Source of the DNA: Paraglaciecola sp. MB-3u-78
Lineage (GTDB): Bacteria; Pseudomonadota; Gammaproteobacteria; Enterobacterales; Alteromonadaceae
DNA length: 64,000 nt
Assembly (NCBI RefSeq): GCF_002835935.1
Contig: NZ_PJCF01000013.1
Location: forward strand, 62,001-126,000
Direction of reading: 5' to 3'
The position numbers and the translations under genes are program-made. Shown here in pieces: positions 1-64,000 of this stretch; positions within the stretch are counted from its first letter, which is position 1, and every line of letters starts with the position of its first letter. The notes beneath the pieces are model-generated. The model was not told the origin of the DNA and did no database searches. It worked only from the letters and a program-made list of their open reading frames with translations.

Positions 1-1
1 A

Positions 2-37
2 GACGACGAAGATATTGACCGTGTTATTAACCACTAA
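2..37 (+). CDS. C-terminal tail of an upstream gene, probably methionine aminopeptidase (partial)
   Basis: An open frame enters from the left edge and ends DDEDIDRVINH-stop. Only eleven residues are visible. Methionine aminopeptidase (map) commonly lies just upstream of glnD in gammaproteobacteria, and the tail resembles the acidic, His-ending C-terminus of that family. The assignment rests mainly on gene order and is tentative. Confidence 0.4.
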   Translation, partial: DDEDIDRVINH

Positions 38-135
38 CTCAACATTAGACTCGATATAACCAATCAAACCTTATGATAAATAATTATTGCTTGCCGTAAA
101 TAGTTATTTGTCATAACCCATGATTCACGTAATTT

Positions 136-2793
136 GTGCCAATAAATCAGGCCGTCACTCATTTAAAGGTATTCACATTGTCTCTACAAAGCCTACTTAG
201 CCAAATAAAACTGATCAACAGCACAGATAATATTGCTGCTTACAAAACCATAGTCGCAAATAGTTACGAATGGCTAGATAGTGAATTAGGTACAGGAGAA
301 GTAACAGGACTGGTGTTAGGCAGGGCCACATTAGTGGATGCATTGCTAAGGCATATCTGGCAATTAATGGACTTGCATCATGAGCAACATTTAACGTTAG
401 TTGCAGTAGGTGGATATGGAAGAGGACAACTACAACCTCACTCGGATATCGATTTACTGGTGCTAAGCAAAAAATCATTATCTACAAAACAGCAAGAGCG
501 TATAAGCCAGTTCATTACACTTTTATGGGATATTGGATTAGATGTTGGGCAATCCGTGCGCACCATCAAAGAAACGTTTCAACTGGCTAAACAAGACGTC
601 ACTATAGCCACAAACTTAGTCGAAGCACGTATTTTAAGTGGCTGTCAGGCAACCTTTGAAGGCTTACAAGAAAAACTCAGTTCACGGGGATATTGGAGCA
701 GTAAAGATTTTTTCTTGGCAAAATATCAAGAACAAAAACAACGTCATAGAAAATTCAAAGACACGTCATATAACTTAGAGCCTAACGTCAAAGAAAGCCC
801 AGGCTGTTTAAGAGACATTCAATCTATTGGGTGGGTTGCAAAGAAACATTTTAACGCCGTAGACGGCAAAGATTTGGTAGCACATGGTTATTTTAATCAG
901 CAAGAATTTGATGAATTAATAGAATGTCGAGAAAACCTTTGGCGAATTAGGTTTGCTTTACACATTGTGGCTGGTCGCAGCGAAAACCGCTTATTGTTCG
1001 ACTATCAAACTGATGTAGCCACACGCCTAGGTTATGGTGACGAAGGCAAAGCATCAGTAGAACGCATGATGAAATCCTTTTTCAGAACTGTTAGGCGCAT
1101 TAGTGAACTGAACAAAATGTTAATGCAACGTTTTAGTCAAGACGTACTGAACTTAAATGTAAAACAACATATTGAAATTAATACAGATTTTGAACTACTC
1201 GATGGTTATATTGCCCCGACTAAAGAAAACGTGTTTGCATCTCCGGAAGCCATTTTACAATTTTTACTACTGATTGCCGATACCCCTCAAATAAAAGATC
1301 TACACTCAAATTGCCTGCGGCAATTACGTTTGGCAAGACGTAAATTTCGTAAGCAATATTATGTAGAACGAGTCGAATGTCGTGAATTATTTTTACAATT
1401 AGCCAAACATCCTAACTTCTTCGCGTTAGGCTGGGATATTATGCATAAACATGGCATTTTACAGGCTTATATCCCACAGTGGGATCACATAGTAGGCATG
1501 ATGCAATTTGATTTATTCCATGCCTACACTGTCGACGAACATACTCATCGATTGGTAAAAAACATTTATCATTATTCACAACCCGACAATAAAGAATTCC
1601 CCCGTTGTGGAAATATTGTTAAAAACCTTGATAAACCAGAGCTGTTATACATTGCTGCTATTTATCACGATATTGGCAAGGGCCGTAATGGTGACCACTC
1701 TAAACTGGGTGCAGTGGACGTAGAAGAGTTTTGTCATCGTCATGGTATCAATGCTAAAGATACAGAACTGATTAGGTGGTTAGTAGAAAGTCATCTGTTA
1801 ATGTCTGTTATCGCTCAAAGGCGAGATATCTACGACCCAACGGTGATCAACGAGTTTGCACAAGCGGTGCGTACCCACAACAATTTAAACCACTTATATG
1901 TATTAACCCTCGCAGATATTCGGGCAACTAATGACAATCTATGGAACGATTGGAAAGCGACACTCTTAAGAGAATTATATTTACTCACACAAAAAGCCCT
2001 AGACAATGGTTTAGAGTGCAAAGTGGCCTTGCAAGACAGAATTAGTGAACATCAAACCAAAGCTATGGCCTCGATGCTTGATAACGGTATGAACGAGACC
2101 CAAATATTACAGTTTTGGCAACGCCTGAGTGATGACTATTTTACTCGTTTCAAACCAGCACAAATCGCATGGCATGCCAACCTCATCTTAGCCGCGCACC
2201 CTATGACCGATGACTTTTTAATGGTTGGCACTAGTGCTGATACATCGAAAGCGGGTGCTGAACTGATTGTATATGGCAAAGACAGGCCCATGATGTTTGC
2301 GCAAATAGCCTCTGTTCTAGATAGCCGAAACTGCTCCATCCACGATGCACAAATCATGCGTACTCAAGATGGTTTTATGTTTGATAGTTTTACAATTTTT
2401 GAACATAACGGCGATAGGATCACCTCTGAATCACGTTTAGATAGTTTACGAGATGCGGTAGAAACGCAGTTAAATAAACCCGGCGAAAAACACATCAATA
2501 GACGCAAAATGTCTCGTCAAATGAAACAATTGGATGTAAAAACCAAAATTAGATTTTACCCCAGCCAAACCAATGTCACTTTGGTTGAGCTTGAAGCCCT
2601 AGATGCACCAGGATTATTGGCTAATATTAGTGAACAATTTATTGCTCTTAATTTCAAATTACACCAAGCAAAAATATCCACTATTGGGGAGCGTGCAGAG
2701 GATTTATTTATTGTCAGTAACGAGTTTGACCAACCGCTGACGCAAGCTGAACAGGTGCAGTTAAAGAAACGACTGTGTGAAGCCTTAGATTAG
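136..2793 (+). CDS. glnD: [Protein-PII] uridylyltransferase / uridylyl-removing enzyme GlnD
   Basis: GlnD is the cytoplasmic nitrogen sensor that uridylylates PII proteins when glutamine is low and removes UMP when it is high. At 885 residues it matches the family length (about 890). Order: nucleotidyltransferase domain with the G-G-Y-G-R...SDIDLL signature near residues 92-108; HD hydrolase domain with YHDIGKG near 509-515; two C-terminal ACT domains near 708-742 and 812-860 that bind glutamine. The frame opens with GTG and no clear ribosome-binding site is seen, so the exact start is uncertain. It follows the end of a probable map gene, as in relatives. Confidence 0.95.
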   Translation: MPINQAVTHLKVFTLSLQSLLSQIKLINSTDNIAAYKTIVANSYEWLDSELGTGEVTGLVLGRATLVDALLRHIWQLMDLHHEQHLTLVAVGGYGRGQLQPHSDIDLLVLSKKSLSTKQQERISQFITLLWDIGLDVGQSVRTIKETFQLAKQDVTIATNLVEARILSGCQATFEGLQEKLSSRGYWSSKDFFLAKYQEQKQRHRKFKDTSYNLEPNVKESPGCLRDIQSIGWVAKKHFNAVDGKDLVAHGYFNQQEFDELIECRENLWRIRFALHIVAGRSENRLLFDYQTDVATRLGYGDEGKASVERMMKSFFRTVRRISELNKMLMQRFSQDVLNLNVKQHIEINTDFELLDGYIAPTKENVFASPEAILQFLLLIADTPQIKDLHSNCLRQLRLARRKFRKQYYVERVECRELFLQLAKHPNFFALGWDIMHKHGILQAYIPQWDHIVGMMQFDLFHAYTVDEHTHRLVKNIYHYSQPDNKEFPRCGNIVKNLDKPELLYIAAIYHDIGKGRNGDHSKLGAVDVEEFCHRHGINAKDTELIRWLVESHLLMSVIAQRRDIYDPTVINEFAQAVRTHNNLNHLYVLTLADIRATNDNLWNDWKATLLRELYLLTQKALDNGLECKVALQDRISEHQTKAMASMLDNGMNETQILQFWQRLSDDYFTRFKPAQIAWHANLILAAHPMTDDFLMVGTSADTSKAGAELIVYGKDRPMMFAQIASVLDSRNCSIHDAQIMRTQDGFMFDSFTIFEHNGDRITSESRLDSLRDAVETQLNKPGEKHINRRKMSRQMKQLDVKTKIRFYPSQTNVTLVELEALDAPGLLANISEQFIALNFKLHQAKISTIGERAEDLFIVSNEFDQPLTQAEQVQLKKRLCEALD

Positions 2794-2994
2794 CATTTTG
2801 GGATGGTCTGTTTACTTGAAGCATGACCATCACCTGCTACTCAAAGAGCTAATCTTCAGGGTTAGATACAATAACAGCAGACGGTCAGGACTATCTAGGT
2901 AATGGGTACTTTGTGCCAACTATAGTCATAGCGGTAGCCTTTTAAACCGGAATTACTCTATCTTTAGCGAGAGTAGTTAAAAGCTAAAATATTG

Positions 2995-3028
2995 CACCTC
3001 AGAGGACACACAGAGCACAGAGGAAAAG
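2995..3028. repeat. CACAGAG-type dispersed repeat, short copy
   Basis: The segment CACCTCAGAGGACACACAG followed by AGCACAGAGGAAAAG has the same CACAGAG/CTCTGTG vocabulary as the longer palindromic copies near 12.3 kb and 22.6 kb. This copy lacks the matching second arm. It lies in non-coding DNA like the others. Confidence 0.5.
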
Positions 3029-3305
3029 CAGGTATAGTGGGTTGCGGAGCTAGAACTGTCTGGCTCTAATGTGCCAAAACCTGGCGTTGGTGAACCACTT
3101 ACTTAACGATTACAAATAGCAGATAGCGGATGATGAGGATTTACAAGCTATCGCTCTGAGCTGTCCTTCAGTAGATTTTATCCACTGCCCGATTGGCTAA
3201 CTCGCTGAGGGAAATACCCACTGTGACTTTAAGTGTGTTTGCCATTATCTAGATATTGACACCTAGCCTTGAGGGTTTAGCAGAAGTTTACATTTTAGAT
3301 GTTAC

Positions 3306-3370
3306 CTTCGCGCTACAAGCCCTCACGGATACTGAGTCCTGAGGCATTTAGCGCGAAGTCTGTTTTTTCG
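3306..3370 (+). terminator. Hairpin with T-rich tail
   Basis: Arms CTTCGCGCTA (3306-3315) and TAGCGCGAAG (3349-3358) are perfectly complementary. An inner CCTCA/TGAGG pair strengthens the stem, and a TTTTTT run follows at about 3362. It could end rightward transcripts from glnD, although it lies some 510 bases beyond the stop codon, so it may instead end or belong to an unrecognised small RNA. Confidence 0.45.
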
Positions 3371-3443
3371 CTTTTAACAAAAAGCTATTTGAAACGGTAA
3401 ATAGGCTCGGTAACGCAACACTTTTACAAAAGCATCAACTGAC

Positions 3444-3734
3444 TTAAGCTTTTTTCTTATCCAACGTCACCACATCTGCTTTTTCTTCAGCTAAAAGAGT
3501 ATCTGCTGTAATCCCTTTTAATAACTTACCGAGAGAGTCTTTATTTTTAGACAACATAATAGATAACTCTTCTAATACCTTGGCTTCAATTTTAAAGCCT
3601 TTGCCTTCAATATATTCACTTAGGTTATCCGCTACATCGAGCATTTTGTCGTATTGATCGGCTTCTTTTTTATCTGCGCTCACAAACTTCTCCACCCCTT
3701 TGTGTTCAACTACATAACGTGTGATTACGGCCAT
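3444..3734 (-). CDS. yebG: YebG-family SOS-induced protein
   Basis: A 96-residue protein whose N-terminal half follows YebG: MAVxxRYVV start, KKEADxYDKMLDxAD near residues 22-35, then an acidic/lysine-rich tail. YebG of Escherichia coli is a small LexA-regulated DNA-damage-inducible protein with no settled biochemical role. Regulation is visible here: a near-consensus LexA box lies about 50 bases upstream of the start codon (3783-3798). It sits downstream of fdx, with a terminator and its own promoter region between them, so it is probably transcribed separately from the ISC operon. Confidence 0.9.
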   Translation of the reverse strand: MAVITRYVVEHKGVEKFVSADKKEADQYDKMLDVADNLSEYIEGKGFKIEAKVLEELSIMLSKNKDSLGKLLKGITADTLLAEEKADVVTLDKKKA

Positions 3735-3782
3735 AATTTGCTCTCTTTTGTTTAACTTGATTGTACAAGGCTAACACAATAA

Positions 3783-3798
3783 CTGTATGTATGAACAG
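3783..3798 (-). promoter_or_regulatory. LexA (SOS) box upstream of yebG
   Basis: CTGTATGTATGAACAG fits the gammaproteobacterial LexA consensus CTGT-N8-ACAG. The outer bases AA/TT extend the dyad to 20 bases (3781-3800). It lies 49-64 bases upstream of the yebG start, the usual promoter-overlapping position. Confidence 0.88.
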
Positions 3799-3840
3799 TT
3801 ACTTTTGGAGTCGATATGCAAATCAGTTTAGCTTGCAGGC

Positions 3841-3866
3841 AATAAAAAACCAGCACATAGCTGGTT
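3841..3866 (-). terminator. Rho-independent terminator after fdx
   Basis: Read leftward, the stem AACCAGC/GCTGGTT with a 5-base loop is followed by TTTTTATT. It lies about 30 bases past the fdx stop and marks the end of the ISC operon. Confidence 0.8.
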
Positions 3867-3896
3867 CTCTTCATAAAACTTAGAGGCTATTCTAGG

Positions 3897-4235
3897 CTAT
3901 TGCGCTTCACTCACCATGTTGACAGTGTATTTAGGGATTTCTACCACTAAATCTTCGTCTTGAATAATAGCTTGGCAACCAAGTCTAGAATCGGGTTCCA
4001 ACCCCCATGCTTTATCTAACATATCTTCTTCTAGTTCATCACCTTCATTTAAGGAGTTAAAGCCTTCACGTACGATGATATGACAAGTGGTGCAAGCACA
4101 GACTTTTTCGCAGGCGTGTTCAATACCAATGCCGTTTTTCAAAGCAAGATTTAACACTGAGGTGCCTTTTTCACCTTCTAAAACAGCGCCATCTGGGCAC
4201 AACTCATCGTGAGGTAAAAAAATTACTTGTGGCAT
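3897..4235 (-). CDS. fdx: ISC-type [2Fe-2S] ferredoxin Fdx
   Basis: A 112-residue adrenodoxin-type ferredoxin that supplies electrons during cluster assembly on IscU. The cluster ligands are visible as C-x5-C-x2-C (CEKVCACTTC, residues 42-51, with an extra Cys) plus a distal Cys in RLGCQA near residue 87. It is the last gene of iscRSUA-hscBA-fdx. The usual following gene iscX is absent: after a terminator comes yebG. Confidence 0.95.
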   Translation of the reverse strand: MPQVIFLPHDELCPDGAVLEGEKGTSVLNLALKNGIGIEHACEKVCACTTCHIIVREGFNSLNEGDELEEDMLDKAWGLEPDSRLGCQAIIQDEDLVVEIPKYTVNMVSEAQ

Positions 4236-4270
4236 AGTTAGATTCCTAATATTCAGTAAAGTTATTTATT

Positions 4271-6133
4271 TTAAATTCTGTCAACGGACTGGCCAGAGAA
4301 AGCGCTTTTAATCGATTGATCCATGCGTTTCTGCGCAAAGGTTTCGCTCAACTTATCGAGTTGTTCGATAGCGGCTTTAATGACGTCTTTGTCTGTGCCC
4401 TTCGCTAACTCGTTAAGTCTTGCGAGTCCCGCTTCAATGGCTTGTATTTCTGATGTCTTAAGTAAGTTTAGGCCGTCAGCAGCTAATGCCCCTTGCAAGT
4501 TTTCATGCACTCTTGCGGCTTCAACTTGTTGTTCTTTAAGCATACGAGCTTGCATATCTTCTTGGGCATTATCCATAGATGCTTTTAGCATAGTGGCAAT
4601 TTCACTGTCTTCTAACCCATATGAAGGCTTAACTTGAATTTCGGCCTGCACTCCTGTGGATTTTTCCATAGCACTCACATTTAACAATCCGTCGGCATCA
4701 ACTTGAAATGTCACCCGAATATGAGCAGCTCCCGCAACCATGGGGGGAATGCCTCGTAATGTGAATTTTGCAAGAGATCGACAATCCTTTACCAACTCAC
4801 GTTCCCCTTGAACCACATGTACCATCATGGCAGTTTGCCCGTCTTTGAAAGTAGTAAACTCTTGCGCTTTAGCAACGGGGATAGTGGTGTTGCGTTGAAT
4901 CACTTTTTCAGTCAAACCGCCCATGGTTTCTATACCCAAAGATAAAGGCAAAACATCTAATAACAGCATGTCGCTATCAGGCTTATTGCCAACCAAAATA
5001 TCGGCTTGGATAGCGGCACCGATAGCCACCACTTTATCAGGATCGATAGAAGTCAGTGGGGTCCGCTCGAAAAAGTCGCCAACTTGTTGACAAACTAAAG
5101 GCACCCGGGTTGAGCCACCTACCATCACTACTTCAATCACTTGTTGCTTTTCTAGCTTGGCGTCTTTTAAAGCTCTGCGACAAGCTCGTAATGTATCCTT
5201 AACCAAGGGGGCAATAAGTTGTTGAAATTTGTCTAGATTGATCATCACTGATTGGTGTTTACCTGTGTCATCTTCAAACTGAACAGTAACCACAGATCCA
5301 TGACTTAATTCTTCTTTGGCCTCTTTCGCTTTGTCTAGCAAAATACGATGTAAGCTTTTAGATAAGGTACCCGTTAATTGACTTTGCTGACGAATAAATT
5401 CCACTAACAAGGCATCAAAATCATCTCCACCCAGTGCAGAGTTTCCACCGGTAGAAAGCACTTCAAATACACCTTTGCTTAAATGCAAAATAGAAATATC
5501 AAAGGTGCCACCGCCTAAATCATAAACGGCTATAATGCCTTCTTGACGAGAATCCAAACCATAAGCGACAGCTGCAGCTGTGGGTTCGTTGAGTAAACGT
5601 AAAACCTTCAAACCGGCAAGTGCCGCGGCATCTTTGGTGCCTTGACGCTGGGCATCATCAAAATAAGCAGGAACGGTGACGACTGCACCTTGCAATTCAT
5701 CACCTAAGGTTGATTCTGCACGCTTTTTAAGCTCGTTTAATATTTTTGCTGATACCTGAACAGGGTTCACCTCGCCCGAAGCAACAGTCATCACTGGCGA
5801 TAGAGAATCTGTAAATAGGTAAGGCAAATTTGGATAAGCGGCTTTGATGTCTTGCACAGAGCGACCTAAAAAACGTTTAACTGACACAATAGTGTTAGAT
5901 GGATCAATACTTGCCAGTTGTTTGGCTTCTTGTCCAATCACTTCTGAGTCGGCTAAATATCTGACTACTGACGGTAATAAATGTCTACCTTGGGCATCAG
6001 GTAACGTGAGTGCTTCACCACTACGCACAGATGCCACTAATGAGTTTGTGGTACCTAAATCGATACCAACCGCTAATTTACGTTGATGAGGGGCGGCGCT
6101 TTGACCGGGTTCAGATATTTGCAAAAATGCCAT
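4271..6133 (-). CDS. hscA: Fe-S cluster assembly chaperone HscA (Hsp70 family)
   Basis: HscA is the specialised Hsp70 that, with co-chaperone HscB, promotes transfer of the nascent cluster from IscU to acceptors. The 620-residue length is normal. The ATPase domain begins with GIDLGTTNS near residues 23-31, with [10 protein letters not shown] near 204-213 and VGGSTRVP near 338-345. The substrate-binding and lid domains follow. It lies between hscB and fdx with short gaps, consistent with one operon. Confidence 0.96.
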
Positions 6134-6170
6134 GGTCTAATTCGTTTCTTTTAGGTTGCAATGAATAAAG

Positions 6171-6698
6171 TTAAAAATCACTTAACACATCTTCTTTTAG
6201 CTCAATTTCAGACAACATTTTATATGAAAATTTAAGTTGGCGAATAATATTGGCCGCATTTTGTTCAGCCATTTCGTGATCACTTTCGAGAAAGTTTCTT
6301 AACTTAGTTAAATCACTTTTAATCGATTGATTAATTTCATCTTCCAGTGATGACAATACATCCAAAGGATCGGTTCGTTCAGCTATTTCAGCTAACTCTT
6401 CACGCCATTCCATTTGTTGCATCAAAAAAGCGGTGTCTTTTATGGTTTGTTGTTCATGTTTTAAATCGATACCCCGCAAACTCAATAAGTATTCCGCTCT
6501 AGATAAGGGTGATTTAAGTATTGAATATGCGTCATTTACTTGCGCATTCTTTTGAATTGCCAACAACTTCTCTTGCTCGCTACCGCTGGCAAATTTATCT
6601 GGGTGAGTTAAGCGCTGTAATTGCTGATAGGTTTGTGGCAAAACAGACAAATCCACATCGAAAGACACGGGGATATTAAAGAGTTCAAAATAATTCAT
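6171..6698 (-). CDS. hscB: Fe-S cluster assembly co-chaperone HscB (J-domain)
   Basis: A 175-residue protein with an N-terminal J-domain carrying the HPDKF motif at residues 33-37, which stimulates the HscA ATPase. The C-terminal three-helix region that binds IscU follows. The length is close to the usual 171-176. It sits between iscA and hscA in the ISC operon. Confidence 0.95.
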   Translation of the reverse strand: MNYFELFNIPVSFDVDLSVLPQTYQQLQRLTHPDKFASGSEQEKLLAIQKNAQVNDAYSILKSPLSRAEYLLSLRGIDLKHEQQTIKDTAFLMQQMEWREELAEIAERTDPLDVLSSLEDEINQSIKSDLTKLRNFLESDHEMAEQNAANIIRQLKFSYKMLSEIELKEDVLSDF

Positions 6699-6756
6699 CT
6701 GGCTACTAATTAGGCTTGATGTGTTTTACGTGCGGCAGAGTTTAACAAAGATAACA

Positions 6757-7080
6757 TTAAACATTAAAGCTTTCGCCACAACCACATTCGCCACTTGCAT
6801 TGGGATTAGTGAATTGAAAACCTTCGTTTAAGCCTTCTCTGGCAAAATCCAGATGTGTACCATCTAAGTACGCCAAACTTTTACCATCAATAATAATTTT
6901 CACACCATTATCTTCGAATAGTTTATCGTCAGGATTAACACCATCAACAAACTCAAGCACATAAGCTAAACCTGAACAGCCAGTGGTTTTGACACCAAGA
7001 CGCAGCCCTAAACCGGATCCCCTATTTTCGAGAAACGTTTTAGCACGTAATGCTGCGGTATCGGATACAGTTATGGCCAC
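6757..7080 (-). CDS. iscA: A-type iron-sulfur carrier IscA
   Basis: A 107-residue A-type carrier that binds iron or Fe-S clusters and delivers them to targets. The three conserved cysteines are present: TTGCSG (residue 35) and the C-terminal CGCGESF (about residues 99 and 101). It lies directly after iscU in the operon. Confidence 0.95.
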
Positions 7081-7107
7081 TGGCTACTCCTACTTAATTA
7101 ACTTAGT

Positions 7108-7494
7108 TTAAACTTCGACTTGGCGACTTTTATAATCTGCAACTGCGGCTTTAATGGCATCTTCAGCCAAAATAGAGCAATGAATTTTGACTGGTGGTAA
7201 GGCCAACTCTTCAGCAATATCCATATTACTGATAGTAGAAGCTTCGTCTATAGACTTACCTTTCACCCATTCAGTGACTAATGAACTTGAAGCGATGGCC
7301 GAACCACAGCCATAAGTTTTGAACTTTGCGTCTTCAATAATGCCATTTTTATCAATCTTAAGTTGCAACTTCATCACATCACCACAAGCAGGTGCGCCGA
7401 CCATACCTGTTGCAATTGATGGATCATTCTTGTCAAAACCACCGACGTTGCGTGGGTTTTCGTAGTGGTCGATTACTTTTTCGCTATAAGCCAT
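7108..7494 (-). CDS. iscU: Fe-S cluster scaffold IscU
   Basis: The scaffold on which IscS-derived sulfur and iron are assembled. All three ligand cysteines are present (GAPACGD near 37, YGCGSA near 63, HCSIL near 106). The LPPVK motif recognised by HscA sits just before the last one. The 128-residue length is standard. Confidence 0.96.
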   Translation of the reverse strand: MAYSEKVIDHYENPRNVGGFDKNDPSIATGMVGAPACGDVMKLQLKIDKNGIIEDAKFKTYGCGSAIASSSLVTEWVKGKSIDEASTISNMDIAEELALPPVKIHCSILAEDAIKAAVADYKSRQVEV

Positions 7495-7584
7495 GATATT
7501 TTACCTTTTGGTTATGTGATGAAGCATTCTGTGCTGCACCACATGAATATTAATTTCGCTACTTTATTCGTTTAAGACTCTTCG

Positions 7585-7618
7585 TTAGTTCAAGACTACT
7601 TATTAGTTCAAGACTACT
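7585..7618. repeat. Two-copy 18-base tandem repeat in the iscS-iscU gap
   Basis: TTAGTTCAAGACTACT occurs at 7585-7600 and 7603-7618, a period of 18 bases, with a worn third copy just before. It lies in the 150-base space between iscS and iscU, in the transcribed spacer of the operon. No function is evident. Confidence 0.7.
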
Positions 7619-7645
7619 ATTGCTTAACGACTCTAGGTAAGTCCT

Positions 7646-8869
7646 TTAGTGATGGGCCCACACTACCTTGCTTAAATCTATGCCTTCTTTGTACATATCC
7701 CAAAGTGGCGACATGTCACGTAATTTATCTATGGCGTTACGGATCACACCAATCACATAATCAATTTCAGTTTCTGTAGTGAATCGGCCCATGGTGAAAC
7801 GAATCGAACTATGAGCTAGCTCGTCGTTCAAGCCCAATGCCCGAAGAACATACGAAGGCTCAAGGCTCGCAGAGGTACAAGCTGAGCCAGAAGACACAGC
7901 CATATCTTTCAAGGCCATAATCAATGATTCACCTTCAACATAAGCAAAACTGACGTTAAGATTACCTGCGATACGACTTTCCATATCACCGTTTAAGTAT
8001 ACGGCTTCCATATCTTTGATGCCGTTCCATAATTTGTTACGTAACATCAACAGACGTTCGTTTTCAGCGCCCATTTCTAATTTGGCAATGTGGAAAGCTT
8101 CGCCCATACCTACTATTTGATGAGTTGCCATAGTGCCAGATCGCATACCACGTTCATGACCGCCACCGTGCATTTGAGCCTCTAGGCGAATACGTGGTTT
8201 ACGACGCACAAACAAAGCGCCTATACCTTTAGGGCCATAGGTTTTGTGTGCAGAAAACGACATCAAATCTACCTTAGTAGTTTGTAAATCGATTGGCACT
8301 TTACCTGTGCTTTGAGCTGCATCCACATGGAATAAAATTTTGCGTTCACGACACATTTCACCAATGGCTGCGATATCTTGAATAACGCCGATTTCATTAT
8401 TGACATGCATAATGCTGATCAAAATAGTATCAGGGCGAATGGCAGCAACCAATTTATCCATTTCTACCAAGCCATTTGGCTCGGGATCAAGATAAGTCAC
8501 TTCAAAATCTTCACGCTCTAACTGACGCATAGTGTCTAGTACGGCTTTATGCTCAGTTTTAAGGGTAATAAGGTGTTTACCTTTTTTACCATAAAAATTA
8601 GCAGCGCCTTTAATGGCTAGGTTATTGGATTCAGTCGCACCTGAAGTAAATACAATTTCTCTTGGGTCAGCATTGACCAAATCTGCAATTTGATTACGAG
8701 CAACATCGACTGCTTCTTCTGCTACCCAACCAAATTTATGGGAACGAGATGCGGGGTTACCGAATACACCATCTGTGGTTAAGCAGTCTGCCATTTTGGC
8801 TGCAACACGAGGATCTACTGGGGTAGTTGAAGAATAATCCAGATAGATCGGAAGCTTTAATTCGCTCAT
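7646..8869 (-). CDS. iscS: Cysteine desulfurase IscS
   Basis: A PLP enzyme that converts cysteine to alanine and passes persulfide sulfur to IscU and to tRNA-thiolation partners. The PLP lysine lies in [12 protein letters not shown] near residue 209 and the persulfide cysteine in [10 protein letters not shown] near 331. At 407 residues it is about three longer than the E. coli enzyme. It follows iscR by 12 bases. Confidence 0.97.
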
Positions 8870-8881
8870 TTTTTACTCCGC

Positions 8882-9370
8882 TTAAAGCTGCAAACTAATA
8901 GAAATTTCATTTGCTGCTATTTGATTATGATGTTTATTTTTGTCTTGTCTTTCCGCTACTTGCTTCACATCATGCTGTTGCATGAGTTCACCTAAAGTAA
9001 TACCGTCCAGAAACACACTAATTCTGTCACTTAAGCCTTCCCATAAATTATGGGTTAGGCATCTTTCCCCGCCTTGGCAGCCGCCTTGACCTTGACACTT
9101 AGTCGCGTCTACCGATTCGTTTACCGCGCGGATAACTTCACCTATAGAGATCTCATCAGCTGTACGTCCAAGTTTATAACCACCACCTGGACCACGCACA
9201 CTGTCTACTAACTTCTCTCTACGTAAACGGGAGAAAAGTTGTTCAAGATAGGACAAAGAAATTTCTTGGCGCTCGGATATATCGGCTAAAGACACGGGTC
9301 CACGTTTCGAGTGTAATGACACATCTAACATAGCTGTCACTGCGTAACGACCTTTAGAAGTCAATTTCAT
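8882..9370 (-). CDS. iscR: Rrf2-family Fe-S regulator IscR
   Basis: IscR binds a [2Fe-2S] cluster and represses the isc operon when clusters are plentiful. The N-terminal winged helix starts [11 protein letters not shown]. The three ligand cysteines are in [14 protein letters not shown], residues 92-105, followed by the ligand-type His in LTHNLW. Two IscR-type sites lie just upstream (9410-9459), indicating autoregulation. Confidence 0.96.
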
Positions 9371-9409
9371 AGTAATGAATCCAATACCAAACTAGATTTA
9401 AATTTTTAC

Positions 9410-9434
9410 ATACCTGACTATTTTAGTCAAGTAT
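9410..9434 (-). promoter_or_regulatory. IscR type-1 operator, perfect match
   Basis: The left half ATACCTGACT and right half TAGTCAAGTAT, separated by ATTT, agree with every position of the published type-1 IscR pattern (ATASYYGACT-RWWWY-AGTCRRSTAT). It is centred about 50 bases upstream of the iscR start. This is the autorepression site. Confidence 0.9.
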
Positions 9435-9459
9435 TTAACCCCAAATTTTAGTCAAGTAT
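9435..9459 (-). promoter_or_regulatory. Second, half-degenerate IscR type-1 site
   Basis: The right half TTTAGTCAAGTAT is perfect, while the left half has lost the GACT core. It abuts the first site and ends at the cysE stop codon. Tandem IscR sites are also known upstream of E. coli iscR. Confidence 0.65.
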
Positions 9460-10268
9460 TATATATGTGGATCAAAGGCATCACTGACCTTTTTAATATC
9501 TTCTACATGCTCGTTATCAGAGAAGTCTTCTAAGTCTAAAGTGGGTAATGATTTACCACAGACATCACCGCCCATCTTATTGATGGCTTGACACATTTCT
9601 TCCACTTTTTTATCAACAATATGAACATGATCCACCATCACACCGATAGCATGAGCGATGGGATCAGGATTATCTGTTGCTACCGCATAAGCATCAAAAC
9701 CATATTTTTTGGCTATTTTTTCACGCTCACCATTAGACGGCGCTTCTGGCTGATTCTGCTGCACTACCACGCGCCCTGGAATACCAATAACGGTTGCATT
9801 CTCAGGCACATCACGCACCACCACCGAATTAGATCCCACCTTTGCACCTTTGTGCATAGTGATTGGCCCAAGTACTTTCGCACCTGCTCCTACTACTACG
9901 TTATCTTCTAAAGTAGGATGTCGCTTACCAGCATTCCACCTTGTTCCGCCAAGTGTGACACCATGATACAAAGTCACATCGTCCCCAATTTCTGCGGTCT
10001 CACCTATAACGACCCCCATGCCATGGTCTATAAAAAAGCGGCGCCCCAATGTTGCTCCTGGGTGAATTTCAACTCCTGTTAACCAACGAGAAAAAGTTGA
10101 AATAGAACGCGCCAACCATTTCCAGTTGGCTTTCCATAATTTATGACTAAGACGGTGGATCCAAATAGCGTGCAAACCCGGATAATTAGTCAGTATCTCG
10201 AAGGAATTACGTGCCGCAGGGTCACGATGAAAAACACTTTGTATATCTTCTTTTATTCTACTGAACAT
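9459..10268 (-). CDS. cysE: Serine O-acetyltransferase CysE
   Basis: It makes O-acetylserine, the carbon skeleton for cysteine, the substrate of IscS next door. It has an N-terminal helical domain (residues 1-75) and a left-handed beta-helix of hexapeptide repeats with the active-site signature around [11 protein letters not shown] and YHGVTLGGT (about 86-113). The 269-residue length is normal. The C-terminus is longer and more acidic than the E. coli protein. It lies between trmJ and iscR on the same strand. Confidence 0.95.
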
Positions 10269-10296
10269 TGCTTATCCCGAACTGAGGTTGCTTAGT

Positions 10297-11037
10297 TTAC
10301 TGATCTCGATTCTTAATGCTCTTGTCTACCGAGCCCAAAATACCACGCAATATATTCAATTCTTGCGACTCGGGGCGAGCACGATTATATAAGCGGCGTA
10401 ATTTAGCCATTACCATACCGGGATGTTTGGCAATGATGAAATTCGTTTTGATAAGGGTTTGTTCCAAATGACTATAAAAACCTTCAAGATCCTCCGCCAA
10501 TGGGTATTCTGTGTCTTCAGGGTGATTTTCTGGGTATTGGCCACGAGATAAATTTAAGTAAGCCATTCGCACTTCATAACACAACGTTTGAACTGCAGCG
10601 GCTAGGTTTAAAGAGCTATATTCAGGATTTGCTGGAATACATACATGAAAATGACATTGTTGTAATTCATCATTACTTAATCCATTATTTTCACGACCAA
10701 ACACCAAAGCGACAGGATACTTAGATACTTCATTTATCATCTTTTCACCGCATCCTCTTGGCTCTAACATTGGCCAAGATAAAGTGCGAGAACGAGCGCT
10801 AGTGCCAATGACTAAACCACAATCAGCCACAGCTTCGGCCAGGGTATCTACCGTTCTTGCATTCGCTAATACGTCACCCGCGCCTGCTGCTAACGCACTG
10901 GATTTACCATCTGGTGCAGTGATAGGAGCAACCAACACCAATTGACTCAACCCCATGGTTTTCATTGCCCTTGCAGCCGAGCCAATGTTGCCTGTGTGGG
11001 AGGTATTAACTAACACTATGCGAATATTTTCTAACAT
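10297..11037 (-). CDS. trmJ: tRNA (cytidine/uridine-2'-O-)-methyltransferase TrmJ
   Basis: A SPOUT-class enzyme that 2'-O-methylates tRNA position 32. The family start [19 protein letters not shown] and the knot motifs [14 protein letters not shown] (about 130-143) and [10 protein letters not shown] (about 160-169) are visible. The length of 246 matches E. coli. The gene is divergent from suhB, the same neighbourhood as in many gammaproteobacteria. Confidence 0.95.
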
Positions 11038-11302
11038 GATGAGGGTATCTTTTGTTTAGCTGCTCAATTTTGGGCGCGAATAATAACATATTTATGCTAA
11101 ACCACCTCAAAATGACGTTTTAGCATAAATATGAAATGGATTACCTAGTAAGACAAATCGTCAAAAAATTTTCTAATTGCTAAATTGGCATATCTTGATA
11201 TACTACGCGGCGATTTTTTGTTCAGCAAACGCTATTAATTATTTGCTGAACTATTAATTTAATGTTCTTTATTTAATGTTCTTTTAAAATTGGTGGTTAA
11301 CT

Positions 11303-12076
11303 ATGCATCCTATGCTGAATATAGCGATCCGTGCTGCGCGTGCTGCGGGTAATATCATTGCTAATGGGTTTGATAATCAGACCGACTTGCAAACTGAAGC
11401 AAAAGGTGACAACGATTACGTCACTCGTATCGATAAAGAAGCCGAACAGGCCATAATCCATAAAATCAAGCTATCTTACCCTGAACATAGTTTTGTGGGT
11501 GAAGAAGGTGGCGTAGTGGAAGGTGACAACGATTTTAAATGGGTTATTGATCCGTTAGATGGCACCACCAATTTTATCAAAGGCATCCCTCATTTTGCCG
11601 TATCTATTGCCCTCATACACAAAGGTCGCTTAGACCAAGGCGTAATATTTGATCCTATACGTGGCGAATTATTCACAGCAAGCAGAGGCGCAGGTGCTCA
11701 GCTCAATGGCTTTCGTATTCGTGCCAGTAAGGCCAAAGAATTAAGTCAAACTATCCTAGCCACTTCTTTTCCTTTTAAAAATAAAACCAGTTTGCCTCAG
11801 TATTTAGAAGGTTTTAATAAAATATTTATGCAAGCAGGCGATATACGTCGCAGCGGTTCAGCAGCACTAGATTTGGCATACGTCGCAGCTGGCCGTTATG
11901 ATGGTTATTGGGAGAGTGGTCTCAAACCTTGGGACATAGCAGCCGGTGAATTAATGGTACGTGAATCTGGAGGGTTGGTAACAGACTTTTCTGGTGGTAA
12001 CGACCCCATGCATAAAGGCGATATTGTTGCTGGTAGCCCTAAGGTTGTGCAGTGTTTAGTGAAACACTTGAAGTAA
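11303..12076 (+). CDS. suhB: Inositol-1-monophosphatase family protein SuhB
   Basis: A Mg-dependent phosphatase of the IMPase family. In E. coli SuhB also takes part in rRNA transcription antitermination complexes. Metal-binding motifs are GEEGG near residue 67, DPLDGTTNF near 82-90 and WDIAAGELM near 210-218. The 257 residues are slightly fewer than in E. coli (267). A rho-independent terminator follows immediately. Confidence 0.94.
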   Translation: MHPMLNIAIRAARAAGNIIANGFDNQTDLQTEAKGDNDYVTRIDKEAEQAIIHKIKLSYPEHSFVGEEGGVVEGDNDFKWVIDPLDGTTNFIKGIPHFAVSIALIHKGRLDQGVIFDPIRGELFTASRGAGAQLNGFRIRASKAKELSQTILATSFPFKNKTSLPQYLEGFNKIFMQAGDIRRSGSAALDLAYVAAGRYDGYWESGLKPWDIAAGELMVRESGGLVTDFSGGNDPMHKGDIVAGSPKVVQCLVKHLK

Positions 12077-12095
12077 AAACTTCATGAATTTTTAA

Positions 12096-12119
12096 GGCGA
12101 GCAGCAGCTCGCCTTTTTT
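12096..12119 (+). terminator. Rho-independent terminator after suhB
   Basis: Stem GGCGAGC/GCTCGCC with an AGCA loop, followed by six T, begins 19 bases beyond the suhB stop. Confidence 0.9.
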
Positions 12120-12286
12120 GTTTGCCCTCCCCCATTTCACCTTCCCGCCTTTTGTCTAAACATATAAAAAAGCCAAAGATTAAACATGGCTTTAAAATAG
12201 TTTTAGCAAGTAGTGTTTTTATCCGCTCGGTGAACCTCACCTTTAACTCTGATATAAACGCTTAATGGTCAAACGACTTGGATCTA

Positions 12287-12500
12287 AAGATAGTTTTTGT
12301 TTTTCTCTGTGCAGCGAAGCCTCATCTTCCTCGGTGGTGCAAAATATCTTTAACTTTCGTCTTTTCAACATTTAATGCCAAATTATTTTGCACCACCGAG
12401 AACACAGAGCGCTAACAACATTCACAAAAGAAAAAATCGCTTTAAACTACTTGAATCAAGTCGTTCTTTTTTGCTTTTCTCTGTGAAGCTTAGCGGTCGG
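12287..12500. repeat. Long palindromic CACAGAG-type repeat element
   Basis: A 16-base perfect inverted repeat (12330-12345 and 12385-12400, arm CTCGGTGGTGCAAAAT) is flanked outside by CTCTGTG near 12305 and CACAGAG near 12403. A further TTTTCTCTGTG occurs near 12476. The element fills the gap between convergent suhB and cusA. It shares its core words with copies near 3.0 kb and 22.6 kb. No gene is seen in it. Confidence 0.7.
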
Positions 12501-12545
12501 CACCCAACGCTCTTTTCTCTCAATGGTTAATAAACTTTTTGCTTT

Positions 12546-15500
12546 TCATTTAATAGATTGTTTGCGCCATAACAAATAAACAACAGGCACAATAATTAAC
12601 GACAGCACTAGAGCGCTGGCCATGCCTCCTACCATTGGCGCAGCAATACGACTCATCACTTCTGAACCTGTACCTGAGCCGTACAAAACCGGCAATAAAC
12701 CTAGCATAATGGTGGCAACTGTCATCATCACTGGCCTTACTCTAAGCCCAGCTCCTTGCATCACTGTTTCAACCAAGTCTTCTAAACTAGGCTGAGTGTT
12801 ATTATTTTGATGGGTTTGTATCAATTCTTGATACGACTGATTGAGATAGACCAACATAATCACGCCTATCTCTGCTGCCACACCGGCCAGTGCGATAAAA
12901 CCAACGCCAGATGCCACAGACAGGTTAAAACCTTCCAAATATAACAACCAAACACCACCAATTAGAGCTAAAGGTAAAGTGCCTATTATAATGGCGACCT
13001 CAACAAAGTTGCGAAAGTTGACATACAGCAAAATAATGATAATCGCCAGCGTTAAGGGTAATACGTAGGCAAGCTTCTCTTTAGCCCGCTGCATATATTC
13101 ATATTGCCCTGCCCAATTTAGGCTGTAACCCGTTGGCAAGTCTAACTCTTGAGATAACAACAACTTTGCATTTTGGACGTAGCTGCCAACATCAATGTCT
13201 TTAATATCAATGTAGGTCCAGCCATTTATTCGCGCATTCTCACTTTTTATCCCCGCGGGGCCATCTTCTACGTAAATTTTTGCAACGTCAGCCAAGGCAA
13301 TACGTTGTCCAGTTGCCGTGACTATAGGCAACAAAGCAAGTTGCTCTGGTGAATCTCGATAACTTTGTGGATAACGTAAGTTAATGGGGTAACGCTCCAA
13401 ACCTTCAACCGACTCGGACACATTCATGCCTCCAATCGCAGTGGATATCACTTGTTGCACATCTGAAATATTTAGGCCGTAACGAGATGCCTTTTCACGC
13501 TGGATATCGACTTTAATATAACGCCCAGCGGCAACCCGTTCTGAATACACCGAAGCGGTACCCGACATCTGTGAAAGGATTTCCTCTATATCTTGACCGA
13601 TACGTTGAATAACAACCAAATCACTGCCTGCCACTTTAATACCCACTGGGGTTTTAATACCTGTTGCGAGCATGTCGATACGGGTTTTTATCGGCATCAC
13701 CCACGCATTCGTCAATCCTGGGATCTGCACCAGTTTATCGAGCTCTGCCCGCAGCTTTTCGGTTGTCATGCCAACACGCCATTCGTCTTGCGGTTTAAGC
13801 TGAATAAAGGTTTCAATCATAGTCAGTGGTGCTGGATCGGTGGCAGTCTCGGCGCGGCCTATTTTCCCAAATACACTTTTAACTTCTGGAACGGTGGCGA
13901 TCAATTTATCGGTTTGTTGCAACAGTTCTCGTGCCTTACCTATTGATAAACCTGCATAAGTAGTTGGCATATACATTAAATCACCTTCATCCAAGGGAGG
14001 GATAAATTCACTGCCCAGTTTGTTAATAGGATAAAAACCTACCACTGCAATCAACAAAGTGACTAGCACAGTACTCTTGGGGTGATGTAACACTAAACGT
14101 AAAACAGGTAAATACATGGCCACTAATAGTCTGTTTAGTGGGTTCTTCTTTTCACTCACAATTTTACCGCGAATGAAATACCCCATCAGCACGGGCACTA
14201 AGGTAATGGCCAAGCCAGCTGAGGCCGCCATTGCGTACGTTTTGGTATAGGCAAGTGGAGCAAACATTCTGCCTTCTTGCGCCTCTAAAATAAACACAGG
14301 TAGAAAGCTCACTGTGATAATTAATAAGCTAAAAAACAAAGCAGGCCCTACTTCTGATGCCGACTTTGCGACTATTTGCCAACGGTTTTCATTGGTTAGT
14401 GGTGTTTTTTCCATGTGTTTATGCATGTTTTCAATCATCACTATAGCGCCATCAGTCATGGCACCTATAGCTATGGCAATGCCTCCTAAAGACATAATAT
14501 TGGCATTAACACCTTGCCAATACATGATGATAAATGACACCAGAATACCTATAGGTAAACTGATTACCGCCACAATGGATGAACGAATATGAAATAAAAA
14601 CGCGGCACACACCAAAGCAACAATAAGCAGTTCTTCGCCTAGTTTCGACCATAAATTATCCACGGCCCGCGTAATTAAATCTGAACGGTCGTACACCGTC
14701 ACTATTTCAACTCCCTCAGGTAAACTATCTTTTAACGTAGCTAATTTTTGTTTCACTCCGGAAATGGTTTTTTGCGCATTTTCACCAAAGCGCATCACCA
14801 CCACCCCGCCAGCCACTTCACCCTCGCCATTAAGCTCTGCAATGCCTCTGCGCATTTGTGGGCCAAGACGAATATCAGCCACGTCTCTTAGTAACAAAGG
14901 GGTGCCTTTATCATTGATACCCAATGGAATAAGGGCTAAATCTTCAATAGATTGAATATATCCAGAAGCACTGACCATATATTCAGCTTCTGCCATTTCA
15001 ATCACAGAGGCACCCACTTCCTGATTGCCCTGTTTAACGGCTAGTTGAATAAGACTTAAAGGTATGCCATATGCACGCAACTTGTCTGGGTCGACTATAA
15101 TTTGATACTGCTTGACCATCCCCCCAATCGAAGCCACCTCGGATACACCAGACACAGTTTGCAACTCAAACTTGAGAAACCAATCTTGAATAGAGCGTAA
15201 CTGACTAAGATCATGTTTGCCGGTGCGGTCTACCAGCGCATATAAATAAATCCAGCCCACACCCGTTGCATCAGGGCCTAGTTGCGGCTTTGCTGCTGCA
15301 GGTAGACGTGGAGCAACTTGTGACAAATATTCCATCACTCTGCTGCGCGCCCAGTAGAGGTCGGTTTTATCATCAAATATAATGTAGACAAAAGAATCAC
15401 CAAAAAATGAAAAACCACGGACGGTTTTTGCCCCCGGTACAGACAACATGGCAGTGGTCAAAGGGTAAGTCACTTGATCTTCGATAACCTGTGGAGACTG

Positions 15501-15665
15501 CCCAGGGTAACTGGTCTTAATGATAACTTGTACATCGGACAGATCAGGTAAGGCATCGACTGGGGTATTACGTATGGCAAACAGTCCTAACCCAATAACA
15601 ATAAAAGTAGCCAGCAAAACAAAAAAACGATTGTTGATTGACCAATGGATGATCCGTTCAATCAT
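12546..15665 (-). CDS. cusA: Cu(I)/Ag(I)-type RND efflux pump, inner-membrane subunit (CusA-like)
   Basis: A heavy-metal RND transporter of about 1039 residues, proton-driven, exporting metal from periplasm and cytoplasm through a tripartite channel. Methionines corresponding to the E. coli CusA relay are kept: LMYMPTT, PLTMIET and RIDMLATGI, which favours Cu/Ag over the CzcA-type Co/Zn/Cd pumps. The ATG at 15665 is preferred because GGAG lies upstream and the start overlaps the cusB stop by 8 bases (ATGATTGA). An upstream ATG six codons earlier is possible. Transmembrane segments flank two large periplasmic loops as usual. Confidence 0.93.
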   Translation of the reverse strand: MIERIIHWSINNRFFVLLATFIVIGLGLFAIRNTPVDALPDLSDVQVIIKTSYPGQSPQVIEDQVTYPLTTAMLSVPGAKTVRGFSFFGDSFVYIIFDDKTDLYWARSRVMEYLSQVAPRLPAAAKPQLGPDATGVGWIYLYALVDRTGKHDLSQLRSIQDWFLKFELQTVSGVSEVASIGGMVKQYQIIVDPDKLRAYGIPLSLIQLAVKQGNQEVGASVIEMAEAEYMVSASGYIQSIEDLALIPLGINDKGTPLLLRDVADIRLGPQMRRGIAELNGEGEVAGGVVVMRFGENAQKTISGVKQKLATLKDSLPEGVEIVTVYDRSDLITRAVDNLWSKLGEELLIVALVCAAFLFHIRSSIVAVISLPIGILVSFIIMYWQGVNANIMSLGGIAIAIGAMTDGAIVMIENMHKHMEKTPLTNENRWQIVAKSASEVGPALFFSLLIITVSFLPVFILEAQEGRMFAPLAYTKTYAMAASAGLAITLVPVLMGYFIRGKIVSEKKNPLNRLLVAMYLPVLRLVLHHPKSTVLVTLLIAVVGFYPINKLGSEFIPPLDEGDLMYMPTTYAGLSIGKARELLQQTDKLIATVPEVKSVFGKIGRAETATDPAPLTMIETFIQLKPQDEWRVGMTTEKLRAELDKLVQIPGLTNAWVMPIKTRIDMLATGIKTPVGIKVAGSDLVVIQRIGQDIEEILSQMSGTASVYSERVAAGRYIKVDIQREKASRYGLNISDVQQVISTAIGGMNVSESVEGLERYPINLRYPQSYRDSPEQLALLPIVTATGQRIALADVAKIYVEDGPAGIKSENARINGWTYIDIKDIDVGSYVQNAKLLLSQELDLPTGYSLNWAGQYEYMQRAKEKLAYVLPLTLAIIIILLYVNFRNFVEVAIIIGTLPLALIGGVWLLYLEGFNLSVASGVGFIALAGVAAEIGVIMLVYLNQSYQELIQTHQNNNTQPSLEDLVETVMQGAGLRVRPVMMTVATIMLGLLPVLYGSGTGSEVMSRIAAPMVGGMASALVLSLIIVPVVYLLWRKQSIK

Positions 15666-17202
15666 GGTTAAGCTCCTGCCCATTTTCCTGAATAGTTAAC
15701 CCATAATCAGTAATCAAAAAATCACCGTTTTGAATTTCAAAAGTGAAGTGTATTTTGTCCCCTTGCTGCAATTTGTTGAGAGACAACCTATCAGCAAAAA
15801 CAAAATCCATGGTCTCAGGATCACGTCCCCACTTTTCGATAGGACCACGACTAATATTAGCCACCCGGGTCTGAAAATTGATTTGGTTAATGACGCCTTC
15901 AACATCGGCTGAGTCTACGTTTTCATCTGAGGTGTTAACTTGAACGTCATCTGCTTTATTTTCTTGACCTTTATTTTTTTGACCAATATCTGCTGGTGAC
16001 AAAGACATACGCATAAAATCAGAATGGATACTGCTTTCCGAGTCCAGCAAAAACTGAGCTGAAGTCACCACTTGCTCACCCACTTCCACACCGTCCAATA
16101 TTTGCGCCAACTTGCTGGTGACTTGTCCCAAATTCACCTCTACAGATTTGTACTGACCTTTACCTACAACTAACACCACTCTATCTTGGGTGCCGGTGCG
16201 AATAACCGCCTCTTTAGGGACTAATAAGGTTTGCTCTTGTGAGTCGTTATGAATGATGACCTGAGCAAACATGTTAGGTTTAAGCAACATATCAACATTG
16301 TCAAAACGTAACCTGACCCTCAGTGTGCGTGTTTTAGCATCGACTGTGGGATAAACATAATCAACTTGCCCTTGCCATGTTTTCCCGGGAACAAAACCAA
16401 GAGTCATAGTGACCAACTGACCTATTTTGACCTGGGCTGCTTGGCGTTCAAACACCTCAGCTTTTACCCACACATCATCCAATGCACCGATAGACATCAA
16501 AGTAGTGCCAGGTTTTACGAAAAATCCTTCCCTGATGGCTAGGTTGTCTATCACCCCAGATTGCGGAGCGTTAAACACAATAGTTTGTTGTACAACTTGA
16601 CTCGTTTTAAGTTCTCTCATGCTTTGTTCAGGCATTTGCAATGCTAATAAGCGACTTTCTGCCGCTAAGGTTAACTCTTGGTTATTACGCTTTTTGGCTA
16701 ATAGGTATTCCTCCTGTGCATTCACGAGTTCAGGTGAATACAAAGCATACAGAGGCTCGCCCTTACTCACCTGTTCACCCGATGCTTTGATGTAAAGTTT
16801 TTCAATCCATCCCTCAACACGAGGGTGTACATGCAACAGGTTATTTTCATTATATTGCACGTAACCTACCGTCTTTATAGACTCCTGAAGTACAGCCAGC
16901 TTAACCTTTGCCGTTCTCACACCTAAATTATTGACCACACTTGGCGAAATCCGCACGACACCAGGGTCTTCCTCTTTTGTGGAGTCTGCAAAAACAGGCA
17001 CTAAGTCCATACCCATAGGTGACTTCCCAGGTTCATCACGGCGAAAATTAGGATCCATAGGGGCGACCCAATAAAGGGGAGCAGACTCGGTAGCGGTCGC
17101 GTGAGTCATATCCATTTCTGTGGATACAAATTGTGAGTAAATAGTCGCGGTTAATATTGCCCCGCCCACTCCACCAACGATGATGGCATATAGCGTTTTC
17201 AT
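15658..17202 (-). CDS. cusB: RND efflux periplasmic adaptor (CusB-like) with N-terminal metal-binding and C-terminal CusF-like domains
   Basis: A membrane-fusion protein linking the CusA-like pump to the outer-membrane channel. After an N-terminal signal/anchor comes a heavy-metal-binding segment (residues 43-71: YWVAPMDPNF...PMGMDLVP), a variant of the YxCPMHP type with both cysteines missing. The HlyD-type hairpin and barrel domains follow. Residues ~440-510 form a CusF-like fold. Of the E. coli CusF ligands, the Trp (EKW) and one Met (ETMDF) seem kept, while the His position reads Ser/Arg. It overlaps its neighbours at both ends, so translation is probably coupled. Confidence 0.92.
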   Translation of the reverse strand: MKTLYAIIVGGVGGAILTATIYSQFVSTEMDMTHATATESAPLYWVAPMDPNFRRDEPGKSPMGMDLVPVFADSTKEEDPGVVRISPSVVNNLGVRTAKVKLAVLQESIKTVGYVQYNENNLLHVHPRVEGWIEKLYIKASGEQVSKGEPLYALYSPELVNAQEEYLLAKKRNNQELTLAAESRLLALQMPEQSMRELKTSQVVQQTIVFNAPQSGVIDNLAIREGFFVKPGTTLMSIGALDDVWVKAEVFERQAAQVKIGQLVTMTLGFVPGKTWQGQVDYVYPTVDAKTRTLRVRLRFDNVDMLLKPNMFAQVIIHNDSQEQTLLVPKEAVIRTGTQDRVVLVVGKGQYKSVEVNLGQVTSKLAQILDGVEVGEQVVTSAQFLLDSESSIHSDFMRMSLSPADIGQKNKGQENKADDVQVNTSDENVDSADVEGVINQINFQTRVANISRGPIEKWGRDPETMDFVFADRLSLNKLQQGDKIHFTFEIQNGDFLITDYGLTIQENGQELNHD

Positions 17203-18551
17203 CGATATTCTCCTGTATTATATGAACTTGTGTGACCTTCCAAGAAATACCAAAGCTGGATGCGTATTTTGAACTTTTCGATTTGAATATCGATCAAATC
17301 GATGTGTGCACTGAGCTGGGAAATTCGAGCACGCATCACCTCTGAAAAATCCCCATCATCAGTGGTATAGGCTGACAATGACGCATCTGCTTGCTCTTGA
17401 GTTTGTGGCAGTATTGCGGTTAAAAAGCCTGCTTCACGTTGCCCAAAGCGGGTTTTCTGTTGATACAGGCTTAACATCTGAGCCAGCATGCGTTGCTGCA
17501 ATAAACGTTTATCGGTCTCTATGGCTTGGGCCGTAAGGCGAGATGCCGCCACTTCACTGTCTTGTTGTGCATATCCAAATAAAGGTACATCCACGGTAAT
17601 ACCAATAGAGAAAAAATCCGCACGGCTTTGGCCAAGCTGGTCGTCATCTCGGTAGGCATAACTGGCATTCACTCCCCACTGCGGTTTGTATTTTTGTTGC
17701 GCCAAGTTTACCGCTGTGTCGCCAGCTTTAGCTGATTGTTCGATAGCAAGTAAGGCTGGATGCTGTGTTAATACCTGCAACAACCCCATATTGTCTGCTC
17801 GTTGTAAAAGCACTGTAAACGCATCTGGCAGTTCAGGGGATGTGGGAATAGAAGTGTTTGCTGCAAAGGTTTCGTATACTGCCAGCTGAGCAGCAGGAGA
17901 AAGCCATTCAGACAAGTTTGTCAGGGCCATATCTCGCTGACTATTAACAGCGGTTAATCTGTCATCTAATCTAGCCAACTCAAGTTGTGCGCTTATTACA
18001 TCTTGTTGACGGGTATTGCCTTGGGCTGAGGAATAACTCGCTTTTACGATATCTACCAATTGCTCAAAGAGCACACGGTCACGCTCAATTAAGCGGATGG
18101 TTTGGTCAGCTTTAATTGCGTTTAACCAAAGTTGTGACACCGTCACCTGTATTTTGGCTTTGCGATCTTCTCGCTGATACGGATGTTGGTCAGCCTGATA
18201 ACTCAGTTGCTGTTGCTTGATAGCCAAACTATCGCCACGGGGGAAGGTTTGAGCGATCCCTACCTTAAATTGCGTCATTGCCTCTTGGTTAAATGCAAAA
18301 CCATCTGAAGGTAAATTTAGTAGTCCCATTGTTAACATAGGATCAGGCAGATTATTCACCCCTTCACTCGCAGCGCGAAGCGCTTGTTCTTGAAGTTGGT
18401 TACCCGTTAACCAAGGATCATGCGCAATAGCTATTTTTACGGCGTCTTGCATGGTTATAACCGCAAATACGCTAAAGGGAAAAGTACTCATCAGCATCAC
18501 AAACAAGGCTAACGATGAGGGCGAAAAATGGAACTTATTAGTGTGTTGCAT
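17199..18551 (-). CDS. TolC-family outer-membrane efflux protein (CusC role)
   Basis: A 450-residue protein with a Sec signal peptide (hydrophobic residues about 12-30) and the helix-rich repeats of outer-membrane efflux proteins. No lipobox Cys is visible, unlike E. coli CusC. It ends in a 4-base ATGA overlap with cusB, giving the order TolC-family, cusB, cusA typical of metal RND operons. Its role as the outer-membrane channel of this pump follows from the operon. Confidence 0.9.
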   Translation of the reverse strand: MQHTNKFHFSPSSLALFVMLMSTFPFSVFAVITMQDAVKIAIAHDPWLTGNQLQEQALRAASEGVNNLPDPMLTMGLLNLPSDGFAFNQEAMTQFKVGIAQTFPRGDSLAIKQQQLSYQADQHPYQREDRKAKIQVTVSQLWLNAIKADQTIRLIERDRVLFEQLVDIVKASYSSAQGNTRQQDVISAQLELARLDDRLTAVNSQRDMALTNLSEWLSPAAQLAVYETFAANTSIPTSPELPDAFTVLLQRADNMGLLQVLTQHPALLAIEQSAKAGDTAVNLAQQKYKPQWGVNASYAYRDDDQLGQSRADFFSIGITVDVPLFGYAQQDSEVAASRLTAQAIETDKRLLQQRMLAQMLSLYQQKTRFGQREAGFLTAILPQTQEQADASLSAYTTDDGDFSEVMRARISQLSAHIDLIDIQIEKFKIRIQLWYFLEGHTSSYNTGEYR

Positions 18552-18657
18552 GGGTAGTCCATGTTGCCTAGTTTTACCAAACGCAAGAATACTAGGGTAT
18601 TAAAATCAAGGGGGAATTCGGCGAAAACGCCAGCTAAAGAAAAAGAGCCGCAATTGT

Positions 18658-19089
18658 CTATTTAAAAACGGATCTGTCCTGTGTTAGCGAATAATGGGGG
18701 GGTTTACGTAAAGACGGCAGGAATGCGTCTTGTATTGAAAACAAGTAAAAATCTGAAGAGTCTGCCACTACACTTAAAGCCGTGGCAGTCATAAAATGAG
18801 AGAGTGTTACAGAAGCACAGGTTCCTGTGAAACAACTACATTCTTGATCGCAGCAATCCATAGCCATATCTTGTTGTAGAGTATTTTGCTGGGTATCTTG
18901 CTTCATATTGTGTTGCATATGATTAGGCATTTCAGACTCAAGCAGACTCTGATTCATGGGGCCCATATCATCAATATGCTGACTACTGGCATGTGCATTT
19001 GACTCACAAGGTACAACCGCATAGGCGTATGACTGACCGATTAACAGCGCCATAATCAAACCCCATGTCATCACCTTATTTGTCATCAA
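18658..19089 (-). CDS. Small exported Met/His/Cys-rich protein heading the copper-efflux operon
   Basis: A 143-residue protein with a signal peptide (about residues 1-24, ending SYAYA). The mature part has many Met and His residues (HIDDMGPMNQ, MPNHMQHNMKQ) and a cysteine cluster CCDQECSCFTGTC near residues 88-100. Such residues bind soft metals, and the gene lies 106 bases upstream of the TolC-family gene on the same strand, so a periplasmic copper-binding or sensing role is a fair inference. It matches no family I can name. The Cys cluster resembles short proteins often found next to cus genes. Confidence 0.72.
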   Translation of the reverse strand: MMTNKVMTWGLIMALLIGQSYAYAVVPCESNAHASSQHIDDMGPMNQSLLESEMPNHMQHNMKQDTQQNTLQQDMAMDCCDQECSCFTGTCASVTLSHFMTATALSVVADSSDFYLFSIQDAFLPSLRKPPHYSLTQDRSVFK

Positions 19090-19156
19090 CTGTCTTTTAT
19101 CCCTTGTACTGAGAAATTAGAGAATACCATAATATGAAACACTGTCTATTTTGAAA

Positions 19157-19537
19157 CTAGTCTTGGGGAGATGTCATCTTGTCCTCTTTACTCGCGCCGT
19201 CTTCAATATACATGGCTTTATAATATTCAGGTGGAAAACATTGTTGTTTGCCATCCACCACATCTTTACATATCAATGTAGTTGTCAGGCTCTTTTTTTC
19301 AAATAGCGGCTTGAAGGCTTCTTTAGAGCTGGGGAGTTGCGCCACTACCTTTGTTATTAACATAGCATCTTGCTCAAGCCCCTCAATTGTGAAGAACAAT
19401 TTTTCCTTACTTGCATCCACATTATCTCCATCATGCAACACAGACAAAAGTGCCATATCAGTGGCAAACCCTAAAACTGTACAACTGTTTGCTACTAGAA
19501 TAAGGCTACATAACACTGCTATTTTGACCAATTTCAT
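19157..19537 (-). CDS. Small putative lipoprotein, unknown function
   Basis: From ATG at 19537 it is about 126 residues: MKLVKIAVLCSLILVANSC is a signal peptide with a plausible lipobox (ANSC). A longer frame starts 13 codons earlier but would bury the signal, so the inner start is preferred. The body has two further cysteines (ICKDV and QQCFP) and a charged C-terminus. No known domain is recognised. It lies between the copper operon and the M16 protease gene, with 67- and 71-base gaps. Confidence 0.65.
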   Translation of the reverse strand: MKLVKIAVLCSLILVANSCTVLGFATDMALLSVLHDGDNVDASKEKLFFTIEGLEQDAMLITKVVAQLPSSKEAFKPLFEKKSLTTTLICKDVVDGKQQCFPPEYYKAMYIEDGASKEDKMTSPQD

Positions 19538-19608
19538 ATTTATCTCTAATGTTGAAAACAGTTGCATATCCTCCAACTTCAGTGAGAAGGATATGCCATC
19601 ACAAAAAT

Positions 19609-22506
19609 TTACAGACTAAGTTGCTGATGGAAGCTGTCGATATCTGTGACCTTGATTGCTCCTTCAGGTTCAATAAAAGCTTGATCGGCAAATTTAGTAC
19701 CACGCATTTGGATTAGCACTTGACCGAAGTCTTTACCGCCTTCAATACGATTATAAAGATTTATCACATCGTCTAAGGTGACTTTTTCTATGGCTGCAAT
19801 CAGTCTGTCTCGACTATCGAATTGCCATTTCTGGTCACGCCAATCACCAATAAATTTGCCCATTTCTTCGGATAAGTTTTTAGCAGGTTGCGTTAACGTT
19901 ATCAATACACTGTTTTTAGTGGTGGCGAACTCTTCTGACGTCACTGCGGCTAACTGCTTAGAAAATCCTTTGCGGAATAATGCAATTCGATCACCTACAT
20001 CTGCCAGCCCTTTTGCAGGTGATTGAATGTAATAAGCCACCAACATTTGCTCCCTAAATGTTTGCCCAAAAAAACCAACGGCATAGGCCAGTTGTTCTTC
20101 TGTTCTGATTTGTTTAAACAACGCAGGACGAATAATTTGTGATAACAGTCTTGCCGCAGCTAGGTCTAGATCATTTCGCGGTGCCAAATACGCATCGATC
20201 AAACCTACGTCCGTCATTTCTATATCTTCTTGCCAGCTGTAAATTTTTCCTGCTTCAGATTGTAATAAGGGTGTTTGATAAACGTCGGACACTTGACGTT
20301 CTTCAGGCAGTTGCTTCAAAACCAAATCAGATAACTGCTTCACTTGCTGATCTGAGTAGTTGCCAAAAGCAAATACCCTTAAGGTAGCTTGTTTTAATAA
20401 CTGATCTCTAAACACTTGAATATCAGACGCTAATATCCCGTCCACTTCAGCCAGTAACGCCTCGTCACTAAATTCATCTAAATTCGCCACTTGACTAAAT
20501 TTTGGGAACAATTGATTGAGTAAAATTTGTCGTTTACTACTTTGAATGTCTGACTTAAAGCTAGCTTTAAGGTTAGCTAATTCACTTTCACTCATATCAA
20601 AATCTAATATCTGTTTTAGTGTACTCGCCAACAACATGCCTTGTTTGTCAGTAAAGCCACTTGCAGTCAGTGACAAGCCATTAGATAAACTGACATTTAA
20701 TCCCATGCCTGCCGCACCTGCTTCAGATTGAAGCTCGGTTAACTGCTGGCCTAAGCCTCGGTCTAACAGGTCAGCTAAAACGTGGTTTTTTGCGGTAGAT
20801 TTAGTCAATCCACTATTTAAATCAAGGGTAACCCTACCCTTTGGTTGCTTGAACATTGCTGAATGACCTAAGTGGACTGTGTGTCCTTGCTCTGACACTA
20901 GTTGCGCAGGTTTACCAGTATGTTCAGCTGCAACCAAATCAAAACTTTCTGGCATCAGGCTGTTGGCTCTTGGCAAAGTTAAAGCGAACTGCGAAGACAA
21001 TTGTTGCCACTTTTGTTCTAATTCAGGGTTGATATCATGCACTGTGTATTTACCCGCAAAATATTCCATACCCTGCTCAGCAGTTTGCTGTTTATCTATA
21101 TAAAAAATACGCGCATTGTCCAACGTCAATTGATCGAGCACAGCTTGAATCACTTGTGGGTTAAAACGTTGATATTCGTAAGCACTACTCAATACATATT
21201 CAGCAGGGATGTGTTGTAAATCTGCAGATATTTTCATCGCATAGTTATAATCATTGGTTTTTTCTTTAAAGCGAAAACTATTGCTTAGTGACTGCTTAAT
21301 TTCGTTGAAGTATTGAGGATTAACGCCTTTTTCTCTTAATAATCCTAAATACTTAAGCACTGCGCCCATGACCTTATCGCGATTTTGGACACCCGTTTCG
21401 GTTAAATCGATGTATAAAGTAAAACTGCCTGCATTGCCATATTCATCGGCATCGAAGTTTGAATACACCGCGTCGCTTAATCCGGCATCACGTAATACTG
21501 ATGCTAAAGTGCCAGGCATTTCATTGGCGAGTAAATAGTTCACATAACCATTAGGTTTAACCGCAAATTGCAGGGCATTATTTTCAATCACAAAATTTAT
21601 GCGTAACTGTTTCATTTCAGTTTGCGGAATGTAATGCACCACTTTTTTCAAATGTTCAGGTTTGGCTACTGGGACTGTCATTGTAGGACGTTGGGTATTT
21701 TTATTCGGGATTTTACCGAAATATTGCTTAGCTAACTTTTGCATTTCAGCAATAGGTAAATTGCTGATCATTGCGCCTTTCATTAAATTGGCAGAATAAT
21801 AGGTGTTGTACATATCCACCAAAGCAGTCTGTAACTTGTTGTCTTTTTTATCGACTAACGAGTCCAAGTTGCCCCAATTGAATTGCGAAATGGGATGTGC
21901 TGGATTTAACGTCGTTCCGTTCAGTTGTTCCAAAATAACCCAATCGTTAGGACTTTTCATGGTCCATTCTGAATGCACCGCATTGCGCTCTTTATCTGCA
22001 TAACTTTCGTCTAAAATAGCTTCATAAAAAAAACCGCTAAAACGTGACAGTGCCTCGTCATAGGCATCATTATTGACGGCCACCATATAGTTCGTATGAT
22101 CAAGCTGAGTGTAAGCATTTTGAGTACCGCCGTGGCGGCTAACAAACTCGCTATAGTCACCTACAGTGGGATAACTTGTGGTGCCTAAAAATAACATATG
22201 TTCAAGATAATGAGCTAAACCACCAAATTCTTTAGGTTCTTGTAAAGACCCAACAGCCACACTCAGGGCAACGGCTGACTTTTCGATACTGGGGTCAGAT
22301 ACCAACATGATTTCTAGCTGATTATCTAGCACCATGGAAGCGTATTCACGGCTATCAATAGGACTTTTGACTATTTCACCTTGCGGTTCTGGCTGGGTTG
22401 ATATAACCACAGACTTAGCTTTGTCGGTTGAGCCACAAGCATGTAAGAATATGCTCGCGCCAATCAAAAGGACGAAATAGGTGTTGCGTCCGGTCAATAC
22501 GGTCAT
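19609..22506 (-). CDS. M16 (insulinase/pitrilysin) family zinc metallopeptidase, lipoprotein
   Basis: A 965-residue protein of pitrilysin length. A lipoprotein signal (LIGASIFLHAC, Cys 24) predicts membrane anchoring facing the periplasm. The inverted zinc motif H-x2-E-H is HYLEH at residues 99-103. The third ligand is probably Glu 180 in AVHSEW, 77 residues later as in pitrilysin. The second half is the inactive M16 repeat. AGGAAA precedes the ATG. It degrades peptides by family inference. It is not linked to an operon. Confidence 0.9.
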   Translation of the reverse strand: MTVLTGRNTYFVLLIGASIFLHACGSTDKAKSVVISTQPEPQGEIVKSPIDSREYASMVLDNQLEIMLVSDPSIEKSAVALSVAVGSLQEPKEFGGLAHYLEHMLFLGTTSYPTVGDYSEFVSRHGGTQNAYTQLDHTNYMVAVNNDAYDEALSRFSGFFYEAILDESYADKERNAVHSEWTMKSPNDWVILEQLNGTTLNPAHPISQFNWGNLDSLVDKKDNKLQTALVDMYNTYYSANLMKGAMISNLPIAEMQKLAKQYFGKIPNKNTQRPTMTVPVAKPEHLKKVVHYIPQTEMKQLRINFVIENNALQFAVKPNGYVNYLLANEMPGTLASVLRDAGLSDAVYSNFDADEYGNAGSFTLYIDLTETGVQNRDKVMGAVLKYLGLLREKGVNPQYFNEIKQSLSNSFRFKEKTNDYNYAMKISADLQHIPAEYVLSSAYEYQRFNPQVIQAVLDQLTLDNARIFYIDKQQTAEQGMEYFAGKYTVHDINPELEQKWQQLSSQFALTLPRANSLMPESFDLVAAEHTGKPAQLVSEQGHTVHLGHSAMFKQPKGRVTLDLNSGLTKSTAKNHVLADLLDRGLGQQLTELQSEAGAAGMGLNVSLSNGLSLTASGFTDKQGMLLASTLKQILDFDMSESELANLKASFKSDIQSSKRQILLNQLFPKFSQVANLDEFSDEALLAEVDGILASDIQVFRDQLLKQATLRVFAFGNYSDQQVKQLSDLVLKQLPEERQVSDVYQTPLLQSEAGKIYSWQEDIEMTDVGLIDAYLAPRNDLDLAAARLLSQIIRPALFKQIRTEEQLAYAVGFFGQTFREQMLVAYYIQSPAKGLADVGDRIALFRKGFSKQLAAVTSEEFATTKNSVLITLTQPAKNLSEEMGKFIGDWRDQKWQFDSRDRLIAAIEKVTLDDVINLYNRIEGGKDFGQVLIQMRGTKFADQAFIEPEGAIKVTDIDSFHQQLSL

Positions 22507-22625
22507 AATATTTCCTGATGTTATTACTACAAAGATGGGCAGTGTGAAAATATACCCTATCCAGAACTATAACTGGGTATAAAAACTGTTAAAAAGTGTG
22601 TTTTAGGACAGAAATAAAAGAATAT

Positions 22626-22723
22626 CACCACAGAGGGCAAAGATACTGCGCTCACAGAGAAAAGATAGAATATTCAATGCTTTTCTCTGTGCTCGCTACT
22701 AGGTGTTCTCATTTACCTGTGGT
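22626..22723. repeat. Palindromic CACAGAG-type repeat element
   Basis: Outer arms ACCACAG (22627-22633) and CTGTGGT (22717-22723), and inner arms CACAGAGAAAAG (22653-22664) and CTTTTCTCTGTG (22680-22691), form a long imperfect hairpin. It fills most of the gap between secF and the M16 gene and shares its core with elements at 3.0 and 12.3 kb. Confidence 0.75.
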
Positions 22724-22750
22724 CAAAATGCTTTTTTAACTGTTTGTAAT

Positions 22751-23692
22751 TTACCCTAATGGGTCTTGGTCAGCGCCTTCTTTTTCTATTTCGGTCGGCA
22801 TTAAATCTTCTTTGCTAATGCCTAATGTCAAGGCGACTAAGCTGGCAACATAGATAGAAGAATAGGTACCGATCACCACACCGAATAACAGAGCAGTAGC
22901 AAAACCATGGATAGTCGCGCCACCTACAAAGAACAAAGCAAGCAACACTAAAATGGTAGTAAAAGAGGTGATAATGGTGCGGTTCAAGGTTTGGGTCAAA
23001 GAAATATTGATGATTTCTTCTGACTCACCTTTACGTATTTTGCGGAAGTTTTCACGAATACGGTCACATACCACTATGGTGTCATTAAGTGAATAACCAA
23101 TTACCGCCAGTACTGCAGCCAAAACGGTTAAATCAAACTCTAAGCGAAATACTGAAAATAGCCCTAAAGTAATGATCACATCATGGGTTAATGCGGCTAC
23201 CGAACCTAAAGCAAAACGCCATTCAAAACGTAATGCTACGTATATCAGAATACAAATTAAAGCCACCAGCAAGGCCAGTCCGCCTTGTTCAGTCAGCTCT
23301 TCACCTACGCTTGAACTGACATAAGAACTGCCACGCATTTCTGCGGTGCTGTCTGCTTCTTTAAGTATCTTTAACGCAGCATCACCTAATTCAGAAGGCT
23401 TAACACCATCCCGTGAAGCTAAGCGGATAAGTACGTCTTGGCTACTGCCAAAATTTTGTACCACGGCATCCTTAAAATCCGATGTTTCTAGCTGTTTACG
23501 AATTTGTGATAAATCTGCAGTTTGCTCATAACCTACTTCAATTTGGGTACCACCCGTAAAATCTAGTCCCCAATTCAGTTGATTAATGGCTAATGATGTA
23601 AGCGATCCGATAATCAAAAACACCGACAAAAAAGCCGCAGGTTTTCTCAGCGACATAAAGGCGATGGTTTCTTTCATATTTAATATTTGCAT
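22751..23692 (-). CDS. secF: Protein translocase subunit SecF
   Basis: Inner-membrane partner of SecD that uses the proton gradient to help pull secreted proteins across the membrane. The 313 residues have an N-terminal transmembrane helix, the NWGLDFTGGTQIEV motif (near residues 39-52), a short periplasmic domain, and the last five helices with VIGYSLNDTIVVCDRIREN near 198-216. It lies 10 bases after secD. Confidence 0.96.
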   Translation of the reverse strand: MQILNMKETIAFMSLRKPAAFLSVFLIIGSLTSLAINQLNWGLDFTGGTQIEVGYEQTADLSQIRKQLETSDFKDAVVQNFGSSQDVLIRLASRDGVKPSELGDAALKILKEADSTAEMRGSSYVSSSVGEELTEQGGLALLVALICILIYVALRFEWRFALGSVAALTHDVIITLGLFSVFRLEFDLTVLAAVLAVIGYSLNDTIVVCDRIRENFRKIRKGESEEIINISLTQTLNRTIITSFTTILVLLALFFVGGATIHGFATALLFGVVIGTYSSIYVASLVALTLGISKEDLMPTEIEKEGADQDPLG

Positions 23693-23702
23693 GTTGGCGC
23701 TC

Positions 23703-25547
23703 CTAGATTGACAACTTGGTCAGGCGTTTACCGCCCCACCATGCATTAACGATGACACGAGTCACAATGATCGCAGTGAACATTGAAGTGATGATCCCGA
23801 TCATCAAGGTGATGGAGAAACCTTTAATTGGCCCTGTGCCTACAGCAAACAAAATCAGCCCAACAAGGAAGGTAGTAATATTGGCGTCTAAAATGGTTGA
23901 AAACGCACTATCATAGCCGTGATGAATAGCCTGCTGAGGACTTCGTCCGTCTTTGATTTCTTCACGTATTCGCTCAAATATCAGCACATTAGCATCCACC
24001 GCCATACCTACGGTTAAGACTATGCCAGCCATACCCGGTAACGTTAACGCAGCCCCACCGATCATCGACATCACACCAATAATCATGACTAAGTTGAGAG
24101 TCAATGCAATATTGGCAACAAAGCCAAATTTTTTGTAGTAAATCAGCATAAAGATAAGTACGGCAATAAAGCCATAAATAATTGCTTTGGTACCTAAGTC
24201 TATGTTTTCTTGACCTAAACTTGGGCCAACGGTGCGCTCTTCAATAATTTGAATAGGTGCAATCAAGGCCCCGGCTCTTAATAATAAGGCCAAATCGTAG
24301 GCTTCTTGGGGGGAGTCTAATCCAGTGGTTTCAAACTGATTACTAAATACACCGTTGATGGTTGCCACACTGATGACACGCCTTTCCTCTATAAAGATCA
24401 GCTTATCGTTCTCGTCTCGCTCACCATTGGTTTTAAATTCAATAAAAACCACGGCCATAGGTTTGCCCACGGCACGTTTAGTGAAGTTGAGCATCTTGGC
24501 GCCACCTTTTGAATCAAGTGAAATGGACACCTTTGGCATACCATATTGATCGACACCGCTGTTGGCATCGATAATAGAACTACCAGCCACTATGACTTTT
24601 TTCTTAAGTAATTGTGGGCCACCTTTTTCATAAGGTAACAACTCAGATCCCGCCGGCACGCGTCCATTAATGGCATCACGCACGTCATGTTCAAGATCGA
24701 CTTCACGATATTCTAAGGTTGCAGTCGCATTAAGAATTTCTTTGGCTTTGGCGGTGTCTTGAATACCTGGAAGTTGCACGACTATCCGGTCTGGCCCTTG
24801 TTTTTGTACGGTTGGCTCAGCCACACCTAGTTGGGTTACGCGGTTACGAATAATAGTAATGTTTTGTTTTACTGCGTAATCACGAGTTTCAGTTAGCTTT
24901 TGGTCAGACATACTGGCAAAAATAACTAAATCACTTCTTTCCACAAAAACTAAGTCACGATTACGATTTTTTAGGAAGAACTCAGCTGAATCTAAGGTTT
25001 CTTGGTCACGAAAATAAATTTCTACCCCGTCATCCAATTGTTTTACGGTGCGATAGCGAATGCCTTCTTCCCGCAATGCAGTACGAAAATCTCCCACCAT
25101 ATCTTCTAAATTTTTAGACAGAGCCGATTTCATATCCACTTCCATCAGAAAGTGCACACCACCACGCAAGTCAAGACCAAGCTTCATTGGCGTGCCACCC
25201 AAACTTTCTAGCCATGCGGGGGTATCAGGGGCTAAGTTCATGGCCACAAAATAATCATCACCTAAGGCTCTTTCGATTTTTTCACGAGCAACTAACTGGG
25301 TATCAGAGTCATTCAAACGAACAAGGATCTGATCGTTTTCTAGCACAATGCTTTTGCTAGTGATATTGGCAGCAGCGAGCTCTGCTGTCACTTTTTCGAC
25401 GACGGCAGTATTCACAACTGCGTTCTTACCCGCAGATATTTGCACTGCATGATCTTCGCCATACAAATTGGGAGTGGCATATAAAGCACATAGGCCGACC
25501 ACTACGATCACCAAAAAGTACTTCCATAGCGGAGTTTGATTTAACAC
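23703..25547 (-). CDS. secD: Protein translocase subunit SecD
   Basis: A 614-residue SecD with the family start MLNQTPLWKYF, the GLDLRGGVHFLMEV motif near 119-132, a large periplasmic region and six transmembrane helices (VGMAVDANVLIFERIREE in the fourth-fifth helix region). GTG at 25547 is preferred over the frame's earlier TTG because it aligns with other SecD N-termini and is preceded by AAGGAA. A terminator-like hairpin lies just upstream, between yajC and this gene. Confidence 0.95.
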   Translation of the reverse strand: MLNQTPLWKYFLVIVVVGLCALYATPNLYGEDHAVQISAGKNAVVNTAVVEKVTAELAAANITSKSIVLENDQILVRLNDSDTQLVAREKIERALGDDYFVAMNLAPDTPAWLESLGGTPMKLGLDLRGGVHFLMEVDMKSALSKNLEDMVGDFRTALREEGIRYRTVKQLDDGVEIYFRDQETLDSAEFFLKNRNRDLVFVERSDLVIFASMSDQKLTETRDYAVKQNITIIRNRVTQLGVAEPTVQKQGPDRIVVQLPGIQDTAKAKEILNATATLEYREVDLEHDVRDAINGRVPAGSELLPYEKGGPQLLKKKVIVAGSSIIDANSGVDQYGMPKVSISLDSKGGAKMLNFTKRAVGKPMAVVFIEFKTNGERDENDKLIFIEERRVISVATINGVFSNQFETTGLDSPQEAYDLALLLRAGALIAPIQIIEERTVGPSLGQENIDLGTKAIIYGFIAVLIFMLIYYKKFGFVANIALTLNLVMIIGVMSMIGGAALTLPGMAGIVLTVGMAVDANVLIFERIREEIKDGRSPQQAIHHGYDSAFSTILDANITTFLVGLILFAVGTGPIKGFSITLMIGIITSMFTAIIVTRVIVNAWWGGKRLTKLSI

Positions 25548-25572
25548 AAGAAATTCCTTCCGTTTTTCCAAT

Positions 25573-25594
25573 AAAAAAGGGGCTTAACGCCCCT
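25573..25594 (-). terminator. Terminator/attenuator between yajC and secD
   Basis: Read leftward, stem AGGGGC/GCCCCT with a 5-base loop is followed by TTTTTTATT. It lies 16 bases past the yajC stop and 26 bases before the secD GTG, so secD-secF may have partial read-through or their own promoter. Confidence 0.75.
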
Positions 25595-25609
25595 ATTCGA
25601 TATCTATAT

Positions 25610-25945
25610 TTAGATGGCTTTCATAGTGCCTTTAGGCAACACCGCTGAAACGGCTGACTTTTGAATGACGATGTTAGTCGTGTCATTCAAGCCAATTTCG
25701 ATAAAGTCTTTTTCATCAGAAACTTTAATAATTTTACCAACCATGCCACCTTGAGTAAGCACTTCATCACCTTTACTTAGCGAAGTGACCAAGTTTTTAT
25801 GATCTTTAACACGCTTCGCTTGTGGGCGATAAAGCATAAAGTAAAAAATCAAACCAAACACACCCAGCATGATTAACATTTCAAAACCACCACCGGCTGA
25901 ACCACCAGCATCTTGCGCGTAGGCATTGGATATAAATAAACTCAT
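25610..25945 (-). CDS. yajC: Preprotein translocase accessory subunit YajC
   Basis: A 111-residue protein with one transmembrane helix (about residues 20-40, ending FYFMLYRPQAKR) and a soluble domain with VLTQGGMVGKI. It associates with SecDF. The order tgt, yajC, secD, secF is the standard one. Confidence 0.95.
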   Translation of the reverse strand: MSLFISNAYAQDAGGSAGGGFEMLIMLGVFGLIFYFMLYRPQAKRVKDHKNLVTSLSKGDEVLTQGGMVGKIIKVSDEKDFIEIGLNDTTNIVIQKSAVSAVLPKGTMKAI

Positions 25946-25988
25946 AATTTCCCCTATTTTTTGTAAATTTTAATTGTGTTAAAACCGG

Positions 25989-27224
<1,236 letters not shown>

Positions 27225-27278
27225 TTATATACGAATCAGCCATAGGTTTGAAAACTTATCACGGATAATTTGAGCTTC

Positions 27279-27347
27279 ATTCTACAACTGCGTTAAACCG
27301 CACCATTCTACCCTTTGAATTAGCCGTTGCCGTGGCAGTTGTAGAAT
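27279..27347. repeat. 13-base perfect inverted repeat upstream of tgt
   Basis: ATTCTACAACTGC (27279-27291) and GCAGTTGTAGAAT (27335-27347) enclose 43 bases. It lies between the divergent tgt and membrane-protein genes. No T-run follows, so it is not a normal terminator. It could be a small dispersed repeat or a structured leader. Confidence 0.6.
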
Positions 27348-27483
27348 CCTGCTAGGCACACAAATTTGTGATCGCGTTTTATGTCAAATAACATCAACAA
27401 TATATCCACTAACATAGTGATTAAAAATCTATTATATTAGATGCATTGGATATAAAATTAATTATTTAGCACGGCGAAATCAC

Positions 27484-28551
27484 TTGTCAAACAGTCAGTT
27501 ACCACTCATGGAAAAATCTGAAGAAACGCCAATAATTAAACCTAAAGCGTTTTTCAAAAGATACAGGCCACGGTTGCCAACACATATTATCCCCTCTCTA
27601 CGCAACAAGTTTTCACAACTGACAGTCTCCCAATGGATGTATCTCATAGCTTTTTTGTTATTACTGGTTCACGTTGAAAAAGATATCGAACAAGATTATG
27701 AGTTGTTATGGGTAGGCGCTATTGCTGGTGTGGGCCTTGTTAGAGAGCTTTGGCATGTGTTTAACCGCATTTGGGAACATATGTTAGGCAAAGCCTTTAT
27801 CCTGGTTCTGTATGCCGCCACGGCTAACTTTGCTTTGGCTATATCCGCCCTTAAAATTAATGTTATCACTGGTATCGAGCCTGGGCCTTTTGTTTTCACA
27901 TTAGGATTCGCCACTTTAATAATGCTGCCATTTTGGTTATTAATGAGCTCCATCATTTTTTTTTCTGTAGCTCTGATAGCAGGTAACTTATGGTTAGTGA
28001 TTGGGTTATTGCTGCGTTTAGTAAGAGTCAAAGTCAAAGTGCACTGGGAAGACAAAACATTTGTGTTAATTACCATGATACTGAGACTGGTATTGATACC
28101 TTACGTGATCACTTCTATCTTTTTTATGGCCGTGCCTTATGCCAAACAAATCGAATTATTTGAAAAGCCCATCGCGTTATTCAAAGAATCAGTTGCAGAT
28201 AACCAAGATGAAACAAAAGAGTACAACGACAATCTAGAGGTTAACGAAACAGACACTAAAAATATCAGACTCACTTTTAATCAAGCTCCTTTTACCATGC
28301 CAGTGGACGAAGAAGGTTCGATAAAATGGTTAGATAAAATCATTGCGGGGTTTATTTATCACTTAGAAACGTACCCAAAGTCAGCCTGTAAAAAGGGTCC
28401 TCTACAACGAAGTTTACCCATAGACGAAAATTTGATTTTACTGGTCACTGAAGACGATTCTGCTTTAGGCTATCAGTTTAGCGTTGGGCCTTGTGAGGGG
28501 AATTTCTCTGACGTTGAGCGACAAGTGGAGGTTGATACCCCTCCTAAATAA
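27484..28551 (+). CDS. Uncharacterised inner-membrane protein
   Basis: A 355-residue protein with about five to six hydrophobic segments between residues 50 and 230, then a soluble C-terminal domain (about 230-355) that is acidic and holds two cysteines (KSACKKG, VGPCEGN). The first start is TTG at 27484. An in-frame ATG at 27508 is equally possible, as neither has a strong ribosome-binding site. I do not recognise the family. A strong terminator overlaps its stop codon, so it is monocistronic on the right. Confidence 0.75.
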   Translation: MSNSQLPLMEKSEETPIIKPKAFFKRYRPRLPTHIIPSLRNKFSQLTVSQWMYLIAFLLLLVHVEKDIEQDYELLWVGAIAGVGLVRELWHVFNRIWEHMLGKAFILVLYAATANFALAISALKINVITGIEPGPFVFTLGFATLIMLPFWLLMSSIIFFSVALIAGNLWLVIGLLLRLVRVKVKVHWEDKTFVLITMILRLVLIPYVITSIFFMAVPYAKQIELFEKPIALFKESVADNQDETKEYNDNLEVNETDTKNIRLTFNQAPFTMPVDEEGSIKWLDKIIAGFIYHLETYPKSACKKGPLQRSLPIDENLILLVTEDDSALGYQFSVGPCEGNFSDVERQVEVDTPPK

Positions 28552-28582
28552 TAGTCGCCGTAAACGGTGGCTATTATTTTGA
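28547..28582 (+). terminator. Strong terminator overlapping the membrane-protein stop codon
   Basis: Stem AATAATAGTCGCCG/CGGTGGCTATTATT (14 pairs, two G-T) with loop TAAA, then TT. The stop codon TAA (28549-28551) lies inside the left arm. Confidence 0.75.
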
Positions 28583-29292
28583 TTTATCACTGTGAATAAC
28601 AATGCCTTGGGTATAGACACGAATGTGCTTTACGCACATTCGGTGGATTAAAAACTAAAAGCACGCTGCGCGCCATCGTCCCGCGCGGCGTCCGCTGATG
28701 GTTTTTGACTTGAATCCCTTCAAGCCAGTTACTTTTTTTATAAAGTACGTCCTGTACTTTACCTTTCAGGCCAGCTAAAGCTGTTCCATACTTATCCTGT
28801 AAATATGGTCAACAGCAAAAAATAAGTAACCAAAAAATGCCGCCGCTAGTAAAGTTTTTAACCGCATAAAACTTTAAAGGCGGAAGAGCAGTGGCGGCTT
28901 TACCAATGATGAACATCGGTAAAGCCGATTATTATTAAACAGTCACTATAGTGACTGATGAGATGGACGCTCCCTAATACGGCGTTTATATAATATATTT
29001 AAACCAATATAATCAAGGGTTTAATGTTATTTATTTTATGGTTTTATTTGTAGCGCATTTGTAACAGCGTGAATGTGTTCTGAAAACTGCCTTTACGTTT
29101 GCAATACAACGTGTATGGGTTAGGTGCAAGCAATGTACGGCTTGTTGAACGCTTAAACTTACCATTGAGGTTAATCAATATTGCTTTGTTAAACCAATGA
29201 CAGTTAACTCAAGCTTGAATATTCTAATATAAATATTGATTCGACAAAGCGATAGATTGACGAGTGCGTTTTGTACATTGTATGTCTTCAAA
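28583..29292. other. Gene-free stretch at the left margin of the accessory region
   Basis: About 700 bases without a supportable gene. It holds a hairpin with arms CGAATGTGC/GCACATTCG near 28620-28642 and an 18-base perfect palindrome CAGTCACTATAGTGACTG at 28940-28957. Short GC-rich patches contrast with AT-rich surroundings, as expected of decayed mobile DNA. Confidence 0.5.
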
Positions 29293-29450
29293 GTGCCATA
29301 AGCCGCCGTTGAACTTCTGGTCAATCAATTTCACTGACCCTATCGATTTTCAACGACCCCGCAGGTCTTTCAGGTCTTTTAGCCTATTCGAGGAATTGAA
29401 CAAGAGTATTGTGAAGCAAGCAACTTGCCCCCTTTTTTTTGACCCCTTTT
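29293..29450 (+). repeat. Long inverted repeat, copy A
   Basis: The segment starting GTGCCATAAGCCGCCGTTGA and ending GACCCCTTTT is the reverse complement of 39896-40039. The first 134 bases show no difference by eye. Copy A has an extra 14 bases (GCCCCCTTTTTTTT, 29427-29440) just before the end, which look like a worn duplicate of the terminal GACCCCTTTT. Its edge cuts an integrase reading frame. Confidence 0.9.
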
Positions 29451-29687
29451 CTTTTTATTGCGAGCAATCTTAACGGCACTCCATGATTTGGTCTGCACCA
29501 GAGACAAAAAGTAAGCCTTAAGCTGTGCGGCAGTTAATGTATCAGGGCAGGTATCAAAAAAGACCGATACTTGTCGAATACAGCGACTATACATGTCGAT
29601 GGTTTTGGGACTTTTACCTTGCAAGGTGAGTTCATTTAGATATGCTTGGTAGAATTGATTAAAACGGGTTTGGTCGTTGATGTTCAT
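29451..29687 (-). pseudogene. N-terminal stump of a tyrosine-type integrase
   Basis: From ATG at 29687, preceded by AAGGAG, about 79 codons encode the N-terminal core-binding domain of a phage/IS91-associated-type integrase (NELTLQGKSPKTIDMYSRCI, then LKAYFLSLV). The frame meets repeat copy A at 29450, after which it reads repeat-derived residues to a stop at 29379. The catalytic domain is missing and is not found on the far side of the repeat. It is therefore a truncated, non-functional remnant. Confidence 0.8.
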
Positions 29688-30033
29688 AACAATACTCCTT
29701 AAGGCACCTCCAATATTGAAGGGTATAAGTAGTACAGACGATCTTTGCTTTTTCTGCCGCTCAGCGGCTTCGTTCAACAAAAACATCATGGTGGGAATTT
29801 TACTCGCTGATAAAGCGCTCCTAAAATCCCCATATGTTAAGCGTTAATGTCCGCTTTCAAATTTTCACACTCAACTTTTAGCTGCAAATGCAAGTGTGCT
29901 TTGCTCATTTTAGATTTATAAAAAATCACTAAAAACGTCCGGTTTGTTCATTCTTGCCCTTTTGTTTGTGAGCCAGAATACTAATTTAGTAGCAACAATT
30001 AGTATGATAGAAGAAAACGCCAATGGCACCTTT

Positions 30034-30068
30034 TGGCACCTATGCACAGAAGCTAACTATGTATAGTT
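30034..30068 (+). repeat. RIT left terminal inverted repeat
   Basis: Starts TGGCACCTATGCACAGAAGC and ends AACTATGTATAGTT. It is the exact reverse complement of 33469-33503. The inner end contains its own palindrome AACTAT-GT-ATAGTT. Confidence 0.95.
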
Positions 30069-30190
30069 GTTGTTTTTGAAAATCCAAGACTCTCTATTCT
30101 ATTGGGCTTCAGGCAAGGCCATGACCCATTAACTTGACATAGTTTTACCCGTATTCTGAAGTGGTAATCCACCCACCTCAGGAGACTGAA

Positions 30191-31432
30191 ATGAACCCCA
30201 ACTATCACTCAACCACTTGGCTTCTTGAAAGCCAACTGGCGGCATACGTTGACGCTTTCAAGCGTCGCTTTACGGAAGGTCGCTACGTCCCTACAACCGT
30301 TGACAATTACTTAGCCAGCATTGCCCACTTCGCTCACTGGTTAACTCAATCTGGAATCGATATTCATGGAATCGATGAACAAATAGTTCATCAGTTTCTT
30401 TATGAGCACCTGCCGCATTGCGACTGCGCAAGTCGGGTATACCGTGTTCGCAGAACATTACAAACTGCACTCAACCATCTTCTCAGCGTCCTACGCGCAA
30501 ATGCAGTCATCGAAAAGCCGGCAATTGGCATGACGCCAGCAGATGAGGAATTACGCCGCTTCGATATGTATATGAGCCATGCTCGAGGGCTTGCGCCAAG
30601 TACGTGCCGACAGCGCCTTCGAGTCATTGCGCGTCTGCTGCTTGATAAATTCGCAAATAACACTGTGATAATTTCCGCGATGAATCCCGATGATGTGCGC
30701 AAGTTTGTCGCGAAGCAGAGCGAGTTGTGCAGCACCCCACTCAGTATTACTCCCACCATCTCGGCATTGAGTGGGTATTTTCGCTATCGCGCTACGCAAG
30801 GCGATCCAGTCCATCATCTAACTGGGGTTCTATGCCGCCCAGCTAAGTGGCAACTTGCTTCGTTGCCAAAGACGCTCAATAGCGTCGAGATCGAATGTTT
30901 GATTGGGTCACTTGAGCATGACGGCCCATCTGCACGCAGAGCTGCGGCCATCGTGCATTGTGCGTTGGGTCTTGGGCTGCGAAGTGGCGAAATAGCCAAT
31001 CTCGGGCTAGATGATATCGACTGGCGTGCTGCCACCATTGCACTGCGAAGAACCAAGGGTTGCCGCGAAGATGTCATGCCTTTACCTGCAGCGATAGGTC
31101 GCGCCATTGCCGACTACCTAAGACTTGAACGACCACAAACCTCCAATCGTGCTGTTTTTGTGCGCAACATCGCTCCGCGCGATCAGGCAATTAGTCATCA
31201 TCTAATCAGTAAAACAATACGACAGGCGTTTGCGCGAGCTGGTCTGCCGCACACACGGCCATACCTTCTGAGACACACGATGGCAAATCGTTTGCTCGAA
31301 GGTGGTAGTTCGCTCAAGGAAGTAGCGGATGTTCTGCGACATCGCTCGCTGAATACAACGATGATTTACGCCAAGCTCGACAGTAGAAATCTCGCTGCGG
31401 TCGCGCTACCTTGGCCAGGGAGCGCATTATGA
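30191..31432 (+). CDS. Tyrosine recombinase, first of the RIT trio (RitA position)
   Basis: About 413 residues from ATG at 30191, preceded by GGAG; a GTG 10 codons earlier is less likely. The N-terminal core-binding region contains TVDNYLASIAHFAHWL. The catalytic part shows the first Arg in GLGLRSGEIANL, then YLLRHTMANRL where the usual box-II His (HxLRH) is Tyr, then RHRSLNTTMIYAKLD with the nucleophile Tyr. The stop overlaps the next gene's start (ATGA), so the trio is translationally coupled. Sites and directionality are unknown. Confidence 0.9.
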   Translation: MNPNYHSTTWLLESQLAAYVDAFKRRFTEGRYVPTTVDNYLASIAHFAHWLTQSGIDIHGIDEQIVHQFLYEHLPHCDCASRVYRVRRTLQTALNHLLSVLRANAVIEKPAIGMTPADEELRRFDMYMSHARGLAPSTCRQRLRVIARLLLDKFANNTVIISAMNPDDVRKFVAKQSELCSTPLSITPTISALSGYFRYRATQGDPVHHLTGVLCRPAKWQLASLPKTLNSVEIECLIGSLEHDGPSARRAAAIVHCALGLGLRSGEIANLGLDDIDWRAATIALRRTKGCREDVMPLPAAIGRAIADYLRLERPQTSNRAVFVRNIAPRDQAISHHLISKTIRQAFARAGLPHTRPYLLRHTMANRLLEGGSSLKEVADVLRHRSLNTTMIYAKLDSRNLAAVALPWPGSAL

Positions 31433-32409
31433 TTACCCACATTACGATGCAAATGCACGCAACCAATTACCTTGAAGAACGTCGCCGGCTTGGTTTTGAT
31501 CTGCGCTCGGTAGGCTATTCTGTCAATAGTTTTGCAGGCTATGTTGACTCTCTTAATTTAGAGGGGCCACTGACCATCGAGGTCATGACCGCTTGGGCAC
31601 AGTGCGACAAAGGAAATAGCGGCAATCCCAAGACATGGGCGCGGCGCCTGGGCAAGTTACGTCCATTTACCCGTTACCTGCAACAATTTGAACCGCTTAC
31701 AGAAGTGCCTAACGACTTCACCTTTGGCCAAACCGGGCAGAGGCCAGCACCACATATCTATATTGAGCAGGAAGTCATCGAATTGCTGGCTGCAGCACGT
31801 AGTCTCGGCCCGTTCCCTGGATTACGAGGTGCAACCTACGAAACACTGTTTGGCTTAATGGCTTCGACAGGACTACGTGTTTCAGAAGCAGTAAATTTAC
31901 TGGAGACAGATGTTGACCTGAAGGCGGGTATGCTGATTATCCGGATGACCAAGTTCGCCAAATCACGCTATGTGCCGATGCACCCGAGCGTGGTCAACGT
32001 ACTCAGACGTTATCAATCCTTACGCAATTTACACATTGAATTTACCGAAGAAATGCCTTTCTTTGTGGGCACTCGCGGTCGTCGTAAAGGTCATTGTTTG
32101 GGATTGCGCCAGGTACATAGAGTCTTTGCGGGCTTGCGCGATCAATTAAAATGGCTCAATCGCGGCACTAACGATGCCCCTCGCATTCACGACCTGCGAC
32201 ACACATTTATCGTTAATCGCGTGATGCTTTGGCATTCTCAGGGCGTGAATGTCGATCAGCAGATGCTGGCATTGTCCACATATGTGGGGCACGCAAAGGT
32301 AACCAATACCTATTGGTATCTCAGCGGTGTACCGCAACTCATGACCGTGGTGGCAAATAAATTTGAAGCGTTTACGCAAATGCAGGGAGGTGAGCCATGT
32401 CTGAAATAA
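31429..32409 (+). CDS. Tyrosine recombinase, second of the RIT trio (RitB position)
   Basis: 326 residues from ATG at 31429, which shares ATGA with the preceding stop and has GGGAGCG upstream. Catalytic residues are GLRVSEAVNL (Arg I), HDLRHTF (box II, His and Arg kept), GHAKVTNTYWYLS (box II His and Tyr). The region between box motifs is longer than in XerC/D (LWHSQGVNVDQQMLALSTYVGH). It overlaps the third gene by 13 bases. Confidence 0.92.
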   Translation: MITHITMQMHATNYLEERRRLGFDLRSVGYSVNSFAGYVDSLNLEGPLTIEVMTAWAQCDKGNSGNPKTWARRLGKLRPFTRYLQQFEPLTEVPNDFTFGQTGQRPAPHIYIEQEVIELLAAARSLGPFPGLRGATYETLFGLMASTGLRVSEAVNLLETDVDLKAGMLIIRMTKFAKSRYVPMHPSVVNVLRRYQSLRNLHIEFTEEMPFFVGTRGRRKGHCLGLRQVHRVFAGLRDQLKWLNRGTNDAPRIHDLRHTFIVNRVMLWHSQGVNVDQQMLALSTYVGHAKVTNTYWYLSGVPQLMTVVANKFEAFTQMQGGEPCLK

Positions 32410-33413
32410 TAGCGCCACGCTCTGTATCATTTGCATCCTTGATTCAGCAATTTTTTACCGAGTACCTGGTAAAACAGCGTGCAGTGAGTCCACGTACTAT
32501 TGCTTCTTACCGGGATGCGATGATGTTGTTTCTGGATTTCGCGCATGAACGTTTGGGCAAGTCTCCGACAGCACTTAGCCTGTCGGACTTTGATCCGGAT
32601 TTGATTCTGGCATTTCTGGATCACTTGGAAATTGACCGACACAATTCGGTTCGTAGTCGAAACCTCCGGCTGACCGCGTTACGTTCATTCCTGAAATTCG
32701 CGGCACGGCGTGATGTATCCTCTTTCTACTTCATCGAGAGTGCGCTGGGTGTACCGATGAAACGTTTTGAACGACCGATGCTTGGATTTCTGTCGCGCGA
32801 GGAGATGTTGGCAGTGCTGGGTCAGCCAGGCGATACATGGACATCCAAGCGTGACCATTTGTTGTTGACTTTGCTATACAACACCGGAGCGAGAGTCTCG
32901 GAAATTATCGGCATACGTGTCTGTGATGTTGTTTTGGATGTAGCAGCCTGTGTACACCTACTCGGCAAGGGACGTAAGCAACGCTCAACACCTTTGTGGA
33001 AAAGCACTGTTCAGGAAATTCGGGCTTGGCTTAAATACAACCCAACGTTTGGGAGGGATGCTGCCCTGCTGCCAAATCGTGCTGGACACGCAATGACACG
33101 CGGTAACGTATCGCAACGCCTCAATATCGCAGTAGTCAAGGCGACCGAGAAATTCAGCAGCTTATCCAAACGAAGTATTTCGCCGCACACAATTCGGCAT
33201 ACGACTGCAATGCATTTACTGCAATCAGGTGTCGATTTTAGTGTGATTGCGTTATGGCTCGGGCATGAAAGCATGATCACCACCCATCGATACGTAGAGG
33301 CAAACTTGGAGATGAAAACGAAGGCGCTGGCAAAGCTTCAAGAGCCCGATACAAAAATGCATCTCTATCATCCCGCAGATGACGAACTGATGCAGTTCCT
33401 GCAGTCGCTGTAA
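32397..33413 (+). CDS. Tyrosine recombinase, third of the RIT trio (RitC position)
   Basis: 338 residues, ATG at 32397 preceded by GGGAGGTGAG. It is the most XerC-like of the three: SPRTIASYRDAMMLFLDF in the N-terminal domain, GARVSEIIGIRV (Arg I), HTIRHTTAMHLL (box II), GHESMITTHRYVE (His and nucleophile Tyr). All catalytic residues appear intact. It ends 55 bases before the right terminal repeat. Confidence 0.93.
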   Translation: MSEIIAPRSVSFASLIQQFFTEYLVKQRAVSPRTIASYRDAMMLFLDFAHERLGKSPTALSLSDFDPDLILAFLDHLEIDRHNSVRSRNLRLTALRSFLKFAARRDVSSFYFIESALGVPMKRFERPMLGFLSREEMLAVLGQPGDTWTSKRDHLLLTLLYNTGARVSEIIGIRVCDVVLDVAACVHLLGKGRKQRSTPLWKSTVQEIRAWLKYNPTFGRDAALLPNRAGHAMTRGNVSQRLNIAVVKATEKFSSLSKRSISPHTIRHTTAMHLLQSGVDFSVIALWLGHESMITTHRYVEANLEMKTKALAKLQEPDTKMHLYHPADDELMQFLQSL

Positions 33414-33468
33414 AATTATGTACAGTTCGCTACCAGCAGTGTCTAGTAGCGTATGGGGTGACGGGCAA

Positions 33469-33503
33469 AACTATACATAGTTAGCTTCTGTGCATAGGTG
33501 CCA
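33469..33503 (-). repeat. RIT right terminal inverted repeat
   Basis: Exact 35-base reverse complement of 30034-30068. It begins AACTATACATAGTT on the top strand and ends CATAGGTGCCA, running directly into the dyad at 33498-33529. Confidence 0.95.
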
Positions 33504-33529
33504 CTATGTACAGCTATACATAGTGGCAC
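33498..33529. repeat. Core-site-like dyad at the right RIT end
   Basis: GTGCCACTATGTA (33498-33510) and TACATAGTGGCAC (33517-33529) are perfect inverted arms of 13 bases around a 6-base centre (CAGCTA). This is the geometry of a tyrosine recombinase crossover site. The arms share ACTATGTA with the inner part of the terminal repeats. No equivalent full dyad lies at the left end. Confidence 0.85.
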
Positions 33530-34075
33530 ATGGCCGACGGATAGAGGAAGTTGATGTTGAAGGGTTTTAGCAGCAAAATAATTCTTCGTTCGTATGTCTG
33601 CTTTGTCGGAAAACTTGCCGTTAGCAAAATGGCGACTGACGACCCAGCCTGTGTGAAAACTATCAGACTATATTGAGCGCAAAATCATCATACGATTAAT
33701 CAAACTTGACTGACGGCAATGAGCGAGCACCGGACAGTCAGCACTTTCAATACGTTGCACACTGTCAGATTTTTTTACACAATGTAGACGCATGGATATT
33801 TCGTCGAAATATCGGTGCTAAGTCGCTGATTGAGTTCACTAGTGTCACTAGTCAGCATGGGGGGATGTGCTTTATTTTAATGCTAGTGGTAGCAGAATAA
33901 ACGGAGTTCGATTTTGGGCTTTCTGAGTGGGTTATGCACCTGCAGATGGGTATTATATGTCAGCTTTACTTACAGTTAGGCATTTCAAAATATAAATAGT
34001 TTATATATATCAATAGAATAATTTTTGGCTTGTAATATGCATTAGTAGTTTGAATTCACTATAAACGGAAATAAG
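33530..34075. other. Gene-free stretch right of the RIT element
   Basis: About 550 bases with no supportable gene. One 64-codon frame (33706-33900) has no plausible ribosome-binding site, domain or composition of a real protein. Sequence becomes AT-rich toward 34 kb, where the promoter of the next small gene should lie. Confidence 0.5.
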
Positions 34076-34243
34076 ATGAAAATAATAACTCGTTTCAATA
34101 TAGCAGCGTTGCTCACATTTTTATATTCCAGTGTTGCTTTTGCTGGTACTGCTGTTACTCCTGTTCCAGAACCCAGTATTACGGCCTTAATTGGACTTGG
34201 CGTCGCTATGGTTTATTTTATTTCTAAAGGGAGGAAAAAATAG
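34076..34243 (+). CDS. 55-residue PEP-CTERM microprotein
   Basis: The product consists of a signal peptide (MKIITRFNIAALLTFLYS, cleavage probably after AFA) and, after only a few residues, a complete PEP-CTERM sorting signal: TPVPEPSITALIGLG near residues 28-42, a hydrophobic helix, then basic SKGRKK. PEP-CTERM signals are processed by exosortases in exopolysaccharide-making Gram-negatives. With about five residues between cleavage site and motif there is almost no mature domain. Its stop is 3 bases before the next gene's start, and its last codons carry that gene's GGGAGG, suggesting coupled translation. It is too short for most gene finders. Confidence 0.75.
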   Translation: MKIITRFNIAALLTFLYSSVAFAGTAVTPVPEPSITALIGLGVAMVYFISKGRKK

Positions 34244-34246
34244 ATT

Positions 34247-35005
34247 TTGACGCTATTTGATATTTATATTGTTGTCATTTTGATGGTGATGTTTTGGGAA
34301 TATAAACGTCCTAAAACATCTTTAAATCGAATTCAACATGTCTATTTCGCTAATATTTTGACTTATATTTTAGGTTCATTTCTATTTTATGGTTTGAATT
34401 ACATTGTATCCATTGAAGCAATTTTTTCATCTCAGATTATTACTCTTACTTTACCAAACGGCCTTAAAAATGGATTGATGCTAATCATGCAGTTTTTATT
34501 GATTGACTTGATTTATTATACTAAACATCGCCTTGATCATTATTTTAAACCTCTGTGGCGTTTACATTTGGTGCATCATTCAGACCTTCAGGTCGATGTA
34601 TCGACAAGTTTTCGACATCACCCTGTCGAAGTTATTAGTCATTATATAATAGTGATGTGTGTTGCTTGGTTATGCGGAGTGCCTAATAGCCTTTTGGTGC
34701 TATATGCCTTTATATCTTCATTAGTTCAGCCACTGCACCATGCTAATTTAGCTATTCCTGAACGTTTACTAGACTACTTGTCGTTTATTGTCATTACGCC
34801 TGCCACACATAAAGTTCATCACAGTTCAGATAAAACCTTTACCAATAGCAATTATGGAAACTTATTTCCGTTTTGGGATCGGATATTCCGCACTTATCAA
34901 ACGGCTCCGGAATTAGCTGATTTTGGATTGACATACTTTAGGGACAAAAAAGAAGGAAATTTTTCGAGTTTGTTAACACAACCTTTTAGATATTCTAAAA
35001 AGTGA
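34247..35005 (+). CDS. Fatty acid hydroxylase / sterol desaturase superfamily membrane enzyme
   Basis: 252 residues with four or so transmembrane segments and the di-iron histidine clusters of the family: HRLDH near residue 93, HLVHHSD near 106, SFRHH near 121, HHANL near 164 and HKVHHS near 189. The family hydroxylates or desaturates lipid chains at the membrane; the substrate here is unknown. TTG at 34247 is used as start because GGGAGG lies 12 bases upstream within the preceding microprotein gene. It forms a two-gene unit with that gene inside the accessory region, and its base use is AT-rich like the flanks. Confidence 0.88.
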   Translation: MTLFDIYIVVILMVMFWEYKRPKTSLNRIQHVYFANILTYILGSFLFYGLNYIVSIEAIFSSQIITLTLPNGLKNGLMLIMQFLLIDLIYYTKHRLDHYFKPLWRLHLVHHSDLQVDVSTSFRHHPVEVISHYIIVMCVAWLCGVPNSLLVLYAFISSLVQPLHHANLAIPERLLDYLSFIVITPATHKVHHSSDKTFTNSNYGNLFPFWDRIFRTYQTAPELADFGLTYFRDKKEGNFSSLLTQPFRYSKK

Positions 35006-35655
35006 AGGCCGCACTACAACAATAAATTTTGCCAGAAATGTACAATCGAATAATACAATACCCTTTATCTGCTAGATTGCGCCCAAAGAATCAAAACTTG
35101 AATAGTGATAAAGCCATTCAAACGTATTGAGTTTTAATATATTAAACTACCCCAACCACTGCTTAAACTAATCCTTATAACGCGTTGATAACGCCATCAC
35201 TGTTCCATTTTTTAAACAATTTGCCATTAAACGCTCACTATCCGTCTCAGACTGTATGTCTCTTATGAGCGAAAAGCGGTCATAGCGCTATCTTTAAACT
35301 ATCAATAAAACTTGCTTCATAGTCATAGTTTCCGAACAATCGAGTAATCCTCGGTTGTTGCACAAAATGCTAAAACGTTGAGACACCCAATTTTGCGACA
35401 AGCTGTTGCGAAATTGAATAAAGGGTAAGTTTGAGCGATCTATAGTCAGCCGAAAACTTTCATGGTTATTACTGGTTCACTGAGAAAGGAGGCACCCCCT
35501 GCCACTGCGTTCATGCTTAGATGTGCTTTAACCTACCAAAAAAGTAGTACAGATTAACGTTGTCTTGCGGGAAGTAGGTCGACCATATATGTATTTGTTG
35601 TATTTTAGTGAACATATCACTTTATACGTTAATTGGTTATTTAGGTTTTGATTAC
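35006..35655. other. Gene-free stretch
   Basis: About 650 bases without a supportable gene. A phrase GAGCGAAAAGCGGTCATAG (near 35270) has a worn relative near 37513, suggesting an old dispersed repeat. Nothing else is recognised. Confidence 0.45.
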
Positions 35656-35656
35656 C

Positions 35657-35683
35657 CTAAAAAAGGGACGATAATCGTCCCTT
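35657..35683 (-). terminator. Terminator of the outer-membrane barrel gene
   Basis: Read leftward, perfect arms AAGGGACGAT/ATCGTCCCTT with a minimal loop are followed by TTTTTAGGG. A second palindrome GCCTAATATTAGGC (35695-35708) lies between it and the stop codon. Confidence 0.85.
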
Positions 35684-35735
35684 AAATACCAATAAGCCTA
35701 ATATTAGGCCATTTTAACGAATCAAGATTCGTATC

Positions 35736-36320
35736 TCAAAATGAGTAACGTAGCGAAACACCGTAAAGACTGACATCTGCTGTTGAAGAATAATGTGCGC
35801 CTATTGCAACTGCATCAGTAAAGTAGTAGTGCCCGCTCACGCCAAATGCAGTTTCACTTTCGTCCGCAATATCAATGTAACCAATTGAACCATCAACTTC
35901 AAAATTGTCTGTAAGACGGCTGCGAACACCAACTCCAATGCCATAACCATTATCATCAACGCTTACACTATTGCCGCTTCCGCTGCCTGAAAGCTCAATA
36001 TATTCGTAGCTAGCAGTCACATAAGCATCAGTTGTTTCGTTTAAACCAAGGCGATAACCAAGACCTACAGAAGCCTGATCAAGATCTAAATCAACTCCCT
36101 GATAATCATCAGACAACATACTGTAACTGCCGAGAACAAATACATTCTCACCCAAAAGCTTTGAGCCACCTATAGCAAAACCGCTTGGAGACACTTCACT
36201 TAAGTCATCAATATCACCTTTAACGTATCCAACTTCAATCTGATTCCATGAAGGAGCTTTTGCAAGAGTTGTTGTGGAGAAAAATGCCGCTGTAGCGATT
36301 GCCAATAATTGAATTTTCAT
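35736..36320 (-). CDS. Outer-membrane beta-barrel protein (porin-like fold)
   Basis: A 194-residue protein with signal peptide (residues 1-20, ending TLAKA), alternating hydrophobic/polar strands with many Gly and aromatic residues, and a C-terminal Phe (SLRYSF), the sorting signal for barrel insertion. About eight strands fit the length, as in small OmpX/Ail- or OmpA-like barrels. No ligand or role can be told from sequence. It stands alone with its own terminator. Confidence 0.85.
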   Translation of the reverse strand: MKIQLLAIATAAFFSTTTLAKAPSWNQIEVGYVKGDIDDLSEVSPSGFAIGGSKLLGENVFVLGSYSMLSDDYQGVDLDLDQASVGLGYRLGLNETTDAYVTASYEYIELSGSGSGNSVSVDDNGYGIGVGVRSRLTDNFEVDGSIGYIDIADESETAFGVSGHYYFTDAVAIGAHYSSTADVSLYGVSLRYSF

Positions 36321-37035
36321 ATAACTTTTTTCCTTGTTTTTTTAATATCTCTATCATTAGAGAGCTATAGGTTAACGATATTTATTTAGAAATAAAGCAA
36401 TTTATTTTACTCTTATGGTGAAATTTTTTGATGATAAATATGATCTTAGAGAAAAAAAACAGCAGACATGAATGGCTCTAGCTGCAAGCCATTTTTCTCC
36501 GTTTAAGAATCTGGGTATAAATCTGTGAAACTGCCAAACGACGTTACTGATGATCCGCATTCTGCTAATTGGGATCGTTCACTGAACGACTCGGCAACGT
36601 CTGCACATTTGCGACGATCAGCGAATGGCTCCAGTGAATTGCAGACGGTGGGAGAATTAGTTTATCTAACCGTTTAAATACCAAGTACGCGCTGAAAGCG
36701 GGCATCTAACGGATAAAATATGGCGCAGCCTCAGACAAGTCTGTTTGAAAAGCAGTGCATCATCATAAACAAAAGCAATATTCATAACTGGTTTGCGCAA
36801 CGTATCTTCATTTTATAAAAAATAACGTTTTATTTTACCTGTACTCATACATATTTTTCAATTTATCGCTTCACTCCCTCGTAAAATTTAACGCTTTAAG
36901 TTATACCTTGCTTACTATCTTGATATTAATATTTCTTGGCTTGGTCGTTTGCCTTGGCTAGTTGAAATATAACAACAGACAACATTAAAAACACTCTCAT
37001 ACCCTATGGTTTGAAACGAGTATTTAGAGGCGATC
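36321..37035. other. Gene-free stretch
   Basis: About 700 bases upstream of the barrel gene and the following lipoprotein gene. It should hold both promoters. No gene, repeat or RNA was recognised. Confidence 0.45.
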
Positions 37036-37389
37036 ATGCGTAATCTGGTTTTACTTTTTTTACTGTGCTGCTGTCAGGCCTGTATGACAGTTTCTCCGGT
37101 AGAACTCTCTCCCGATGCATTGCACCAACGCATTGCTGCAGGGGAAATTATTAAGCCAGGTGACAATATCAAAATAGTAACTGCTGACGGAAGGCATCAC
37201 GAGTTTAGCGTGACGGCACTGTCGAGCACACAGGTATCAGGAGAGGAGCAAACTTTCGAAATCAGCAACATTATTGCGGTGGAAAACCGCAAAGTCAGTT
37301 GGGGTAAAACCGCCTTGCTGGTCTGCGGTACTTATTTGATTACGCTGACTCTGGTCATCATTTCACTTGGTGGCGTGTTGGCTTTGTAA
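37036..37389 (+). CDS. Small lipoprotein with C-terminal transmembrane helix, unknown function
   Basis: 117 residues: an N-terminal lipoprotein signal (LLFLLCCCQAC, several cysteines, likely lipid-modified at Cys 16), a short soluble domain (about 25-85) with DNIKIVTADGRHHEF, and a C-terminal hydrophobic segment (about 93-115). GAGG-like bases lie about 10 upstream of the ATG. The soluble part looks like a small beta fold, but no family is recognised. Confidence 0.65.
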   Translation: MRNLVLLFLLCCCQACMTVSPVELSPDALHQRIAAGEIIKPGDNIKIVTADGRHHEFSVTALSSTQVSGEEQTFEISNIIAVENRKVSWGKTALLVCGTYLITLTLVIISLGGVLAL

Positions 37390-37907
37390 ACCCTTAAGCT
37401 GAATCGTCACCCATCATAAAAGTTAACTTTTATTTTAAAATATGACTCCATGCTTATTGTCTTTCTCAGCTGAAATATTATTTTCATTTTATTTGCCTGA
37501 CAGGCAGTAATTGAGCGAATGCGGTCATAGAGAGTTTAAATTTAATTATCAGATAATTTCTGCATTGCAGATAGTCAATAAATTGCAGTTGGTGAAGTTA
37601 GCGAATATTTTTGCTAAGCCACAGCCTTTTTTATACCTGTCGCGAAATCAGCGGCTCTACCCCACAGATTACAAATTCGCCACGTTTTTTGAGTGAGGGC
37701 TTATATTTATCTCATCCAAATAAACGACATTTTGCATTTGTTAACTTATCTGTCTATATGTAGGTGTAACTTATTGATATTGCATCTGTCACTGCAAACA
37801 TTTCATACAAAAAGGACGGCAATCTGCCAATGTATACATTGTTAACTTTCAGTAAAGATGGGTTCCTTAGTCAATTTAAATCTCAAAAAAACTTAACGAG
37901 GATAAGT
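37390..37907. other. Gene-free stretch between the two small lipoprotein genes
   Basis: About 500 bases. A 61-codon frame (37511-37696) opens with TTG and has no credible features. The worn GAGCGAATGCGGTCATAGAG phrase near 37513 resembles one at about 35270. Confidence 0.4.
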
Positions 37908-38582
37908 ATGAAAAAATTACATATTTACTGTAAGGCCAGTTATTTATTGTTGCTACTTATTACTGCTGGGTGCGCTTCACAAAGTGGATGGGAAACTCAG
38001 TCGACATCTGCTGAATTTGTCAACGGAACACGAATTCTTGCTGAGGTCGTTATGATTACAACTCGTGATGAAAGCCTATCCAACAAAGGATTGTTATTGG
38101 GTTGGAGGGACAAATTAATTTCAGCTGGATATACTGATAATGACATCGTTGATGGCAGTGAAATAACAATTTTCACCTATTGCTATGGCTGGAATAGTGG
38201 TGTTCCTATATGTGCTCATCACGGTCACTACGTTGCTCATGTGCCTGTTGAACTGCAAGGAAAGCTCAAGGGCGATTTGGATGCCACTTGGGATACATCA
38301 GGTGATCTAGTCGAAGTTGAGCTGAATAAAACTCCTGCAGGTTACATAGTGGGTAAAGTTATAAGACTATTCCGAAAATCAGATGACTGGAGTCCGTGCC
38401 GCAAAGCCAGTCTGGAACAAACTTCAGAATTTTATGCTGTATTGTCTACTCTCTCGGGCATTGGCCCAGCTAGAGCCATGTGGATTGAGTGTGATGAGTC
38501 GAATGCCGGAGGATGGATTAGACGTCCCATTCTCCACGGACCTCAATCTGCGGGACCGCCCATATCTGAATGGGTTAAATGA
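37908..38582 (+). CDS. Putative lipoprotein, unknown function
   Basis: 224 residues from ATG at 37908, chosen because GAGG precedes it and it puts the signal peptide at the N-terminus (MKKLHIYC...LLLLITAGCAS, lipobox ITAGC). A frame 26 codons longer exists but would hide the signal. The mature part has cysteine pairs (TYCYGWNSGVPICAHH and later SPC, WIEC) and a His cluster. No known domain recognised. Confidence 0.65.
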   Translation: MKKLHIYCKASYLLLLLITAGCASQSGWETQSTSAEFVNGTRILAEVVMITTRDESLSNKGLLLGWRDKLISAGYTDNDIVDGSEITIFTYCYGWNSGVPICAHHGHYVAHVPVELQGKLKGDLDATWDTSGDLVEVELNKTPAGYIVGKVIRLFRKSDDWSPCRKASLEQTSEFYAVLSTLSGIGPARAMWIECDESNAGGWIRRPILHGPQSAGPPISEWVK

Positions 38583-39110
38583 TAGTTATGAGTTACCCGA
38601 ATTCGACTCTTAAATTAGAGGCTGAAGGGGTAATAGATTATCTCTTACTTAAGTAACGCTCACGGCAAGATCACGAACAAATTCTGAGCGAAGATGCTCT
38701 AAAAAATGTGATTTAACGATCTGATTTAGCTGTGAACCTGCCTTGGCTGACGATCTATTTACGGCCATCACCAGAAGTACTGCAAAAAAACCTGACAGTC
38801 TGATCTAAAAATAGTACACATATGCCGCCAGTCGGCTAGCAGGTCGGTAACACTAAGATAGGATACATTCAGTGCGTACACATAAAGACCATGCCAAGGA
38901 GGTCACATTTTAGATATTATTCAAAGTTTGACCGCACATCTAAGATGTAAATATTTATCTTATTGCGCCATGAAAGCCATAAATTGCTTGTAATACTTTT
39001 CAATAATTTGAAAACAAAGAGTTTGCTCTGGTTTATGGCGTTTATATTTTAACGTCTCTTCTTCTGCGATCTTTTGAAAGCGACATAAATCCATCAGCAC
39101 TGAAAATACA
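38583..39110. other. Gene-poor stretch
   Basis: About 530 bases. On the minus strand a short frame ending near 38653 reads LNQIVKSHFLEHLRSEF and has protein-like composition, perhaps the tail of a lost gene, but it has no start signal. Nothing else is recognised. Confidence 0.4.
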
Positions 39111-39140
39111 GACTAGCCTAAGCTGCTCCCTAGGCTAGTC
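39111..39140 (-). terminator. Hairpin past the broken lipoprotein-like gene
   Basis: Perfect 10-base arms GACTAGCCTA (39111-39120) and TAGGCTAGTC (39131-39140) around a 10-base loop. The T-rich tail is weak. Confidence 0.5.
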
Positions 39141-39150
39141 CCCTATGTTA

Positions 39151-39895
39151 TTACTTTACAATGACAGAGTTGCATAAAAATTGGCTATTAGGTTTTAGCT
39201 GTTTTGGTAAACACAGTCCCTCAGGAAAATTTTTCTTTTTTAGTTTATTAAGCTGCTTACGAGCTTCTTTTTCTGACATTGGAATAAGCCCATCAGACTG
39301 TTTATATGAACAAAATATAAATTGTTCACCCTGACTATTAAACTGAGCATCAGGCTCCTGACCTACAGCAATGAAACCGCATACTGTTGAACCATCTGGA
39401 ACAGATTGGCCAACACTGAGCTGAAAGGTCACTGTTTCGCTTTGGTCTTGTTTTAAACTTATCCGTTGTGGATTGGCATTATCGATCCCACGCTTACCTA
39501 CTTGAAAACGAGTGACGTTCTGCGGACTATAAAACTCAATAATGCCCCAAGTCTTGCCAAGGTAGCGATTATCTGTCCCACGATAGCGTATTTCTATACC
39601 AAATTCACATACTCCTCCACCAGAGGAGATAGTACAAGGTAGGGCAGCACAAACTGAATGGGTAAGGGGGTTAATGCAAAATCACCAATATCGACCTGTT
39701 CAAAAGCGGCAACTGAAATTTGTGGAGATATATTTTTTTGATATCCATCAGCAAAGCCGACCAATCGATAATTACCTGGACTTAAATTGTAGTTGATACC
39801 ATCAAACACAAAAAGACCAAAATCATCGGTATAGGCTATTGCCACAGCGAAACAGTCTACGTTTTCGCAACGCTCCAAATAAACCAAAAGGGAAC
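39151..39895 (-). pseudogene. Truncated and frameshifted gene with a carboxypeptidase-regulatory-like domain
   Basis: Two consecutive minus-strand frames belong together. The upstream part (39594-39887) reads AYTDDFGLFVFDG...SPGNYRLVGFADGYQKN, typical of a regulatory-like beta-sandwich repeat. The downstream part continues in another frame as ISSGGGVCEFGIEIRYRGTD...TWGIIEFYSPQNVTRF through to 39151. The frame change lies near 39632-39643. The 5' end is lost at the edge of repeat copy B (39896), so the start and any signal peptide are missing. It is probably a remnant of an exported protein. Confidence 0.7.
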
Positions 39896-40039
39896 AAAAG
39901 GGGTCAAGTTGCTTGCTTCACAATACTCTTGTTCAATTCCTCGAATAGGCTAAAAGACCTGAAAGACCTGCGGGGTCGTTGAAAATCGATAGGGTCAGTG
40001 AAATTGATTGACCAGAAGTTCAACGGCGGCTTATGGCAC
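39896..40039 (-). repeat. Long inverted repeat, copy B
   Basis: The 144-base segment from AAAAGGGGTC to CTTATGGCAC is the reverse complement of copy A at 29293-29450, without the 14 extra bases of that copy. It truncates the gene on its left. Together the two copies bound about 10.4 kb of accessory DNA. Confidence 0.9.
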
Positions 40040-40238
40040 AAAGCTCTCTGTCAGATTTGGTTTTTCTCTATTTTTAATGGTTGTCTGGTTAAGTGCTGAC
40101 ACTATACGATCGGGCTGGAATATTTCATCCTTCGATATTGAGAGTAGAATCTTTGAGGGGAGAAACTTGAGCACTAAAAGCGTAACCCATGCAGTTAGTG
40201 CTTTAACATAAGCTACAAACTTGTAGCTATGCTGTCAC

Positions 40239-41612
40239 TTATTCAAATAATGCCCTATGCAAAGCACAAACCACGTCTTTACTGTCACTATCATTTACCA
40301 ACAAAGAAAGATTATGGGGATTAGCTCCATAACAAATCATCCGTAAATTATAGTCAGCAACAGCAGCAAAAATTTTGCTAGATACCCCAGCGGCACTGTG
40401 CATGTTGTTACCTACAACCGTTACCAAATCGTAGTTTTCTTCCACTAACACCTCACAAAACTGACTGAGCTCTTCAATCGTTTCTTGGTTAAGACGTTTC
40501 AATACTGAGTTGGCGGGATTGTCTAGAGTAAAAGACACGGAAATTTCTGATGTAGTAATCAAGTCAACACTGAGTTTATGTTCCGCAATAATGGTAAACA
40601 CTTTTTGTAGGAAGCCCTGTGCATACATCATTTTGGGTGTTTTGACCGTCACCATGACCTGTTCTTTACGGCGAGTGATAGCCCGATAAGAAGGTTCGGT
40701 TGTGCAATCGCGTACTATCCAAGTCCCTCCTTTTTCAGGCTCTTTACTTGAACCAACAAACACTTTTATATCTTGTCTAAGTGCAGGCTCCATTGTAGCG
40801 GGGTGTAATACTTTGGCACCGAAGGTCGCCATTTCTGCGGCTTCTTCAAAGCTGAGTTCTGGTAGTGGCCGTGCGGCATCGGTGATCCGAGGATCTGTGG
40901 TGTATACACCAATCACGTCGGTCCAAATTTCGCAGGTATCAGCACCTAATCCTTCAGCTAACAAGGCTGCCGTAAAGTCGGATCCACCTCGTCCAAGAGT
41001 GGTGGTATTACCTTGTTGGTCTGAACCAACAAACCCTTGGGTAACGAGCACTGTGTCAACCAATGAAGGCAACATCAGTTGTTTGGCCGCTACGCCTATT
41101 TGTTCTAGATTAGGTACAGCCTGACCGAACTCACTGTCAGTTTTAAGTACCTTGCGCACATCAAAGTTTTCAGCTTTTACATCGAATTGGTTTAATACTG
41201 CGCTGAAGAACAATGAAGACATTCTTTCGCCATGAGATAACAAGGCGTCTTTTAAATCTGCACGATGAAGCATTTCTTCGTGTAAGGCTAAATCTGATAG
41301 TGAACTTTGTAACTGTTGTAATTTGGGTTCTACTTCGTCGGGGTTTTCTAGGGCCTGCAAAATAGCTTGTTGGATATTGTCAATTTCAGTTAACTTTTGT
41401 TTGATTTGTTGTTTCGACATAGCCGTATACGCGATGTCGACTAACAGATTAGTGACACCGGCTGATGCGCTGACAACCACTACTTTGGTATTAGGGTTGT
41501 TTTTAATAATGTTGGCGCAATTTTCCATGGCGGCAAAATTTGCCACACTTGTGCCACCAAATTTGGCTACATTCAGGTTCTTAATAGCGGTATTGCTCAC
41601 TGTCTTTTTCAC
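40239..41612 (-). CDS. lysC: Aspartate kinase, monofunctional lysine-sensitive type (LysC)
   Basis: It phosphorylates aspartate, the first step to lysine, threonine and methionine. 457 residues with KFGGTSV near 17-23, the GRGGSDFTA motif near 208-216 and two C-terminal ACT domains (from about 310) for lysine feedback. No homoserine dehydrogenase domain is present. The start codon is GTG with a weak ribosome-binding site. No lysine riboswitch is recognisable in the 180 bases upstream. Confidence 0.93.
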   Translation of the reverse strand: MKKTVSNTAIKNLNVAKFGGTSVANFAAMENCANIIKNNPNTKVVVVSASAGVTNLLVDIAYTAMSKQQIKQKLTEIDNIQQAILQALENPDEVEPKLQQLQSSLSDLALHEEMLHRADLKDALLSHGERMSSLFFSAVLNQFDVKAENFDVRKVLKTDSEFGQAVPNLEQIGVAAKQLMLPSLVDTVLVTQGFVGSDQQGNTTTLGRGGSDFTAALLAEGLGADTCEIWTDVIGVYTTDPRITDAARPLPELSFEEAAEMATFGAKVLHPATMEPALRQDIKVFVGSSKEPEKGGTWIVRDCTTEPSYRAITRRKEQVMVTVKTPKMMYAQGFLQKVFTIIAEHKLSVDLITTSEISVSFTLDNPANSVLKRLNQETIEELSQFCEVLVEENYDLVTVVGNNMHSAAGVSSKIFAAVADYNLRMICYGANPHNLSLLVNDSDSKDVVCALHRALFE

Positions 41613-41792
41613 TCATTCATCTAAATCTTGATACTCATAAAAATAACAGTTTTTTGTTATAATTAATAAGCAAAGTTTCAAGCTTTGCTCAGCTTTTTTG
41701 GAATAGTATATTCGTCTTGAACAGCCTGTTTGATTCAGGCTGTTTGGGGGGTGAGCAGAAAGCTCAAACTAAGGCTTATTCCAAATATTAGT

Positions 41793-42245
41793 CTAGGGTT
41801 TATGGTTAAGCGGAATAACCACGGTATCCCCTACTTTTATAGCATTTTTCGCAAACCAGCCTTGATTCATTTCCCATGCGTAAAGCACCCGCTCTGATGA
41901 ACCGATATTAGTTAAATCGTGAGGCTGCATGGCTTTGATATCAGTGATTTTGCCATCTTGTCGAATAAAAGCAACATCAAGGGGTATCAGGGTATTTTTC
42001 ATCCACATGCCAGCAGTTTTATTTTGTTGAAAATTAAACAACATGCCGCAGTTTTCACACATATTTTCTCTATGCATCAAGCCTTGCGCACGCAATTCAA
42101 AGGTATTGGCATATTCTAAAGGGTAAACCTGCTGCTTAACCTCTACCTGTATCTGCGGAAATTCCTTATCTGCTTGATTAGCAAAGGTCAGACTAGAAAT
42201 AAAGGCAAGTATTAAAATCACTGAAGGTAAACGGAGCTTAGGCAT
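41793..42245 (-). CDS. DUF192 family exported protein
   Basis: 150 residues with signal peptide (residues 1-22, ending LTFAN) and the family's landmarks: LRAQGLMHRENM, GMLFNF, MWMKNTLIPLDVAFI and ERVLYAWEMNQGWF. The function of the family is not settled. It stands alone between lysC and acnB. Confidence 0.9.
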   Translation of the reverse strand: MPKLRLPSVILILAFISSLTFANQADKEFPQIQVEVKQQVYPLEYANTFELRAQGLMHRENMCENCGMLFNFQQNKTAGMWMKNTLIPLDVAFIRQDGKITDIKAMQPHDLTNIGSSERVLYAWEMNQGWFAKNAIKVGDTVVIPLNHKP

Positions 42246-42378
42246 ATTTTTTGATTATTTAAAAAAATTAGACCGTTAGATTACAGTTTTTTGCAGGAAC
42301 AGCCTATTTCTTTATCGCTCGTTTCCCATTTCTGAAAGTGTCAATAATTTCAGATTGGCATTCAAGAATAAACACATA

Positions 42379-42413
42379 AAAAAACCGGCACGCCCATCAG
42401 GCTATACCGGTTT
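42379..42413 (-). terminator. Terminator after acnB
   Basis: Read leftward, AAACCGG...CCGGTTT with an inner GCC/GGC pair is followed by a run of T. It is about 20 bases past the acnB stop. Confidence 0.85.
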
Positions 42414-42431
42414 GTATTGACTAATTAACGA

Positions 42432-45044
42432 CTAGGCAATATTTAGTGCTGGAATAATATTCGCTTTTGCTTCTGCTGCGGCTTTTTTGAACCCATCCAT
42501 CCGGTCGAAATTTAAGTATTTAAACACTTCAGCTGACATGGATTCAATCTTAGTAGCATAAGTCATATACTCTTCTGTAGAGGGGATTTTACCCATAATC
42601 GCACCTACAGCGGCTATTTCAGCTGAACACAAATAGACATTAGCGCCATCACCTAAACGGTTAGGAAAGTTACGAGTAGAGGTAGAAAGCACAGTTGAAT
42701 TAGGCTCAACCCTCGCTTGGTTACCCATACACAGTGAACAGCCAGACATTTCAAGACGCACACCCGCTTTGGCATAAATATCGTAGTAGCCTTCTTCTGT
42801 AAGCTGAGCTTGATCCATCTTAGTCGGTGGTGACATCCACAAACGGGTTGGCAATGTGCCTTCAAACTGCTGTAACAACTTACCTGCTGCACGGAAGTGA
42901 CCGATATTGGTCATACAAGAACCGATAAAGACTTCATCAATCTGGTTACCTGCAACTTCAGACAATGTTTTCGCATCATCTGGGTCGTTCGGGCAGCATA
43001 GAATAGGCTCTTTAATATCAGCCAAATCAATTTCGACGATTTCAACATATTCAGCATCGGCATCAGCGCGCATCAATTCAGGCTTAGCCAACCACTCTTC
43101 CATCTTGCGAGCACGACGCTCTAGCGTACGCGCATCACCGTAACCTTCGTTGATCATCCAACGCAACATAGTGACGTTGGAGTTAAGGTATTCAGCGATA
43201 GACTTATCAGACATTTTGATAGTACAACCCGCTGCGGAACGTTCGGCAGAAGCATCTGATAGTTCAAACGCTTGCTCAACCGTTAATTCATCAAGGCCCT
43301 CAATTTCTAAGATACGACCAGAGAAAGCATTGATTTTGCCTTTTTTGGCAACGGTCAATAAACCTTGCTTGATACCGTATAAAGGAATGGCATGAACCAG
43401 ATCACGTAGTGTGATACCCGGCTGCATTTTACCTTTAAAACGCACCAATATTGATTCCGGCATATCCAGTGGCATCACACCTGTAGCAGCAGCAAAAGCA
43501 ACTAAGCCAGAACCTGCTGGGAATGAAATACCCAGAGGAAAACGCGTATGGGAATCACCACCTGTACCAACGGTATCAGGTAACAACATACGGTTTAACC
43601 AAGAGTGAATGATACCGTCACCGGCACGCAGCGATACACCACCACGGTTCATTATAAAGTCAGGCAGTGTATGCTGAGTTTCAATATCAATGGGCTTAGG
43701 ATAAGCCGCGGTGTGACAGAAAGATTGCATGGTTAAATCGGCAGAGAAACCTAAACAAGCTAAATCTTTAAGTTCGTCACGGGTCATGGGTCCAGTGGTA
43801 TCTTGTGAGCCTACTGTGGTCATCTTAGGTTCACAGTAAGTACCCGGGCGAATACCGTCTACACCACACGCACGGCCAACCATTTTTTGAGCTAACGTGT
43901 AACCTTTACCAGTATCAACAGGTTGGTCAGGTTTGCGGAATAAATCAGATGGGCCTAAACCTAGAGATTCACGGGCTTTTTCAGTTAAGCCGCGACCAAT
44001 AATTAAGTTAATACGGCCACCAGCACGCACTTCGTCAAGTAATACCTCTGACTTATATTGATACTCTGCTAACACTTCGCCAGTAGATGTATTGGTGATT
44101 TTTCCAGCTAATGGGAAAATATCAATCACATCACCCATATTCATTTTATCAACGTCAGTTTCAAATACTAAAGCGCCTGCATCTTCCATAGTGTTAAAGA
44201 AAATAGGAGCGACTTTACTACCAATACAGATACCGCCGCCTCGTTTATTAGGAACGCCAGGTAAATCTTCACCGAAGAACCATAAAACCGAGTTAGTGGC
44301 TGACTTTCGTGAAGAGCCTGTTCCCACTACATCGCCAACAAAAGCAACTTGATGACCTTTAGCTTTGATTTCGTCGATTTGTGCTAATGGACCCACTTCA
44401 CCCTGTTTTTCAGGTGTGAGGCCATCACGAGTCATTTTAAAAGCAGCACGAGCATGCAATGGGATATCTGGACGAGACCATGCATCAGGTGCAGGTGATA
44501 AATCGTCTGTATTGGTTTCGCCTGTCACTTTAAAGACAGTGGCAGTGATTTTTTCTGGCATATCTTCACGAGAAGTAAACCACTCTGCGTCGGCCCAAGA
44601 TGCGATCACATCTTTTGCATAAGCGTTACCCGCTTTGGATTTTTCTTCTACATCGTGGAAAGCATCAAACATTAATAAGGTATGTTTGAGTTCTTCTGCT
44701 GCCAATTCGGCTAAGTCTGCGTTATCAAGTGCCGCAATCAAAGTAACGATGTTATAACCACCGTGCATGTTACCTAACAATTGTATGGCGGCATCTTTAG
44801 AAATAAGAGGTGAACAGGCTTCGCCCTCAATGATTGCAGTCAGAAAACCGGCTTTAACGTAAGCGGCTTCATCAACACCAGGAGGCACACGCTCAGCTAA
44901 TAATTCTAATAATGTTTCTTCTTCGCCTGCAGGTGGTGCTTTTAACAACTCAACTAAACCAGCGACTTGCTCTGCATTAAGTGGTTTAGGTGGAATACTC
45001 TGTGCTGCACGTTCTGCAACATGTTTACGATATGCATCTAACAA
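42432..45044 (-). CDS. acnB: Aconitate hydratase B (bifunctional 2-methylisocitrate dehydratase)
   Basis: Citrate-isocitrate isomerase of the TCA cycle, also acting in the methylcitrate cycle, with a [4Fe-4S] cluster. It is about 70 percent like E. coli AcnB by eye. Cluster ligands lie in GSCMTN and GCSLCMGNQ. The start is taken as TTG at 45044 (reading M-L-D-A-Y-R-K-H-V), which aligns with E. coli MLEEYRKHV and has GAGGA 8 bases upstream, giving 870 residues. The frame opens 12 codons earlier without a counterpart. Confidence 0.96.
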   Translation of the reverse strand: MLDAYRKHVAERAAQSIPPKPLNAEQVAGLVELLKAPPAGEEETLLELLAERVPPGVDEAAYVKAGFLTAIIEGEACSPLISKDAAIQLLGNMHGGYNIVTLIAALDNADLAELAAEELKHTLLMFDAFHDVEEKSKAGNAYAKDVIASWADAEWFTSREDMPEKITATVFKVTGETNTDDLSPAPDAWSRPDIPLHARAAFKMTRDGLTPEKQGEVGPLAQIDEIKAKGHQVAFVGDVVGTGSSRKSATNSVLWFFGEDLPGVPNKRGGGICIGSKVAPIFFNTMEDAGALVFETDVDKMNMGDVIDIFPLAGKITNTSTGEVLAEYQYKSEVLLDEVRAGGRINLIIGRGLTEKARESLGLGPSDLFRKPDQPVDTGKGYTLAQKMVGRACGVDGIRPGTYCEPKMTTVGSQDTTGPMTRDELKDLACLGFSADLTMQSFCHTAAYPKPIDIETQHTLPDFIMNRGGVSLRAGDGIIHSWLNRMLLPDTVGTGGDSHTRFPLGISFPAGSGLVAFAAATGVMPLDMPESILVRFKGKMQPGITLRDLVHAIPLYGIKQGLLTVAKKGKINAFSGRILEIEGLDELTVEQAFELSDASAERSAAGCTIKMSDKSIAEYLNSNVTMLRWMINEGYGDARTLERRARKMEEWLAKPELMRADADAEYVEIVEIDLADIKEPILCCPNDPDDAKTLSEVAGNQIDEVFIGSCMTNIGHFRAAGKLLQQFEGTLPTRLWMSPPTKMDQAQLTEEGYYDIYAKAGVRLEMSGCSLCMGNQARVEPNSTVLSTSTRNFPNRLGDGANVYLCSAEIAAVGAIMGKIPSTEEYMTYATKIESMSAEVFKYLNFDRMDGFKKAAAEAKANIIPALNIA

Positions 45045-45080
45045 AATTATATCCTCTAAGTTGACCCCGAAAAATAACAA

Positions 45081-45407
45081 AAAATATTGGAGTGTAGGAA
45101 TGAAACCGATTAATTATAAGGGTTATTGCCAAAAAGTTAAATCCGCCAAGGCCTTAGTTTGCTTATAATCAACATTTGCATTATCTATATGCAATTCTGT
45201 TAAGTGAGTACATATAAACAGCTTGAGGTAGAAGGCAGGTAACAATACTAAGACAAGGTAAAGAGATGATCTATTGGGATGAAAAGGATTTTGCTACACA
45301 CTTGCCACATCTTTATGGATGTGTTGATCTGGCTAAATAGGGATGTGGATCGTTGTGAATATGCGGGCTATTTCAGTATTTTGGTCGATGTGAAGTTTTA
45401 GTTAAGT
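45081..45407. other. Promoter region between acnB and the second aconitase
   Basis: About 330 bases without a gene. Bases 45061-45180 are the acnB leader whose worn duplicate is found at 48428-48690. Confidence 0.55.
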
Positions 45408-45441
45408 AAAGTAAAACAAGCCTCATGGCTTGTTTTACTTT
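45408..45441 (-). terminator. Terminator of the second aconitase gene
   Basis: Perfect 15-base arms (AAAGTAAAACAAGCC and its complement) around TCAT, about 20 bases past the stop. The arms carry A/T tracts on both sides, so it could act in both directions. Confidence 0.88.
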
Positions 45442-45461
45442 AATGTCTGAAAGGTACTAGC

Positions 45462-48275
45462 TTAGCTAGGATCTGCAATTTTAACTGCAACAGGCGCTGA
45501 TGGCGCTGTCGTTAGTTGTTCCAACGGTGGCGCAAAATCAGTTAAGTTAATGCCTTCAACTGCTTTTTTGTATTCTTCCAGAGTAGGCGTACGGCCTAAA
45601 ATGCTAGATAGAACCACCACTGGTGTAGAAGCAAGTAATGACTCACCTTTCTTTTCAGCAGTATCTTCTACTACACGACCTTGGAACAAACGCGTTGAGG
45701 TGGCGAGTACCGTGTCGCCTTTTTCAGCTTTCTCTTGGTTACCCATACATAAGTTACAACCAGGGCGTTCAAGGTACATGATGTTTTCGTATTTGGTACG
45801 GGCAGTGTTTTTAGGCACAACGTCATCAAATTCGAAACCCGCATATTTCTTAAGCACATCCCAATCACCCTCAGCTTTAAGCTCATCAACAATATTATAG
45901 GTTGGCGGTGCAATCACTAATGGTGTTTTAAATTCAACTTTGCCGTTTTGCTTTTCAATATTTCTCAACATTTGAGAAATAATTTGCATATCCCCTTTGT
46001 GAACCATACATGACCCAACAAAAGCTAAATCCACTTTTTTGCTGCCTTTGTAATACGAAATAGGTCTGATAGCATCATGAGTATAACGCTTTGAAACATC
46101 GGCATTATTAACGTCTGGATCGGCAATCATAGGTTCGTCAATGGCATCAAGATCAACCACTAATTCGGCAAAATATTCAGCATTATCATCTGGTCTTAGT
46201 GCTGGCTTTTCTCCAGATGTAATATCAGAAATTCGCTTATTTGCTATATCAATTAATCCTTGAAGAACTTGGTTTTCATTATCCATGCCCTTATCGATCA
46301 TTATTTTAATACGGCTCTTGGCTATTTCTAATGACGCAATCAAAGTGTCATCTTGAGAAATACAAATAGAGGCTTTCGCCTTCATTTCAGCAGTCCAATC
46401 GGTAAAGGTGAAGGCTTGATCGGCAAGTAAAGTACCAATGTGAACTTCGATGACTCTTCCTTGGAACACATTATCGCCAAATTTCTTCAACATTTGAGCT
46501 TGCGTAGCATGCACTACATCACGGAAATCCATGTAGTTTTTCATATTGCCTTTAAACGTCACTTTGACAGACTCTGGGATAGGCATGTTCGCTTCGCCAG
46601 TAGCCAGCGCAAGTGCAACCGTTCCTGAGTCAGCACCGAACGCTACACCCTTCGACATTCTAGTGTGCGAGTCACCGCCGATTATAAGCGCCCATTCATC
46701 CACAGTAATATCATTCAATACTTTGTGAATAACATCCGTCATTGGGTGATAAACACCTTTAGGATCGCGTGCTGTGATAAGACCAAACTTATTCATAAAG
46801 CTCATTAGCTTGGGAATATTAGCTTGTGCCTTGGAATCCCATACTGAAGCAGTATGACAACCCGATTGATAAGCTCCATCAACAATAGGAGAAATAACCA
46901 TGGCGGCCATAGACTCTAATTCTTGAGACGTCATTAAGCCGGTTGTATCTTGAGAACCCACAATATTGACCGTTACACGGACATCAGAGCCAGCGTGAAG
47001 AGCAGTTTTAGAGGCAACACCTACTGCATTTTTGTTGAAGATTTTTTCAACGGCAGTTAAACCTTGGCCTGGATGAGAAATTTCTTTAGAAGCAGCGTAT
47101 ACAGGCACTAACGCGACACCGAGAGTTTCAGCTGCAAAAGTTTGTAATTTTTTACCAAATACAATGGCGTAAGACCCGCCTGCTTTCATAAACTCAACGG
47201 CTTGAGGGGTGAAAGCCGAAGAGATATCAACCAGTTCTTTATCGCCGCTGAATAGCTTCTTGTGTTTAGTGTTAATCGTTAACACTGTGCCCGTTTCGAC
47301 AGAGTAAGTTTGCTCAAGAACGGGGTCGCCACTTTCGTTAAGCACAGGTTTACCGTTAGCATCGAGTTTTTTAACCCAGTTTTTAAGATCTAAACCGATA
47401 CCGCCAGTCACACCAACAGTCGTTAAAAAGATAGGCGAAATGCCATTAGTACCTGCAACAACGGGAGCAAAATTCACAAATGGAATATAAGGACTGGCTT
47501 GTTTACCTGCCCATAAAGCCACGTTATTAATACCTGACATTCTAGAAGAACCTACACCCATAGTGCCTTTTTCAGCGATTAACATCACTCTTTTGGCTGG
47601 GTGTTGTTTTTGCAGTGCTTGGATTTCAGCTTGAGCAGTGGGAGAAATAAGGCACTTACCGTGCAATTCCCTATCTGAACGAGAGTGAGCTTGATTACCT
47701 GGCGATAATAAATCCGTAGAAATATCACCCTCACCAGCGATGTAAGTAACCACCTCAATTTCTTCGTCTATTTCAGGAAGTTTGGTGAAAAAATCAGCTC
47801 TGGCATAACTTTCAAGAATATCTTTGGCAATGGCATTGCCCGTTTTAAACGCCTTTTCAAGACGGCTCATATCGGCTTCATATAAGTACACTTGATTCTT
47901 TAATATTTCTGCAGCTGGTTTTGCTACTGATGTCTCATCAGATAATGCTAAATCTAAAAGTACTTCTACAGAGGGGCCACCTTTCATATGAGATAACAAC
48001 TCAAAAGCAAAGGTAGGTGTAATTTCTTTGACGACGACTTCACCTAAAATGATTTCTTTTAAGAATTTAGTTTTTACACCTGCTGCACTGGTTGTTCCAG
48101 GCAAAGTGTTATAAATAAAGAAATGAAGCGAGTCTTCTCTGTGCTCATGGGCCGAGGCTTTAATTTGCTCGATAATTTCCGCTAATAATTCAGCGCCATC
48201 AATTGGCTTAGGTGCCAATCCTAGATCTTTCTTACGGCTTTCAATTTCTTTAACGTATTCTAAATACAAACTCAT
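45462..48275 (-). CDS. Divergent second AcnB-type aconitate hydratase
   Basis: 937 residues from ATG at 48275 (MSLYLEYVKEIESRKKDLGL), preceded by GGGAG; the frame extends 16 codons further without support. Order is that of AcnB: helical N-terminal domain, swivel domain (GTMGVGSSRMSGINN near residue 235), then catalytic domains with CHTASVW, IGGDSHTRMSKG, GSCMVHKGD and GCNLCMGNQ. It is much more distant from the neighbouring AcnB than orthologues would be and resembles the long AcnB form of some other phyla. It may isomerise citrate, methylcitrate or another tricarboxylate. Confidence 0.88.
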   Translation of the reverse strand: MSLYLEYVKEIESRKKDLGLAPKPIDGAELLAEIIEQIKASAHEHREDSLHFFIYNTLPGTTSAAGVKTKFLKEIILGEVVVKEITPTFAFELLSHMKGGPSVEVLLDLALSDETSVAKPAAEILKNQVYLYEADMSRLEKAFKTGNAIAKDILESYARADFFTKLPEIDEEIEVVTYIAGEGDISTDLLSPGNQAHSRSDRELHGKCLISPTAQAEIQALQKQHPAKRVMLIAEKGTMGVGSSRMSGINNVALWAGKQASPYIPFVNFAPVVAGTNGISPIFLTTVGVTGGIGLDLKNWVKKLDANGKPVLNESGDPVLEQTYSVETGTVLTINTKHKKLFSGDKELVDISSAFTPQAVEFMKAGGSYAIVFGKKLQTFAAETLGVALVPVYAASKEISHPGQGLTAVEKIFNKNAVGVASKTALHAGSDVRVTVNIVGSQDTTGLMTSQELESMAAMVISPIVDGAYQSGCHTASVWDSKAQANIPKLMSFMNKFGLITARDPKGVYHPMTDVIHKVLNDITVDEWALIIGGDSHTRMSKGVAFGADSGTVALALATGEANMPIPESVKVTFKGNMKNYMDFRDVVHATQAQMLKKFGDNVFQGRVIEVHIGTLLADQAFTFTDWTAEMKAKASICISQDDTLIASLEIAKSRIKIMIDKGMDNENQVLQGLIDIANKRISDITSGEKPALRPDDNAEYFAELVVDLDAIDEPMIADPDVNNADVSKRYTHDAIRPISYYKGSKKVDLAFVGSCMVHKGDMQIISQMLRNIEKQNGKVEFKTPLVIAPPTYNIVDELKAEGDWDVLKKYAGFEFDDVVPKNTARTKYENIMYLERPGCNLCMGNQEKAEKGDTVLATSTRLFQGRVVEDTAEKKGESLLASTPVVVLSSILGRTPTLEEYKKAVEGINLTDFAPPLEQLTTAPSAPVAVKIADPS

Positions 48276-48297
48276 ATACAACTCCCAAGGGATATAA

Positions 48298-48324
48298 CAT
48301 GCTAATAATATGATAATTAGCATG
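48298..48324. repeat. Inverted repeat in the leader of the second aconitase gene
   Basis: CATGCTAAT (48298-48306) and ATTAGCATG (48316-48324) around 9 bases, 23 bases upstream of the start codon. It could be an operator or an RNA hairpin near the ribosome-binding site. Confidence 0.55.
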
Positions 48325-48427
48325 ATGAAATTTTGTCGATAGTTTACCTAATTTTCTATTCATTAAGCATCTTTTGGTAAAATAAGCGCTGTGCATATCA
48401 GCATTCTTTAAATAAGCGGTTTATTTT

Positions 48428-48690
48428 CCAGCGGGTGGTGTTTTCGTTAACGCAACTAAACCGGCAACTTGCTTAGCGTCTCACAGCTTAGGCGGGATAT
48501 TCTCTGCGGCACACTCTATAATGTGGTTACGCTATAAGGTGTTACGAGAAGCGTTTCACACAATTTGTGTCCTCAAGTTGACTCCAAAAATAGCAACTCA
48601 CATTGGAGCATAGAGATTTAACCGTGAAATTATAAAGGTTATGACCAAAAAGTGACATTGGCTAAAGCCATTGTTTACTTATATTCAATA
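48428..48690 (-). pseudogene. Decayed copy of the acnB 5' end and leader
   Basis: These bases align along their length with 44930-45170, the start of acnB and its leader: GTGGTG...TTTT, CAACTAAACC, GGCAACTTGCTTAGC/AGCGACTTGCTCTGC, TTAGG-GG-ATA-TCT, CCTC-AAGTTGAC, ATTGGAG, ATTATAA-GGTTAT, CCAAAAAGT. The copy has lost its reading frame through substitutions and an insertion of about 20 bases near 48540. It lies immediately upstream of the second aconitase gene, on the same strand. Confidence 0.85.
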
Positions 48691-48760
48691 TTTATTTAAT
48701 TGATAAGTCTGTTTATTTCTTAAAAAAAATTACATTTTTTCTATCTCAAAACGTACCTTA

Positions 48761-49888
48761 TTAATTTTCACTTGGAATAATGCGCAAGATTTTTCCTTGA
48801 TCGCTATCGGTTAATATATAAATGGAACCATCTGGGTGAACGCGAACATCACGAATTCTTTGCTCTAGTTCTTTAAACAAAGATGTTTGACCAACCACAT
48901 TTAATCCGTCCATATGTAACCATCGCACTTCTTTAAACTTCAGAACACTGACTAATAAATCACCATTTAGTTCACTAAACAGATTACCTTGGTGAACAGC
49001 CATACCAGAAGGAGCAATAGAAGGGGTCCAATCTAGTCTGGGTTGCTGCATATTTGGATATTCGGTAAAAGGGCTAATGCGAGAGCCGATATAATCGAGT
49101 CCTTGAGTAATCACGGGCCAACCATAATTTACCCCTGCTTGAATAATATTCAGTTCATCACCACCATCTGGACCGTGCTCGTTTGAAAAAATCACATTTC
49201 GCTTGGAGTCAAAAAGTAGGCTTTGGTGGTTTCGATGCCCATAACTAAACACATAATTGCTGGGCGAATCAGGGTTTTCAGTCACAAAGGGGTTATTGGT
49301 TGGTACGCTGCCATCGTCGTTAATGCGAATTATTTTACCCAGCAAACTATTTAATCGTTGTGCATCTTCGCGGTAATCAAAGCCATCACCACTGGTGATA
49401 AGTAATGTGTTATCAGGTAAAAAAGCCATTCGCCCTGCAAAGTGGACGGGCGTTGACTTAAAAGGTGTCACGGTGAAAACAACTTGTTGCTCTACTAATT
49501 CGTTACCAATTAATTTTGCCCGCATAACTTGTAAAGCATTTTTGTCATCATTGCCCATAGCGTAAGAAATATACACCCATTGATTAGAGGCAAAATTAGG
49601 ATGCAACACTACCTCTAATAGTCCGCCTTGCCCTTTAACGTATATATCAGTGGGCAAGCCAGTAATCGGCGCAGACACTTCGCCATTGCTTACCCTAGTC
49701 AATTTACCCGTACGCTCAGTTACCAATAAACTGCCATCAGGTAAAAAGGCTAACGACCAAGGAAAATGTAAACCACTGGCGACTTCCTGTATTTTATAAC
49801 TGTGGAACGTTGCTTGTTGCGCAGCTAAACCATAAAAATTGCTGCTTAAGAGTATAATCAGCCCAAAAATAAAACCCCGATATTGCAT
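48761..49888 (-). CDS. PQQ-dependent soluble sugar (aldose) dehydrogenase
   Basis: 375 residues with signal peptide (about 1-23, ending GLAAQ) and the six-bladed propeller of the glucose/sorbosone dehydrogenase family: LHFPWSLAFLPDGSLLVTER near 40-59, FSNEHGPDGGDELN near 222-235, GVNYGWPVITQG near 240-251. It oxidises sugars in the periplasm using PQQ. No PQQ synthesis genes are in the window. Confidence 0.9.
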   Translation of the reverse strand: MQYRGFIFGLIILLSSNFYGLAAQQATFHSYKIQEVASGLHFPWSLAFLPDGSLLVTERTGKLTRVSNGEVSAPITGLPTDIYVKGQGGLLEVVLHPNFASNQWVYISYAMGNDDKNALQVMRAKLIGNELVEQQVVFTVTPFKSTPVHFAGRMAFLPDNTLLITSGDGFDYREDAQRLNSLLGKIIRINDDGSVPTNNPFVTENPDSPSNYVFSYGHRNHQSLLFDSKRNVIFSNEHGPDGGDELNIIQAGVNYGWPVITQGLDYIGSRISPFTEYPNMQQPRLDWTPSIAPSGMAVHQGNLFSELNGDLLVSVLKFKEVRWLHMDGLNVVGQTSLFKELEQRIRDVRVHPDGSIYILTDSDQGKILRIIPSEN

Positions 49889-50016
49889 AGGTGTGTCGTC
49901 TCTAAATTAGAATAAAATCTGAATACATAATCATAGTTCTGTTGATATTAACATTCAGTTCGCCCATTATCGCCACATTATATATCCCGCATCAAGACTA
50001 AAATAAGTAACACATT

Positions 50017-50481
50017 ATGAAATTAAATTTTTACCTTAGGCTTTGTACACATTTTTTTGTTGCAGTGATTTTTGCATTTGTTTTAGCAAGCTTGTTTCAT
50101 AGCCAATTTGTGATGGCCGAATTGACCAAGGTAGGAGTGGAAATTTTGTTCAACGATCGCCTCAGTATGAGTCTTGATGACTTATTAGGCCTGTATCCTA
50201 CTTATGGGATCGTTGTAGCCGTTAGTTATTTTATTGCTTTTATCGTGGCAGGCCTATTCATCAAATGGTTCAAGTGGTCACCCTACCTTCTGTATTGTTT
50301 GGCGGGAGGCGTTGGGGTCACTGTGGCTCTTTTAGCTATGCATCCGATTTTAGAAATCACCTTATTAGCGGGAGCTCGCAGCACCTTTGGTTTTTTATGC
50401 CAGAGCTTGGCGGGAGCAATGGGGGGCTTGATTTTCAGTCATTTACGCACTCGTCAATCAGGCGCAAAAGCTGTCATTTAG
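50017..50481 (+). CDS. Conserved small membrane protein, unknown function
   Basis: 154 residues with four hydrophobic segments (about 9-27, 66-86, 90-108, 125-140). No recognised domain. Similar uncharacterised proteins are familiar from Alteromonas-type genomes, but no role is known. It is divergent from the sugar dehydrogenase gene with 128 bases between. Confidence 0.7.
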   Translation: MKLNFYLRLCTHFFVAVIFAFVLASLFHSQFVMAELTKVGVEILFNDRLSMSLDDLLGLYPTYGIVVAVSYFIAFIVAGLFIKWFKWSPYLLYCLAGGVGVTVALLAMHPILEITLLAGARSTFGFLCQSLAGAMGGLIFSHLRTRQSGAKAVI

Positions 50482-50530
50482 ACAGCTAGCTGCCTATCAC
50501 TTCGCTTTACATTACCTTGCCCAGAAGCTA

Positions 50531-50800
50531 TTAATCTCCTTGGCAAGCTTGTGTTCTGAGCCTGTACAAGCACCATAAAAACAACCCTAGGTTTAGCGCT
50601 AAAGGCATATTTTCTCCTTGGCGCAAAAATTCTTCTGCATACACTTCACAGTTATCAATAGGACCACCACAGATGGGCAGCAATTTCCCGCAACAACTGT
50701 GTTTAACTCAGTTTGTCCATCGAGTTCATCTAAGATGATTTCACCACAAATACTTTCTGAGGTTTGGATATCACAGCAGTCACAATGATTTTATGGTTGC
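50531..50800 (-). pseudogene. Frameshifted Cys-rich (zinc-ribbon-like) small gene
   Basis: On the minus strand a protein-like text reads CDCCDIQTSESICGEIILDE...VVAGNCC in one frame and continues in another as CGGPIDNCEVYAEEFLRQG to a stop at 50531. The frame change is near 50690. Pairs of cysteines suggest a zinc ribbon. Only the interrupted version is present, so it is probably dead. No start codon with a ribosome-binding site is seen. Confidence 0.55.
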
Positions 50801-50888
50801 CTCTTTATTGTTGTCAATGCGCTTAATGATTATAATCGCTCCAATTGAAATTCATCAAATTGACAAGACAAATTAAAAGGCGATCACA

Positions 50889-51563
50889 ATGAAAAAAATA
50901 CTTATTCCGGTAACTAATCATGGAACATTAGGCACCACAGACCAAGCAAATGGTACCTATTCACCAGAATTAACCCATGCATTGCATGCTTTTTTGGAAG
51001 CAGGGTTTGAATATGACATTGCTTCTATCAAAGGTGGCAAAGCGCCCATTTATGGCACCGACATTGAAGGCGACGTAGTTAACGACGCCATACTCAACAA
51101 CCAAGAGTTTCAAAATAAGCTCAATAATACTCTGCCTGTATCTGACGTTAATATTGATGATTACGACGCTGTATTCTATCCAGGTGGTTTTGGACTGTTA
51201 TCTGATTTAGCGAGTAACCACGATTTTGCGGCACTTAGCGCCAAACATTATGAAAAAGGCGGTATTATCGCTGCAGTCTGTCATGGTCCGGCGGCCTTAT
51301 TGCCTATCGCATTAAGCAACGGTGAAAGTCTATTAGCCAATAAATCTGTCACCGGTTTTACCCGTGAAGAAGAAATAGATTACGGCACAATCAATGATGT
51401 ACCTTTTCTTTTAGAAGAGTCACTTGCCCGTAACGCTGCTCGTTACAGCAAAGTGCAGCCTTGGGGGGAGTTTGTCATCGAAGACGAACGCGTAATAACA
51501 GGTCAAAACCCTACCAGTGCTCATGCTGTTGCTGCAGCGATTGTGAAACAGTTAGCTAAATAA
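50889..51563 (+). CDS. DJ-1/PfpI family protein (type 1 glutamine amidotransferase-like)
   Basis: 224 residues with the nucleophile-elbow motif AAVCHGPAALL (Cys near residue 134) and the preceding YPGGFGLLSDL. Length and N-terminus (KKILIPVTNHG) fit the Hsp31/glyoxalase-III-like branch. Members act on glyoxals or as chaperones; the activity here is inferred. AAAAGGCGATC precedes the ATG. Confidence 0.88.
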   Translation: MKKILIPVTNHGTLGTTDQANGTYSPELTHALHAFLEAGFEYDIASIKGGKAPIYGTDIEGDVVNDAILNNQEFQNKLNNTLPVSDVNIDDYDAVFYPGGFGLLSDLASNHDFAALSAKHYEKGGIIAAVCHGPAALLPIALSNGESLLANKSVTGFTREEEIDYGTINDVPFLLEESLARNAARYSKVQPWGEFVIEDERVITGQNPTSAHAVAAAIVKQLAK

Positions 51564-51705
51564 GTTCTCAAATGTGGAGAACAAAACATCATATCTGTTC
51601 TCCACAAACTTAATAGAAACATGAATTTAAGTACAGACATGTCACAAATATGCATTAAGATTGAAAAGTATTTGGCTCAAAGACTGGCAGTGCCAGAAGC
51701 ACTGC

Positions 51706-52194
51706 TTAAAACTCTTCTCGCAACGCTCGCCTAGATGCCTTATCAACCAATCCGAAAAGTGTATCTGTTTCATCTTTGTTGCTGGATACCTGATGGCCGA
51801 GCACTTTAACTAACTTGTATTGTATACGCGAAGTTAATCGGTAAAACTCTTGGTACAGTTCATAATTATTCAGCCTGTTATTTTTACCCGTAAAAAAATG
51901 ACTCTGTTCAAGCGCACTTTGCCTGCCCGGCAGACCAATAATATTTTGAGAATCGGTATAAATGCACAAAGTGATATCGCTTTCATCAGCTAAAGTGATG
52001 ATCTCATCCAGTGCCCACAACAACGTTTGTAATTCCAACTTAGTCGAACTCGTTTGTACAAAGCGTTTGATTTTCACATTATGTTTAAGTCTGTCTATAG
52101 ACACAGACTGTTCTGATACAACTAGGTAAGCGCCATATCCCACTTTTAATTGGTTATTAACACTGCCGTCTGTAAAAACCTCTAAATGAAGCAT
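51706..52194 (-). CDS. RNase H-like nuclease domain protein
   Basis: 162 residues with the RNase HI acidic set: Asp 9 (FTDGSV), Glu 54 (TKLELQTLL), Asp 81 (YTDSQNI) and Asp 151 (LVDKASRRA), with His 134 in LGHQ. Identity to housekeeping RNase HI is low, so it is a paralogue rather than rnhA itself. It would cleave RNA in RNA-DNA hybrids. It is the last gene of a leftward group that starts with the Coq7-like cluster, but a 225-base gap separates them. Confidence 0.82.
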   Translation of the reverse strand: MLHLEVFTDGSVNNQLKVGYGAYLVVSEQSVSIDRLKHNVKIKRFVQTSSTKLELQTLLWALDEIITLADESDITLCIYTDSQNIIGLPGRQSALEQSHFFTGKNNRLNNYELYQEFYRLTSRIQYKLVKVLGHQVSSNKDETDTLFGLVDKASRRALREEF

Positions 52195-52419
52195 CCATTA
52201 TCCGTTCAAAAATACAGTTATTTTTGAATTTTACAGCATATTACACACCCTTGTGGACTAAACAATTCAACTCAGTTCAAAATGAAAATAAGCGGTATGC
52301 TGAGGATAACAATTTCAATTTAACTTTACGTTCTTGGGTGGGGAACTTGGGGGGGAGGTTAAAGCATTTATTTATATTATATGATGTGAATAGAGCATTA
52401 CAGCAAGCAGTTAACGATA

Positions 52420-52611
52420 TTAGTGTCGCTTCTGCTGTTTCCAAGTACCTCCATATTGATACAGCGCTTGGCTTTTTACCTTCGACTGACAACCAGAACA
52501 GATAAAAACCCAAGGTGCGGCTTGTTGTAATCGTATCCGATACAATACGGACTCAGGTTTTGCACAGTAATCGCAGTCTTTCAGTTGGCGGTTTCTTAGT
52601 GACTTTCCCAT
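52420..52611 (-). CDS. Small zinc-ribbon protein
   Basis: 63 residues from ATG at 52611 (MGKSLRNRQLKDCDYC). Two CxxC pairs, CDYC (13-16) and CSGC (37-40), suggest a zinc ribbon. It follows the Coq7-like gene by 10 bases on the same strand. The longer frame starting at 52668 overlaps that gene and lacks support. Function unknown. Confidence 0.75.
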   Translation of the reverse strand: MGKSLRNRQLKDCDYCAKPESVLYRIRLQQAAPWVFICSGCQSKVKSQALYQYGGTWKQQKRH

Positions 52612-52621
52612 GTATATACTT

Positions 52622-53182
52622 TTAAAGTAATTTAGCCACAACAACGGCGCAATGTGAGCCAGTTCCAACCAGTTTGCCCCACACTCGCATAGCTAGATTA
52701 GGTTCACCATTAAGCGCATGAAGCGCTTCGTCTCTATGAGCTTGCTCATCTGCATTGCAAGCTTGCATCATTTGTATAATCTCGATTTTGTCACAAAATT
52801 CTAGCTTGGAAAGGGCATGTATTTGTTGCCTGTAATGAGCGTCAACAAATGACTCTACTTTGTAAATTGTGTAATAAACCCAATTCCTTCCAAGCAACAT
52901 CGAGAATACCCCCATCATGAACCCAGCGAACATCCAGATAAAAAGAAGGGCACTGCCTCTAAATCGATGGATCAGGTTTTCAAATTGAAGCAGATGGTCT
53001 TTCTCTGTCGCTAAATGATGTTTAGCGAACGTTTCTATCTCGGTGTCACGCTTAAAACGGTTGACCAGCAATATGCCCCGATATATCCAAACAGCGCCAG
53101 TTTCCCCCGCGTGGCTAGCACGCAGTTCTGCACGAATAGATGAGGCATATCTTGTGGCATTAAAAACACTTAACTTATGCAT
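52622..53182 (-). CDS. Coq7-family di-iron hydroxylase-like membrane protein
   Basis: 186 residues from ATG at 53182, which overlaps the stop of the small gene upstream (ATGCATAA); an ATG 13 codons earlier is possible. Di-iron ligands of the Coq7/UbiF-like demethoxyubiquinone hydroxylase fold are seen: Glu in RAELRASHAGETGA, E-x2-H in ATEKDHL, Glu in KVESFVDAH, E-x2-H in ADEQAHRDE. A hydrophobic pair (ALLFIWMFAGFMMGVF) lies in the middle. Ubiquinone hydroxylation is the family role, but sequence around the sites differs from Coq7 proper, so the substrate is open. Confidence 0.82.
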   Translation of the reverse strand: MHKLSVFNATRYASSIRAELRASHAGETGAVWIYRGILLVNRFKRDTEIETFAKHHLATEKDHLLQFENLIHRFRGSALLFIWMFAGFMMGVFSMLLGRNWVYYTIYKVESFVDAHYRQQIHALSKLEFCDKIEIIQMMQACNADEQAHRDEALHALNGEPNLAMRVWGKLVGTGSHCAVVVAKLL

Positions 53183-53321
53183 CTTTACTTGTGCCTTGCT
53201 CCGGCATTTTTGTATTGGCATTTTTTCTCGATAAGGACATTAATCCGATACCAAGCACCGCTAGCATCGATATTGCCAGACCAACAACTATATAGGCAAC
53301 CCAAGGTGCGCTCACACTCAT
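53175..53321 (-). CDS. 48-residue single-pass membrane microprotein
   Basis: The frame reads MSVSAPWVAY then a hydrophobic helix (IVVGLAISMLAVLGIGLM) and a polar tail ending GTSKDA. AGGAG touches the ATG, so an in-frame GTG two codons later (53315) may be the true start. The stop overlaps the Coq7-like ATG by 8 bases, a strong sign of coupling. The function is unknown; it may accompany the Coq7-like protein in the membrane. Confidence 0.7.
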   Translation of the reverse strand: MSVSAPWVAYIVVGLAISMLAVLGIGLMSLSRKNANTKMPEQGTSKDA

Positions 53322-53543
53322 CTCCTAAAAACTATAATGAATTTATAAATGTATTTATAAGTGAGATTACGATTTGTGAGGGCAGAGGATCATACTAAGA
53401 TTTGTGTTTGATTGATTATTAGACGAAAAGATAAACAACCATTAATTTTCGAACAAATACATTCCATTAGATACACATTGTATATTGATAATGCACAGCC
53501 AAATCCTTTTAGCCTGCAATAGAACTCGCAGGCATTTATACAA

Positions 53544-54782
53544 TTACTTTACCCAATGCCCGGGCTTATTAGTTCGATACCCTAATGTTTTATAAGCTGC
53601 ATCAACTAAGGATTGACCACGTTCATTTAACATCAAACTGGCTCCCATTTTGGACATAGAATATCCAAATCCGAGTTTACATTCGGGGTCTGCAAAACCA
53701 ATACTACCGCCAGCTCCAACATGCCCGAAAGCCTGCTCACCCATAATCGCGGTTTCAAGTTCTCCCGAGCTGCGGTAACGATTGTCCATTGATTTCATAA
53801 AACCCAGAGCAAACCGCGTGGGGATCAACAAAGTTGCATCTTCCATAGTTGCCATAGAAACGGCACTCATCTTTGATATATGGTCCCTTGATAGCAGTGT
53901 CACACCATTCAAGCTGCCTCCATTGGCTAAAGGCGCAAATAATCCCGCCAGTGCCCGAGCATTGGCAATCCCACCACCACCACCTATCTCTGCGGCGTGC
54001 GCCTCACGGCAGTTGGGTTGATAGTTACCGGAATTCAAAAAACACAAGTGTTGAATAGAGGCGGGGTTTGTCATCATATTCGTCATAAAAGCGGTGGGTT
54101 TATCTTCAGCACTAGGAGTGTAAGGCAGCATGCGTGCGGTGCGTTTCTCATGCTCTTCAGGTAAACCAATCCAATAATCGAGTCCCAAAGGCTCTGCGAA
54201 ATTTTCTTTAAAATAACGACCCAGTGAGATCCCCGACACACGCAGCACAAGCTCCCCAACAGTCCAACCGAAGGACATCATGTGGTATCCATTTCGAGTA
54301 CCTGGGTCCCAAAAAGGCGCTTCTGCCGATAATCGCTCGATCATATAGTCCCAATCATAATAACCGCCCTCTTTGATTGGCTCGCGAAATGCTGGCAACC
54401 CAGCAGAATGATTTAGCAGCATCCTAACAGTCACATTCTCTTTACCATTTTGAGCAAATTCTGGCCAGTACTGGCTTACGTTTGCATCGAGGTCTATTTC
54501 ACCTTGATCGATGAGCCTATGGGCACACAATGCAGTGGCGGCTTTAGTGCAAGAAAAAACCAGTGATAGAGTGTCTTTTTCCCAAGGCGTTTTTGTATTA
54601 GGATCGCTATAGCCACCCCACAAATCAACTAATGTCTCACCTTCGACGTTAAGAGAAACGGATGCACCTATCTCGCCACGTTCTTCAAAATTTTTCACAA
54701 ATTCTTCAGCGACATTTTGGAATTTAGGATCGCAAAAACCACTCACAGTGCCCGCTTTAGTCTTCACATTAATTTCTGACAT
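53544..54782 (-). CDS. Serine hydrolase, beta-lactamase class C / EstB-like family
   Basis: 412 residues without an obvious signal peptide, so probably cytoplasmic. The nucleophile motif S-x-x-K is SCTK near residues 81-84, followed by LNHSAGLPAF near 124-133. Family members are esterases or D-Ala-D-Ala-type hydrolases; this does not look like a true AmpC lactamase. It is monocistronic. Confidence 0.87.
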   Translation of the reverse strand: MSEINVKTKAGTVSGFCDPKFQNVAEEFVKNFEERGEIGASVSLNVEGETLVDLWGGYSDPNTKTPWEKDTLSLVFSCTKAATALCAHRLIDQGEIDLDANVSQYWPEFAQNGKENVTVRMLLNHSAGLPAFREPIKEGGYYDWDYMIERLSAEAPFWDPGTRNGYHMMSFGWTVGELVLRVSGISLGRYFKENFAEPLGLDYWIGLPEEHEKRTARMLPYTPSAEDKPTAFMTNMMTNPASIQHLCFLNSGNYQPNCREAHAAEIGGGGGIANARALAGLFAPLANGGSLNGVTLLSRDHISKMSAVSMATMEDATLLIPTRFALGFMKSMDNRYRSSGELETAIMGEQAFGHVGAGGSIGFADPECKLGFGYSMSKMGASLMLNERGQSLVDAAYKTLGYRTNKPGHWVK

Positions 54783-55048
54783 ACACTTCTCATTTAAGTT
54801 AAAGATAAAATCCTGACTGGTGTATAGAAAGGATAATAGCTATCCCAGACCTAAGCAATGGGCAATAACTGGCTTTACTGGGCTGTAAAAATGACACTAA
54901 TAAACCCCAATATTTATTTCACATTCAACCTTTTATTAAAAACTTATAATAAAGTTGCTTAATTAGTATGCGATTTCTAATTTTCATCCGTAAGATATAT
55001 TTCATCGAAGTAAGATACTTAATTTTAAACATCCACGGAGTAAATATT

Positions 55049-55441
55049 ATGAATAATATCGACATGATTAAAGAAAAAGCCGCTACTGCAGAAGAAATGG
55101 CTCGTAAAGTATGGTTAGCCGGTCTTGGTGCATACGGTAAAGGCTACGAAGAAGTGAAAGGCCGTTTTGAAGCACTTTCTACTGACTCAAACAAATTATT
55201 TGATGAGTTAGTTGTTAAAGGCCAAAAGCTTGAAACTGAAGGTAAAGATAAAGTGAAAGAAGTGCAAACTAAAGTAGCTGAAAAAACTGAAATCGAAACT
55301 CGCATCGAAACAGTTCGCACTAAGCTTGGTTTCAACAACACTGACACTGACAAAAAAATTGAAGAGCTAAGTGAAAAAATTGACGCATTGACAGCTGCAG
55401 TAGCTAAATTAGCAGCTAAACCAGCAGTGAAAAAAGCGTAA
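55049..55441 (+). CDS. Phasin / polyhydroxyalkanoate granule-associated protein
   Basis: 130 residues from ATG at 55049 (CGGAG upstream); the frame extends 27 codons upstream without likeness. The MARKVWLAGLGAYGKGYEEV segment (about 17-36) is typical of the PhaI/PhaF-type granule protein family, followed by a lysine/glutamate-rich coiled coil and an alanine-lysine tail (AKPAVKKA). It coats polyhydroxyalkanoate granules by family inference. No PHA synthase is in the window. A terminator follows. Confidence 0.87.
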   Translation: MNNIDMIKEKAATAEEMARKVWLAGLGAYGKGYEEVKGRFEALSTDSNKLFDELVVKGQKLETEGKDKVKEVQTKVAEKTEIETRIETVRTKLGFNNTDTDKKIEELSEKIDALTAAVAKLAAKPAVKKA

Positions 55442-55461
55442 TTTCAAGCTGATGGATTAAG

Positions 55462-55489
55462 AAGAGAGCCCCAGTGCTCTCTTTTTTTA
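55462..55489 (+). terminator. Rho-independent terminator after the phasin gene
   Basis: Stem AGAGAGC/GCTCTCT followed by TTTTTTTAT, about 20 bases past the stop. Confidence 0.9.
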
Positions 55490-55761
55490 TAAGCAAAATT
55501 AACTATCCGATTTACCGCTCAATCACCTTTTCTAGTACATGTAAGTTGACACTTAAATCATGTAAATAAGTCTTGCTAGTGTCATAGCTGTGCTCATCGA
55601 ATGTAAATTACCTTTCAATAGATAGTCATTCATCGCGGTTCTTTTTTTTATTTTCGCATTTTATATGCCATTCACTGTTCAAATTCATTATTTTTAAGTT
55701 TTGTAATCATTTATTCACAGTACTTATAACCAATATTATCCATAATCCAAGTTATGACACA

Positions 55762-57285
55762 TTGTTTGCCGCCGAAACTGATGAAGCCTTAACGGGTTAT
55801 GAAAAAGGCACAGTGACAGATTCAGGTGCAGTCAATGTGGATACCGGAATATATACTGGACGTTCGCCTAAAGATAAGTTTTTGGTAAAAGATGATACAA
55901 CCAAAGATACTGTTTGGTGGAGGACCGCTGACAATAACAACGACAATAAGCCCATTTCATCGGAAACCTGGCAAGCGTTAAAAGAAGTCAGCCAGCAACA
56001 ACTTTCAGACAGCGACCTATATGTGGTTGATGCCATTTGTGGTGCAAATTCGAATACAGCTCTTAAAGTCAGATTTGTTATGCAAGTTGCATGGCAAGCG
56101 CACTTCGTCAAAAATATGTTTATTCGTCCAACAGAAGATCAACTTGATAATTTTGAGCCTGATTTTGTGGTGATGAATGCCTCAAAAACCTCAAATCCAC
56201 ACTTCGAAAAACACGGAACTAACTCCGAAACCTTTGTTGCATTTAACTTAACTGAAAAAATGCAATTAATTGGTGGGACTTGGTATGGCGGCGAAATGAA
56301 GAAAGGCATGTTCTCGATGATGAACTACTTTCTGCCTCTACAAGGCATAGCCTCAATGCATTGCTCGGCCAATGTGGGTAAAGATAATGACACCGCTATA
56401 TTTTTTGGTTTATCGGGTACCGGGAAAACCACATTATCAGCCGACCCACAACGGGCATTAATTGGTGATGATGAACATGGCTGGGACGATGAGGGTATCT
56501 TTAATTTCGAAGGCGGTTGTTATGCCAAAACAATTGATTTAGACGCTGAAAAAGAACCAGAAATTCATAACGCAATTAGACGTAACGCCTTATTAGAAAA
56601 TGTGGTAATAAAGGGTAATATACCTGATTACTTTGATAACTCTAGAACAGAAAACACCCGTGTTTCATACCCAATTGAACATATTGAAAACCGCGTATTA
56701 GGCATTAGCAAAGCAGGACATGCTACAAAAGTCATTTTCTTAACCGCAGATGCTTTTGGTGTATTTCTGCCAGTATCACGTTTAACCAGCGAACAAGCAA
56801 AGTATCATTATTTGTCAGGATTCACTGCCAAATTGGCAGGCACTGAGCGTGGTGTCAATCATCCTACGCCTACCTTCTCTTCTTGTTTTGGACAGGCTTT
56901 TCTAAGCTTACACCCCACACAATATGCCGAAGTGCTAGAGCAAAGAATGTCTGATGCTGGCGCCAGTGCATATATAGTCAACACTGGCTGGAATGGCACA
57001 GGTAAACGTATTAGCTTAGCGGCAACACGGGCGATTATTGATGCAATATTAAGCGGTGAAGTAGAAGATTCTGAGTGCGAAAATCTTCCCTATTTTAATC
57101 TTGCTTTCCCTACAACACTATCGGGCGTAGACAGCCACATTCTAGACCCAAGGAATACATACTCAAGCGAAACTGAATGGGAAACAGAAGCGAAACAATT
57201 AGCCAAACTATTTGTCGATAACTTTACTAAGTTTACTGATAACGAAGAAGGTAAAGCTCTTACCTCGGCGGGTCCTCGTTTATAA
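55762..57285 (+). CDS. pckA: Phosphoenolpyruvate carboxykinase (ATP), 5' end apparently damaged
   Basis: It makes phosphoenolpyruvate from oxaloacetate for gluconeogenesis. From Thr-Gly-Tyr-Glu onward it follows E. coli PckA closely: [24 protein letters not shown]-loop [11 protein letters not shown] near 217-227, [13 protein letters not shown]. The homologous text begins earlier ([14 protein letters not shown], from about 55726), but no in-frame ATG or GTG exists there. The first usable codon is TTG at 55762, with no ribosome-binding site, about 35 residues short of the normal N-terminus. It may be a decaying gene or use an unusual start. Confidence 0.85.
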
Positions 57286-57355
57286 AATAGTTGGCTGCCC
57301 CCCATTAACTCCGGGGGGACCTATTTGTAATACATTGAGCAATTTAAGGCGCGGG

Positions 57356-57515
57356 TTAGGTTTGTGAGTGCAAGCCAATCATGTTGCCTTCTGTATCAAT
57401 CACCAGCGCCCCAATACGATAATTAAAGCGTCTATTTAGTGTTAGAACTATATTTTCATTTGGCAAAGGCAGCATTAATACCACGAAAGTATGAATAACA
57501 TGACTTGATGATGAA
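57356..57515 (-). pseudogene. C-terminal remnant of a VOC (glyoxalase/bleomycin-resistance) family gene
   Basis: A minus-strand frame reads LPNENIVLTLNRRFNYRIGA then LVIDTEGNMIGLHSQT-stop. The D-xx-GN-x-IGLHS ending is the usual C-terminus of VOC-fold proteins. No start or N-terminal half is present next to it, so only a fragment remains. Confidence 0.55.
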
Positions 57516-57532
57516 GTGGTTTTTCGTTATTT

Positions 57533-58420
57533 CTAGACTTGCAATGCTATACCAAGCAGTAAAGGAGTCAGTAAACTCACTCCCACATTCGCAGCCATAA
57601 ACTGAGGATGCTGACCTATGTCAGCCCCAAATTTAATTGCACCAGAAATGGAGAACAGAGCCAGTATCAGGGGGAGTAAAGCAATAAGTGATAATGGCGG
57701 CAAGTGGTTAAAATAAGTACCCAGTGAAACTACCAGTAATGTCGCCATGATAAAAGCTGCGTACACCATATTGCCAACTTTAACGCCGTAAGCGATAGGC
57801 AGGTGTCGTCGCCCAGCCCCTTTGTCAGCTTCAATATCAGGGTATTGATTAAGTAGCAGCAAATTACTCACAAGAAAAAACGGCACCAAAGAAACCAGCC
57901 AACTTAGGTTTGAATAAGCCCCTGTAAGAACAAAGTGAGTGCCTCCTACCATCAGCGGACCAAAGCCAATACCGGGCGCAATCAGGCACAGAAGAGGGTT
58001 TTTATTGAGCCAATTGGTATAGGCCAGGATCAAAAACACTGCCACTAAACCTAGGGGCAGTATGGCAAATCCATACAAGTATAAAAAATAGCTACCAATG
58101 CTCAAAATCACCATCAAACACAACACCCCCGCCAACAACACAAAACGGGCGTAAGAAGGGTTATCGGGCAAAGCTCCACTGCCGCCACTAAAAGGCGTCT
58201 TAAACGTATTGAGATCCAATCCACTTTTAAAGTCAGAATACTCATTGAGGCAGTTAACACTGATATGTCCCAGCACTGCCCCTAAGAGAGCCAAGCCTAG
58301 GTTGAGGTAATCGCTATTACCCCCTTCAAAATTCGCAACACTTGCCCCTAAAAACACACAAACTGGACTCAAAATAACAAAGGGCAAACGCATGGATTTC
58401 AATATAGTGGCAAAAGGCAT
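57533..58420 (-). CDS. UbiA-family prenyltransferase
   Basis: 295 residues with about eight to nine transmembrane helices. The two Asp-rich motifs of the family are present: NEYSDFKSGLD near residues 60-70 and YPDIEADKGAGRRHLP near 193-208. Family members transfer isoprenoid chains to aromatic acceptors. It is most like MenA-type enzymes, but no menaquinone genes flank it, so the acceptor cannot be named. Confidence 0.85.
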   Translation of the reverse strand: MPFATILKSMRLPFVILSPVCVFLGASVANFEGGNSDYLNLGLALLGAVLGHISVNCLNEYSDFKSGLDLNTFKTPFSGGSGALPDNPSYARFVLLAGVLCLMVILSIGSYFLYLYGFAILPLGLVAVFLILAYTNWLNKNPLLCLIAPGIGFGPLMVGGTHFVLTGAYSNLSWLVSLVPFFLVSNLLLLNQYPDIEADKGAGRRHLPIAYGVKVGNMVYAAFIMATLLVVSLGTYFNHLPPLSLIALLPLILALFSISGAIKFGADIGQHPQFMAANVGVSLLTPLLLGIALQV

Positions 58421-58588
58421 TGTCCATCCTTGTAGGTATGTAGTTTAAGGGAATTATAACTACTGACAGGCATCCGTGACGACTTATCGCTGGCCAATTC
58501 CCATTGATTCAGAATGGCAAAATATGCAGTCAGTTTTGGGTTGAACTTATGGAACAAAAGAGTAAGTCAACCCAAAGCTGGCGAGAGT

Positions 58589-60898
58589 CTAATCTGTGAT
58601 TAAACGAGGTTTGCGATTTTTACTCTTTGGCTTGCCATGACTCGCCTTCTCCGCCTTGGCTGCTTCATTGTGAGGTTGATTATCACTAAAGCGGGTTAAG
58701 CCCTTCTGCGCTTTTACGGCATTCGCGGTTTTACCTTTGGCAAATGCTTTATTGCCGGAACGTTTGGCGAACTCTTTTTGATCTCGGCCTTTTAGTTCAT
58801 TGCGACTTTCAGCAGGCACTAAACATTTAGGGCTATTGCCAATCAAGTGGGCTTTACCCATTTCTTTGAGCGTTTTACGCAATATTGGCCAATTAGCGGG
58901 ATCGTGATAACGTAAAAATGCACGGTGTAAACGCCTATGGATTTCGCCTTTAGGCACCTCAACCTCTTCACTCTTATGATTCACTTTATGTATCGGGTTT
59001 TTGCCCGTGTGATACATAGTGGTGGCATTAGCCATAGGTGACGGATAGAAATTTTGCACTTGGTCTAACTTGAAGTTGCGCTCTTTAAGCCATAACGCCA
59101 AATTCACCATATCCATATCTTCAGTACCCGGATGAGCTGAGATGAAATAAGGAATAAGATACTGGTCTTTGCCCGCTTCTTTGGTGTATTTGTCGAACAA
59201 TTCCTTAAATTTATCGTAAGTCCCCATACCCGGCTTCATCATTTTATCTAGGGGGGCTTTCTCGGTATGTTCTGGGGCGATTTTTAGATATCCACCCACA
59301 TGATGAGTGACTAGTTCTCTGACATAATTTGGGTCTTCAATGGCCAAATCGTAACGCACACCTGAGGCAATCAGAACTTTTTTAACCCCTTCCACTTCCC
59401 GAGCTTTGCGGTAAAGATTAACGGTTGGGGTTTGGTCGGTATCTAAGTGCCCACAGATTTCTGGCCATACACAAGACAAACGGCGACAAGCTTGTTCTGC
59501 TTTAGGGCTTTTACAACGCAACTTATACATATTCGCCGTTGGGCCACCAAGATCGGAGATAACACCGGTAAAACCGGGGACTTTGTCACGAATTTCTTCG
59601 ATTTCACGAATAATGGATTCTTCTGAGCGGCTTTGGATCACCCTGCCCTCATGTTCGGTAATCGAACAGAAAGTACAACCACCAAAACAGCCACGCATGA
59701 TATTCACCGAGGTTTTGATCATGTCGTATGCTGGGATTTTGGCTTTGCCGTAACTAGGATGTGGCACCCGGGCATAAGGTAAATCAAACACGGCATCCAT
59801 TTCTTCGGTTTCTAATGGATACGCAGGTGGGTTGATCCAAATAATGCGATCACCATGGCGCTGCACCAGTGCACGGGCACAGCCGGGGTTGGTTTCTTTA
59901 TGTAAAATACGAGAAGTATGAGCGTAATGAGTTTTTTCGGCGCGTACCACATCATAAGCGGGCAATAACACATAGGTTTTATCCCAAGGCTTCACTCTTT
60001 GGGTTTTCGAGGTAAAAGGCTGAACCACGATTGGCTGCGCTTTTTGCTCTTCGATTGCCGCTTGTCTTTCAGCTTCAGACTTAACAGCGCATTTATCGTC
60101 AATAATTTGATAAGGGCTAATAATAGCTTCAATTTTGCCTATGCTGTCTAGGTGGGTGGAATCCACTCCTTGCCAGCCGGGCAAAGGTTCTTTACGAATA
60201 ACCGCAGTGCCGCGAATATCTTGCATTTGGTCAATGGTTTCGCCAGCGGCAAAACGGTGTGCCATTTCAAGCAAAGGGCGTTCGGCATTACCAAACATCA
60301 ACATATCGGCTTTTGAATCAAACAACACACTACGGCGCACTTTGTCTGACCAATAATCATAGTGAGCAATCCGCCTTAAACTGGCTTCAATGCCACCAAT
60401 CACTACAGGTTTTTTATAGGCTTCTTTACAACGCTGGGTGTAAACCGTTACCGCACGGTCGGGACGTTTACCGCCCTCATTGTTTGGGGTGTAGGCATCA
60501 TCATGACGCAACTTACGCTCAGCCGTATAACGGTTGATCATCGAGTCCATATTACCTGCAGTCACACCAAAAAACAGATTAGGCTCACCAAGCTGCATAA
60601 ATGCATCTTTACTATGCCAATCAGGCTGGGAAATAATCCCTACTCTGAAACCCTGTGCCTCTAACGTACGACCAATAACAGCCATACCAAAACTCGGATG
60701 ATCAACATAGGCATCACCAGTAACCAGAATAATGTCACAACTATCCCAGCCAAGTTCATCCATCTCTTTTCGCGACATAGGTAAAAACGGCGCAGGACCA
60801 AAACATTCTGCCCAATATTTAGGGAAGGAAAACAAGCCGCGCTCCGCTTTCATACGGGCGACAGGTTTGGATCTCGAGGCTGGTTGAATGGTTGGCAT
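58589..60898 (-). CDS. YgiQ family radical SAM protein
   Basis: 769 residues: N-terminal UPF0313-type region ([16 protein letters not shown] near 63-78), then the radical SAM cluster motif C-x3-C-x2-C in GCFGGCTFC near residue 405, and a basic, low-complexity C-terminus (from about 715, rich in Lys/Ala/Asn). The substrate of YgiQ is unknown. Confidence 0.92.
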
Positions 60899-61087
60899 GA
60901 AACTCTCTAAAAAATACGGCTAAAAATACGCCTAAAAAATGCAGCGACTAGCTGTGCAAAAAATCGGCAGAATTATAGCAGAATTAGATTGTATTGGTGA
61001 GCCAATAATTACCCCAAAATTTACATGGTTATATGGGTTACCCTATGAGTCACACTTTCAAATTAGCCAACCTGCGATACTTGCATA

Positions 61088-61525
61088 TTAATCGCACTGA
61101 ATATTCAGAATTTGGATCAGTGCTTTAGACTCATCTTCTAATAAATCGGCCAAAGTATAAGCTTTTAAGCTATCTAAAAATGCTTGAGTGGCTTGCCCCA
61201 ATATAACTTTAAGTTTGCAGGCAGGTAGTATTCGGCATTTTGGTGTTGTGCATTCAACTACTTGTAATGTGTTTTCAAGCAACACCACTAACTCACCAAT
61301 ATTTAACTCTTGTGGCGTTTTTTTTAAATAGAAACCACCACCCTTGCCTCTTTTAGTTTCGATTATTCCTGCCTTACCTAATTGATGCACAATTTTATTC
61401 ACATTATTTCTGGAGATGTCATAAGTTTTACTTATTTCATCGATACTAGCGCGTCTGCCTGAAGGCAATAAAGCAAGATAAATAAGGGTTCGTAGCCCAT
61501 AGTCAGTGTAACGAGTAAGTTGCAT
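61088..61525 (-). CDS. nsrR: Nitric-oxide-sensing Rrf2-family repressor NsrR
   Basis: 145 residues from ATG at 61525 (MQLTRYTDYGLRTLIYLA), matching E. coli NsrR; a frame 19 codons longer lacks likeness. The helix-turn-helix is near 25-50, and the three Fe-S cysteines lie in ECTTPKCRILPAC near 90-102. NO destroys the cluster and relieves repression. A matching operator lies between this gene and the divergent nnrS unit. Confidence 0.93.
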   Translation of the reverse strand: MQLTRYTDYGLRTLIYLALLPSGRRASIDEISKTYDISRNNVNKIVHQLGKAGIIETKRGKGGGFYLKKTPQELNIGELVVLLENTLQVVECTTPKCRILPACKLKVILGQATQAFLDSLKAYTLADLLEDESKALIQILNIQCD

Positions 61526-61584
61526 ATGTTTTTTCAGTGATCCAAATGATGGGGTTAAATTTAAAGCCTGTTTGACACTCATAT

Positions 61585-61607
61585 ATAATACATTTAATAT
61601 GCACCTT
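61585..61607. promoter_or_regulatory. NsrR-type operator
   Basis: On the minus strand AAGGTGCATATTAAATGTAT, then TAT, follows the NsrR pattern (AAGATGCAT-5-ATGCATCTT), with a strong left half and weaker right half. It is 28 bases upstream of the membrane microprotein gene and 60 bases upstream of nsrR, so both directions may be controlled. Confidence 0.75.
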
Positions 61608-61634
61608 ATAAAAGATACTTATTAAAGGCATGTT

Positions 61635-61856
61635 ATGAACAACACTTTATTACTGAAACTAGCAAACGCCTCTATGCTGACAACATTGGTGGCTTTTGTT
61701 ATCAATGCTGTTCTCGCTTACGGATTTAATAACCATTTCCCACTGCTTGGCCTTACACTGTTACACGTCGGGCAAATTCTCCTTGCTGGGCTTTTTAAGT
61801 TGTCTTACGTGGTGCGTCTAGTCGCTCAGCAACAACTCGGCCTAGCCATTCGTTAA
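61635..61856 (+). CDS. Small two-helix membrane protein upstream of nnrS
   Basis: 73 residues with two hydrophobic helices (about 12-30 and 36-58) and a basic C-terminus. It stands 16 bases before nnrS and right behind the NsrR box, so it belongs to the NO-response unit. The function is unknown; its position suggests a partner of NnrS. Confidence 0.82.
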   Translation: MNNTLLLKLANASMLTTLVAFVINAVLAYGFNNHFPLLGLTLLHVGQILLAGLFKLSYVVRLVAQQQLGLAIR

Positions 61857-61872
61857 AGATTGAGTATCAATA

Positions 61873-63078
61873 ATGATTAATATTTCAGAACCAAATAAAG
61901 AACAAAAAATAGTACCTCTATGGCGACAGGCGTTTCGGCCATTTTTCTTATTTGCTTGTCTGTTTTCAATATTTTCAATGGTTACTTGGGCTTTGGTACA
62001 GGCTGGTGAACTTTACTTTATGCCATACGGTGGCGTTACTTTTTGGCATGCTCACGAAATGTTGTTCGGATTTGTGGCCGCTATTATTGTCGGCTTCTTA
62101 CTTACCGCAGTTCAGAGTTGGACTGGCCTGAGAGCCACACATGGCAAGCCACTCATTATACTTTTTACCCTGTGGTTATTAGCTCGCGTATGTATGTTGT
62201 TAGACATCTTTTCGATGCAATGGATCACCGCCCTAATTGATATCAGCTTTTTACTACTAGCCGCGTTTTTTATGGCAAAGCTAGTGTTAAAAGTTAAACA
62301 GTACCGAAATCTTATTTTTGTGCCGATATTACTTTTGCTGGCAACGGCTAACTTGTTCACACATTTATCAGTTATGACTGGCGAGATACATTTTTATACT
62401 CAAGGCATATACAGCACTGTGATGATTATCACTCTGATAATGACGGTTGTCGCAGGACGAGTGTTTCCGATGTTTACTGCAAATGGCACCCAAACAAAAA
62501 AAGTAGATAATCTGGCTTGGTTGGAAAAGTCAGTGATTAGTGTAACTGCCATAGCACTGCTGATACATTTCTTCGGATTACAGCAAATAATATCCAGCAA
62601 ACTAACGGTTTTATTATTTATCTTTTGCTCGCTGGGCCACAGCATTCGAGCAATACGCTGGCGACCTCAGGTAACCTTTAACACGCCTTTAGTGTGGTCA
62701 TTACATCTGGCTTATTGGTTTATCCCAATTAGTTTTTTGTTGTTCGCTTTACACTATGCAGGTCTAAATATATCCACATCAAATGCGTTACACGGGTTAA
62801 CCGCAGGGGCTATGAGTTCACTGATATTGGCGATGATAGCGCGAATTTCTTTAGGTCATTCAGGTAGGCCACTGACACCTCACTGGCTAATGAAGTATGC
62901 CTTTAGCCTAATAATTTTAGCCGGCGGCATTCGGCTTCTCTCTCCTTATATTCAGTTATATTTCAACTTCAACTTACATGTTGTGTCCGCTTGTTTATGG
63001 GCATTGGCCTTTGGGATATATGTTGTTGTTTATGCACCCAGTCTGACCACTCCAAGACCTGATGGTAAGCCCGGTTAG
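61873..63078 (+). CDS. nnrS: NnrS family membrane protein
   Basis: 401 residues, almost entirely hydrophobic with about twelve helices. Family marks are PLWRQAFRPFFL near 15-26, FWHAHEMLFGF near 57-67, and ARISLGHSGRPL near 327-338, with conserved His residues that bind haem. NnrS helps cells tolerate nitric oxide stress in other species. It is likely under NsrR control through the box at 61585. Confidence 0.92.
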   Translation: MINISEPNKEQKIVPLWRQAFRPFFLFACLFSIFSMVTWALVQAGELYFMPYGGVTFWHAHEMLFGFVAAIIVGFLLTAVQSWTGLRATHGKPLIILFTLWLLARVCMLLDIFSMQWITALIDISFLLLAAFFMAKLVLKVKQYRNLIFVPILLLLATANLFTHLSVMTGEIHFYTQGIYSTVMIITLIMTVVAGRVFPMFTANGTQTKKVDNLAWLEKSVISVTAIALLIHFFGLQQIISSKLTVLLFIFCSLGHSIRAIRWRPQVTFNTPLVWSLHLAYWFIPISFLLFALHYAGLNISTSNALHGLTAGAMSSLILAMIARISLGHSGRPLTPHWLMKYAFSLIILAGGIRLLSPYIQLYFNFNLHVVSACLWALAFGIYVVVYAPSLTTPRPDGKPG

Positions 63079-63178
63079 GCTGGATGCTTGAGCACGTTTT
63101 TATACAAGCGTGACACTCCATTCCAATGATAAAAATACATTTATTTCATTAAATAGTTGACAGACAAACCTTCTACCT

Positions 63179-63213
63179 CTACATTCGTAGATGTAAACTC
63201 GACAAATGTAGAG
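63179..63213. promoter_or_regulatory. BlaI/MecI-type operator candidate
   Basis: TACATTCGTAGATGTA (63180-63195) is a TACAT-N6-ATGTA dyad, and a second ATGTAG half follows at 63207-63212. This matches the TACA...TGTA half-sites recognised by BlaI/MecI repressors. It lies just upstream of the preferred blaI-like ATG. Confidence 0.6.
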
Positions 63214-63219
63214 ATAGAA

Positions 63220-63621
63220 ATGAAAGCCGATATTAAACTCAGTGAATTTGAATTAGATGTCATGAACATCCTATGGCAAGCCGGTAAAGCGTCTGCGCCT
63301 GAAGTACATCAAAAGATCAAGTTAGACAAAGACGTCAGTTACTCAACCGTTAAAACTATTATCGACCGCCTCGAACAAAAACTAGCCTTAACCCGGGCCG
63401 ATCAACAAGGTCGCACCATATATTATGCTCCAGCGATTGAACGTGAAGCCCTCTCTACACCTTTGCTAAAAGGGTTTCTAAAACGTATGTTTGCTGGTGA
63501 TCCACACAAAATGGTGGCGCAATTACTGGCTAATGAACAACTTGATAACAGTGAAATAGAGCAGCTTGAAAACATGCTGGCTGCACAAAAAGCTAAAAAT
63601 AAACATAGCACTAAAAAGTGA
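63220..63621 (+). CDS. BlaI/MecI/CopY family transcriptional repressor
   Basis: 133 residues from ATG at 63220 (MKADIKLSEFELDVMNILW). A TTG 21 codons upstream would place the probable operator inside the gene, so the ATG is preferred. The winged helix (YSTVKTIIDRLEQKLALTR) is near residues 40-62. A C-terminal dimer region follows (ends in a lysine-rich tail). Family members are inactivated by proteolysis triggered by the adjacent membrane sensor. The 4-base gap to the next gene supports an operon. Confidence 0.9.
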   Translation: MKADIKLSEFELDVMNILWQAGKASAPEVHQKIKLDKDVSYSTVKTIIDRLEQKLALTRADQQGRTIYYAPAIEREALSTPLLKGFLKRMFAGDPHKMVAQLLANEQLDNSEIEQLENMLAAQKAKNKHSTKK

Positions 63622-63625
63622 GGCT

Positions 63626-64000
63626 ATGATGATTTCTTATCTCACAATCACCCTATTGATCAGCAGTCTCTGCGGCTTAGCCATTCTATTACTGCGCGGT
63701 GCTCCCGCCCGTTTACGTTTCTATATTTGCCTATTGATATTGGTGACTTGGCTTACACCTTGGCAGCTTATGCAATTTCAGACGGTGTCTAACGCTTTCG
63801 ACACTTTCACCTTACCGCTAAATATTCTGAGTGAATTCAATTGGGTGAAGTCAGCTGCCAAAACGCAAAACACTGAGTTAGTTGCACCAGTAACAGCACA
63901 ATCATCTTCTTCATTGTTTACATTCTATAGTTTATGGCTGGCCGCATTCTCAATAGGGTTAGTATTGTTTTTGAAAGACGCAGTGAGTTATTTAAAATTA
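63626..64000 (+). CDS. BlaR1/M56-type membrane sensor peptidase (N-terminal part, cut by window end)
   Basis: From ATG at 63626 (an alternative ATG is the next codon), 125 codons are visible. They show hydrophobic helices near residues 3-22, 29-44 and 98-115, with a polar stretch between. The zinc motif HExxH is not yet reached. The assignment as an M56-type sensor rests on position behind a BlaI-like repressor and on the membrane pattern. Confidence 0.75.
   Translation, partial: MMISYLTITLLISSLCGLAILLLRGAPARLRFYICLLILVTWLTPWQLMQFQTVSNAFDTFTLPLNILSEFNWVKSAAKTQNTELVAPVTAQSSSSLFTFYSLWLAAFSIGLVLFLKDAVSYLKL

Follow-up and report, generated by a model that had tools for sequence, protein, structure and literature searches.

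A palindromic 20-bp linker found at either end of RIT elements, and a probable crossover within a 6-bp hexamer

Introduction

The RIT elements, named in work cited from 2009, are a little-understood group of transposons. Those of Cupriavidus metallidurans CH34 and pHG1 carry three tyrosine recombinase genes (A, B and C) in about 3.5 kb, and their long terminal inverted repeats (TIRs) overlap a palindrome at the ends (PMC3414803). The same 2012 paper reports gene overlaps of 4–8 bp, variable ends, and repeats that are unlike the usual sites; in its accessible sections, the palindrome and the variability of the ends are left unexplained. RitA was described as having two sequential core-binding domains (accessible part of PMC8138268). 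Table 1 of a 2023 paper lists target specificity, the empty site and movement of RITs as not tested (PMC10214605, accessible part).

Similar features are known for the strand-biased circularizing integrative elements (SEs), Tn554 and the GInts, which, like the RITs examined here, have several tyrosine recombinases, a 6-bp spacer adjoining imperfect inverted repeats at the ends, and possibly a polar placement of the hexamer (PMC10214605, accessible part). The gene contents are different: the SEs carry intA-tfp-intB-srap and the GInts carry four gin genes according to the same source, whereas the element described below has three recombinases only, with neither the non-catalytic core-binding protein nor the small fourth protein of those four-gene systems. 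A shared 20-bp linker that alternates between the two ends is not described for SEs, Tn554 or GInts in the accessible part of PMC10214605. Nor was it found in the parts of the RIT literature covered by our search, which ran without Ricker et al. (2013, Plasmid 70:226). RITs and their overlapping palindrome are already in print (PMC3414803, accessible part), and what appears to be new is the reading of the palindrome as a linker that is able to sit at either end. Here, an alternating linker, a 6-bp crossover and a target motif are proposed where that account stops. The linker points to where and how these elements join the host DNA.

Results and discussion

The RIT element in the window

The window, a stretch of 64,000 nucleotides from Paraglaciecola sp. 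MB-3u-78, contains an element of 3,470 bp from tip to tip, bounded by a perfect pair of 35-bp TIRs (left, 30034-30068; right, 33469-33503). These sizes agree with those of RITs (about 3.5 kb, with TIRs of about 34 bp). The features are as follows, in window coordinates.

30021..30033, plus strand: left target arm (host DNA), identical at C8
30034..30039, plus strand: left (bare-end) putative crossover hexamer TGGCAC, at once element tip and host target; the C8 stretch, which lacks the element, matches up to 30039 and differs from 30040
30034..30068, plus strand: left TIR, 35 bp, with the hexamer, an arm CTATGCACAG (30040-30049) and a second arm CTATGTATAG (30057-30066); perfect inverted repeat of 33469-33503
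30191..31432, plus strand: ritA, tyrosine recombinase of 413 aa (open frame from 30161; Pfam Phage_integrase; best match the pHG1 A-type, 31.7% identity)
31429..32409, plus strand: ritB, tyrosine recombinase of 326 aa (4-bp overlap with ritA; Pfam Phage_integrase; pHG1 B-type, 32.4% identity)
32397..33413, plus strand: ritC, tyrosine recombinase of 338 aa (13-bp overlap with ritB, depending on the start; Pfam Phage_integrase; pHG1 C-type, 45.3% identity)
33469..33503, minus strand: right TIR, 35 bp, inverted repeat of the left TIR
33498..33503, minus strand: inner tip hexamer H' (GTGCCA on the plus strand), by the model the unused core of this copy
33504..33523, no strand: palindromic 20-bp linker CTATGTACAGCTATACATAG, identical at three RIT copies and of the same design in 43 linkers
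33524..33529, plus strand: outer hexamer H (TGGCAC), which repeats 30034-30039 in the same orientation
33530..33542, plus strand: right target arm (host DNA), the beginning of an interspersed repeat that also has copies without the element

The three genes are adjacent and overlapping, in the order found in RITs, and the overlaps of 4 and 13 bp can be set beside the published 4–8 bp (PMC3414803, accessible part). They fill the element: the only further frame of at least 100 aa inside it is an antisense one of 119 aa. RitA, RitB and RitC are each closest to their own type in pHG1 (32–45% identity), the comparison being with the pHG1 set. Since the products match the phage-integrase family and their best pHG1 matches are of types A, B and C in that order, the element is classified as a RIT (recombinase-in-trio) transposon, in agreement with the first-pass annotation, which had named a RIT with three tyrosine recombinases. 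In an alignment judged by eye, the catalytic residues of tyrosine recombinases (R, H-x-x-R, H and Y) appear to be aligned in RitB and RitC, and RitA appears to have a Tyr in place of the first His. A core-binding domain was found in RitA at residues 122-203 above the Pfam cut-off and a second one, at 22-69, below it. The same genome also contains two RitC-like genes of lower similarity (34 and 38% identity; G000 C18:100-1074 and C34:2184-3035), one of them with an internal stop.

Several features were noted around the element. Two interspersed repeats lie to its right (33530-33640 and 33657-33740), and sequences related to the region 33524-33900 are present in 5 of 22 genomes of the genus, this genome included. 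To its left, a minus-strand frame of 136 aa (29379-29847) matched only the N-terminal part of XerA/integron-type integrases, and a repeat of about 57 bp (29790-29847) occurs in 20 of the 22 genomes, often in several copies close together; we presume from this likeness that the two resemble a decayed integron integrase with attC-like repeats. An Rfam search of 29000-34300 gave nothing at the gathering score.

The dyad and its counterparts in the same genome

At the right end, the dyad GTGCCACTATGTA-CAGCTA-TACATAGTGGCAC occupies 33498-33529 and covers the last 6 bp of the right TIR. Both 13-nt arms are exact, and with up to three mismatches the dyad occurs once in the window and in none of 100 shuffled sequences. 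The 13-6-13 geometry and the overlap with the tip of the terminal repeat, both pointed out earlier, are thus confirmed. The copies of the element, described next, lead to another parse.

Three flanked copies and one contig that consists of the bare element were found in this genome. The flanked copies, near-identical and with differing flanks as expected of a mobile element, lie on contig C2, on contig C78 and at a second place in C2. In the window copy and in the C78 copy (copy 2), the dyad is located outside the right TIR. In copy 3 (C2:226171-229640, minus strand), this dyad instead adjoins the left TIR on its outer side, and it is the right end that is bare. Read along the element, the central 20 bp is CTATGTACAGCTATACATAG in all three, in the same orientation at either end as marked by two positions, and no fourth occurrence with up to three mismatches was found in this genome. 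Because this 20-bp centre is constant, the dyad is better parsed as 6-20-6, namely, the tip hexamer GTGCCA (33498-33503), the linker (33504-33523) and the outer hexamer TGGCAC (33524-33529).

The first-pass annotation had read TGGCACC-TTT outside the left tip as the trace of a dyad whose middle was lost or replaced. This reading does not hold: C8:26066-26264, a stretch without the element, equals window 29841-30039, TGGCACCTTTTGGCAC included, and the two diverge at 30040. The sequence outside the left tip is, on this comparison, host DNA and not the remnant of a dyad. At the right flank, copies of the interspersed repeat that lack the element have TGGCAC at the matching place (L023, L024, L025 and L027) or a hexamer one letter off (L022, L026, L028 and L029). 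A single empty site joining both flanks of the window copy was not found: the left flank matches C8:26066-26264 and the right flank is an interspersed repeat. The window copy has no clean empty site of its own because its two flanks come from two different sequence families, and an exchange between RIT copies might explain such mismatched flanks. The joined flanks of copies 3 and 2 were matched elsewhere mostly in halves. Two longer candidate matches are C6:86616-86703 (bases 59-146 of the copy 3 query, 98%, spanning the hexamer) and G012:C1:4716219-4716309 (bases 56-146 of the copy 2 query, 89%). A search of this genome with the pattern CNGNNNTTGGCACANNGCNG gave three fits, and the reversed-pattern control gave 0.

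Linker side among related RITs

The first set comprised 93 loci, namely, 80 genome loci from a RitC scan (63–86% identical), the three copies of this genome and 10 plasmid loci. A TIR pair was obtained in 59 loci and none in 34; 11 more had an unreadable end, and both ends were readable in 48. Anchoring of the TIR tip also required the second TATG motif, as simpler anchors misplaced the tips of L073, L083 and L126. A linker was scored when at least 6 of the 10 pairs of the 20-bp segment were palindromic and at least 3 of the 6 positions of the outer hexamer were complementary to the tip, criteria that shuffled flanks meet at 0.45% (48,000 trials). Among the 48 elements, the linker was found at the left only in 19, at the right only in 20, at both ends in 2 and at neither in 7. 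Scoring by palindrome alone gave 19, 21, 3 and 5, respectively.

In the second set of 21 loci, 13 had a TIR pair and 8 had none; L207, which duplicates L198, was removed, and L216 and L217 were left out. One linker was found in each of the 13 TIR pairs (11 left and 2 right, the duplicate record counted). Combining the two sets without the duplicate gives 60 elements, in which the linker is confined to the left end in 29, is confined to the right end in 22, lies at both ends in 2 and is at neither in 7 (L045, L086, L092, L093, L102, L104 and L121); these are not 60 independent events, since some loci are related. L073 was scored as left only despite a perfect right-end linker, whose outer hexamer matches poorly. 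The comparison of both ends across many elements, which had been advised for the dyad, thus clarified that the asymmetry is usual and that the side varies. The statement that the dyad is present at only one end is right for the window copy, whose left end has none, and the ends of one copy usually differ; that it belongs to the right end is contradicted by copy 3.

As for the reach of the survey, two family searches gave a match in 5 of 398 and 4 of 394 genomes. No usable TIR was obtained from the pHG1 elements, the viral contigs yielded one locus with no TIR pair, and L037, a close relative (86% RitC identity), is also among the loci without a TIR pair.

Design of the linker, the TIR and the target

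The 43 linkers of the first set have the consensus yTATGnAnAG-cTnTnCATAr, with TATG at positions 2-5 in all 43 and a centre that is largely AGCT (A in 42, G in 35, C in 33 and T in 41 at positions 9-12). The TIR is laid out as H-yTATGcacAG-n6-yTATGnAnAG. It follows from the two consensus sequences that the tip hexamer lies between two similar arms, which are symmetric at a mean of 7.9 of 10 positions. The core sites of tyrosine recombinases, such as those of Xer/dif and phage att, consist of inverted arms around an overlap of 6–8 bp, and the surroundings of the tip hexamer would be as expected of such a core.

The host side has a symmetry of its own. Of 51 targets, 45 have C at -7 and 43 have G at +7; two positions further out, 32 have G at -9 and 35 have C at +9. 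In a 40-target set, which takes in L092 and L104 (both left out of the 51), the information is 1.33 bits at -7 and 1.49 at +7, as compared with means of 0.02 and 0.03 (maxima 0.45 and 0.21) at 21–60 bp from the hexamer. The target arms mirror each other about the centre of the hexamer (the score is 2.0 at offset 0 and does not exceed 0.62 at any other offset between -5 and 5), and they are unlike the YTATG arms of the element. A REP-like hairpin with the hexamer in its loop was also considered as the target and rejected: 304 of 2000 permuted flank sets reached the observed mean pairing. As matched flanks pair no better than permuted ones, we claim a symmetric motif and not a hairpin.

The place of the crossover

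The hexamer varies from one element to another, and its outer copy varies with it: the bare-end and outer hexamers were identical in 36 of 51 elements and differed at 1–3 positions in 15, and the identity ended with the hexamer (adjoining base, 5 of 51 and 9 of 51). In L065, both are AGACAC, and the inner tip is GGGCCC. The mismatches in the 15 differing pairs number 8, 3, 3, 10, 1 and 0 at positions 1 to 6, respectively. This pattern could point to a homology requirement, which we do not claim, since in IS66 targets the mismatches coincide with codon wobble.

Element-free host sites are in accord with this. The flanks of L200, joined by one hexamer, matched six plasmid records, among the matches listed, at 100.0% over 146 bp without gaps; an IS66 transposase is annotated in two of the six, and four are unannotated. 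In all, 40 records matched this query, 24 of them over at least 80% of it. For the other joined flanks, this coverage was reached in 2 of 4 records (L125), 205 of 206 (L123), 3 of 5 (L196) and 3 of 4 (L203). Eight empty-site stretches (L162-L167, L218 and L219; two for L125, four for L123, one for L196 and one for L203) have one hexamer each and no linker. Furthermore, conserved motifs, VALGRKNWLFAGS and DEAQEFRKL among them, are kept in frame when the flanks of L122, L123, L125 and L126 are joined by one hexamer, and in L126 the Arg of the conserved motif is obtained only with the bare hexamer. The possibility that the dyad is simply host DNA was thus pursued at the sites of five other RITs, where one hexamer was found and the linker was absent. 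Since element-free host sites have one hexamer and no linker, the crossover most likely takes place in the 6-bp hexamer. The suggestion that the dyad marks the recombination point is therefore correct in that the dyad belongs to the recombination site, but the crossover apparently falls in the outer hexamers and not in the centre.

A proposed route of integration and the alternatives

Observed in the sequences are the alternating side of the linker, its constancy in the three copies, the single hexamer without a linker at empty sites, and the symmetric target motif. In what follows, we infer a circular form, the order in which strands are exchanged, and the assignment of recombinases to arms. 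RITs would join the host by site-specific recombination with a 6-bp crossover, from a circle in which two inverted cores share the linker; on sequence comparison, we give this reading a probability of about 0.75. Weighing against it are the loci that yielded no TIR pair (34 and 8 in the two sets), the 7 elements without a scored linker, the cases in which linker orientation changes (see below), the mismatched flanks of the window copy, and the four right-flank repeats whose hexamer is one letter off. In the free form, the ends would be joined as right TIR, H', the 20-bp palindromic linker, H and left TIR, so that each hexamer lies between YTATGNANAG-type arms and the linker serves both cores. 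Exchange of one hexamer with a host hexamer would create a bare end (left target arm, H and TIR) and another end with H', the linker, H and the right target arm. The core used would decide which end stays bare: use of the left core would place the linker at the right, as in the window copy and copy 2, and use of the right core would place it at the left, as in copy 3. Run backwards, the same reaction would regenerate the target. Our guess is that RitA, with its reported two core-binding domains, bridges the arms of the linker and the TIR, and that another recombinase reads the target arms. Such a junction would differ from Xer/dif and phage att in that two inverted cores share one palindromic arm pair and in that the target arms are unlike the element arms.

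The linker might also be read in other ways. The 13-6-13 geometry does resemble a tyrosine recombinase core, so that the dyad itself could be the core site, active only at the right end and with the crossover in the central CAGCTA. This is very improbable, since the dyad lies at the left in copy 3 and in 29 of the 60 elements, the empty sites have the hexamer but lack the linker, and the part that matches the target is the hexamer and not the largely AGCT centre of the 43 linkers. A coupling sequence taken from the last host site, as in Tn916-type elements, would likewise lie between the element and the host at one end. It would, however, vary with the flanks, whereas the 43 linkers share one design with an invariant TATG at positions 2-5 and the linker of the window element is identical in three copies with different flanks. 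We hardly credit this reading; judging from these comparisons, it is the hexamer alone that acts as a coupling sequence would.

The two remaining alternatives share much with core choice. In one of them, the linker stays with the target half-site while the body of the element flips in place between the bare and inner tip hexamers, which are inverted repeats, and the alternation arises by inversion. Such inversion would use the same crossover and would flip the orientation of the linker relative to the element, which indeed differs in L197 against L125 and L196, in L072 against L076 and L077, and in L055 against L052, L053 and L057. Choice of the core at integration, by contrast, would keep this orientation, as is seen at the two marker positions in the genome of the window and again in L052 (linker right) and L053 (linker left). 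Inversion is unlikely as the explanation of the alternation; both processes may operate. The other alternative is copy-out/copy-in as proposed for SEs and Tn554, in which one strand is exchanged, the element hexamer is carried along as a fingerprint, and the target hexamer is left at one end. This alternative shares ground with the preferred circle reading, which leaves the route of circle formation unspecified. In three (L123, L196 and L200) of the five elements for which an empty site has been sequenced, the target hexamer equals the bare-end hexamer, in line with the hexamer rule of SEs (PMC10214605, accessible part). On the other side, the hexamer of the relatives of L125 is found at its linker end (both of two empty sites), although the outer hexamer of L196, its sister copy, is the same; L203 favors neither end; GTTCCG, found at one of the four empty sites of L123, agrees with neither hexamer; and no counterpart of the SE genes tfp and srap is seen in the window element. 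Copy-out/copy-in is rather doubtful, and these five elements (three for, L125 against and L203 neutral) suggest a polar placement of the hexamer of the kind reported for SEs.

The circle reading can be extended, tentatively and with rather less than even confidence, to a double attachment site: two inverted, mutually exclusive 6-bp cores around one linker would let either end integrate, the exchange would be polar, with the target hexamer at the bare end and the element hexamer accompanying the linker, and the trio would be needed because the TIR, the linker and the target arms are different binding sites. If true, the alternating linker would explain the variability of RIT ends, place the crossover within 6 bp and give a target motif. 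It would also suggest why three recombinases stay together, indicate which junction should be sought by PCR, and allow RIT ends to be annotated automatically.

Atypical ends

Some loci have unusual ends. L063, L073, L083 and L106 have a linker at each end, or at each end that is visible (in L106, only the left end is readable), and both outer flanks of L063 resemble right target halves. Five contigs of 3,480–3,520 bp from separate assemblies (L043, L079, L087, L088 and L096) break off only a few bases from the tip hexamers, which is expected if the linker side differs among the copies of a genome. In L126 and L213, the TIR arm starts with TAATG instead of YTATG, and the layout of the linker is unchanged. 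Finally, at the right end of L092 (around 6100-6160), two linkers of 20 bp follow each other in the same direction, separated by the hexamer CTACCC, as might be left behind by a second element that had inserted and departed.
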